A stretch of DNA of 36,170 nucleotides from Oscillospiraceae bacterium. Its GTDB lineage: Bacteria; Bacillota; Clostridia; Oscillospirales; Ruminococcaceae. Location: assembly GCA_024404875.1 (NCBI GenBank), contig JAKSPK010000025.1:1-36170 (forward strand). Reading direction: 5' to 3'. Below, in pieces: positions 1-36,170 of the stretch. Position numbers and translations under genes: made by a program. The notes under the pieces were generated by a model. That model did no database searches and was not told where the DNA came from. It was given only the letters and a program-made list of their open reading frames with translations. Every line of letters starts with the position of its first letter. The stretch's first letter is position 1.

Positions 1-149
1 TTGACCATCTGTCCGCCAATCGAACCAGCCTGTCGGGAGGTCAGATCACCGTTATAGCCGTTGTTCAGCGAAACGCCGACCTCACTTGCAGATTCCATCT
101 TGAAACGCTCAAGCGCTTCCTTGCCCTTCTGTGTCATTTCACCCTTCAT
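1..149 (-). CDS. Small acid-soluble spore protein, alpha/beta type (3' end cut by window edge)
   Basis: Alpha/beta SASPs coat spore DNA, protect it from UV and heat, and are degraded at germination. The reverse strand reads 49 codons from an ATG at 149, preceded by an AGGAG site about 8 nt upstream. The family signatures are clear: EALERFK near residues 11-17, a SASEVGV stretch that resembles the germination-protease cleavage region, then GYNGDLTSRQAG and GGQMV. The reading frame is still open at base 1, so about 10-20 C-terminal residues are missing. It shows that the organism makes endospores. Family identification is firm; which paralogue it is cannot be said. Confidence 0.93.
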   Translation of the reverse strand, partial: MKGEMTQKGKEALERFKMESASEVGVSLNNGYNGDLTSRQAGSIGGQMV

Positions 150-455
150 GGTAATTCTCTCCTTTTCCAGCGCGTATGCGCTAACGACAGCCGAATTGCG
201 GAACGGCTGCCCGATTGCAGTCGTTTCATGTGATTGCTGCCGTGCTAGTATTATAAGCGGCAATGCAAAGATTATCATAGGAATCTTCTGGAATCCATTT
301 TTGCAGCGAACAAAATGCGTTTATCATTTTCATTTGATTGCGGGATCGCCCATGCAGAATATACAATGCATCATTGACAATGCAGAAACAATATAGTATA
401 ATGGGCAGAGAATGAAGATTCATTCCGAGAAAAAACTGACACGGGAGGTTTTCTG
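150..455. other. Divergent intergenic region between SASP and the metalloprotease gene
   Basis: The region holds the SASP ribosome-binding site on the minus strand and the promoter and ribosome-binding site of the metalloprotease gene on the plus strand. A TATAAT-like hexamer at 250-255 on the minus strand could be part of the SASP promoter. No clear sigma-G -35 element was found. The short reading frames crossing this region have no ribosome-binding site or recognisable protein. Confidence 0.5.
374..402 (+). promoter_or_regulatory. Sigma-A type promoter of the dockerin metalloprotease
   Basis: TTGACA at 374-379, a 17-nt spacer and TATAAT at 397-402 form a consensus vegetative promoter. The expected start is near 409, giving a 5' leader of roughly 47 nt before the ATG at 456. 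A GGGAGG ribosome-binding site lies at 443-448. Confidence 0.85.
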
Positions 456-2018
456 ATGATTAAAAAATGCAAACGGCTTCTCTGTGGGCTGCTCGCGGGG
501 ATCTGCGCAGCAGCCGTGCTGCCGACTTTTTCGGCAGGCGCAGAGATGATCCGGACAGCAGTCGGTCAACGCGGAGACCTGACCCAAAACGGATCGATTG
601 ATATCGGCGATGTGACTATTCTGGAGCAGTCACTGATCTATAACGGTATACAGCTGGATCAGCTGACGGTGAAAGGTTGGGACGGCGAAGAGCGGAGTAT
701 GGCGTATTATGCGGACCTGAATGCGGACGGATGCGTCAATGCCGTGGATCTGACACTCATTAAGCGTGCGGCACTCGGCCTTTATGAACCGGAAATCATA
801 TATGCGGAGCACGAAGATGAGGACTGTATCACACCGCCGATCAGCCAGTTATACCCCTCGCTGCGAAGTCAGGGAAAAAATATGCTGCTGATGCTCGTTG
901 TCGAATTCCCGGACTGCAAATTCTCGCAGAATTATACAACCGAGGAAATCTATCAGACATCCTTCTCCCCCGGCAATCCGGAGGATCCAGCCTATCCGCT
1001 GGAAAGCGTAATCGGCTATTACGAACGGTCGTCCTACGGTGCACTGACAATGAACGCGGAGATCTACCGCTATACGGCGCGGTATAATTCCACCGATTAT
1101 GTCTATATGGATGCAAGCGGGAATTACTGGGCAAATTCGACCCAACTGCTGGATGAGCTGATGACGGACATGGATAATGAGATTGATTTCACTCGTTATG
1201 ATGTCAACGGCGACAAAATCATGGATACGATCCTGCTCTCCGTAGCGGACACGGCTTCCGATGATGGCTGGTGGCCCTGCTCCGGCCAATATCGGGGAGA
1301 CAACCTCTATGACGGCATCAAACCGGGCAATATCATCCTCGGCAATACGGCACCCTCCGACAAGATCGAATACAACAGCACATGGATCCACGAGCTCGGT
1401 CACGGCATGGGACTGCCGGATTATTATAAATACCAGAATGCAGCGGATGACTGGGAAGGGCTGCACGGTCAGGCTGGCTGGGAGATGATGGACGATGCAC
1501 GGTTTGATATGTGTGCATTCTCCAAGCTGATGCTTGGCTGGTATAAGCCCTCACAGATCCATGTCTACACCGGCGGCACGCAGGTCTACAATCTGAAGTC
1601 CTCACAGGCAGAAGGGAACTGCATCATCATTCCCCGCTACGATCTGAACGGATTTTTCAGCGAATTTATGGTGATCGAATATGCAACGATCGAGGGAAAC
1701 AATCCGAACTGGTGGGGCAAATTCGACAACGGCGGTATCCGCGTTCTGCACGCCGAGGCTTCCCGCTTCGGGCTGATGTTCCAGTATGAAAACTACTCCA
1801 GAATGTATGATCCAAGCAATTCCAAACAGCGCGTGCTGCGGCTTGCGAACGATGCCGAGGGCGGCGGCTTCTTCCGCAGCGGCGATATAATTGACGGCAG
1901 AATCAGCGGCTTTCACTGGTATGACCGCAACGGCTATCAGACGGTCGAGACCGGTATCTCAATCTCGGTCGGCGATCTTGAAAACGGAAAATATACGGTC
2001 ATGATATCTCAGTCGTAA
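456..2018 (+). CDS. Secreted M6-like metalloprotease with N-terminal type I dockerin
   Basis: Predicted exported zinc protease docked to a cellulosome scaffold. Residues 1-30 are a signal peptide (Lys-rich start, hydrophobic core 8-24). Residues about 40-110 are a type I dockerin: a first calcium loop (GDLTQNGSIDIGD, with Thr and Asn replacing usual Asn/Asp ligands) and a canonical second loop (ADLNADGCVNAVD) followed by LIKRA. The catalytic part follows: HELGH at 312-316 with GLPDYY after it, the HExxHxxGxPD pattern of the immune-inhibitor-A (M6) family, then a GWEMMD stretch near 341-346 resembling the family's downstream motif. Glu313 would be the general base. The order is unusual, since dockerins are more often C-terminal. 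It has its own promoter and terminator, so it is monocistronic. The protease call rests on motifs, and the substrate is unknown. Confidence 0.88.
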   Translation: MIKKCKRLLCGLLAGICAAAVLPTFSAGAEMIRTAVGQRGDLTQNGSIDIGDVTILEQSLIYNGIQLDQLTVKGWDGEERSMAYYADLNADGCVNAVDLTLIKRAALGLYEPEIIYAEHEDEDCITPPISQLYPSLRSQGKNMLLMLVVEFPDCKFSQNYTTEEIYQTSFSPGNPEDPAYPLESVIGYYERSSYGALTMNAEIYRYTARYNSTDYVYMDASGNYWANSTQLLDELMTDMDNEIDFTRYDVNGDKIMDTILLSVADTASDDGWWPCSGQYRGDNLYDGIKPGNIILGNTAPSDKIEYNSTWIHELGHGMGLPDYYKYQNAADDWEGLHGQAGWEMMDDARFDMCAFSKLMLGWYKPSQIHVYTGGTQVYNLKSSQAEGNCIIIPRYDLNGFFSEFMVIEYATIEGNNPNWWGKFDNGGIRVLHAEASRFGLMFQYENYSRMYDPSNSKQRVLRLANDAEGGGFFRSGDIIDGRISGFHWYDRNGYQTVETGISISVGDLENGKYTVMISQS

Positions 2019-2023
2019 CCCCC

Positions 2024-2055
2024 AAAGGATGCCGGTCATGCCGGCATCCTTTTTT
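2024..2055 (+). terminator. Rho-independent terminator of the metalloprotease gene
   Basis: A 9-bp perfect stem (2027-2035 with 2041-2049, GGATGCCGG/CCGGCATCC), a 5-nt loop and a run of six T follow the stop codon directly. Confidence 0.92.
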
Positions 2056-2131
2056 CATCTGCACAGAGCTGTTGCTGCAGATAAATGTAACCGAAGAATA
2101 TGCGCACTCCTGAACAGCGTGGCCAGCACAA

Positions 2132-2179
2132 ACGCTCTACGGAGCGTGGATTGACGAAACACGCATCTTCATGTATAAT
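2132..2179 (+). promoter_or_regulatory. Promoter of the HTH-desulfoferrodoxin regulator with adjacent inverted repeat
   Basis: TTGACG at 2151-2156, a 17-nt spacer and TATAAT at 2174-2179. A perfect inverted repeat (ACGCTC, 4-nt gap, GAGCGT) at 2132-2147 ends 3 nt before the -35 box and could be an operator, possibly for the XRE protein encoded downstream. The transcript would have a leader of about 175 nt. The rest of the 2056-2360 gap holds nothing else I recognise. Confidence 0.7.
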
Positions 2180-2360
2180 AAAAACACAATTCTGACGGAA
2201 GAATGACTCCGGTAATCTGACCGGTGAGAAAAATGTTTCCCGCAGAAAATGAAAAAGCCACTTTGCAAGATGGCGAAAATATGCAAGCAGATGTGCCGCC
2301 ATACCGTCAGGCGGACTTTGCTCGATGCTGCCTCTATACTCAACCGAAGGATGTGATACC

Positions 2361-2960
2361 ATGGATCCGATCAAAACAGGCAGACTCATCAGGCAACTCA
2401 GAACTGTACACGGCATGACACAAAAACAGCTTGCTGAGCGCATCCATATCGGCGACAAGGCCGTCTCAAAATGGGAAAACGGAAAAGGCTGCCCCGATAT
2501 TTCGCTGCTGAACGCACTGGCTGATGTGTTCGGCACGGATATCAATATCCTGCTCAGCGGCGAAATCAATAAAAATGAAAGCGAGAACGGAAATATGAAG
2601 AAAACAAGGTTTTATGTATGCGGCTGCTGCGGAAATATCATAACCGCCTCATCCGCTGCGGCAGTCACTTGCTGCGGCAGTAAGCTCTCTGCACCGGAGC
2701 TCCGCAAAGCTGCCGAACATGAAATGCTGAAAGTTGAAGATATAGACGGAGAATGGTATATCACCTCCGCACATCCCATGACCAAGGAGCATTTCATTTC
2801 CTTTGCTGCCTATGTCAATGACAGCTGTATCATGATATTCCGGCAATATCCGGAATGGGATATGCAGATCACACTTCCGGTGCAGCGTGCGGGCAGACTG
2901 ATATGGTACTGCCGCGAATGCGGCCTGCTGTATCAGGATATCCATCCGAATCGCAAATAA
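2361..2960 (+). CDS. XRE-family regulator with C-terminal desulfoferrodoxin-like domain
   Basis: 199 residues. Residues 5-65 are a helix-turn-helix of the Cro/CI type (MTQKQLAERI, then KAVSKWENGKGCPD). Residues 82-110 match a desulforedoxin iron site: Cys87-x2-Cys90 and adjacent Cys104-Cys105. Residues 118-195 resemble the superoxide-reductase (neelaredoxin) domain: His120, then His138-Pro-Met and Glu-His144, spaced like the paired His ligands of that active site, and Cys184 near the end. The usual last ligand His (Cys-x2-His) is Cys187 here. Start chosen at 2361, with AAGGA about 10 nt upstream; a longer in-frame start at 2325 lacks support. It sits alone between two dockerin genes. A redox- or iron-sensing repressor is the natural reading, but the function is inferred. 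Confidence 0.85.
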   Translation: MDPIKTGRLIRQLRTVHGMTQKQLAERIHIGDKAVSKWENGKGCPDISLLNALADVFGTDINILLSGEINKNESENGNMKKTRFYVCGCCGNIITASSAAAVTCCGSKLSAPELRKAAEHEMLKVEDIDGEWYITSAHPMTKEHFISFAAYVNDSCIMIFRQYPEWDMQITLPVQRAGRLIWYCRECGLLYQDIHPNRK

Positions 2961-2965
2961 CACAA

Positions 2966-2994
2966 AATCGGCTCCGCATCAAGCGGAGCCGATT
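2966..2994. terminator. Shared hairpin between convergent genes
   Basis: A 12-bp perfect stem (2966-2977 with 2983-2994) and a 5-nt loop. The minus-strand copy is followed by TTTTG, so it fits best as the terminator of the transglutaminase gene; it can also serve the regulator gene. Confidence 0.8.
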
Positions 2995-3008
2995 CATGAT
3001 ATAAAGTA

Positions 3009-5084
3009 TTACAGCTTTGCGATTATTTTCAGGATCAGCGTAATATCTTCCTGATCCGGCGAACCGTTGCCGTTTAGATCGGCATTCAGCTTGCCCTGCT
3101 TTGTTACGACCGCATCCGGCCTTTCAACCAGATAGCAAGCCAGCAATACCACATCGACCACATCAATTTCACCGTCAAGATTCACATCGCCAGCCAGCGT
3201 TATTTCCAGCGGTTCCGGCACTGTTTCCGTAGTTGTAACGGTTGTTGTTTCGCTCACGGTCGTTGTAGTCGGTACCGGCACGGTCGTAGTCTGGACTGCT
3301 GTTGTCGGCAACGCCGTTGTTGTGGTCGGCACCGCCGTTGTCGTAGCCGGGCTCACCGTTGTCGTAGCCGGACGCGCCGTTGTCGTAACCGGACGCACTG
3401 TTGTCGTAGTCGGGCGCGCCGTTGTTGTAGCCGGACGCGCTGTTGTCGTAGCCGGGCGCGCTGTTGTCGTAGCCGGGCGTGCTGTCGTCGTAGTTGGACG
3501 CGCTGTTGTCGTAGCCGGGCGTGCTGTCGTCGTAGTTGGACGCGCTGTTGTTGTAGCCGGGCGCGCTGTCGTCGTAGTCGGACGCGCCGTTGTCGTAGCT
3601 GGTCGCACTGTTGTCGCAACCGGCCGTGTCGTTGTCGTAGTCAGATGTGCCGTTGTTGTGGTCGGCACCGCCGTTGTCGTAGCTGGGCGCACTGTTGTCG
3701 CAGCCGGCCGTGTCGTTGTCGTAGTCGTCATCGCCGTTGTCGTGACCGGCACCGTTGTAGTGGTAGTCGTTGTAATAATGGTTGTCGTAGTCGTTTCCAC
3801 GGTCGGTTCTGTCTTTTCAAGCTGCAATGTGCCGAATCGAGTATCCATCTGCAAGTTATCATCGGCGTAGTAAGCTGTCGGCATGATCTGATAAGTCAGC
3901 AGGCCGTCATCGTCGATCACCATGCCGTAGATGCTGCCCTGCTTCTTTTCCGCATTGCTGAGTGTATAGACCAATTCGGTATTGTCGCCGTCCAGCGTCA
4001 TCGCATAAATGCTGTCCGCCGTATGAAAATAAATCAGATCATTATAAACCTGCGTGCTGACATAGGAGAGCGGATAGACATATCCGGCCCCCGATTGCCA
4101 TGCGCCGCTCACGATCTTGAGCGGCGTAACCGTACCGTCCGGCATTCTGCGGTAAATTGTTGCCTTCACATCTGCACCGGTCCGAACATCATCGGGATCC
4201 ACGCTGACTGCATAAACATTTGAACCGTCATCCAGCCATTCCACAGTATCGCTCGCACCGCGCCAGAATGCATCTGCATAGAGATCGGAATCGCAGACGA
4301 TCTCATTGCCATTCGAGAAATGGTTCCAGTCATCCGCATGATGATACTCATCGGTATACATCGCTGCATCACTTTGCAGCACATAGTCATGCACGGCATG
4401 GCCAAGCATATCCGGCGCGCTGTCATCATAGGTCACATCGAGATGATACCATTTGCCGTCGATCTGAACAATATTCCACATATGGTTCAGTTCATCGCTG
4501 GTGATCGTATAGCAGGGAATGCCAAGCTCTCTGCACAGCACGCACATTGCCAACGCATAACCCTGACAGATCGTACTGCCGTTGACAATCGCGGTATAGG
4601 CATCCATATTTTGATAGGTCAGATCATAGCTGCAATACTCCGCAAGATAATCATGCAGATACAGCACCTTTTCCGCATCGCTCCACGAATCCTGAACACC
4701 GGAGAGAATGCGCATCACACCGGCGCTGAATTCTTCCTTACGGGCAGGAATTTCGGATGTATCTATGCTGTATTCGACCTGAAGCGTGGCGACATAGGCA
4801 CCGGACAGAGAAAGCCCGTACCGGAATGACGAGCTGACAAAGAACCATTCCGCATCAGTATAGAGCATTTCATAATAAGCATCTGCGACATCTGAAAATG
4901 GCATGCGCAGAGAGCTGAGCGCGACCGTAGTCTGGCCTGTGTTCCATGCGTTATAGATCTTTGCGCGGAATTGCTCGAGCTTTGATGCTGACACTGCGGC
5001 AGACACATCCTGCACGGGCATTGCGGCGGAAAGCATCACGGCGGAGAGAATTCCTGCTGTCAGTTTTTTTATCCTTGACTTCAT
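3009..5084 (-). CDS. Secreted transglutaminase-like protein with Thr/Pro linker and C-terminal dockerin
   Basis: 691 residues, read from the ATG at 5084, which has a GGAGG site 8 nt upstream; an open frame reaching 5228 lacks one. Residues 1-30 are a signal peptide with an Ala-rich end. A transglutaminase-core fold is shown by Cys173 in STICQGYA, His201 in LNHMWN and Asp216 in LDVTYDD, the Cys-His-Asp triad of the family. Residues about 235-425 are a region with no family I recognise. Residues about 428-625 are an extremely Thr-rich linker of about 20 seven-residue units. The last 60 residues are a type I dockerin (GDVNLDGEIDVVD, then ADLNGNGSPDQED). Such proteins are exported and attached to a cellulosome. 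The core may cross-link, hydrolyse or simply bind peptides; the motif does not tell these apart. Confidence 0.9.
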   Translation of the reverse strand: MKSRIKKLTAGILSAVMLSAAMPVQDVSAAVSASKLEQFRAKIYNAWNTGQTTVALSSLRMPFSDVADAYYEMLYTDAEWFFVSSSFRYGLSLSGAYVATLQVEYSIDTSEIPARKEEFSAGVMRILSGVQDSWSDAEKVLYLHDYLAEYCSYDLTYQNMDAYTAIVNGSTICQGYALAMCVLCRELGIPCYTITSDELNHMWNIVQIDGKWYHLDVTYDDSAPDMLGHAVHDYVLQSDAAMYTDEYHHADDWNHFSNGNEIVCDSDLYADAFWRGASDTVEWLDDGSNVYAVSVDPDDVRTGADVKATIYRRMPDGTVTPLKIVSGAWQSGAGYVYPLSYVSTQVYNDLIYFHTADSIYAMTLDGDNTELVYTLSNAEKKQGSIYGMVIDDDGLLTYQIMPTAYYADDNLQMDTRFGTLQLEKTEPTVETTTTTIITTTTTTTVPVTTTAMTTTTTTRPAATTVRPATTTAVPTTTTAHLTTTTTRPVATTVRPATTTARPTTTTARPATTTARPTTTTARPATTTARPTTTTARPATTTARPATTTARPATTTARPTTTTVRPVTTTARPATTTVSPATTTAVPTTTTALPTTAVQTTTVPVPTTTTVSETTTVTTTETVPEPLEITLAGDVNLDGEIDVVDVVLLACYLVERPDAVVTKQGKLNADLNGNGSPDQEDITLILKIIAKL
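3300..3720 (-). repeat. 21-bp tandem repeat encoding the Thr/Arg/Pro linker
   Basis: About 20 degenerate units of 21 bp encode heptads of the form TTxxPxT, most often TTARPAT or TTARPTT. Central copies alternate between the two versions almost perfectly, which suggests recent expansion by slippage or unequal exchange. The linker is probably O-glycosylated, as is usual for such segments in secreted Ruminococcus proteins. Reading frames on the plus strand here are mirror images of the repeat. Confidence 0.9.
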
Positions 5085-5153
5085 TTTCAGCACCTCCGGT
5101 TTTGCGGGCATCGACGGATCATGCAGGCAATATCGTTGTGTTCCTGCAAGAAT

Positions 5154-5182
5154 ATTATAACACATAGACGCGAAGATTGAAA
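5154..5182 (-). promoter_or_regulatory. Probable promoter of the transglutaminase-dockerin gene
   Basis: Minus strand: TATAAT (5154-5159), a 17-nt spacer and a weak -35 TTTCAA (5177-5182). The start would be about 64 nt upstream of the ATG at 5084. The -10 is consensus and the -35 is poor. Confidence 0.55.
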
Positions 5183-5300
5183 GCGTTAAAACGCTGAAAT
5201 TACCGCGTCCTTTTTGTGCGATGCCCACAAACAGCCCGGATAATTAACGCCCATTTCAGGTCAATCGGTAAGGCCAACTGCTGTTCACTTCCGGAAAACT

Positions 5301-6419
5301 TTAGCCTCCGGCTTCGGCTTCTGCCCGCCGATCGGCAAATAATGCCGCATACAGTACGGCGGCTGCCGGTACACCAAGCAGCATCCCCGCCATGCCGAAC
5401 AAGCCCCCGCCGATAATGATTGCCGCAAGCACCCATGCGGGCGGCAGTCCGATCGAATGCCCGATCACCCGCGGATAGATCAGATTGCTCTCGATTTGCT
5501 GCAATATCACAATATACAACAAAAACCAGATCACCGCTGAAGGCTTCACCAACAGCAGAAGCAGCGCACAGGGAACCGTACCCACGAGCGGCCCGATATA
5601 CGGTACAATATTTGTGATGCCGATGACCGCGCTGATAAGCGCCGGATACGGAAACCGGAACAGCGTCATCCCGCACCAGCAGAGCCCGCCGAGAATCAGT
5701 GATTCCTTGCACTGTGAACTGAGAAAGCACGCGAATGTCTCACAGACAAGCCTTCCGCGGCGCAAAGCCACCCGCAGATTCGCATGACTGTGACGGCTGC
5801 GGCAAAGTGTATCCAACCGCCGGCGAATCTGATGCGCATCCGCTAGCAGATAAAGCGAGAACACGGCCCCAATGCCGATATCCAGCAGCACCCGCACCAA
5901 CGCAGCAGTATAATCATATGTTTTCACAAACACATCCGGAAGCTTGTCCTGCAATTCATCCAGCATGGCGCTCAGCTTTTCCTGCGGAAGAAGTACAGCA
6001 AGTGCCGTGTCGGAATAGCTCCGGAACCAGCATCGCAGCGTTTCACTGTAGCTGCCGAGATTGCCGGAAATCAACTGCACCGAGCGGATGATCTGCGGGA
6101 TCAGCAGACAGATCACGCTAACGAGAATCAGTACGGGAGGAAGGATCGCGCCGATCAGCGAGACAGGCCGGATCCAACTCGTATGCCGGAAATGGTGCCG
6201 CTCCGCAAAGACAGTAAAATCAGTCAGCAGACGGCGGTAGGAAGGCTCCAGCATCGACGCAAACAAAGCACCGAGCAGCAGCGGCCGAAGCGTTTGCAGC
6301 AGCCGGAGCAGCGCCGCGCAAACCGGTGCGAGATGCAGGAGCAGTGCAGCAAACAGAATCAGCACGGCACCCGCTGACACCAGTACTGCAAACATCGGTT
6401 CCCGATAAGGCTTCTGCAT
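5301..6419 (-). CDS. AI-2E family (PerM/YtvI-like) membrane protein
   Basis: 372-residue multi-spanning membrane protein. Hydrophobic segments occur near the start, then around residues 60-100, and in a block over the last 170 residues. The C-terminal family signature is present: NIVPYIGPLVG, then IGLPPAWVLAA, GGGLFGMAGMLLGVPAAA. Family members include YtvI-type proteins of sporulating bacteria and Na+/H+ antiporters; substrate cannot be told from sequence. Start set at 6419, with AGGAGG 6 nt upstream; the ATG at 6434 overlaps that site. It is the last gene of the operon starting at 9048 with spore/cortex-type partners, which favours a sporulation or envelope role (inference). Confidence 0.85.
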   Translation of the reverse strand: MQKPYREPMFAVLVSAGAVLILFAALLLHLAPVCAALLRLLQTLRPLLLGALFASMLEPSYRRLLTDFTVFAERHHFRHTSWIRPVSLIGAILPPVLILVSVICLLIPQIIRSVQLISGNLGSYSETLRCWFRSYSDTALAVLLPQEKLSAMLDELQDKLPDVFVKTYDYTAALVRVLLDIGIGAVFSLYLLADAHQIRRRLDTLCRSRHSHANLRVALRRGRLVCETFACFLSSQCKESLILGGLCWCGMTLFRFPYPALISAVIGITNIVPYIGPLVGTVPCALLLLLVKPSAVIWFLLYIVILQQIESNLIYPRVIGHSIGLPPAWVLAAIIIGGGLFGMAGMLLGVPAAAVLYAALFADRRAEAEAGG

Positions 6420-6453
6420 TTCGCACCTCCTCATTCATTCGCTCTCTGCGGGA

Positions 6454-6966
6454 TCATATGCGCAGCGGCAGACTGTTGATCAGCGCCGCCAGACGGTTCC
6501 ATGTCAGCCGGTCAACTTTGCCGCTCTCCGGCAATCCGGCAATGTGCTGAAGCTGCCGTACCGCCGCCGCCGTCTGCGCATCGAAAATACCTGTTACCGG
6601 AATAGGCTCAAGATTCGCATAATGTCCCGCCGCCAGCCGGATCAATATCTGCACAAGATGCACCAGATCTCCGCGGTCGCCCTCCTGCAAAACAAAAGCC
6701 CCCGCCGGAAACAACATCAGCGGCTGCGCTGCATCCAGCAGCGAATGATATGCCGCTGCAATCGCATTCCATGTCGCATCGTCGATCTCTCCGGTCACCG
6801 GGAGACCATATTCCTCCTGAAATGCCCGCACCGCCAGTGCTGCCTCCTCGGTATATGTCTTTCCCGGCAGCACAATCGGAATGCGGCTGTCGTGCAGAGC
6901 GATCTGATACAGCAGCGTCAGAATTTCCTCAATATGCTCCTGCTTCTGTTCCTCAGTATACAGCAT
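6454..6966 (-). CDS. Small protein with two peptidoglycan-binding domains
   Basis: 170 residues made almost entirely of two PG_binding_1 modules: one around residues 37-72 (AVRAFQEEYGLPVTGEID then TWNAI) and one around 125-163 (AVRQLQ, GLPESGKVD, TWNRL). No signal peptide or catalytic domain is visible. It starts 13 nt after the SpoIID-like gene stops and has a GAGGAGG site, so it is translated from the same mRNA. Its modules resemble those of its upstream neighbour, so it probably arose by duplication and splitting. Likely role: binding cortex or wall glycan beside the SpoIID-like protein. Confidence 0.85.
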   Translation of the reverse strand: MLYTEEQKQEHIEEILTLLYQIALHDSRIPIVLPGKTYTEEAALAVRAFQEEYGLPVTGEIDDATWNAIAAAYHSLLDAAQPLMLFPAGAFVLQEGDRGDLVHLVQILIRLAAGHYANLEPIPVTGIFDAQTAAAVRQLQHIAGLPESGKVDRLTWNRLAALINSLPLRI

Positions 6967-6979
6967 CAGTATTTCCTCC

Positions 6980-8368
6980 TCATCGAATAATATACCCCGG
7001 TGCCTGATACGGCCGTTTGCCCGCGCCGCATTTCATCTCAGAATAGACGCCCGTGATCGCATCCCATGTCACCACACCGACCTGCCCGTCTGCCGTCAGG
7101 CCGTATTCGCGCTGAAATGCCTGCACCGCTGCGCGCGTCAGCGGGCCGAAATAGCCGGTGTCGGAGATCGGCTGAATGTTCGGATCATATTTTGATATGT
7201 ATGTCAGATATTGCTGCAATAATTTCACATTCTCGCTGTGGACACCCTCACGCAGTACCGTATTCGGATAAAGCCGGACGCACTCCTCCGGTGGCTCGGA
7301 GGCCAGAATGCCCGCATACGCGCGGTAGATATCATTCCATGTGCGGCGATCGGCAATGCCGGTCTGCGGAAGGCCATAGGTCTGCTGGAAGGAGCGCACC
7401 GCTGAAGCTGTTTCTGCATCAAAGCTGCCGCTGATGTGAATGGGAATCACACTTGCATAGTATGCCCCGATGACTGCAAGATAATACTGAAACGCCCGAA
7501 CCGCATTGCCGTAATCGCCCTCGCGCAGCACTGCCGGAAACGAACGGTTCAGCTCCGCATAATCCAGCCCCTCCGATTTCAGCTCCGCGAGTTTCTTCAC
7601 ACTGACATAAATATACGAGAGCTGGTTCCATGTCGACTCATCGACCGTTCCGCTGACCGGCAGGCCGAAAATCGACTGAAATTCCTGCACCGCCGCAGCA
7701 GTCCGCGCATCATAAATGCCGTCCGTATCCGGAATCTTTTGAATCGCAGGAAAATTGCCGGAGATGCGGTTGAGCTGAATCTGGATCGTCTGCACATCGC
7801 GCCCGACCATACCTTCCGTCTGCGGAACGCCCGGGTAACTCGGCGCAGGCGCACGGATCTCCCGTGCGCGGACTATGTCAATATCCTCGCCGTAGAAATG
7901 CTGCAGGATATCATAGGGAATCAGCCCCTGATTCGCGAGGCCGACCGTCCCCCACTGCGAAAGCCCTGCACAGCTCGTGTGCGAGCCGTCGCAGAATGCG
8001 GCAAAGAGCGGTTCATAACTGCCTCGCCGCCGAATATACGACCGCACAAGCTCATCCGTGAGATTGCTGATATTCTCAAAGATCTCCCGTCCGTAAAAGA
8101 ATGCCTGATCGTACTGCGTGGAACTGGTGATATCGAAAGGATAGCCGCGGGAACGGTACCATTCCGTAAAAATGCGGTTGAGCGCAAAGGTGTTGATCAC
8201 ATATATATTGGCGCGCAGCGCATTTTCCGGCCATGTCGGGAAGATCTCGCTGCTCGCAACATTTTTCAGATAGCTGATGTAGGGGACCGTGACATTGGCA
8301 GCATCCGAATCGGGTGTGCCAAGATGCACAGTGATCGTTTCCGGAATAAATACTTCTCCGCTGAGCAT
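6980..8368 (-). CDS. SpoIID/LytB-like protein with three peptidoglycan-binding domains
   Basis: 462 residues from the ATG at 8368 (AGGGG about 8 nt upstream; a GTG at 8374 is the alternative). The N-terminal 180 residues match the SpoIID/LytB fold: YISYLKNVASSEIFPTWPENALRA carries the conserved Glu of SpoIID lytic transglycosylases, and GLSQWG with ANQG then ILQHFYG is the C-terminal signature. Three PG_binding_1 modules follow (near residues 215-260, 310-355 and 405-450; each has AVxxFQ, YGLP or similar, and TWN). SpoIID cleaves glycan strands during engulfment. No signal peptide is visible, so it may act in the mother cell or on the spore surface. It follows the transthyretin-like gene by 14 nt. 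Confidence 0.85.
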   Translation of the reverse strand: MLSGEVFIPETITVHLGTPDSDAANVTVPYISYLKNVASSEIFPTWPENALRANIYVINTFALNRIFTEWYRSRGYPFDITSSTQYDQAFFYGREIFENISNLTDELVRSYIRRRGSYEPLFAAFCDGSHTSCAGLSQWGTVGLANQGLIPYDILQHFYGEDIDIVRAREIRAPAPSYPGVPQTEGMVGRDVQTIQIQLNRISGNFPAIQKIPDTDGIYDARTAAAVQEFQSIFGLPVSGTVDESTWNQLSYIYVSVKKLAELKSEGLDYAELNRSFPAVLREGDYGNAVRAFQYYLAVIGAYYASVIPIHISGSFDAETASAVRSFQQTYGLPQTGIADRRTWNDIYRAYAGILASEPPEECVRLYPNTVLREGVHSENVKLLQQYLTYISKYDPNIQPISDTGYFGPLTRAAVQAFQREYGLTADGQVGVVTWDAITGVYSEMKCGAGKRPYQAPGYIIR

Positions 8369-8382
8369 TTGCACCGCCCCTC

Positions 8383-9048
8383 TCAGTATCGCTGCATATT
8401 GTTATAGAATGTCAGGTCGCCGCCTGTATCGGGCTCGTCGGCACCGGCTGGCAGCGGAATCAGATCAAAATTCTGCACCGAGGTAATATGCGGAAAAACC
8501 GGCACATCTGCACTGTGTTCACGGTAATAACCCTTTGCCTGCACAGTGATATCATAGAAAAAGGACTGCGGGTTCCGCTGATCGGCGGAAGGCTGCGGTG
8601 CGGGCACCTGCACCGGCTCAATATTCCCGCTCTCGTCGGTGGACTGGAGCGAGATCAGCTCCGGATCTCCCTGCACGATGCGTGTGATGATAACAGCAGC
8701 GCCGAAGACCGGCCTTGCGCCCTGTGCTGTCGCGGTATGGACGCGGATGATGCCGGTATAATCGCGCTTGGGTAAGCCGGGCGCCTCCGATGGTTCGGGT
8801 TCCGTTTCCTGCGCAGGATTCTGCGGAGGAACAGGCGTTTCCCGCAAGGACTGCTCCGGCGGCAGATCAGCGGGAAGCGACGCCTGCACGGGGACAGTTT
8901 CAGGCTGTACGGCGATGTCCGGCACAGACGGCGTTACAGTTCGCGGCTGCGGCTTCGGCGGCGGAGCAGCGGGATTCTGACTTGCATACATCCGGAACAG
9001 CTCCTCGCGATAGCGGCGGGCGGTGTCCTCAAATTCCTGACGGTTCAT
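8383..9048 (-). CDS. Proline-rich protein with transthyretin/carboxypeptidase-regulatory-like domain
   Basis: 221 residues from the ATG at 9048 (AAGGAG 7 nt upstream). Residues 1-20 are a short charged helix, 25-95 a Pro/Glu-rich linker, and 97-200 a beta-sandwich: GIIRVHTATAQGARPVFGA, a TDESGN turn, VPAPQP, YDITVQAKGYY and PVFPHITSVQNFDLIPLP. The same domain is found fused in front of SpoIID/PG-binding proteins of other clostridia (from memory), so here the multidomain protein appears split into separate genes. It is the first gene of a four-gene operon reaching 5301. Probable role: adhesion or structure at the cortex or spore coat; no enzymatic motif is seen. Confidence 0.75.
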   Translation of the reverse strand: MNRQEFEDTARRYREELFRMYASQNPAAPPPKPQPRTVTPSVPDIAVQPETVPVQASLPADLPPEQSLRETPVPPQNPAQETEPEPSEAPGLPKRDYTGIIRVHTATAQGARPVFGAAVIITRIVQGDPELISLQSTDESGNIEPVQVPAPQPSADQRNPQSFFYDITVQAKGYYREHSADVPVFPHITSVQNFDLIPLPAGADEPDTGGDLTFYNNMQRY

Positions 9049-9079
9049 GGCAGAGCTCCTTTCGCGTTGCATTATGCTG

Positions 9080-9088
9080 TATTCTATG
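9080..9088 (-). promoter_or_regulatory. Possible mother-cell (sigma-E/K type) -10 element
   Basis: The minus strand reads CATAGAATA about 32 nt upstream of the operon start at 9048, fitting the CATAnnnTA pattern of sigma-E/K promoters. No convincing -35 was found, so this is a suggestion from motif and context only. Confidence 0.25.
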
Positions 9089-9263
9089 CCCGACACGCCG
9101 AAACAATTCCAGCCGCCTCCTTCGGCCGGGTTTCACGGAGCACATCCGGTTTGCTGCTGTTCACCGCTATTTCACGCTCTGTCTTTCATTCCATTGGATT
9201 TTCATTCGCTTCCGGAGAGCTTTCGTATCCGGCTCCTGATTGTATCAGGTTTGTATGAGCAAC

Positions 9264-9305
9264 AAAAAAGCATCCCGGCCGCTGTGATACGGTCGGGATG
9301 CTGCT
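9264..9305 (-). terminator. Rho-independent terminator of the first yfhO-like gene
   Basis: Minus strand: a 12-bp stem with one G-T pair (9290-9301 with 9270-9281), an 8-nt loop, then six T (9264-9269). It lies 27 nt beyond the stop codon at 9332. Confidence 0.9.
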
Positions 9306-9331
9306 TTTGTGAAATCCATAAATCAACTGAT

Positions 9332-12300
9332 TTATTTTTTCTTGTTCAGGAGCTTTCTCTTCTGCTCGTCAAACTCCTCTTTCGACAGGACGCCTTCATC
9401 CATCAGCTCCTTCAGCTTCCGGAGCTCATCAGCGACCATGTTCTCTGATATCTCTTCGATCTGCTTGGCTTTCTTCTCCTGCTCCGCTCTCTTTGCTCTT
9501 TCCAGCACAGACGGATCCGGATCGTCCTCATACTCAAGCTCATAGATGCCCTTCTTGCGGTTCGAGCGGATCTTCGCCAGCACCACATTGTTATCTCTGT
9601 CGTAAATATAGAACATCACCATACAGAAGATGCCGCAGACCAGCGTAAACAGACCGGTCGTGAATCCGGGCGGCGTATAGCGCATTTTGACGGTATGCTC
9701 ACCGGGCGTGAGTCTGACGCCGATCATCGCCTGGAACAGTGTGACATAGTTCGACTGCACCTGCTTGCCATCAATGACCTCGTCGTACTGATAGGGCTTG
9801 CCGTCCACCCAGACCTTCCAGCCCGGTTCTGCCGGGATCGAGGTCATCATGATCTGTCCTTCTTTCGCAGTGATCTTTCCCTCCAGCGTTCTTCCGCCGC
9901 TCTTGGTCAGCTGCCACTGCTGCGCTTCCGCCTTAAGCGGCTGGATATCCTGCTCAAAGAGATCGGAATCAAAATGCATGAAGAAGAAGTCCTTGATGAT
10001 CGTATATTTTTCTTTCGTTCCGGCTGCATCGGTCAGAAGCGTCATGCGAAGCTGAAGCTGCTGTCCCTGCGGATATGTGCCGAGATATACGATCTTGTAG
10101 TTATCAGTCTCGAAGTAAGCACCGAGCGACTTCGCGGCAGAGCCGTCCACATTGTTCATCGGCTGAACTTCCTCATTCCACTGATCTGAGAGCCAGAGAT
10201 TGACCTTGCTTTGATTCTCCGTTTTGAAGAACATATAAAGCGGCTCGGCCGTTTCCGTCTCAAGGAAGATATCGACGGTCGGGTCATCTGCGTGGCTGCC
10301 GTCCTCCTTCTTGATCTCACGATAGTTGGTCTGACTGCCGTAGGGCTCTGTATAGACCTGATTCAGCCGCATTTCCTTTGTCACAGTGAGCGGCTTGTAA
10401 TACTTGTGCCAGTCATCAAAGCCGCCGCCCTGCGTAAAGGTGGTGTTGCCGCTAATGGTACTCATCAGGATGTTCTGGCTGTTAAACGGATTATCATTGC
10501 CGAATGCATTGACACGGAGGATATCTTCGCTGACCATATAGCCGATGCCGAGCGCATTGGGATTCTTGTAAACGCCTACATCGAATTCCTCTTCGGACTG
10601 CGATTTCGCCTTGTCGTCATAGACCTTCTCGTAAGCCGCACCGACATCGAGGCCTTCCTCCGCCAGCTTATCTGCCCGGAGCAGATTGGAATTTTCACCC
10701 TTGTCAAAGACATATTTGATGCCCAGCACCGAATCCGCGATCGGCGTACAGCCGTCATAACGGGAATAATAGGTGCTTGCTGCATAGCCCATTGTCTCGA
10801 TATAGGTCAGGATCTTCGCGTTCATGACCGAGCTGGAATGCGTGATGCCGCGCAGCTTGAAGCCCGCGTCGTCATTCACGGTGCGCGTATAGGTCTTTTC
10901 AGCGCGGTAGAAGCCGTCATCGTATTCATAGAGCCTGTCTACCAGATCGCGTCCGGACTGGACATATTCACGGTAGGACTTTCTGCTGGAATACGAAACC
11001 TCCTTGTGGATCGCGGAAAACTCGCATTTGGCATTATATGTCAGCTCGACGCTGACGACAGCCAGCAGACTGACCATGACCGCGATCGACATTCCCTTGG
11101 TCGGATTCTTTTTCGTCAACAGATAGACGAAGAAGCAGTAGATTGCCAGGAAGAGCAGCGTCAGCCAGACAGACTTGAACGCATCGAGATATACAGCGCC
11201 TTTCTGATCAACGAGCAGCCGGTTGTGCTCATTGATGAGCTTATCCGCGCCCAGACCGACATAATGGTTGATGATCATGAGAATGACGAAGAAGCCGCCG
11301 TAGCTTGCGCCAATATGCCAGCTCTTGATGTTCGTTGCATAGTGCAGCACATTCGCCGCCATGCTGAGCATCACGAAGGAGAATACGAAGGAATAGCGGA
11401 AGGGCAGCCAGTTCGGCATCTGTCCGCCGTGCCAGAGCATATCAATCGGACGCGCCATCATGCAGATGAACAGCGACACCAGAAGGAATGCATAGCCGAG
11501 TTTCTTCTTCAGCGGCACACGCTTGTTCAGGAAATAGAGCGGCATACAGAGTGCTGCGAGCGCGCCGCAGTAAATCTCCGGCTTGCCCTGCACATTGACC
11601 GAGCTGTACTGATTCACACAGGTAAACTGTGCAATGAAATCCAATACATTGAACTGACTCTTATAGCTCCAGTCCGGCTTGGTGAAATCAAATTTACCGA
11701 GCGCCAGCGCATTATAGACCGGCAGGATCATGAATGCCGCGCAGCAGAGCGCAACGGCGGTCGCATAGGCCATGCGCAGGAATGTCATAAGCGCGGCCTT
11801 TCTGTCCTTGCCAGTCATGAACTTGATCTTGTCCGAACCGAAGAAGAAATAGTAAATGAAGTAAAGTCCGGTGAAGATGCAGCACATGAAGCCGATATAG
11901 AAGTTTGACACACACATCAGTGCCAGCGGGATGATATAATTGAGCTTTCTGCCGTCGTCGATCAGATACTCAACGCCGAGCGCAATGAAAGGCAGGAACA
12001 CCAGACCGTCAAGCCACATCGGGTCGATCGTCTGGATAATGCCGTAAGCACACATACCGAACATCGAGCCGAGCATGACGCCCATCAGCGGGGTAACATG
12101 CTTGGATTTCCGCGCATAATAGCAGAATGCAAGCGAAGCCGTACCGAGCTTTGCGAGGATCATGATGAGCAAAGCGCCGAGGATCATTGTCCGCGGCAGC
12201 AGCATCACGATCAGCGTAAAGGGCGAAGCAAGATAATAGCCGATGACGCCCTGAAAACCGCCGGAGAGATTGCGCGACCAGTTGTAGAGAATACTGCCGT

Positions 12301-12544
12301 CGCCGTGGAACGCATCGCGGAGTGTCTCAAAATAATAGACATACTGTCCATTAAGATCGAGACAGAGCACCGAATGCTCACCCGCAGGATACAATCCGAA
12401 TATCAGGTATGCAATGTAAATGAGCGCAACCGGCAGGAAAAATGCGAGCACATAACACCAGTTGCGTGAAAACCAGCCGGCGATCCCACCCCCGGCAGCA
12501 GGGGCAGATGCGGCCGCAGCCGGTTTTGACGATTTGTTTGCCAT
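9332..12544 (-). CDS. YfhO-family membrane protein with C-terminal SHOCT domain
   Basis: 1070 residues from the ATG at 12544 (AGGAGG, 6-nt spacing). After an Ala-rich cytoplasmic start comes a GT-C-like array of roughly a dozen membrane spans with the DLNGQYVYY motif after span 1, a large extracytoplasmic region (about residues 510-980) and a last span near 990. YfhO proteins of Bacillus and Listeria take part in lipoteichoic acid glycosylation, using lipid-linked sugars. The last 30 residues (LRKLKELMDEGVLSKEEFDEQKRKLL) are a SHOCT module, a short helical domain seen at protein ends and thought to mediate oligomerisation; this fusion is unusual. It has its own promoter and terminator. A second family member lies at 28971-31679. 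Confidence 0.85.
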   Translation of the reverse strand: MANKSSKPAAAASAPAAGGGIAGWFSRNWCYVLAFFLPVALIYIAYLIFGLYPAGEHSVLCLDLNGQYVYYFETLRDAFHGDGSILYNWSRNLSGGFQGVIGYYLASPFTLIVMLLPRTMILGALLIMILAKLGTASLAFCYYARKSKHVTPLMGVMLGSMFGMCAYGIIQTIDPMWLDGLVFLPFIALGVEYLIDDGRKLNYIIPLALMCVSNFYIGFMCCIFTGLYFIYYFFFGSDKIKFMTGKDRKAALMTFLRMAYATAVALCCAAFMILPVYNALALGKFDFTKPDWSYKSQFNVLDFIAQFTCVNQYSSVNVQGKPEIYCGALAALCMPLYFLNKRVPLKKKLGYAFLLVSLFICMMARPIDMLWHGGQMPNWLPFRYSFVFSFVMLSMAANVLHYATNIKSWHIGASYGGFFVILMIINHYVGLGADKLINEHNRLLVDQKGAVYLDAFKSVWLTLLFLAIYCFFVYLLTKKNPTKGMSIAVMVSLLAVVSVELTYNAKCEFSAIHKEVSYSSRKSYREYVQSGRDLVDRLYEYDDGFYRAEKTYTRTVNDDAGFKLRGITHSSSVMNAKILTYIETMGYAASTYYSRYDGCTPIADSVLGIKYVFDKGENSNLLRADKLAEEGLDVGAAYEKVYDDKAKSQSEEEFDVGVYKNPNALGIGYMVSEDILRVNAFGNDNPFNSQNILMSTISGNTTFTQGGGFDDWHKYYKPLTVTKEMRLNQVYTEPYGSQTNYREIKKEDGSHADDPTVDIFLETETAEPLYMFFKTENQSKVNLWLSDQWNEEVQPMNNVDGSAAKSLGAYFETDNYKIVYLGTYPQGQQLQLRMTLLTDAAGTKEKYTIIKDFFFMHFDSDLFEQDIQPLKAEAQQWQLTKSGGRTLEGKITAKEGQIMMTSIPAEPGWKVWVDGKPYQYDEVIDGKQVQSNYVTLFQAMIGVRLTPGEHTVKMRYTPPGFTTGLFTLVCGIFCMVMFYIYDRDNNVVLAKIRSNRKKGIYELEYEDDPDPSVLERAKRAEQEKKAKQIEEISENMVADELRKLKELMDEGVLSKEEFDEQKRKLLNKKK

Positions 12545-12595
12545 GAAATACCTCCTTTTGGCTTGTTTGGAATCTGACAAAATGCATACATTTTT

Positions 12596-12624
12596 ATTAT
12601 ACATGATTCCGCCGGATTTTACAA
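12596..12624 (-). promoter_or_regulatory. Promoter of the yfhO-SHOCT gene
   Basis: Minus strand: TTGTAA (12619-12624), a 17-nt spacer and TATAAT (12596-12601). The start site would be about 45 nt before the ATG. Confidence 0.75.
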
Positions 12625-12666
12625 GGGGTTTTCCGAAAAAAATCTCTGTCTATGGTTTTCCGGCAT

Positions 12667-12697
12667 CAAAAAGCCCGAAAGCAGAACGCCTCCGGGC
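12667..12697 (-). terminator. Terminator of the 12705-13625 gene
   Basis: Minus strand: GCCCG...CGGGC stem (12693-12697 with 12673-12677) with a partly paired interior and a TTTTT tail, 8 nt after the stop codon. Confidence 0.7.
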
Positions 12698-12704
12698 CAT
12701 GCAG

Positions 12705-13625
12705 TTATGATACGGGCTTCAGTTCTTCGAGAATGCTGTCGAGCAGCGCCTTTGCGCGGTCATATGCCTCCTGATTCTCCTCCTGCGAATTCATATTCTC
12801 TGCAGGGATGCGAAGCGTCAGATAAGTTCCCTTGTGCAGCGGTTCCGTCATACCGATCAGCTCTGCGAAGTTTGTGCCGTCAATGAGAAGCCGGCGTCCT
12901 TCTGCGTAGGGGCAGTCCGGATAGATCTTTGTCATATCAAGGAACATATCTTCCGGCTGCAAATACTTCTCCGCCTCCGGATCAACCAGAACGAGCATAC
13001 AGGTACACGTCTGGAACTGCACGAGCAGCTGTGAATTATACGCCGCGGAATAGTTACCGCTGTTCTCCATTGACTCCTTCGAGACCGGAATATACACCGA
13101 CTGCACGATGACCTTTTTGTCATCATTATAATCGGGACATTTGCTGCCCAGCCATGTTTCAAGCGTCTCGGACTGTGCATAAAGCGCCGGGCAGTCTGAG
13201 AGCAGCAGCACACGCACATCCGGATCGACACGCGTCACAAAGTCATAGATCAGAAATGCGACGACCAGACCGATGAAGGTCGCAATGCCCAGCCACCATT
13301 TCGAATGATAAAACCAGTTGCCGATACGCTGCCAGACGGTGTAATGCTTTTCGGGCGATTCTTCGCGAAAGACTTTGTCGCTCTCCGAAATGACACCCTG
13401 TTTCAAGCGGATCAGATCGACCTTTTCCTCGGCCAGCTCCTTGGCATATTCCTCGCGTGCCTGGTATGCAGCTTCAGCTTCGGCGGCCTGGCGTTCGCGC
13501 TCCTTCAGTTCTGCCTCGCGGCGGGCTTTCGCTTCGATCTCCCATGCATTGCGCAGCGCGGAGCTTTCAGTCGTCCGGTGCTTTTCGCCCGGATCTTCCG
13601 GTATTTTCTTCGGTTCATCCTGCAC
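12705..13625 (-). CDS. Single-pass membrane protein of unknown function
   Basis: 306 residues. I do not recognise the family. It has a charged, Ala/Glu/Arg-rich segment (about 24-75) likely to be a coiled coil in the cytoplasm, one transmembrane helix at about 109-130, and an extracytoplasmic domain of about 170 residues beginning VDPDVRVLLLSDCPAL with a few Cys and a VQSVYIPVSKE strand. The start is a GTG at 13625 behind AGAGGA; a stop codon lies close upstream in other candidate frames. It is enclosed by terminators on both sides, so any co-transcription with aspS would be by read-through. The layout (coiled coil inside, domain outside) suits a scaffold or sensor, but nothing shows a specific role. 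Confidence 0.8.
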   Translation of the reverse strand: MQDEPKKIPEDPGEKHRTTESSALRNAWEIEAKARREAELKERERQAAEAEAAYQAREEYAKELAEEKVDLIRLKQGVISESDKVFREESPEKHYTVWQRIGNWFYHSKWWLGIATFIGLVVAFLIYDFVTRVDPDVRVLLLSDCPALYAQSETLETWLGSKCPDYNDDKKVIVQSVYIPVSKESMENSGNYSAAYNSQLLVQFQTCTCMLVLVDPEAEKYLQPEDMFLDMTKIYPDCPYAEGRRLLIDGTNFAELIGMTEPLHKGTYLTLRIPAENMNSQEENQEAYDRAKALLDSILEELKPVS

Positions 13626-13642
13626 GCTGTATCATCCTCTCA

Positions 13643-13680
13643 AAATGCGGATTCCTCTGCGTCTGTGCGCAGAGGAATCC
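13643..13680 (-). terminator. Terminator of aspS
   Basis: A perfect 13-bp stem (13649-13661 with 13668-13680), a 6-nt loop and, on the minus strand, a TTTT stretch after the stem. It lies 18 nt beyond the aspS stop. Confidence 0.75.
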
Positions 13681-13698
13681 CGCGTGTTGCCTTGCCGA

Positions 13699-15444
13699 TC
13701 ACGCTTCCTCGCGGATCTGGACATTCGCTTCACGAAGCTGTTGCTCTGTAACCTGCGACGGTGCGCCGAGCAGAAGATCCTGTGCATTGCCGTTGAGCGG
13801 GAATGCGATGACATTGCGGATCGTTTCGGTATCGGCCAGCAGCATAATCATGCGGTCGATGCCGGGTGCCATGCCTGCGTGGGGCGGTGCGCCGTACTGG
13901 AACGCGGTATAGAGTGCCGAGAACCGTGCAGCCAGCTCCTCCTCGGTATAGCCTGCGAGCGCAAACGCTTTCTTCATGATATCAACGCTGTGGTTGCGGA
14001 CTGCGCCGGAGGCCAGCTCAATGCCGTTGCAAACAAGGTCATACTGATAGGCAAGGATCTCCAGCGGATCCTGATTTTCCAGTGCATCCAGACCGCCCTG
14101 CGGCATAGAGAACGGATTGTGCGTAAAGTCGAGTTTATGCGTTTCCTCGTTGATCTCGTACATCGGGAAATCGACAACAAAGCAGAAGCGGAAAGCATTC
14201 TTCTCCAGCAGATCGAGCCGCTCACCAAGCCAGCTGCGGATCTGTCCGGCGTAATTATCCACGATGCCCTTCTTGTCAGAGATGAAGAACACAGTCTCGC
14301 CGTCCTTGATGCCAGAGAGCTTGCGAATCTCATCACGCTGTTCGTCAGAGAGGAATTTGTCGATCGGGCCCTTGAAATTCGACTGTCCTTCGACGGCGGT
14401 CAGATAGCCGAGGCCCTTCATGCCGATCGAGGTTGCAAACTTCAGCGAATCCTCAAAGAATTTCTTCGAGCATCCTGCGCAGTCCGCGACAATGCCGCGC
14501 ACCGGCTTGCCCTTAAAGATCGGGAAGTCGACCCCTGCAAAGAAATCGGTCAGATCAATAATTGTCAGCGGGTTGCGGAGATCGGGCTTATCCGAACCGT
14601 ATTTCAACATTGCGTCGCGGTAGGTAATGCGCTCAAAGGGTGCATCTGAGATGACGGCATCCGGCTTGAATTCACGGAAAGTCTCGGAGATGACCTTTTC
14701 GCAGACAGCAAGGACTTCGTCCTGCGTTGCGAATGCCATCTCAAAGTCGAGCTGATAGAATTCTCCGGGCGATCTGTCCTGACGGGCATCCTCATCGCGG
14801 AAGCAGGGCGCGACCTGATAATACTTGTTGAAGCCGGAGACCATGAGCAGCTGCTTGAACTGCTGCGGCGCCTGCGGGAGTGCATAGAATTTGCCCTTAT
14901 GCTTTCTGCTCGGGACGAGGAAGTCACGCGCGCCCTCCGGCGAGCTTGCGGTCAGGATCGGCGTCTGGATATCGAGGAAGCCGAGTTCCTCCATCTTGCG
15001 GCGCAGATAGGTGATGACCTTCGAGCGAAGAATGATGTTCTCGTGGATCTTCGGATTTCTGAGGTCGAGGTAACGGTACTTGAGGCGAACCTCCTCGCGG
15101 GTATCGAGCGACTCTGCCGGAATAAACGGCAGCATCGACTTCGACGGGCCGAGCAGCTCCATTTCCTCAACCAGCACCTCAACCAGACCGGTCGCGAGCT
15201 TCGGATCAACTGTCTCGGCATCGCGCTCGACGACCTTGCCGGTCACGGAGATCACGCACTCTCTGCCGATCCCCTTCAGCATCGAATCGTCATGAAAGAC
15301 GACCTGTGTGATGCCGGTCTCGTCGCGCAGGGCGAGGAACAGCACGCCGCCGTGATCGCGGATTGTATCCACCCAGCCGGCGAGCGAAACAGTCTGCCCG
15401 ATGTTCTCAGAGCGCAGATCATTGCACATTACGGTACGGTACAT
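13699..15444 (-). CDS. aspS: Aspartyl-tRNA synthetase
   Basis: 581 residues from the ATG at 15444 (AAGGAGG upstream). It charges tRNA-Asp with aspartate in the cytosol. Visible parts are the N-terminal OB-fold anticodon domain (AGWVDTIRDHGG), the class II motif 2 (CFRDEDARQDRSPGEFYQLDFEM), the bacterial GAD insertion, and motif 3 (GMAPGIDRMIMLLA) followed by AFPLNGNAQDLL. The motif-2 version with SPGEFYQLD is one of the standard bacterial variants. Whether it also charges tRNA-Asn cannot be read from sequence by eye; no gatCAB genes are in the window. A T-box leader precedes the gene, so it is induced when its cognate tRNA is uncharged. Confidence 0.97.
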   Translation of the reverse strand: MYRTVMCNDLRSENIGQTVSLAGWVDTIRDHGGVLFLALRDETGITQVVFHDDSMLKGIGRECVISVTGKVVERDAETVDPKLATGLVEVLVEEMELLGPSKSMLPFIPAESLDTREEVRLKYRYLDLRNPKIHENIILRSKVITYLRRKMEELGFLDIQTPILTASSPEGARDFLVPSRKHKGKFYALPQAPQQFKQLLMVSGFNKYYQVAPCFRDEDARQDRSPGEFYQLDFEMAFATQDEVLAVCEKVISETFREFKPDAVISDAPFERITYRDAMLKYGSDKPDLRNPLTIIDLTDFFAGVDFPIFKGKPVRGIVADCAGCSKKFFEDSLKFATSIGMKGLGYLTAVEGQSNFKGPIDKFLSDEQRDEIRKLSGIKDGETVFFISDKKGIVDNYAGQIRSWLGERLDLLEKNAFRFCFVVDFPMYEINEETHKLDFTHNPFSMPQGGLDALENQDPLEILAYQYDLVCNGIELASGAVRNHSVDIMKKAFALAGYTEEELAARFSALYTAFQYGAPPHAGMAPGIDRMIMLLADTETIRNVIAFPLNGNAQDLLLGAPSQVTEQQLREANVQIREEA

Positions 15445-15493
15445 TGATTTTTCCTCCTTGATAGATTTGCAGCCCCGGCGGACTGCGTGACAT

Positions 15494-15733
15494 AAAAAAC
15501 GCCCCCAAGCCGCCTGTCCGTGCAGACTGCTTCGGGACGAGAATTCCAGTATACGGAAACCCGCGGTGCCACCCGACTTAACCCGTCCTGAAAACGGGCT
15601 CACTTTTTTGGGGCAAAAAGGGCGCTCTGTCATGAGCGCGGGAGTGTTGCCGGTGCCGATACTCTCCGGAATGCGCTTTCAGCCTGCGGCGCATACTCTC
15701 TGACCGGATTTCTATGGGGCATCAGGTCTCCTG
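15494..15733 (-). promoter_or_regulatory. T-box riboswitch leader of aspS
   Basis: The minus-strand leader contains the diagnostic T-box sequence GGGTGGCACCGCGGG at 15560-15574. After it a competing terminator stem (CGTCCCGAAGC with GGCTTGGGGGCG, 15501-15541) ends in six T at 15494-15499. Upstream are a hairpin with GCTGAAAG (about 15672-15696), the stem-loop at 15622-15639 and the hairpin at about 15587-15602. I could not place an Asp specifier codon on the 3' side of stem I. The mRNA then runs about 50 nt to the aspS start codon. Confidence 0.92.
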
Positions 15734-15739
15734 TACTTT

Positions 15740-15768
15740 ATTTTATTCGATTTTGCGGGATTTGTCAA
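15740..15768 (-). promoter_or_regulatory. Promoter of the T-box/aspS transcript
   Basis: Minus strand: TTGACA (15763-15768), a 17-nt spacer and TAAAAT (15740-15745), starting transcription near 15733. Confidence 0.88.
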
Positions 15769-15829
15769 GCGGATTTTCACACACGAAATTCTCTCTTGTC
15801 AATTTCTTTGGATTTTCACAAAAAAAGCA

Positions 15830-15857
15830 TTGATTTTTTCTGATTTTATGATATAAT
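15830..15857 (+). promoter_or_regulatory. Promoter of rubrerythrin
   Basis: TTGATT at 15830-15835, a 16-nt spacer and TATAAT at 15852-15857. Transcription should start near 15864, about 67 nt before the rubrerythrin ATG. It diverges from the aspS promoter 62 nt away. Confidence 0.75.
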
Positions 15858-15930
15858 AATAAGAAGATGTGCCGAATGCAATGCGCGGACATCTGACCAT
15901 ACCATTCGATTAACTAAGGAGGAACATGTT

Positions 15931-16470
15931 ATGGAACTGAAAGGCTCAAGAACCGAAGCGAATTTACAGGCGGCTTTTGCAGGCGAATCGCAGGCAAGAA
16001 ACAAGTACACCTACTTTGCATCCAAGGCTCGCAAGGAGGGCTATGTCCAGATTGCGGAGATCTTCGAGGAGACCGCGAACAACGAAAAGGAACACGCCAA
16101 GATCTGGTTCAAAGAGCTGCACGGCGGCGAGGTGCCGGATACGATCGAAAATCTCAAGGCTGCTGCTGACGGCGAGAACTATGAGTGGACGGATATGTAT
16201 GCCGAATTCGCGAAGGTCGCGAAGGAAGAGGGCTTTACCCGCATCGCCGCACTCTTTGAGATGGTCGGAAAGATCGAGAAGGCACATGAAGAGCGCTACC
16301 GCAAGCTGCTTGCGAATGTCGAAGGCGGTCTGGTCTTCTCCCGCGACGGCGATATGATCTGGGAATGCTCCAACTGCGGACACATTGTCATCGGCAAAAA
16401 CGCACCGAAGATGTGTCCTGTCTGTGCACATCCGCAGGCATATTTCAAGCTCCGCGCCGAGAACTATTGA
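15931..16470 (+). CDS. rbr: Rubrerythrin
   Basis: 179 residues. A non-haem di-iron peroxidase that reduces hydrogen peroxide in the cytoplasm of anaerobes, fed by rubredoxin or NADH-dependent partners. The ferritin-like four-helix part carries Glu19, Glu52-x2-His55 and Glu116-x2-His119, and the C-terminal rubredoxin module carries Cys146-x2-Cys149 and Cys162-x2-Cys165. AAGGAGG precedes the ATG. It has its own promoter and terminator and converges with the iron-uptake operon. Length and motifs match classic rubrerythrin. Confidence 0.97.
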
Positions 16471-16516
16471 TCAGGGCAGCTTCTCTGATCTGCGAATTGA
16501 TGCATCACACATTAGA

Positions 16517-16551
16517 AAAGGGCAGCGCCGTTTTCCGGAGCTGCCCTTTTT
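16517..16551. terminator. Bidirectional terminator between rbr and the feo operon
   Basis: A 7-bp core stem GGGCAGC/GCTGCCC (16520-16526 with 16540-16546) with TTTTT on the plus strand and TTTTC on the minus strand. Confidence 0.85.
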
Positions 16552-16554
16552 ATA

Positions 16555-16725
16555 CTATTTTTCATGACACGCGCAGTGCATCGCACAATGCGCGCAGCCG
16601 CAGCCACAGCTGGTCTTTCCTTTTTTCCTGTCACGGATCAGCGAAAGCACTATCAGTGCAAGCAGAATGACCAGACCGATCGTAATGAGGATCGTTCCGA
16701 GATTTTCTGAAATCCATGTCAGCAT
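16555..16725 (-). CDS. FeoB-associated Cys-rich membrane protein
   Basis: A 56-residue reading frame. One transmembrane helix (about 10-30) is followed by a basic RDRKKGK stretch and a Cys/His-rich tail with seven Cys and three His in the last 17 residues (CGCGCAHCAMHCACH). This is the layout of the small FeoB-associated proteins that accompany FeoB in Firmicutes and are thought to assist ferrous iron transfer at the membrane. It starts 33 nt after the feoB stop with a GGAGG site 10 nt upstream, and is the last gene of the operon. Confidence 0.9.
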   Translation of the reverse strand: MLTWISENLGTILITIGLVILLALIVLSLIRDRKKGKTSCGCGCAHCAMHCACHEK

Positions 16726-16758
16726 TGTACATACACCTCCTTCATAATGCGCGGAAGA

Positions 16759-19248
16759 TCAGGCTTTTCCATTTGCCGTCGGCTTGGATGCTTCCTGATA
16801 CTTCCTGATAAACAGCATATAGAGCATCAGTGCGAGCAGTGCGATTGCAAAGATCAGACCGATCACATTGACATTACCGCTAAAGAGATTGCCGAGCTGT
16901 GTGATGATCAGTGCGATCGCATATGCAAAGCTGCACTGGTACAGGATCGCGAAGCAGGTCCACTTGGCATTGTTCATTTCACGCCTGATCGCACCGATTG
17001 CAGCAAAGCAGGGTGCACAGAGCAAATTGAATACAAGGAATGAGAAGCCGGTAACTCGGGTGAATGTCTGTGCAAGTTCCTGCCAGACGGTCAGATCGCC
17101 GTTTCCGTAGAGAACACCTATTGAGCCGACAATGTTCTCCTTCGCCACAAGACCGGTGACCGATGCGACCGCATTCTGCCAGTTGCCCCAGCCGAGCGGT
17201 ATGAAGATCCACGCGATCGCGCTTCCGATCTTTGCCAGGAGCGAGCTGTCAAGCTGATCCTCTTCCAGCATCGTAAAGCTGCCGTCCACAGTACCGAAGC
17301 GGGAGAGGAACCAGATCACAACCGTCGAAATCAGGATAATCGAGCCGGCCTTCTTAATGAACGACCAGCCGCGCTCCCACATCGAACGCAGAACATTGCT
17401 GAGTGTCGGCATATGATATGCAGGCAGCTCCATGACAAACGGTGACGGATCTCCGGCGAAAAGCTTGGTTTTTTTCAGCATGATGCCGGAAATAATGATC
17501 GCCGCCATTCCGATGAAATATGCAGAAACTGCAATCCACGGGGATTTGCCAAAGATCGCGCCGGCGATCATGGCGATAAACGGCACCTTTGCGCCGCAGG
17601 GGATGAATGTCGTGGTAATGATCGTCATGCGGCGGTCACGCTCGTTTTCGATCGTACGGCTCGCCATGATACCCGGAACACCGCAGCCCGTACCGACCAG
17701 CATCGGAATGAACGACTTGCCGGAAAGACCGAATTTGCGGAACACTCTGTCCAGCACAAACGCAATACGCGCCATATAGCCGCAGGCTTCGAGGAATGCA
17801 AGCAGCAGAAACAGTACGAGCATCTGCGGGACAAAGCCCAGCACCGCGCCGACGCCGGCAACGATACCGTCAAGGATCAGACCTTTCAGCCAGTCAGCAG
17901 CGCCCGCCTTGTCAAGGCCGCTCTCAACCAGCGACGGGATGCTCGGCACAAATGTGCCGTATTCCGCAGGATCCGGCGCATCGAAGCCGTTCTTCTCGAA
18001 GTATTCCACGCCCTCCTTAAAGGAGACGCCGATCACATCATCTTCGTTCGTATCCGCCGGAACGGAGTCGAAATACACCGTCTTTTGAAGCGTTTCGAGG
18101 GTTTCCTCATCCTCCAGAGTGATGACTACGGAGGCCTCGCCAGTCACTTCCTTCATCTCAGCGAGAGCGCTGTCCGCATCAAAGTCCTCTGCCTCCGGAT
18201 CCAGCTCATAATATGCGCTGACAGCATTTGCCGCATCGTCATATTCGCCTGCCTTTTCCTCATATTCCTGCGCACCCATGCCGAAAAGGTGGAAGCCATC
18301 GCCGAAGAGATTGTCATTCGTCCAGTCAGTCGCCCATGCGCCCGGCCCCATCATGGCAATCAGATAAACGAGAAACATAATCGCCGCAAAGATCGGCAGG
18401 CCGAAGATGCGGTGTGTAACGATCCTGTCGATCTTATCGGAGGACGAGAGCTGTCCGGCGCTCTTTTTCTTGTAGCAGCCCTTGATGACCTCTGCGATAT
18501 AATTATACCGCTCATTCGTGATAATGCTTTCCGCATCGTCATCGAGTTCATTCTCCGCTGCTGCGATATCGCCCTCGATGTGCTTCTGCTTATCGGCAGG
18601 GATGTTCAGCTTTTCCAGTACTTTTTCGTCACGCTCAAAGATCTTGATCGCATACCAGCGCTGTTCCTCTTCCGGCATATCGTGAACGACCGCTTCTTCA
18701 ATATGTGCGATCGCGTGCTCAACAGGCCCGGAGAAATTGTGCTGCGGAAGGGTCTTTCCGCCCTTTGCAGCTTCGATCGCTGCCTCGGCAGCCTGGTCAA
18801 TTCCGGTGCCCTTCAGCGCGGAGATCTCAACGATCTCGCAGCCGAGCTGACGGGAAAGCTCCTGCACATTGATCTTGTCGCCGTTCTTCTCGACGACATC
18901 CATCATGTTGATTGCAATGACGACCGGAATGCCCAGCTCAACGAGCTGTGTTGTCAGATAGAGGTTACGCTCCAGATTCGTGCCGTCGATGATATTAAGA
19001 ATTGCATTCGGGCGCTCACCGATCAGATAATTACGCGCAACGACCTCCTCCAGCGTATACGGCGAGAGCGAGTAGATGCCGGGCAGATCGGTGATGATGA
19101 CATCATCATGCTTTTTGAGCTTACCCTCTTTCTTTTCGACAGTGACACCCGGCCAGTTTCCGACAAACTGATTCGAGCCGGTCAGAGCATTAAACAGTGT
19201 CGTTTTACCAGCGTTGGGGTTTCCGGCAAGGGCGATTCGGAGTATCAT
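16759..19248 (-). CDS. feoB: Ferrous iron transporter FeoB
   Basis: 829 residues. Imports Fe2+ through the membrane using an N-terminal GTPase. The G motifs are GNPNAGKT (9-16), GVTVE (34-38), DLPG (54-57), NMMD (114-117) and SALKG (143-147). The membrane part has the Gate/core signatures GCGVPGIMASRT and IPCGAKVPF, and LEACGYMAR. It is longer than usual (often 650-770) because of an acidic segment of about 110 residues (about 325-436), between the first span and the GIVAGVGAVLGFVP span. That loop should face outside and may bind metal (inference). It lies 74 nt behind feoA and is followed by the Cys-rich partner. Expected to be repressed by iron via the box at 19840-19858. Confidence 0.97.
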   Translation of the reverse strand: MILRIALAGNPNAGKTTLFNALTGSNQFVGNWPGVTVEKKEGKLKKHDDVIITDLPGIYSLSPYTLEEVVARNYLIGERPNAILNIIDGTNLERNLYLTTQLVELGIPVVIAINMMDVVEKNGDKINVQELSRQLGCEIVEISALKGTGIDQAAEAAIEAAKGGKTLPQHNFSGPVEHAIAHIEEAVVHDMPEEEQRWYAIKIFERDEKVLEKLNIPADKQKHIEGDIAAAENELDDDAESIITNERYNYIAEVIKGCYKKKSAGQLSSSDKIDRIVTHRIFGLPIFAAIMFLVYLIAMMGPGAWATDWTNDNLFGDGFHLFGMGAQEYEEKAGEYDDAANAVSAYYELDPEAEDFDADSALAEMKEVTGEASVVITLEDEETLETLQKTVYFDSVPADTNEDDVIGVSFKEGVEYFEKNGFDAPDPAEYGTFVPSIPSLVESGLDKAGAADWLKGLILDGIVAGVGAVLGFVPQMLVLFLLLAFLEACGYMARIAFVLDRVFRKFGLSGKSFIPMLVGTGCGVPGIMASRTIENERDRRMTIITTTFIPCGAKVPFIAMIAGAIFGKSPWIAVSAYFIGMAAIIISGIMLKKTKLFAGDPSPFVMELPAYHMPTLSNVLRSMWERGWSFIKKAGSIILISTVVIWFLSRFGTVDGSFTMLEEDQLDSSLLAKIGSAIAWIFIPLGWGNWQNAVASVTGLVAKENIVGSIGVLYGNGDLTVWQELAQTFTRVTGFSFLVFNLLCAPCFAAIGAIRREMNNAKWTCFAILYQCSFAYAIALIITQLGNLFSGNVNVIGLIFAIALLALMLYMLFIRKYQEASKPTANGKA

Positions 19249-19262
19249 TCACTTTTCTTCCT

Positions 19263-19281
19263 TTCAGTTAATCTATGCTAA
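19263..19281 (-). promoter_or_regulatory. Possible second DtxR-like half-conserved box before feoB
   Basis: The minus strand reads TTAGCATAGATTAACTGAA, agreeing at about 13 of 19 positions with the DtxR/IdeR consensus, 15 nt upstream of the feoB ATG. A separate perfect inverted repeat (GGAGACA, CC, TGTCTCC) lies at 19293-19308. Both could be chance. Confidence 0.3.
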
Positions 19282-19322
19282 TCGCAGAGCAGGGAGACAC
19301 CTGTCTCCTATTTGATGCTGTA

Positions 19323-19544
19323 TTATTCGACCTCGATCAGCTCTGCATCCGCCTTGCGAATTGAAAGCTCATAGCCGCGTACGGTCAGCTCCAGCGGATC
19401 GCCGAGCGGTGCGACCTTGCGTACATAGACCTCAACGCCTTTGGTCAATCCCATATCCATGATGCGGCGCTTAATCGCGCCCTCACCGTGCAGCTTCTTC
19501 ACCTTTGCGCTGCCGCCGACAGGCACCTCACGCAGTGTTTTCAT
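19323..19544 (-). CDS. feoA: FeoA-family protein (second copy in the operon)
   Basis: 73 residues, a small SH3-like beta-barrel that works with FeoB in ferrous iron uptake. The family pattern is present: an N-terminal LREVPVGGSAKVKKLHGEGAIKRRIMDMGL, then GVEVYVRKVAPLGDPLELTVRGYELSIRKADAELIEV. A GAGGG site lies 9 nt upstream of the ATG. It is transcribed between the first feoA and feoB. Two FeoA proteins per operon are common in clostridia. Confidence 0.93.
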   Translation of the reverse strand: MKTLREVPVGGSAKVKKLHGEGAIKRRIMDMGLTKGVEVYVRKVAPLGDPLELTVRGYELSIRKADAELIEVE

Positions 19545-19591
19545 ATCTCATTCCCTCACTTTCTCCGCAGTGCTCTGCAGAAGCATTCTGT

Positions 19592-19804
19592 TCAGACCAT
19601 AATCTTTCTTGCCATATCCTCGCCAATAGCGATGCGGGATTCCTTGACCTTGACAATCACATTTCCGCCGAGGACACTAATCAATGAAACTGTTGCGCCG
19701 ACCGTAAAGCCGAGTGTTTCCAGATGCTGCCGAAGCTCCTGATTTCCGCCGACTTTCCGGATCGTAAGCGGAACATTCTGGTCTGCAATACTAAGCGGAA
19801 TCAT
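19592..19804 (-). CDS. feoA: FeoA-family protein (first gene of the feo operon)
   Basis: 70 residues with the FeoA pattern: MIPLSIADQNVPLTIRKVGG, then LRQHLETLGFTVGATVSLISVLGGNVIVKVKESRIAIGEDMARKI. It is clearly diverged from the second copy (few identical residues), so the two are probably not interchangeable. It begins the operon, behind a sigma-A promoter and iron-type operator. An AAGGA site lies upstream of the ATG at 19804. Confidence 0.93.
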   Translation of the reverse strand: MIPLSIADQNVPLTIRKVGGNQELRQHLETLGFTVGATVSLISVLGGNVIVKVKESRIAIGEDMARKIMV

Positions 19805-19839
19805 TCCGTCACATCCTTCCTATACCAGTTCAATTTCAT

Positions 19840-19858
19840 TTGGGTTAGCTTAGCCTAA
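19840..19858 (-). promoter_or_regulatory. DtxR/IdeR-like iron box controlling the feo operon
   Basis: The minus strand reads TTAGGCTAAGCTAACCCAA, matching the 19-bp DtxR/IdeR consensus (TTAGGTTAGSCTAACCTAA) at 16 positions. It begins 10 nt downstream of the -10 box, covering the start site, where a bound repressor would block transcription. The repressor gene is not in the window. Confidence 0.85.
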
Positions 19859-19868
19859 TTCCAGATCT

Positions 19869-19897
19869 ATTCTATCATTATTTTTGCAATTTGTCAA
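19869..19897 (-). promoter_or_regulatory. Promoter of the feo operon
   Basis: Minus strand: TTGACA (19892-19897), a 17-nt spacer and TAGAAT (19869-19874), directly upstream of the iron box. Confidence 0.88.
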
Positions 19898-20172
19898 CGA
19901 TCCGCAGAACTTTTTCTGATTTTTGGCATTTCGCGAAATTCATCGCTGAAAGCGCAGAGTACTTTCAGTCAAAATGCACACCCCTTGACAAATCGTCATC
20001 ACTGCACAGTAAAGCAGTCCATCCGTCTGATCTTCCGCATCACCGAGACTCCCAAACCAGGCAAGCAGGCTCTTTCCGGCATCATTCTTGTTTCGTTTTT
20101 CCTATATTCATACGAAGAATGCAATGAGAATCCGAACCAAAATGCTCATAAGATGACCGCTGAAAATGCAGA
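19898..20172. other. Intergenic region with short palindromes between feo and the RCK-RyR gene
   Basis: No gene is supported here. It holds a perfect 12-bp palindrome (ATTTCGCGAAAT, 19928-19939) and a 7-bp inverted repeat with a 9-nt gap (CTGAAAG/CTTTCAG, 19946-19968). Either could be a regulatory site. The promoter of the next gene follows at 20173. Confidence 0.4.
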
Positions 20173-20201
20173 TTGACAAACATCACGATATATGATAAAA
20201 T
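20173..20201 (+). promoter_or_regulatory. Promoter of the RCK-RyR membrane protein gene
   Basis: TTGACA at 20173-20178, a 17-nt spacer and TAAAAT at 20196-20201. Transcription would start near 20208, leaving an untranslated leader of about 158 nt. A 69-residue open frame inside the leader has no ribosome-binding site and overlaps the main gene. Confidence 0.85.
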
Positions 20202-20365
20202 GGAGCATGAAATATCATCTATTCTATCAAAAAAGTCACGGCATAAGCCGAAAAGAACGCGTATTGTGACAATCGTTGAACTCTTCGTCGAAAAGCCGAT
20301 CAACAATGGCGCTGCCGAAGTTCAAAAGTCATCAGCCCGTATAATCCAGAACGAAAGGGACAATC

Positions 20366-22981
20366 ATGGTGCTACTGAATAATCCGATCTTTGTCATACT
20401 CCTGACCGCAGCGGTGCTTCTGCTGCTGTTCCTGCCTGTACAGGCGATTCGGAAAAGCAAGCTCAAGGAGCGACAGATGGTTCTGTCGCTTTATGTGCTT
20501 ATGCTCATCTGGTTCGCACGCTTTACGGTCTATCTGTTCGGCACCTTCTCTGCAGATTCGGATATGAACAATCTCAACGCCTTTGAAGCGATCTTTGACA
20601 GCCTGATCCATGCGCTGCAAACCTTCAGCATGGACGAGGATTATACTGCATTCATCGCGGCCGGCAAGCAGACGCTGATCGCTCAGGGCTATCCGATGCT
20701 GGCCATAGTCTACGGCGGACTGATCTCCCTGCTCAATGTGCTTGCACCGATCCTCGGCGGCGCATTGCTGCTCACCATTCTGACAAAGATCTTCCCGGAG
20801 CTGCTGATCCTCTGCTATCCCTATCGGCACAAATATGTATTTTCTGCGCTCAATGAGCAGGCGGTCTGTCTGGCGGAGGATATCTGCCGCAATCAGAATT
20901 ACGAGGTACTGAATGCACTGTCGGAAAATGCCAAGCAGCCGCTGATCGTCTTCACGGATGCATACGGCGACGATGACTCGGAGCAGCATAATGAACTGCT
21001 GGAGCGGGTACAGAATCTCCGTGCACTCTGCATCAAAAAGGATTTGCGCAATCTCTCACTGCGGCTTTCTCGCTCCCTGACCTATCTGCTGATTGACGAT
21101 CAGCCGGAACATAATCTTCGTTCCTTCTCTGATCTGACCGACCCGGCGGCTGAACAGCTCTGGCCGCTGCCGAAAGAGCCCGAAAAACCTGCTACAAAAA
21201 TCGTGGTCTTTGTCCAGAAGGAACATGAAGCCGATCTGGTCAAAACTATGATGCGGCAGCGCGAACTCTCTGCTTTGCTCACCGTCCGGATTATCCATGA
21301 CTATACGAATACTGCCGTCAACCTGATGTACGATGCGCCGCTTTATCTGCCGCTGCTGGAACGCAAGCCGTGCCCTGGTCAGAAGCAGCAGCTCCGGATC
21401 GTGATTTTCGGCAGCGGCAGCATCGCCGAAGAAACGCTCCGCACGATCTACTGGTGCGGACAAATGCTGCATACGGAGGTTTCCGTCGATGTGATCTCGA
21501 AGGATGCTTCTCTATTGGAGAGCAGGCTTCGCTCCGCCTGTCCGGAGCTGCTGGCGAGCTGTGAAGCTGGTGCGGATATCCTCTCGACATTTCCCGCGTC
21601 GGAAAACAAGCGCCCCAATCCGCCGTATCTGGCACATATCGCCTTTACAAATCACCCAAATGTGCTGGATTCGGAAACGCTGGATCCGGCACTGCTCCGG
21701 CAAATGGATTACTGTATCATCGCACTCGGCTCTGACGGTACAAATCTCTCGCTGACAAATTCACTCCGGATCGAAGCAGCCAGACGGCATCTGACAGATC
21801 CATCCGTCCGCACCGTGATCGTTCCCGCGATCTTTGATCCGCAGCTCGCGGATGCCGTGCGGATCCCGGTCCCCGACAGAGACGGACTTCTGATCCTGCC
21901 TTTTGCCACACTGCGCTCACGATTCAGTGTCAAAAATGTTTTCATGCAGAACTTTATGGAGGATGCAATCGCGTCAGCCGGTCTCTACGGTCCTGACGAA
22001 CAGCGAAAAATGCTGGAGGATGAATACACATACTGGGCGAATCTTGCACGCTCCGTCCATGCGTCCTATAAGCTGTTCAGCGCAGGCATACTGGAATCCG
22101 TCGATCTGACACAAAGTGAGCAGGCACAGCGCTATCTTCTTCGAAAATGCGAAGCAGCAGATATGCTCCGGACAACACCCGCGGCAGGGCAGAAGGACGA
22201 ACCGCTGGGACGGCAGCTCGCATGGCTGGAGCATCGCCGCTGGAATGCATTCCTTCGCGCACAGGGTTTCACCTGCGCTGATGACAAGATGCACGAGGCC
22301 ATTTTCAGGCTCGGCGAAAAAGATCTGCACAAAAATCTCCGGCTGAAGCTGCATCCCTGTCTGGTCGAATGCACCGAAGAAATGCCGGCTCTCCCGGTCG
22401 ATGACGATTTTGACCGCAGCAAGCTGGACGGGCTGGATCTTGTTTCGGTGAAGCGCTGTGCGCTGGATCATCCGGAAGGCCGAACAGCTAAACGCATGCA
22501 GGACAAGAATTACAAAAAATGGGATTATCCTGCGCATGATGATACGCTGAACCAACTGCTCCGACTCAGTGCACCGGAGAATGATCCAGCCGGAAAACGG
22601 CGGTCAAAGCCGGAGGCAGTACAGATCAGATGCCCTCGCTGCCAGAAGCCGATGGAGACCGGCTGTATCCAAAGCTCCGGCCGGATCTTCTGGTCACGAA
22701 TGAAAAAAAGCCGCTTTGCAGCGCAGGATACCCATGATTACCCCATCGCGGCTGCAGGGGAATTTTTCACGCGCAGCAGCCATTCTGCATTTTTCTGCCG
22801 AAGTTGCCGGATTTTTCAGATGTCCGAGCGAAAGCAGGAAGCGCATCGCAGACCGGGCGCAGGAAGAAGTTCGAATACGCCGCAGCCGCGCAGATCTCCG
22901 AACGAACGACGCTCCGCATCACAGCATCGCCGCCTGTCGCATGAACAAGATGTGCCGTCCCGCAAGCATGGTTCCGCATAA
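20366..22981 (+). CDS. Membrane protein with RCK-like Rossmann, RyR-like and zinc-ribbon domains
   Basis: 871 residues of unassigned function. Membrane spans lie at about 5-27, 37-60 and 110-142. Residues 155-250 look like a TrkA/RCK-type Rossmann domain (KYVFSALNEQAVCLAEDI, PLIVFTDAY). Residues 342-500 are a second one with the GSGSIAEE nucleotide-binding turn and a DYCIIALGSDGTNL stretch. Residues 557-695 resemble prokaryotic RyR domains (LAWLEHRRWNAFLRAQGF, then LHPCLVECTEEMPALP). Residues 753-818 look like a zinc ribbon of the kind starting CPxC...GxIQS.GxIFW and ending CRSC (Cys756, 759, 811, 814). A basic, low-complexity tail of 50 residues follows. It has its own promoter, an AAGGGA site and a terminator directly after the stop. 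The layout suggests a ligand-gated ion-conducting or signalling membrane protein; that is inference. Confidence 0.8.
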   Translation: MVLLNNPIFVILLTAAVLLLLFLPVQAIRKSKLKERQMVLSLYVLMLIWFARFTVYLFGTFSADSDMNNLNAFEAIFDSLIHALQTFSMDEDYTAFIAAGKQTLIAQGYPMLAIVYGGLISLLNVLAPILGGALLLTILTKIFPELLILCYPYRHKYVFSALNEQAVCLAEDICRNQNYEVLNALSENAKQPLIVFTDAYGDDDSEQHNELLERVQNLRALCIKKDLRNLSLRLSRSLTYLLIDDQPEHNLRSFSDLTDPAAEQLWPLPKEPEKPATKIVVFVQKEHEADLVKTMMRQRELSALLTVRIIHDYTNTAVNLMYDAPLYLPLLERKPCPGQKQQLRIVIFGSGSIAEETLRTIYWCGQMLHTEVSVDVISKDASLLESRLRSACPELLASCEAGADILSTFPASENKRPNPPYLAHIAFTNHPNVLDSETLDPALLRQMDYCIIALGSDGTNLSLTNSLRIEAARRHLTDPSVRTVIVPAIFDPQLADAVRIPVPDRDGLLILPFATLRSRFSVKNVFMQNFMEDAIASAGLYGPDEQRKMLEDEYTYWANLARSVHASYKLFSAGILESVDLTQSEQAQRYLLRKCEAADMLRTTPAAGQKDEPLGRQLAWLEHRRWNAFLRAQGFTCADDKMHEAIFRLGEKDLHKNLRLKLHPCLVECTEEMPALPVDDDFDRSKLDGLDLVSVKRCALDHPEGRTAKRMQDKNYKKWDYPAHDDTLNQLLRLSAPENDPAGKRRSKPEAVQIRCPRCQKPMETGCIQSSGRIFWSRMKKSRFAAQDTHDYPIAAAGEFFTRSSHSAFFCRSCRIFQMSERKQEAHRRPGAGRSSNTPQPRRSPNERRSASQHRRLSHEQDVPSRKHGSA

Positions 22982-22982
22982 C

Positions 22983-23025
22983 ATTGCGCCTGCACCGAAA
23001 ACAATCGGTGCAGGCGCAATTTTTG
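22983..23025 (+). terminator. Terminator of the RCK-RyR gene
   Basis: A 15-bp perfect stem (22983-22997 with 23006-23020), an 8-nt loop and a TTTTT run, 1 nt after the stop codon. On the minus strand there is no T run, though the U32 gene ends at 23028 just beside it. Confidence 0.92.
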
Positions 23026-23027
23026 TA

Positions 23028-25115
23028 TCAGTTGTGATTATCGTTTCGGCAGGCTGAAATACCGCGTGTGAATTTCTGCGGTGCGGCGATGATCTCTCCA
23101 TCCAGATATGCGGCAAGGATCTCCCGCACACGCTCCGATGATTCGTCAGTCATCGCAAGCAGCGCATATGCCGCATCTGCAAAAATCCGCGGCTTGTCCG
23201 CCGTCCAGACCGGCACAGCATTGAACAGCTCCGCATAGTCCGGCTTTTCCAAACAGCGCGTGCAATCTGTATAAACCGCCGCGCCCCGCCGATCAGTCAG
23301 TGTATGGCGGCATTTTGCACAGCCAACCTGAGCCTTGACCGGACAGTTTCGCGTCAGCATCAGCGGAAGCCGTCCGTATGCAAATACGCCGAGCGGCAGC
23401 ATTTGCGCGGGCAGCACAGGTGTCTCCGGCGAACAGAGCCCGTCTAGCAGTCCGGCCTCCCGCATTTCCGCGGCAGCATAGGAATTGGAAATATGCAGAC
23501 CAAGCGTACCGTGCAGTGCAAATCCAAGTTTCTTTCCGAGCTGCACATCTCCAATATGCTGACAGGCGAGCTGACGATATCCGAGTGCATACGCTTTTTC
23601 CAGCATCTGCGCAATTTTATTCTCATCCACACATAAGCGCGGCGCCAGCAGCATCACCCGTTCCGTCGGAAGCGGCTGCTGACTGACTGCATATTCCGCA
23701 GCAAAGCCAAGCGGCAGCAGCAGCGCATCCAGACGCGCCGCGTAGTCCCCGACCGCATCCAACTGAGCAAGCTGCCGAATCTGCAGCCGAAATCGCGGCG
23801 CCCCCACTGCCTTCGGCGCAGTCGGCATGGCGAAAGCCTCTCCAAGCCGATGTGCCGGTGTATTGCTGCGAATACGCGCCTCGTCCATCGCAGCGACCAC
23901 ATCACGCCGGAGCGCATTCAGCGCCGCTGCCGGCAGCATCAGACCATCATCCAGATCCGCCGTAACCGTTCCTGCCGTATAGATCGTATCGCCCAGCTTC
24001 GCGAACTGCTTTTGCAGCATCGGCAAATCAGTCGCGCGGCTGATCGCCTGCTGCGGACAGTCGCCGCTGACTGTAACAACGCGTTTGCCATCTGTAACGG
24101 TCAGCGTAACCGGCTGCTCGGCCTGCAGAATGAAATGCGCATCCAGCACTGCAGCCTTACGCGGTTTCTGACAGCGTGCACGAATTCCACTCAGCACGGT
24201 CTGGGCCGCAGTCACATCCTCCTTGCGTCTCGTTCCGAACATATCCTGCCGTTTTCCGGTGAAATAGCCGTCCGTAAAGCCGCTGCGGGAAAATACTGCC
24301 TGTAATTCAGCCATATCCGGCTGCTCTCCGTTCAATGCGCGGCGAAAGGCCGTGACCGCCGCCGCGACATATTCCGGCCGCTTCATCCGTCCCTCTATTT
24401 TAAGCGAATCCACACCGATCGCTTCAATTCGCGGAAGCTGCTCCACAAGTGACATATCCTTCAGTGAAAGCGCACAGGCATCCCACCGTGCGGCATCTGC
24501 GGTGAACGGCAGCCGACAGGGCTGCGCACAGCATCCGCGGTTCGCACTTCGGCCGCCCATGGCTGCAGACATCCAGCACTGTCCGGAGACGGACATACAA
24601 TGTGCGCCGTGGACGAACATTTCGATCTCCATGCCGCAGCGCTTTGCCTCCCCGCAGACGGCACGGAGCTGCTCTGCGGAAAGCTCACGCGCCGCGACTG
24701 CACGGCAAAAGCCCGCCTGCTTTGCATAGCGCACGCCGGCGGGCGTATGAATTGTCATTTGTGTAGAGGCGTGCAGCCGAAGCGTCGGCAGGCGTTTGGC
24801 AATATACGCCGCCGCGCCGAAATCCTGCACGATACATCCGTCCGCACCTGCCTCGGCTGCCGTTTCCAGCAGACGGTCAAGCGCGGGAAATTCGCTGTCA
24901 AACAGCAGCGTATTGACTGCAAGATACAGCTTTGCACCGTATAGATGACAGAGCGCCGCTGCATTCATCAGCCCCGCTGCATCAAAATTCTCTGCCCCTG
25001 CCCGCGCTGAAAACTGCTTTGCACCGACATAGACCGCATCCGCACCGCACCGCAGAGCAGCGGTCAGCGAATCCATGCCGCCGGCGGGCGCGAGCAGCTC
25101 CGGTTTGCGGCTCAT
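23028..25115 (-). CDS. U32 family peptidase-like protein (RlhA-type)
   Basis: 695 residues. It begins with the U32 signature PELLAPAGGMDSLTAALRCGADAVYVG and contains the Cys-rich block (CMSVSGQCWMS, GGRSANRGCCAQPCR) that binds an iron-sulfur cluster or metal in the family. A long C-terminal half fits the DUF3656-type extension of E. coli RlhA, which hydroxylates a cytidine in 23S rRNA. A second Cys cluster occurs near residues 600-630 (CPVKAQVGCAKCRHTLTD). A role in rRNA modification is likelier than proteolysis. Its ATG overlaps the zapA stop (ATGA), so translation is coupled. It is the last gene of murC-lexA-zapA-U32. Confidence 0.88.
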   Translation of the reverse strand: MSRKPELLAPAGGMDSLTAALRCGADAVYVGAKQFSARAGAENFDAAGLMNAAALCHLYGAKLYLAVNTLLFDSEFPALDRLLETAAEAGADGCIVQDFGAAAYIAKRLPTLRLHASTQMTIHTPAGVRYAKQAGFCRAVAARELSAEQLRAVCGEAKRCGMEIEMFVHGAHCMSVSGQCWMSAAMGGRSANRGCCAQPCRLPFTADAARWDACALSLKDMSLVEQLPRIEAIGVDSLKIEGRMKRPEYVAAAVTAFRRALNGEQPDMAELQAVFSRSGFTDGYFTGKRQDMFGTRRKEDVTAAQTVLSGIRARCQKPRKAAVLDAHFILQAEQPVTLTVTDGKRVVTVSGDCPQQAISRATDLPMLQKQFAKLGDTIYTAGTVTADLDDGLMLPAAALNALRRDVVAAMDEARIRSNTPAHRLGEAFAMPTAPKAVGAPRFRLQIRQLAQLDAVGDYAARLDALLLPLGFAAEYAVSQQPLPTERVMLLAPRLCVDENKIAQMLEKAYALGYRQLACQHIGDVQLGKKLGFALHGTLGLHISNSYAAAEMREAGLLDGLCSPETPVLPAQMLPLGVFAYGRLPLMLTRNCPVKAQVGCAKCRHTLTDRRGAAVYTDCTRCLEKPDYAELFNAVPVWTADKPRIFADAAYALLAMTDESSERVREILAAYLDGEIIAAPQKFTRGISACRNDNHN

Positions 25116-25594
25116 TCGTCCGGCGTCTCGATGAAGGTCAGCTGAGCGGTTTCTGCAGTCTCATCTGCCGGCTGCGGTGCAGCGGCCTCCTGCTTTTTCT
25201 CATGTGCCCTCGCTGCCTGCTCATCTGCCTTTGCGCTCTCGCGAAGCGATTTCAGCTTGCTGAGATTCTCCAGCTGCTCGATCTTCGCTTTCAGTACATC
25301 GATCTCGCGCAGCGCAGCATCCCGCTCCAGTCTCGCCTTGCCTGCCTCATCGACATATTCCTTGACCTGCGAACGGATCACTTCGATGCTGTTATTGGCC
25401 TTTGTCAGCTCATCCATTGTGGAGAGCGCGACCATCATAACTGCGGAATGCGAGGAGATGCTGGGATTTTTTTCCATGTTCTCCTTAATGCTTTTTTCAA
25501 GGCTCTTCGCGAGCTGATAGACATAGCTCGGCGCATCCTCTGTACGCAGAATGTATTCCTTTCCGCAAAGTACAACTTTTACTCGATTGACCAT
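25112..25594 (-). CDS. zapA: Cell division protein ZapA
   Basis: 160 residues. ZapA binds FtsZ and bundles its filaments at midcell. The N-terminal domain is typical (NRVKVVLCGKEYILRTEDAPSYVYQLAKSLEKSIKE, then a SAVMMVALSTMDELTKA stretch), followed by a long coiled coil (about 75-130) and an acidic, Ala/Pro/Glu-rich tail of 30 residues. At 160 residues it is longer than typical ZapA (90-110) because of the tail. The AAAGGAG site is 7 nt from the ATG. It lies 39 nt downstream of lexA. Confidence 0.88.
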   Translation of the reverse strand: MVNRVKVVLCGKEYILRTEDAPSYVYQLAKSLEKSIKENMEKNPSISSHSAVMMVALSTMDELTKANNSIEVIRSQVKEYVDEAGKARLERDAALREIDVLKAKIEQLENLSKLKSLRESAKADEQAARAHEKKQEAAAPQPADETAETAQLTFIETPDE

Positions 25595-25633
25595 TTCGGT
25601 TCTCCTTTCTTGTTTCCTGCAGCTGCCCTGATA

Positions 25634-26218
25634 TCAGTCCATATAGCGCAGCAGCGCTACGACTCTTCCAAGAATCGCGACTTCATTGAGATAAATCGGC
25701 TCCATCGTATCATTTTCCGGCTGAAGACGGTAGCCGCCGTTTTCCTTAAAAAAGCGTTTGACCGTCGCATCCTCACCGTCTACGAGCGCAACAACAATCT
25801 CGCCGTTTTCGGCAGTCTCGCATTGCTCCACGATAACTATATCCCCGCTGAGAATGCCGGCATTGATCATGCTCTCGCCGCGGATACGCAGTGCAAACAA
25901 CTCGCCGGAGTAATGCCGCTCCGGTACATAGCTCAGATAATTCTCAATATTTTCAATCGCTGTGATCGGCACACCCGCTGTGACCGTGCCGACCAGCGGC
26001 ACATTGCAGGCGCTGAATCCGTGCAGACGGATCGCACGGTTCTGATTGTCCATTTTGTCCAGCAGCCCCTCCTCCACCAGCAGATTGATATAGCGATGGA
26101 CGGTCGAGGTCGAGCGGATATCCAGCTCCCGGCATATTTCTCTGACGGTCGGAGCATATCCCTCACCGATCCGTTCGCGGATATAGCGGTAAATCTGATT
26201 TGCTTTCTCGTTCAGCAT
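25634..26218 (-). CDS. lexA: LexA repressor
   Basis: 194 residues. SOS repressor and self-cleaving serine protease. The N-terminal winged helix (PTVREICRELDIRSTSTVHRYINLL) binds operator DNA. The Ala81-Gly82 cleavage site lies in VGTVTAGVP, and the catalytic pair is Ser116 in GESM and Lys154 in TVKRFF. In-frame TGA three codons upstream fixes the start at 26218. It follows murC by 24 nt, so it should be made as part of a cell-wall/division operon. I found no obvious CGAAC-N4-GTTCG box beside it, so autoregulation from here is not supported. Confidence 0.96.
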   Translation of the reverse strand: MLNEKANQIYRYIRERIGEGYAPTVREICRELDIRSTSTVHRYINLLVEEGLLDKMDNQNRAIRLHGFSACNVPLVGTVTAGVPITAIENIENYLSYVPERHYSGELFALRIRGESMINAGILSGDIVIVEQCETAENGEIVVALVDGEDATVKRFFKENGGYRLQPENDTMEPIYLNEVAILGRVVALLRYMD

Positions 26219-26242
26219 GTGGAGTCATCCCCCTTCTGCGCA

Positions 26243-27664
26243 TCAAAGATGCTCGCGTGACTGCAAAGTATCTGCGATCAGCTTGGAGAGTTTGTTGACA
26301 TCGCCGCAGCCGAGTGTGATAATGAGATCGCCCGGCTCTGCGACTCGGCAGACCGCATCGCAGATGTCATCGAAGTTCTGATATTTCCGCTTATCGTTTT
26401 CCGGCTCACTCTCATCCTGCGGGAACCAGACGCAGCCAGGGATCTTCTCCGCCAGCATTCGCGTAAAGAAGCCGGTCGTATTGGTCTCTCTGCCGCCCAT
26501 AATATCGGTCAGGGCAACAATATCCGCAATTTTCAGTGCTTCAGCAAAATCGTCGGTCAGGCGCTCCGTCCGCGAATAGGTAAAGGGCTGATGCACCGCG
26601 ATAACACGGCGGTAAGGCATCGCCTTTGCCGCACGAAGCGTTGCCGCGATCTCTGCAGGATGATGCCCGTAATCGTCTGCGACAGTGATGCCGCCGCAGT
26701 GCGCATGAACATCAAAGCGGCGCTTTGCACCGTGGAATGCGAGCAGTCCCGCCTGACACTGTGCAAAGTTCAGGCCGACCAGATGCGCCGAAGCAATCGC
26801 TGCCAGTGCATTGAGGACATTGTGCATTCCGGGAACCTGCAAAACAGCAGTGCCGAGGCATTCACCCTCATGCCAGACCTTGAATTCCGTGGTCTGCTGC
26901 ACAGTATGCTGGATATCGGTGACGCGCCATTCGCAGTCCGCGCCGGTGCCGAAGCGGATCATTTCCTTGCCGGTGACGGATGCGCAGGCCTCGCAGGAAT
27001 TTTTGTCGTCGCCGTTATAGAGTACATATCTGCTGGATTTCTGCGCAAACTTTGTAAAGGAGGCCTTCAGGTTCTCCAGTGTTTTGAAGTATTCCATATG
27101 ATCCTCGTCGATATTCAGGATCACAGCAATATCCGGCGAAAGATGCAGGAAAGTATCGACATATTCGCAAGCCTCGCAGACGAACACCTCACTGCTGCCG
27201 GCTCTGCCGCTTCCGCCGATCGCGGGCAGCTTGCCGCCGATCACTGCGGAAAGGTCGATGCCTGCTGTAAAGAGAATCTGTGCGAGCATGGAAGTTGTTG
27301 TGGTCTTGCCGTGTGTACCGGCGATGCAGACCGCCTCCGAATACCACTCCGAAACAAGGCCCAGCAGCTCGCTGCGCTCCATCATTTCGATGCCGGCAGC
27401 CTCCGCTGCGGCGCGCTCCGGATTGGTCTTTGCGATCGCCGCCGAATAGACGACCAGATCAGCGTCCCCGATATTCTCCGCACGCTGACCGAGCTGCACT
27501 GGAATTCCCAGCGCCCGCACCGCACCGAGCGTATCGGTCTCGTTATTATCCGAGCCGGTCAGAACATATCCTTTCGCATGAAGCACCTGGGCCAGCGGGT
27601 ACATTCCGCTGCCGCCGATGCCGATCATATGGATATGCTTTTTACCCACTAAAATATTACTCAT
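26243..27664 (-). CDS. murC: UDP-N-acetylmuramate--L-alanine ligase
   Basis: 473 residues. Adds L-Ala to UDP-MurNAc, the first peptide step of peptidoglycan synthesis, in the cytoplasm with ATP. The Rossmann-type N-terminus has HMIGIGGSGM, the ATP-binding loop is GTHGKTTTTSML (residues about 116-127), and NIDEDHMEY and HHPAEI motifs follow as in Mur ligases. Two starts are possible: 27664 (AAGGA 10 nt upstream, chosen) and 27670. It is the first gene of murC-lexA-zapA-U32. Confidence 0.96.
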   Translation of the reverse strand: MSNILVGKKHIHMIGIGGSGMYPLAQVLHAKGYVLTGSDNNETDTLGAVRALGIPVQLGQRAENIGDADLVVYSAAIAKTNPERAAAEAAGIEMMERSELLGLVSEWYSEAVCIAGTHGKTTTTSMLAQILFTAGIDLSAVIGGKLPAIGGSGRAGSSEVFVCEACEYVDTFLHLSPDIAVILNIDEDHMEYFKTLENLKASFTKFAQKSSRYVLYNGDDKNSCEACASVTGKEMIRFGTGADCEWRVTDIQHTVQQTTEFKVWHEGECLGTAVLQVPGMHNVLNALAAIASAHLVGLNFAQCQAGLLAFHGAKRRFDVHAHCGGITVADDYGHHPAEIAATLRAAKAMPYRRVIAVHQPFTYSRTERLTDDFAEALKIADIVALTDIMGGRETNTTGFFTRMLAEKIPGCVWFPQDESEPENDKRKYQNFDDICDAVCRVAEPGDLIITLGCGDVNKLSKLIADTLQSREHL

Positions 27665-27713
27665 AGTCATATTATCCTTTCATCAAATCAAATGCCCTTC
27701 GGATTCCATGTAT

Positions 27714-27722
27714 ATTATATCA
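27714..27722 (-). promoter_or_regulatory. Extended -10 promoter of the murC operon
   Basis: The minus strand reads TGATATAAT, an extended -10 (TGnTATAAT), about 50 nt upstream of murC. The -35 region is A-rich and has no recognisable hexamer. Confidence 0.55.
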
Positions 27723-27994
27723 TATTTTTTCGATTTTTTCGCATAAATCAGCAAAAAACTAATTTTTATTCACCGTATCGCGCGTATTCACATGAAACAT
27801 TCACATAATCAACACATTTCCATGATATGATATAGCCAACACGGTGCAGTGACTCCATGCAGCCGCCTGCTCCTGCAGCTGCCGGCACTTGCCGTAATGA
27901 TTACACAGCAAAGACAGCAATACTTCACATCGCTGCCAACCTGCACCGCAGCTTCTGTTGTCAGCGAACCCATGCAAGGAAGGAATGGTTACAA
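27723..27994 (+). other. spoVG upstream region with repeated ATTCAC motif
   Basis: ATTCAC occurs three times on the plus strand (27768, 27786, 27799), the last two as ATTCACAT, spaced 18 and 13 nt. They lie upstream of a TATGAT at 27825-27832, a possible -10, so they could be regulator sites for spoVG. The remaining 160 nt up to the spoVG ATG is probably leader. A 46-codon N-terminal extension in the same frame is not supported. Confidence 0.4.
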
Positions 27995-28348
27995 ATGGAA
28001 ATTACAGATCTCAAAATTCGCAAAATGATGACAGATGGCAGACTGCGTGCAATCGTCTCCATTACGCTCGATCAGATGCTCGCCGTGCATGACATCAAGG
28101 TCGTACAGGGTGAAAACAGACTGTTCGTTGCCATGCCGAGCCGGAAGGATGAGGGCGGAATTTTCCGCGATATCGTGCATCCGATCTCCGCACAGGCAAG
28201 ACAGTATCTGGAGCAGCAGATCCTCAACGCGTATCAGGAGCAGCTTGCACTGATCGAGGCAGAAGCAGAATCAGCCGAAGCAGTGGAGCCTGCTGCGGAA
28301 GAAGTATCTGCACCGGCAGCCGAAACAGCCGATCCGGAAACGACATAA
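27995..28348 (+). CDS. spoVG: Septation/sporulation RNA-binding protein SpoVG
   Basis: 117 residues. Small RNA/DNA-binding regulator of septation and stage V sporulation. The conserved core is MEITDLKIRKMMTDGRLRAIVSITLD, FVAMPSRK and FRDIVHPI. A 35-residue tail of Ala/Glu repeats follows, longer than in Bacillus SpoVG (about 97 residues). The start is the ATG at 27995 with AAGGAAGG about 11 nt upstream; the upstream frame extension has neither conservation nor a ribosome-binding site. It diverges from murC. Confidence 0.96.
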   Translation: MEITDLKIRKMMTDGRLRAIVSITLDQMLAVHDIKVVQGENRLFVAMPSRKDEGGIFRDIVHPISAQARQYLEQQILNAYQEQLALIEAEAESAEAVEPAAEEVSAPAAETADPETT

Positions 28349-28384
28349 CGACTCCGGCATCGAAACAGAAAATAGAAAATCCAG

Positions 28385-28420
28385 AACCGTCCGTGTACAT
28401 CCGTACGCGGACGGTTTTTT
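28385..28420 (+). terminator. Terminator of spoVG
   Basis: An extended hairpin (28386-28393 with 28408-28415, and GTAC/GTAC inside) with a TTTTTT tail. It lies just after spoVG and before the convergent NUDIX gene end, so it may also serve that gene. Confidence 0.88.
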
Positions 28421-28426
28421 GTCCGC

Positions 28427-28987
28427 TTATTTTCCGAGCAGACGCGCTGCTTTCAACAATGCGATCTGTGTTTTCGCATCGGGCAGGCGGTTTTCCATGA
28501 CCATTTCCACGGCCTGCTCCAGCGGCATCCGCACAACATCCAGGAATTCATCCACATCGAGCGACTGCCCGCTGTCGAGCCGGATGCTGCGTGCCAGATA
28601 CATATAGATAACTTCCTTGTCATAGGCCGGTGTCGGATAGAGAAAACCAAGCAGTTCAAGCTGATCGGCCTCGCCGCCGACTTCTTCCTTCAGCTCCCGC
28701 ACTGCACAGGTCAGCGGATCCTCACCGTATTCCAGTTTGCCTGCCGGAAGCTCCAGCGTTTCCGTTCCGTGCGGATAACGAAACTGCCGCACCATCAGCA
28801 CATCACCGTTTTCGGTCAGCGGCACGACACAGGCGCCGCCCGGATGATGCACGACCTCGCGCAGCGCCTCCGCACCATTTTCCAACAGAACGGTATCTCT
28901 TGTGATGTGCAGGATTCGGCCGTTATAGATCTCCTCTGAGCGGAGCTGCCGCTCCTCCAGATGCTTTGCCTTATTTTCCGTCTTCAT
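28427..28987 (-). CDS. NUDIX hydrolase, ADP-ribose pyrophosphatase type
   Basis: 186 residues. The Nudix box is GKLEYGEDPLTCAVRELKEEVGG, which fits G-x5-E-x7-REUxEExG, with the usual hydrophobic last position replaced by Gly. The N-terminal extension with PGGACVVPL and LMVRQFRYP is typical of ADP-ribose pyrophosphatases of the NudF/YqkG group. It starts at 28987 within the last codons of the yfhO-like gene (17-nt overlap), with GAGGAGG 9 nt upstream. Translation is therefore coupled to the YfhO protein. Substrate is inferred from the family. Confidence 0.92.
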   Translation of the reverse strand: MKTENKAKHLEERQLRSEEIYNGRILHITRDTVLLENGAEALREVVHHPGGACVVPLTENGDVLMVRQFRYPHGTETLELPAGKLEYGEDPLTCAVRELKEEVGGEADQLELLGFLYPTPAYDKEVIYMYLARSIRLDSGQSLDVDEFLDVVRMPLEQAVEMVMENRLPDAKTQIALLKAARLLGK

Positions 28988-31679
28988 CGTCTGTTTCCTC
29001 CTCATCCGGCCTCGCAAAGTGGCTTCCGCCGGTCTGTGCGGATTCGCCGAGCAGCTCACGCAGGATATCGTCTGTATTCTGCTGCCGGACGCTTTCCGGC
29101 ACACCGTCCTCCGCATTTGTGTCTGCATCTGTTTCCGGCTCCGGAACCCACTCCGCCGGATCCTCATATTCCGCATCCGGCTCATTATCATACGCGGGCG
29201 GCTCATAGGTCATCGCCGTGCCGTTGCGCATGACGGAATGCTGCATATAGCGCTGATGCTCTGAGAAGCTGCCGTCAGCATAATCGTAATAATGCTTCTG
29301 CTTCGCCCACTTGACCTTATCGCCGCGGCGGATGACACACATCCAGAGCAGATAGAGGATCAGCGCACCGGCACCACATGCGGCAATCGTCAATCCCTGC
29401 CGCAGACCGGGCGTCTCATAGCTGAAGCGGATCTCATTGCTGCCCGCATCACAGACAACGGCCATAAAGCCGTAATTGACCTTCTCGACCTGTGCAGGCT
29501 GACCGTTGACAGTCGCTGTCCAGCCGCTCTCATAGGGCACACTGAAATAGACCATTTTCGGCGCATCCAGCTCGATCGAAGCACGGAAACCGTAAGAGTC
29601 GTAATCGAAGAGATCGCAGGCGTCTGCCGTGCGTGTATTCGCATACTCGGCAAATTCCTTATCGCTCATTTCCATTTCGCTCTGATTGGTCATCTGCGTC
29701 ATTTTATCCTTGCAGGCATCGACCTGCTCCGGTGTCATGATAAGCGCACGGAGCATAAGCTTCTGCTTCTCCGCTCCGGTCAGATTCTTGACATCCTCCA
29801 TGCTGACAACAGTATCATACGCAATGCCCATCGGGATATAGGCTTCGTTTTCATAAATGTAAAAGCCGTTCGCTTTCTCTATATATCTGAAGGTCGGCAT
29901 ATCCGAGATTTCATATGGATACTCAGCTGCCTCCTCACCATTCACTTTGTCAAAATAATACTTGACGCTGAAAAGTTCACGCAGCGCAAAGTTTTTTGTA
30001 TCCGGACGAGAGGCCACATCGCGCGTGATTCCGACAGCATCATAAAAATCCATGATCGAAGTCGGGACGATGCTGTGGAAGCAGCGCATATTGGAATAGC
30101 CCCACATCATCGGATAATTATCGTAATCCTGCGAGATGTCCACACGGTAGAACTGATTTTCCTCATCCTCCAGATGGATCTCCGAGCCGCCCTTTATCAT
30201 CGTATTGACATAGCTTGTCGGGTAGACGCCGAGCCCGATGCCGAAATACACGATCATGCAGGCCGAACAGAGACAGGATACGACCGTCAGAGCGACGGAA
30301 TAGCGCAGGAACAAACGATTCTGTCCCTTTTTGCGCATACGCAGCACCATGATCGCAAAACTGAGCATGATGGCGCACATTGCAAGTGAGAGCCAATGAT
30401 ACCACGAATATTTCGCAAAGTCGAACCAGACAATCGTGCCGTTATCCTCCTTGCGCGGCAAAAGCGAGATTGCGCCGAAGCCAAGCAGCATCACAGCACA
30501 GGTGATCAGGCCGTTTTTCCATTTGATCTCCCGGTTATCGAGCGCATAGGCCGTCATCATTGCCATAATAAGGATTGGCATATAGAACCAGCGGGCATAA
30601 TAGGAACCATTGAAGGTATAGAACATCGAATTCAGCACCGGAATGAAAGCGCAGACGATGCAGATCACAGTCAGTCGCGTTGCCCAGTGCTTACGCTTCT
30701 GCGTCATGAACGAGATCACGCCCGCCATGGAAAACATCGGCAGATAGCCGCCGATCGAAGCCCATTTACCAAAATCCGTCCGGAACAGATTCGGTCTCGC
30801 CGGCACATCCGGCAGCATGAAAAAGCTCTGAATGATATGCCAGACGCGGACTCTGTCGGAATAAGACACGAGATCATTGCCGTAAAGCCGCGTCTTGATC
30901 CGGTAATTCTCCAGAATGGCCAGCGCGGAGGGCAGCAGCATGAAGGCGGCGATCATCACGCCGAACACAGCTTCCAGCGCAATGCTGAAAAACTTGCGTT
31001 CATCGGTATGGAAGTCCTTATTCGTGCAGCGGACGATATAGTAGATAACCGCAAAAACAGCCTGCCCGGTAAAGAAGTAGTAATTCAGGATTCCCATAAA
31101 TGCAACCGCCAGCGCAAATACGCCGCGGCGGTTCTCATTGACGCGCTGTTCCATTGCGATCAGCAGCAGGGGGAAAAATGCCGTAACATCATGGAAATGA
31201 TTAAAGAAAATATTATAGAGCTGGAAGCCGGAATATGCATAAAGCAGCGCGCCGATAAAGGAAGCCGGCTTGCTCCGGACAAAGCGCCGGATATAAGCAT
31301 AGGCGGTCAGCGCGGCAACGGCGTGTTTGAGCCCCAGCAGATATGGAATCATATACAGCACCCATTCCTGCGGGAACGGAACCGTCAGCCAAAAAAACGG
31401 ACTGCCCAGCAAATAAAACGAATAGGAGCCGATAAAATTCGCGCCGAGGTCGGTCATCCAGTTCCAGCCGAGCGCACCGTTCTGCACGGCTTCATGCGCC
31501 AGATAGTAAAACGGAAGCTGCTGAGAATTGAAATCACCGTAATAGACGAAATAACCGCCTGTGAAGAGCATTATCGGCAATATCACGATCATCAATATCA
31601 CAAAGCTCACAAGAAACACAAGCAGATACGGTTCCCGCCGCTCTGCATACGGCCTGCGTGTCTTTTGGTTATTCCCCAT
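28971..31679 (-). CDS. YfhO-family membrane protein with acidic cytoplasmic tail
   Basis: 902 residues. Polytopic membrane protein of the YfhO family (lipoteichoic acid glycosylation in relatives). After the first span comes the YYGDFNSQQLPFYY motif, about a dozen spans up to residue 480, a large extracytoplasmic region, and a last span near 760. The final 130 residues are cytoplasmic, acidic and Tyr/Pro-rich (YEPPAYDNEPDAEYEDPAEW and LRELLGESAQ). That tail is not in classic YfhO. It shares the DLxxQ/DFNxQ motif after span 1 with the paralogue at 9332-12544 but lacks SHOCT. A GAGGCGG site precedes the ATG at 31679, and the gene overlaps the NUDIX start. Confidence 0.85.
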   Translation of the reverse strand: MGNNQKTRRPYAERREPYLLVFLVSFVILMIVILPIMLFTGGYFVYYGDFNSQQLPFYYLAHEAVQNGALGWNWMTDLGANFIGSYSFYLLGSPFFWLTVPFPQEWVLYMIPYLLGLKHAVAALTAYAYIRRFVRSKPASFIGALLYAYSGFQLYNIFFNHFHDVTAFFPLLLIAMEQRVNENRRGVFALAVAFMGILNYYFFTGQAVFAVIYYIVRCTNKDFHTDERKFFSIALEAVFGVMIAAFMLLPSALAILENYRIKTRLYGNDLVSYSDRVRVWHIIQSFFMLPDVPARPNLFRTDFGKWASIGGYLPMFSMAGVISFMTQKRKHWATRLTVICIVCAFIPVLNSMFYTFNGSYYARWFYMPILIMAMMTAYALDNREIKWKNGLITCAVMLLGFGAISLLPRKEDNGTIVWFDFAKYSWYHWLSLAMCAIMLSFAIMVLRMRKKGQNRLFLRYSVALTVVSCLCSACMIVYFGIGLGVYPTSYVNTMIKGGSEIHLEDEENQFYRVDISQDYDNYPMMWGYSNMRCFHSIVPTSIMDFYDAVGITRDVASRPDTKNFALRELFSVKYYFDKVNGEEAAEYPYEISDMPTFRYIEKANGFYIYENEAYIPMGIAYDTVVSMEDVKNLTGAEKQKLMLRALIMTPEQVDACKDKMTQMTNQSEMEMSDKEFAEYANTRTADACDLFDYDSYGFRASIELDAPKMVYFSVPYESGWTATVNGQPAQVEKVNYGFMAVVCDAGSNEIRFSYETPGLRQGLTIAACGAGALILYLLWMCVIRRGDKVKWAKQKHYYDYADGSFSEHQRYMQHSVMRNGTAMTYEPPAYDNEPDAEYEDPAEWVPEPETDADTNAEDGVPESVRQQNTDDILRELLGESAQTGGSHFARPDEEETDDEDGK

Positions 31680-31720
31680 ATCTTTTGCCGCCTCTCATGT
31701 TTTTATTCACATACAATAAT

Positions 31721-31749
31721 ATTATATCACAATCCGCCCCGGTTGTAAA
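31721..31749 (-). promoter_or_regulatory. Promoter of the second yfhO-like gene
   Basis: Minus strand: TTTACA (31744-31749), a 17-nt spacer and TATAAT (31721-31726), with TGA directly before it as an extended -10. Transcription starts about 35 nt before the ATG. Confidence 0.78.
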
Positions 31750-31786
31750 GTACATTTGTGCGATTAAATACGCTTTGTGTGCCGCA

Positions 31787-32560
31787 TCAGATGCCGAAAA
31801 AGCGCTTTGTATTTTCCAGCGCCTGTGCAGAAAGTGCGGATTCGCTGATCTGCATATGCTTTGCAAGCTCCGCCGCGACATACCGGATATTCTGCGGAAC
31901 ATTGACATTGCGCAGCCCCCTGACATTGCGCGGCGTCAGATAGGGCGCGTCTGTTTCGAGCATGACGCGCTCCGGCGGCAGCAGCCTGACCGCATCGCGC
32001 AGTGCATCACTGCGCCGGTCATCGCAGATCCAGCCGGTAATGCCGATCATGCAGCCGAGATCGAGATAGATTTGCAGTGTCCTTGCATCACCGGTGAAGC
32101 AATGCACGACCGAACGGCTGCACTGTTCCGGATGCTCCCGCATCAAAGCAGAAAAGTCCTCTGCGGCGGCGCGTTCATGCAGAAAAAGCGGCTTTCCCAG
32201 CTCCTCCGCAATCTGCACCTGCTGCTCAAAGCAGCGAAGCTGATTCTCCCGCGTCGAAAACATTCTGTCATAATCCAGCCCGCACTCTCCCACCGCAGCG
32301 ATCTTCGGATTATCGTTCACGATCTCGCGGATGCGCGCATAGTCAGCGGACTTTGCACTGTCGGCATTATGCGGATGTATGCCGCATGTGCCGAAGCAGT
32401 CATGCGTTTTCACATATGCGCTGACGCTTTCGTTTTCTTTCATATCCGAGCCGGTCAGAATGCAGGAAACGCCCGCTTCCGCCGCATCCGCAATGATGCG
32501 GTCGGGATCGCGGAACTGCCGGCAAAACAGATTCAGCCCGATGTCGATGTATTGGATCAT
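31787..32560 (-). CDS. tatD: TatD-family metal-dependent DNase
   Basis: 257 residues. Mg2+-dependent nuclease of the TIM-barrel amidohydrolase type. It follows the E. coli TatD pattern: IDIGLNL near the start (not the HxH of YcfH-type members), GIHPH (His62, His64), GECGLDYDR (Glu92), FLHER (His128), VHCFTG (His153) and ETDAPYL (Asp204). The FLHER version of the third motif is a minor variation. A GAAAGGAAAACAGGA leader precedes the ATG at 32560. It lies 125 nt downstream of hemZ on the same strand; co-transcription is possible because no clear terminator separates them. Confidence 0.93.
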   Translation of the reverse strand: MIQYIDIGLNLFCRQFRDPDRIIADAAEAGVSCILTGSDMKENESVSAYVKTHDCFGTCGIHPHNADSAKSADYARIREIVNDNPKIAAVGECGLDYDRMFSTRENQLRCFEQQVQIAEELGKPLFLHERAAAEDFSALMREHPEQCSRSVVHCFTGDARTLQIYLDLGCMIGITGWICDDRRSDALRDAVRLLPPERVMLETDAPYLTPRNVRGLRNVNVPQNIRYVAAELAKHMQISESALSAQALENTKRFFGI

Positions 32561-32685
32561 TCCTGTTTTCCTTTCAGATCTGACATTCTGTGTCAGTCAT
32601 CAATTTTGCAAATACACAATTCAGCTCAGCAAGCCGATACGCTGCCAAGTCAATAAGCGGGCTTTGTGCGGTATTGCCATATATT

Positions 32686-34134
32686 TCATCCAAGCAGCAT
32701 TCGCAGCTGCTTTTCCTTCTCTTTCATCAGCGCATCAAACCGCGCAAGATAGTCATAAGGATATTTGCATTCGGTCAGGCGTTCAATGCCGCGTCTGCCG
32801 CCCAGCACCTTTGTCGATGCCCCCGCGCCGATGCCGAGGATCGTCTGCGAATCGTCCATCATCATGACATTATAGGCACTCTCAAATCCCGGCTTTGCGT
32901 AACCGACATTTTCGAGATTGGCTGCCATGTTCTTCTGCCGATAAAGATAATACGGGCGGTATCCTGCCGCTGTCAGCGTTTTCTGCGCATAATCGACCAT
33001 TTCCGCAACAGCCTCCGCATCCGGCATCGAAAGGCTCTGATAAAAATCCGCAGCCTTTTTCAGTGACAGGCAATGCACCGTGATACTCTCCGGATCGAGA
33101 TGAACTGCACGGTCAATGCTTTCCCGGAAGCCCTGCACCGTATCGGCAGGTAATCCCGCAATAAAGTCCATATTGATATTGTCAAAGCCAAGTTCCCGCG
33201 CCAGCCGGAATTTGTCAACGGCATCCTGCGCGGTATGCGGCCGTCCTGCCGCTTTCAGCACATGATCCTGAAAGCTTTGCGGATTGACCGAGATACGCGT
33301 CACGCCGAACTGACGGAAAAAGCCAATGCTTTCCTGCGTGATCGTGTCCGGTCTGCCTGCTTCAATCGTGTATTCGCGAAGCGGCTGACCGCACACAAAA
33401 TTCCTGTGCAGCCATTCGAGCGGCTGATACAGGTCAATCGCAGTCGGAGTACCGCCGCCGATATATATGCTGTCAACGGTCAGACCGTACTCCCGTACGA
33501 TTTGGCCGACGAAATCGATCTCCTTTGCAAGACAGGCATAGTAATCATCGACCAGCCTGCCCATCTGCGAGACGGAATTGCTGACGAATGAGCAGTATTT
33601 GCAGCGTGTCGGGCAAAACGGGATCGAGACATAGATCGCAACGCTGTCCTTCGGCGCAGCACTGAGAATTGGCTGCTGCACTGCGAGAATATCTGCGGCA
33701 AGCTGCGTTTTTTCCTCGGTGGCGTGCCAGATATTCCTGAAATCGTCCTTTGCCTGTGCAACGCTGCCGGTGCGCTCCGAAAATTTCCGCAGCAAATTCA
33801 CCGGCCGGATGCCCGTCAGCATGCCCCATGCTGGGCGGATGCCTGTCAGCTTGCAGAACAGCGGATAGCTCAGGCCGGAAATCTCGCGGTCAAGAATGTT
33901 GTTTGCGAGATCTGCAGGGAGGATTTTCTCGCCGCTGCGCAGTTCTCCGCCGAGACAGACACAGCAGGAAAGCTGCTGTCCGTCCTTCACAGGACGCAGC
34001 ACCGCAGAAAAATATTCACCCTCTGCGGGCGGTTCCGACTCCGTTGAAAATGTGAATTTTTCCGCCGGACGGAACAGCTTCAGAAGCGCTTCCATCTCGT
34101 ATGTGCGGCTGTGGCCGAATGTGTGGATCACCAT
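32686..34134 (-). CDS. hemZ: Radical SAM coproporphyrinogen III oxidase-like protein HemZ
   Basis: 482 residues. The radical SAM motif is FCPTRCKYC, with Cys174, Cys178 and Cys181, followed by IGGGTPTAI. The 160-residue N-terminal extension and the ISVNPQSFQD motif fit the HemZ type of oxygen-independent coproporphyrinogen dehydrogenase found in Firmicutes. The classical HemN has a different N-terminus. Members convert coproporphyrinogen III to protoporphyrinogen IX; some family proteins are haem chaperones, so activity is not assured without haem pathway genes, none of which are here. The ribosome-binding site is GGGGAGG, with the ATG at 34134. Confidence 0.88.
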   Translation of the reverse strand: MVIHTFGHSRTYEMEALLKLFRPAEKFTFSTESEPPAEGEYFSAVLRPVKDGQQLSCCVCLGGELRSGEKILPADLANNILDREISGLSYPLFCKLTGIRPAWGMLTGIRPVNLLRKFSERTGSVAQAKDDFRNIWHATEEKTQLAADILAVQQPILSAAPKDSVAIYVSIPFCPTRCKYCSFVSNSVSQMGRLVDDYYACLAKEIDFVGQIVREYGLTVDSIYIGGGTPTAIDLYQPLEWLHRNFVCGQPLREYTIEAGRPDTITQESIGFFRQFGVTRISVNPQSFQDHVLKAAGRPHTAQDAVDKFRLARELGFDNINMDFIAGLPADTVQGFRESIDRAVHLDPESITVHCLSLKKAADFYQSLSMPDAEAVAEMVDYAQKTLTAAGYRPYYLYRQKNMAANLENVGYAKPGFESAYNVMMMDDSQTILGIGAGASTKVLGGRRGIERLTECKYPYDYLARFDALMKEKEKQLRMLLG

Positions 34135-34250
34135 ATTGTTCCGTCCTCCCCTTTTTTACAAACCGTGACTGGTCTTGCCCTGATGTAAAAGCAGCACTGC
34201 TTGGTCTTTTGCCTTAACAGCTTTGCCAGCTCTGCCGACAAATACAAAGG

Positions 34251-34290
34251 AGCCGCTGTCCGCTGCAAGGGATTGCAGGGAGCAGCGGCT
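34251..34290. terminator. Long hairpin after the acyl carrier protein gene
   Basis: An 8-bp outer stem (AGCCGCTG/CAGCGGCT) encloses an inner stem (CTGCAA/TTGCAG). On the plus strand it is followed by TTTTTG; on the minus strand it is followed by only a moderately T-rich stretch. It lies 13 nt after the acyl carrier protein stop, so it probably ends that transcript. Confidence 0.65.
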
Positions 34291-34303
34291 TTTTGCTGTT
34301 CAA

Positions 34304-34549
34304 TCAGAGCGTACCGCGCTCCGCAACGATCTCTGCAAGCTCACCGACATTCTTCATGCCGGAGACCTCCTTCATTTTGAACCGCATCTGAAACGCGCTC
34401 TCGATCTCCGAAATCAGATTGAAATGCTCGACACTGTCCCAGCCGTCCACATCTGCGGCGGTCATCTCATCATCCAGCTCGATGCTGTCATCGTCAAACA
34501 CTTCGCGGAAAATCGGCGTCAATGCCTCCATTGCCTGTTCCTTTGTCAT
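34304..34549 (-). CDS. Acyl carrier protein
   Basis: 81 residues. Ser39 in GWDSVEHFNL is the 4'-phosphopantetheine site, so the protein carries acyl groups as thioesters. The motif with Trp and Val (WDSVEHF) resembles carrier proteins of specialised acyl-transfer systems more than the housekeeping fatty-acid ACP (DSLD). It starts 15 nt after the DHHW-protein gene ends, behind AGGAGG, so both are one transcript. Similar ACPs occur beside MBOAT acyltransferases and DHHW proteins that acylate extracellular polymers; the MBOAT partner would lie to the right of this window (prediction). Confidence 0.9.
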   Translation of the reverse strand: MTKEQAMEALTPIFREVFDDDSIELDDEMTAADVDGWDSVEHFNLISEIESAFQMRFKMKEVSGMKNVGELAEIVAERGTL

Positions 34550-34564
34550 TGTTATTTCCTCCTT

Positions 34565-36170
34565 TTACTGTGTACGGATTTTCTCAACCTTCGCGCCGTT
34601 GTCGCTGTTGGCGCTGAAGCTGTTCATCGCGAACAGCACATCGGTCACACCATGCTCACGCAGGAATGTGATCGCATTGAGTTCAAAATACCGCATATCA
34701 ATGATATAAATCTCCTCGAAAGACGAGGTGAGCCACGGAGCCAGCGCATTGCCGTAGCTGTCTTTGATGATGCAGAGCCGTCTGCCGTTGTGGACATCGG
34801 TCTGCACACGGACGATATGGTCATCGCCGGCCATATAGACCATATAATAGCTAACCGGCGCGACATTGTCGATGTTCATGAAATAACTGCCTTCGCGCGG
34901 ATTGCCGAAGCTGTTGTTATAATATGTTGTCGTGAAATGCGCACGCGGAACATACCAGAAGAATTCCTCCGGATTTTCCTTGAGGATGATGTTATTTGAG
35001 AAGGTGTAGAGCGTGCCGACATAGTCATCCTTGCTATTGCGGTCGTACTCCTCAATTCGTGCGAACGGAACACGCGCATCTGCGGAGAATGCCTCACAGG
35101 CGTAGAATGCGCCGAGCGAAGACCAGTGGTGGTCGGTGCGCATAAAGACATTCTCATCCTGATGCTTTTCGAGAGCACCGTAAACATCAACCGGCGTAAC
35201 GCCGACCAGCGTTTTGTTGATATAGTCGATATTAGCCTTCTCGCTCGCGATGAGATGCTTGAACTCATCCGGCGTATAGAAAGAGCATACCGTCGGGATG
35301 ACCATGGAATACATATTGATATCCGGCGCGCTTTCTTTGAACCGGTTTAGGATACGCGCATAATTATCGCCCATCGTTTCCCAGCCGCCGAACAGCATAA
35401 TGCCGCGCTTGTTCACGATCAGAACGCCGTTGTTGCCCATTTCGCCCTCGCGCTCCGGCTCGTCGCTTTCCGGTGCAGTCGTCGTGGTGACGGCAGCGGA
35501 AACAGTCGTAAGCGTCTGCGCAGTCACATCAGCGCCGGCAGTCGTGACGGGCGGCGCGGTTGTCTCGGCGGGCGATTCCGGATCCGACTGCTGTGCGGCC
35601 GGCAGATCGCCGATCAGAACGGCATTGCCGCTGAGTCCCATATGCTTGCGGATGACCTGCGTCATCTCCTTGAAATCGTCGCGGTGCGGGACGGTATCAT
35701 TATAATACAGCTCGACACCCGAGGTATATTTTCCGCTCAGATAGGCTTCTGTCGAAAAGCTTGGCATTTTCGCGAGCATACGGTTTTCCTTCATAGATTT
35801 GACCGGACGCTCCAACACGAGATTAAAGATTGCAATGCCGAACAGCAGCAGCAGGCAAACGGCAATATTCCACTTTGCGGAGGTACGCTCTGTTCGCCGG
35901 ATGGTTTCCTCGGCCTTGCGGGAGCCGGCTTCCTTTTTCCATTTCTTCTCGTTTTCCTTTGCGAGCTTCCGGACAAAGGGTTTGGCATCGGCAGTCACTG
36001 CCTGATATTCTGCGGCAGCTCGCTGCGAGCGCATCGGCGCTGTCTCGTTGGTGACACGCAGTTCGCGGATGACCTGATCCTCTGGCGTATCGTCGTAGTA
36101 TGGATCATCATCGTATTCCGCATCGCTGTCGTACTCTGCGTCATCGTCGTATGCCGCATCGCTGTCGTAC
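34565..36170 (-). CDS. DHHW-family surface-polymer modification protein (5' end cut by window edge)
   Basis: At least 534 residues; the frame is open past the right edge. The N-terminal part in view is an acidic Tyr-rich repeat, then a basic segment, one transmembrane helix (near AVCLLLLFGIAIFNLVL), and an extracytoplasmic domain. That domain has an insert rich in Thr/Ala/Pro, then the RTDHHW motif with SSLGAFYACEAF, characteristic of the DHHW (AlgX/AlgJ-like SGNH) proteins that transfer acyl groups to polysaccharides. A later KDSYGNALAPWL stretch is the expected C-terminal Asp/Ser site. It precedes the acyl carrier protein gene. Likely product: an acyltransferase or esterase for a surface glycan, working with an MBOAT and ACP. 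The donor and target are unknown. Confidence 0.85.
   Translation of the reverse strand, partial: YDSDAAYDDDAEYDSDAEYDDDPYYDDTPEDQVIRELRVTNETAPMRSQRAAAEYQAVTADAKPFVRKLAKENEKKWKKEAGSRKAEETIRRTERTSAKWNIAVCLLLLFGIAIFNLVLERPVKSMKENRMLAKMPSFSTEAYLSGKYTSGVELYYNDTVPHRDDFKEMTQVIRKHMGLSGNAVLIGDLPAAQQSDPESPAETTAPPVTTAGADVTAQTLTTVSAAVTTTTAPESDEPEREGEMGNNGVLIVNKRGIMLFGGWETMGDNYARILNRFKESAPDINMYSMVIPTVCSFYTPDEFKHLIASEKANIDYINKTLVGVTPVDVYGALEKHQDENVFMRTDHHWSSLGAFYACEAFSADARVPFARIEEYDRNSKDDYVGTLYTFSNNIILKENPEEFFWYVPRAHFTTTYYNNSFGNPREGSYFMNIDNVAPVSYYMVYMAGDDHIVRVQTDVHNGRRLCIIKDSYGNALAPWLTSSFEEIYIIDMRYFELNAITFLREHGVTDVLFAMNSFSANSDNGAKVEKIRTQ
36098..36170 (-). repeat. 18-bp tandem repeat encoding an acidic Tyr-rich tail
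   Basis: Four units of six residues run to the window edge: YDSDAA, YDDDAE, YDSDAE and YDDDPY. The repeat probably continues beyond base 36170. It lies in the cytoplasmic N-terminal region of the DHHW protein. Confidence 0.85.

Follow-up and report, generated by a model that had tools for sequence, protein, structure and literature searches.

We identify an 871-aa protein encoded in a 36,170-nucleotide stretch of an Oscillospiraceae genome (contig JAKSPK010000025.1; the whole stretch is referred to as the window) as a probable component of a bacterial antiviral alarm system whose partner gene has been lost at this locus, because many of its relatives adjoin immune-signalling genes. The protein, from a gut bacterium, has a layout loosely reminiscent of gated channels, and its C-terminal part is akin to a small domain of the calcium-release channels of animals. 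We regard it as evenly balanced whether the protein serves, more specifically, as the membrane-borne effector or receptor subunit of an operon for nucleotide signalling of the anti-phage kind, gated through its RyR domain by an ADP-ribose-type signal and orphaned here. The evidence comes from sequence comparison and concerns the anatomy of the protein, its kinship to RyR and TrkA_N domains as seen through its relatives, the conservation of individual residues, the gene neighbourhoods of the family and the absence of a partner gene relative to an ortholog; ligand, gating, pore and a role in immunity are what we infer from it.

Spread of the family and gene neighbourhoods

The window gene (positions 20366-22981 of the forward strand, on which all features described below lie) is a single open frame of 871 codons extending to 22978, followed by a stop codon, and encodes a membrane protein with RCK-like, RyR and zinc-ribbon parts. 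Its presence in the same bacterial family is patchy. A match at 1e-3 was observed in 19/396 sampled genomes, its own included; apart from the latter, five matches were ribbon-only (frames of 75-94 aa), one was a 52-residue fragment with stops and 12 were substantial, i.e. 12/395 other genomes. The six genomes of the same genus that we examined held no substantial match. Besides, contigs from named genomes were scanned with the pattern EH[RK]RW[NV]A[FY], which returned 244 stretches, 194 of which encode a relative; the top-ranking 80, representing 78 loci, were retained. These 78 best loci are mostly from metagenome-assembled gut Clostridia, with one record labelled Cloacimonadota and one labelled Erysipelotrichaceae; since several are close relatives of one another, the locus counts given below do not represent independent events. 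A local profile recovered 86 family genes in them, 56 encoding long members (>640 aa, like the window protein) and 30 encoding shorter ones, at least two of which (L067, L084) are long members cut by a contig end. By profile, long and short members constitute one family (L103 scores 6.9e-147 with the family profile). Two alignments were used: A1, with ten sequences from a whole-protein search, and A2, which includes both L103 and the window protein. A plasmid search with one short member and a phage search with the window protein returned no homologs.

At the 78 best loci, genes within 8 kb of the family gene were surveyed, or up to the contig end where this came sooner. TIR genes were present at 25 of these loci (at 12 within 300 bp), small RyR genes at 21 (at 18 of them within 300 bp and always in the same orientation), AAA-FtsH genes at 14 (at 12 within 300 bp) and CARF nuclease genes, detected with a local profile, at 13 (at only 5 within 300 bp). 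At least one of these four partners occurred at 47/78 best loci, and none of them within 8 kb at 31/78, where some contigs end near the gene. The locus L075 is ordered nuclease, short member, AAA-FtsH, long member and small RyR gene, and parts of this arrangement recur elsewhere; its nuclease partner matches the PADLOC model CARF4--CARF_PDDEXK. The one AAA-FtsH protein that was scanned (from L041) has AAA_2, AAA and Peptidase_M41 domains, and a glutamate column, which we take to be catalytic, is invariant in 30 aligned TIRs.

Two comparisons place the TIR association in context. The loci hold 29 TIR ORFs in 1.10 Mb as against 34 TIR_2 matches in 61 genomes of the bacterial family, or ∼0.25 per Mb with rounded genome sizes; as the profiles and taxa differ, only the order of magnitude of this contrast is meaningful. 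In a sample of RyR-profile loci drawn independently of the family (30 of 42 RyR matches examined), a TIR gene lay within 1.5 kb in 9/30 cases versus 0/67 control loci (30 for TrkA_N, 20 for ThiF and 17 for saccharopine dehydrogenase); family-related genes were also found at 11 of the 30 RyR-profile loci, two of them among the nine flanked by TIR.

A mostly missing nuclease gene at the window locus

A 71% ortholog of the window protein is encoded at locus L035 of Ruminococcus sp. UBA4350, where the gene for a 451-aa nuclease ends 23 bases before the ortholog. This nuclease matches CARF4--CARF_PDDEXK of PADLOC at 2.6e-19; with the Card1 endonuclease model of Pfam it reached only 0.19, and its relatives from L088 and L046 gave 5.9e-8 and 5.5e-6, respectively. 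Upstream of the window gene, a leader (20165-20307) aligns to L035 6384-6524 with 82.5% DNA identity over 143 bases (3.5e-35). It comprises a promoter-like site, TTGACA-17-TAAAAT (20173-20201), and a stub (20266-20307) consisting of the first 14 codons of a nuclease gene of the Card1-like CARF-PD-(D/E)XK type. About 1.27 kb of L035 (6525-7796) are absent from the window, and the alignment resumes between window 20306-22697 and L035 7797-10199 (76.2%), including the last 42 bases of the nuclease gene. Based on this split alignment, most of the nuclease gene is missing, its first 14 codons and a short piece at the 3' end being retained, unless the gap at this junction is an assembly error, as it may be.

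The window contig contains neither a TIR gene nor a second RyR gene, and this, together with the missing CARF nuclease, makes the window gene an orphan. Elsewhere in its own genome, there is a single TIR_2 match, on a different contig, and a second genuine RyR gene was not detected; as this genome is a draft of 114 contigs with an estimated completeness of 86.9%, partner genes could be missed. One RyR match in this genome was rejected, as the ORF reads as acetolactate-synthase-like.

These observations change how the locus is to be read. The original prediction had described a stand-alone gene with strong promoter and terminator outside a defence island. Stand-alone it is within the window, and this is owed solely to the missing upstream partner: the ortholog in L035 follows a nuclease gene, of which a stub persists here. 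Likewise, a defence island is absent only as far as the window goes: 47 of the 78 best related loci carry a partner and the window itself retains the remnant of a CARF nuclease gene. As for the signals, a promoter-like site with 11/12 matching positions (20173-20201) and a terminator-like hairpin with a 16-bp stem (22983-23020, from a terminator scan) are indeed there; by count, however, neither promoter-like sites (3 versus 2.7 in shuffles) nor terminator-like ones (2 versus 2.8) are in excess, and the promoter-like site sits in the leader, a stretch shared with the DNA that precedes the nuclease gene in L035.

Membrane part, RCK-like blocks and zinc ribbon

When the window protein was searched as a single sequence against Pfam, DUF6487 was the only significant match (residues 756-817, positions 22631-22816; E 3.6e-11, 43.8 bits versus a cut-off of 24). 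A transporter match remained sub-threshold at E 0.19 and TrkA_N was not found. PADLOC and NCBIfam returned no match to this sequence, a PDB sequence search gave nothing beyond six lactose permease entries, none better than E 1.3, and the A1 alignment profile had one chance match in the PDB (E 7.5). Domain claims other than DUF6487 therefore rest on relatives. DUF6487 corresponds to the CxxC...CxxC ribbon that had been noticed originally, and the ribbon is fused to the ortholog in L035, too. It is followed by a poorly conserved Arg/Ser/Pro-rich tail (22826-22978), which over 40 codons shares 38% identity with L035.

Kyte-Doolittle hydropathy peaks at residues 7-25, 39-57, 120-138 and 132-150, which we read as three spans with a long third one, in agreement with the three membrane segments expected from the outset and with all of them complete by residue 150. 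Spans 1 (residues 7-25, 20384-20440; hydropathy 2.82) and 2 (residues 39-57, 20480-20536; hydropathy 1.89) precede span 3 (residues 118-150, 20717-20815), likewise assigned by hydropathy, which bears a conserved AP(I/V)xGG motif (P128 in 63/65 sequences). Residues 76-96 (20591-20653) form a conserved loop with a re-entrant-like motif, S(L/F)(I/V)HALQTFSMDEDY, in which F87 is kept in 62/65, D90 in 55/65 and Q85 in 50/65 sequences. In a channel, this stretch between the second and third spans would hold the pore helix and filter; its motif is SMDEDY-like, and TVGYG is absent.

The membrane part of the family showed no detectable homology to K+ pores of the PF07885 type: long and short members scored 0.1-0.6%, and shuffles reached up to 0.5%. 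In a comparison using 8 of 22 pore sequences, long and short members reached 0.3-0.4% and a subtype of 470-510 aa 2.5%, with 98.8% for the positive control, the pore of L134 itself. L134 is a 520-aa protein from the same bacterial family with an Ion_trans_2 pore (2.7e-13) and a TLTTVGYGD filter (containing TVGYGD), and a TIR gene starts 21 bases after it. Behind the pore lie a cytoplasmic part homologous to our family (54 bits; the pore alone gave no match, -1 bit) and an RyR domain (1.4e-6) that passes the PF02026 cut-off (28.9 versus 27.4 bits). Further matches of the cytoplasmic part are RyR proteins whose frames span about 476-511 aa. As L134 joins a real K+ pore to a homologous cytoplasmic part, the module occupies, in at least one relative, the place in which a channel-gating module would be expected.

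Of the two Rossmann blocks that had been proposed to be RCK-like, the second proved so via relatives. Block 2 (residues ∼340-530, 21383-21955) is TrkA_N/RCK_N-like and aligned by hhalign to TrkA_N at 95.6% with all members and at 87.9% with short members, the DYxxxALGxDxxN segment being included in the alignment; the controls gave 21.5% (ThiF) and 1.9% (saccharopine dehydrogenase), and the best of 20 column shuffles 0.7%. In a PDB search, block 2 hit 2g1u alone and without significance (E 0.58), an entry recorded as a hypothetical protein that we presume to be TrkA-like. Block 1 (residues ∼153-337, 20822-21376) gained no support as an RCK domain, with 0.7-1.2% to TrkA_N and nothing credible in the PDB; its homolog in L134 is the segment behind the pore (36 bits, E 1.3e-13 in a database of one).

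The RyR domain and its putative ligand residues

The RyR domain comprises residues ∼612-725 (22199-22540) and was assigned with family profiles and relatives. The last 110 aa of L103 match the solved RyR domains 6uhi (2.7e-15), 6uag (9.8e-8) and RyR3 (1.7e-4), and the homology extends to the window protein only by transitivity, as L103 is aligned with it in A2. Against small bacterial RyR proteins, a C-terminal profile of short members, which are devoid of an insert, scored 97.6% and the all-member profile 91.2%. Long members alone, the window protein being one of them, carry the insert and attained only 28.8%, in the same register; the best of 20 column shuffles gave 1.3%. With PF02026, the window protein falls below the Pfam gathering cut-off, with no match at the gene even at E 1. 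The RyR-like segment of the original prediction is thus upheld by relatives and not by single-sequence Pfam, and the same applies to its profile check as a whole: RyR and RCK matches are absent from the single-sequence search and appear once relatives are used.

RyDEP is a phage RyR-domain protein of a glycosidase/sponge family that cleaves cADPR and has the ligand residues H75, W78, H100 and D117, at spacings of +3, +25 and +42 (PMC13232231). In the window protein, H623, W626, H663 and D720 match these residues and constitute putative ligand contacts, D720 being assigned in long members by a motif across the insert instead of by fixed spacing. The histidine-tryptophan pair is found in 66/66 sequences of A2, an invariance that arises by construction as the fetching pattern contains EH.RW; the pair is also invariant in the ten A1 sequences, which were not selected by this pattern. 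H663 is conserved in 65/66 A2 sequences, and the aspartate is present at fixed spacing in 15/15 short members and within a [KR].[YWM]D motif downstream of H663 in 50/51 long ones. Small RyR ORFs found by profile have H, W and D in equivalent columns in 36/36 cases and T (28), H (7) or N (1) in place of H100, with the qualification that this profile was built from ten ORFs chosen with an H..W pattern and that a few of the 36 rows are one gene twice.

Proposed function and alternative explanations

In the mechanism that we propose, the C-terminal RyR domain would bind an ADP-ribose-type signal such as TIR enzymes produce from NAD+. The RCK-like part might then relay binding to the three-span membrane part, which would open a pore or otherwise perturb the membrane and so bring about growth stop or cell death, while the small RyR proteins adjoining many relatives could buffer or remove the signal. 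The ligand-gated channel or signalling effector suggested originally gains from the partners near relatives and from the K+ pore of L134, and it keeps its conditional form. A narrower version, which we advance only tentatively and with some doubt, posits an ADP-ribose-signal-gated bacterial RyR channel, in which a TIR-made cADPR isomer would bind the RyR domain and open an RCK-type channel in antiviral defence. Several observations speak against our reading: the family membrane part is without detectable K+ pore homology or canonical filter; long members alone score low against RyR, with PF02026 missing the window gene; the full architecture of L134 was encountered in just 1/396 genomes; 31 of the 78 best loci are without any of the four partners; and few of these loci combine TIR with a small RyR gene (4) or with a CARF nuclease gene (2).

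That lack of homology to known pores would be accounted for if the membrane part were an anchor, with the RCK-RyR platform recruiting or activating a neighbouring AAA-FtsH protease or CARF nuclease. The presence of AAA-FtsH genes at 14/78 and of CARF nucleases at 13/78 best loci fits such a receptor without a pore, as does the absence of the three-span start from the distant relatives L032 and L034. Yet a plain anchor would not be expected to keep the segment linking spans 2 and 3 so strongly conserved and L134 carries a like module on a real channel, and we consider this explanation rather unlikely. Less probable still is that the RyR domain serves as an off-switch, a membrane-tethered glycosidase or sponge removing an ADPR-type signal and limiting the response, in the way that RyDEP serves phages. 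Counterparts of both catalytic-dyad residues of RyDEP are present in the window protein. Against this, the other homologs tested are reported not to have cleaved, with six of eight binding the signals (PMC13232231). A pure hydrolase would, moreover, have no need of a three-span, RCK-like body, and the adjoining small RyR proteins could do the removal instead. We attach the smallest weight to a housekeeping role in ion or redox homeostasis, with the protein acting, outside of immunity, as an RCK-type channel or as a regulator of a transporter that responds to nucleotides derived from NAD. While the TrkA_N-like block 2 and the citrate-transporter-type genes beside the relatives L060 and L044 are in line with it, the patchy presence of the family, its TIR and CARF-nuclease neighbours and its spread to records labelled Cloacimonadota and Erysipelotrichaceae argue against it.

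A different kind of alternative concerns the window gene alone and is compatible with our main reading of the family, namely that the gene is a decaying, functionless relic after partner loss. This appears unlikely to us, albeit less so than the three explanations above. It would agree with the missing partner gene, the lack of TIR or a second RyR on the contig, and the fact that tail and ribbon diverge fastest from L035 (Ka/Ks 0.33 in the ribbon). Against decay stand the 871 stop-free codons and a Ka/Ks versus L035 of 0.22 overall (860 codons) and of 0.15-0.25 in the membrane (0.165), Rossmann and RyR parts, a pairwise value that averages the time before the loss as well.

Comparison with known systems

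Our preferred reading, a membrane effector or receptor of a nucleotide-signalling operon, recalls Thoeris (TIR plus ThsA) in that many relatives have a TIR gene with an invariant glutamate beside them and in the putative ADPR-type signal. It differs in that the role of effector would fall to an RyR-RCK membrane protein and that the window contig is without TIR; neither the window protein nor 29 distinct neighbour proteins of relatives had a Pfam match to SIR2 or macro, the ThsA-type effectors being SIR2-SLOG or macro proteins. With Card1, a CARF-PD-(D/E)XK nuclease, the loci share the CARF4--CARF_PDDEXK partners of L035 and L075, which are here linked to RyR-RCK membrane proteins; the local profile that marks 13 loci in all was made from such partners. 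RCK-gated potassium channels, such as the MthK-like ones, resemble the window protein in having a TrkA_N-like block after membrane spans, and the relative L134 has a TVGYGD pore at the corresponding position; unlike them, the window protein has no TVGYG filter or detectable pore homology and bears an RyR domain. RyDEP, for its part, is akin through the RyR/R12 domain (PF02026) with H, W, H and D in equivalent places, but it is a small phage anti-defence protein (PMC13232231), whereas the window protein is bacterial, resides in the membrane, contains RCK-like blocks and has no activity assigned to it. In the literature that we covered, we found no account of RyR proteins as TIR effectors, which a 2025 preprint on TIR systems outside this coverage may describe, and no paper on DUF6487, on a bacterial combination of RyR and RCK or on TIR domains together with RCK ion channels in anti-phage defence.

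If our proposal is true, TIR-based bacterial immunity would gain a channel-type class of effectors and bacterial RyR domains a suggested role. Besides, there would be a bacterial counterpart of the long-debated link from cADPR to ryanodine receptors in animals, and a direct action of cADPR on ryanodine receptors would become testable in small bacterial proteins. The case would also illustrate how an apparent orphan gene can be the remnant of a signalling operon. Like the window protein, animal ryanodine receptors couple RyR domains (R12 or RyR repeats) to a membrane protein. Their RyR body contrasts with the RCK-like body described here, and RyR2 has four matched RyR stretches as opposed to one RyR domain in the window protein; at the level of short motifs, QHPCLVE in repeat 1 of RyR2 resembles LHPCLVE in the window protein.

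The pairing of RyR domains with TIR genes extends beyond the membrane family of the 871-aa window protein. At locus L126 (37-3014), a TIR gene lies 26 bases downstream of the gene for a 562-aa protein that carries a RyR domain at its C terminus (PF02026, 4.5e-15) and weakly matches HD (E 0.02); this RyR-TIR pair stands outside the membrane family. Besides, four further loci (L129, L131, L132 and L133) each encode a RyR protein of ~470-490 aa with a TIR gene no more than 100 bases away. The N terminus of these proteins reads as hydrophobic, and they constitute a third subtype, akin to the cytoplasmic part of L134, the relative with a TVGYGD potassium pore.

Within the family, a distinct and recurring set of partners was observed at L100 (9597-15350), L085 and L105, where the family gene is followed by two others, one for a 727-792-aa protein (which in L085 weakly matches von Willebrand A) and one for a large protein, identified in L100 as Tubulin_2 (7.5e-56). 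More distant relatives of 891-1019 aa (L031, interrupted by the contig end, L032 and L034) retained the RyR-like C terminus, and the three-span start was absent from L032 and L034. Histidine at the position of H100, a phosphate-contacting residue of the phage protein RyDEP (PMC13232231), was retained in 65 of the 66 family members, unlike in most small RyR proteins, 28 of which carry threonine there (out of 36 rows from L035-L142, a few being one gene fetched twice).

Additional TIR genes were found elsewhere. A tandem pair at L036 (5897-8390) comprises one protein with a weak N-terminal tubulin-like match and another with CARF-HEPN-type PADLOC matches (1.2e-8). The window's own genome yielded a single TIR_2 match, on contig C45 (L211, 6807-7856), in a protein combining TIR with a repeat-rich tail; the gene downstream appears to encode a YchF-like GTPase.

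In the window itself, the minus-strand genes at 16759-19804, which from their sequence look like a FeoB-like ferrous iron transporter and two small FeoA-like genes, are divergent from the RyR protein gene.
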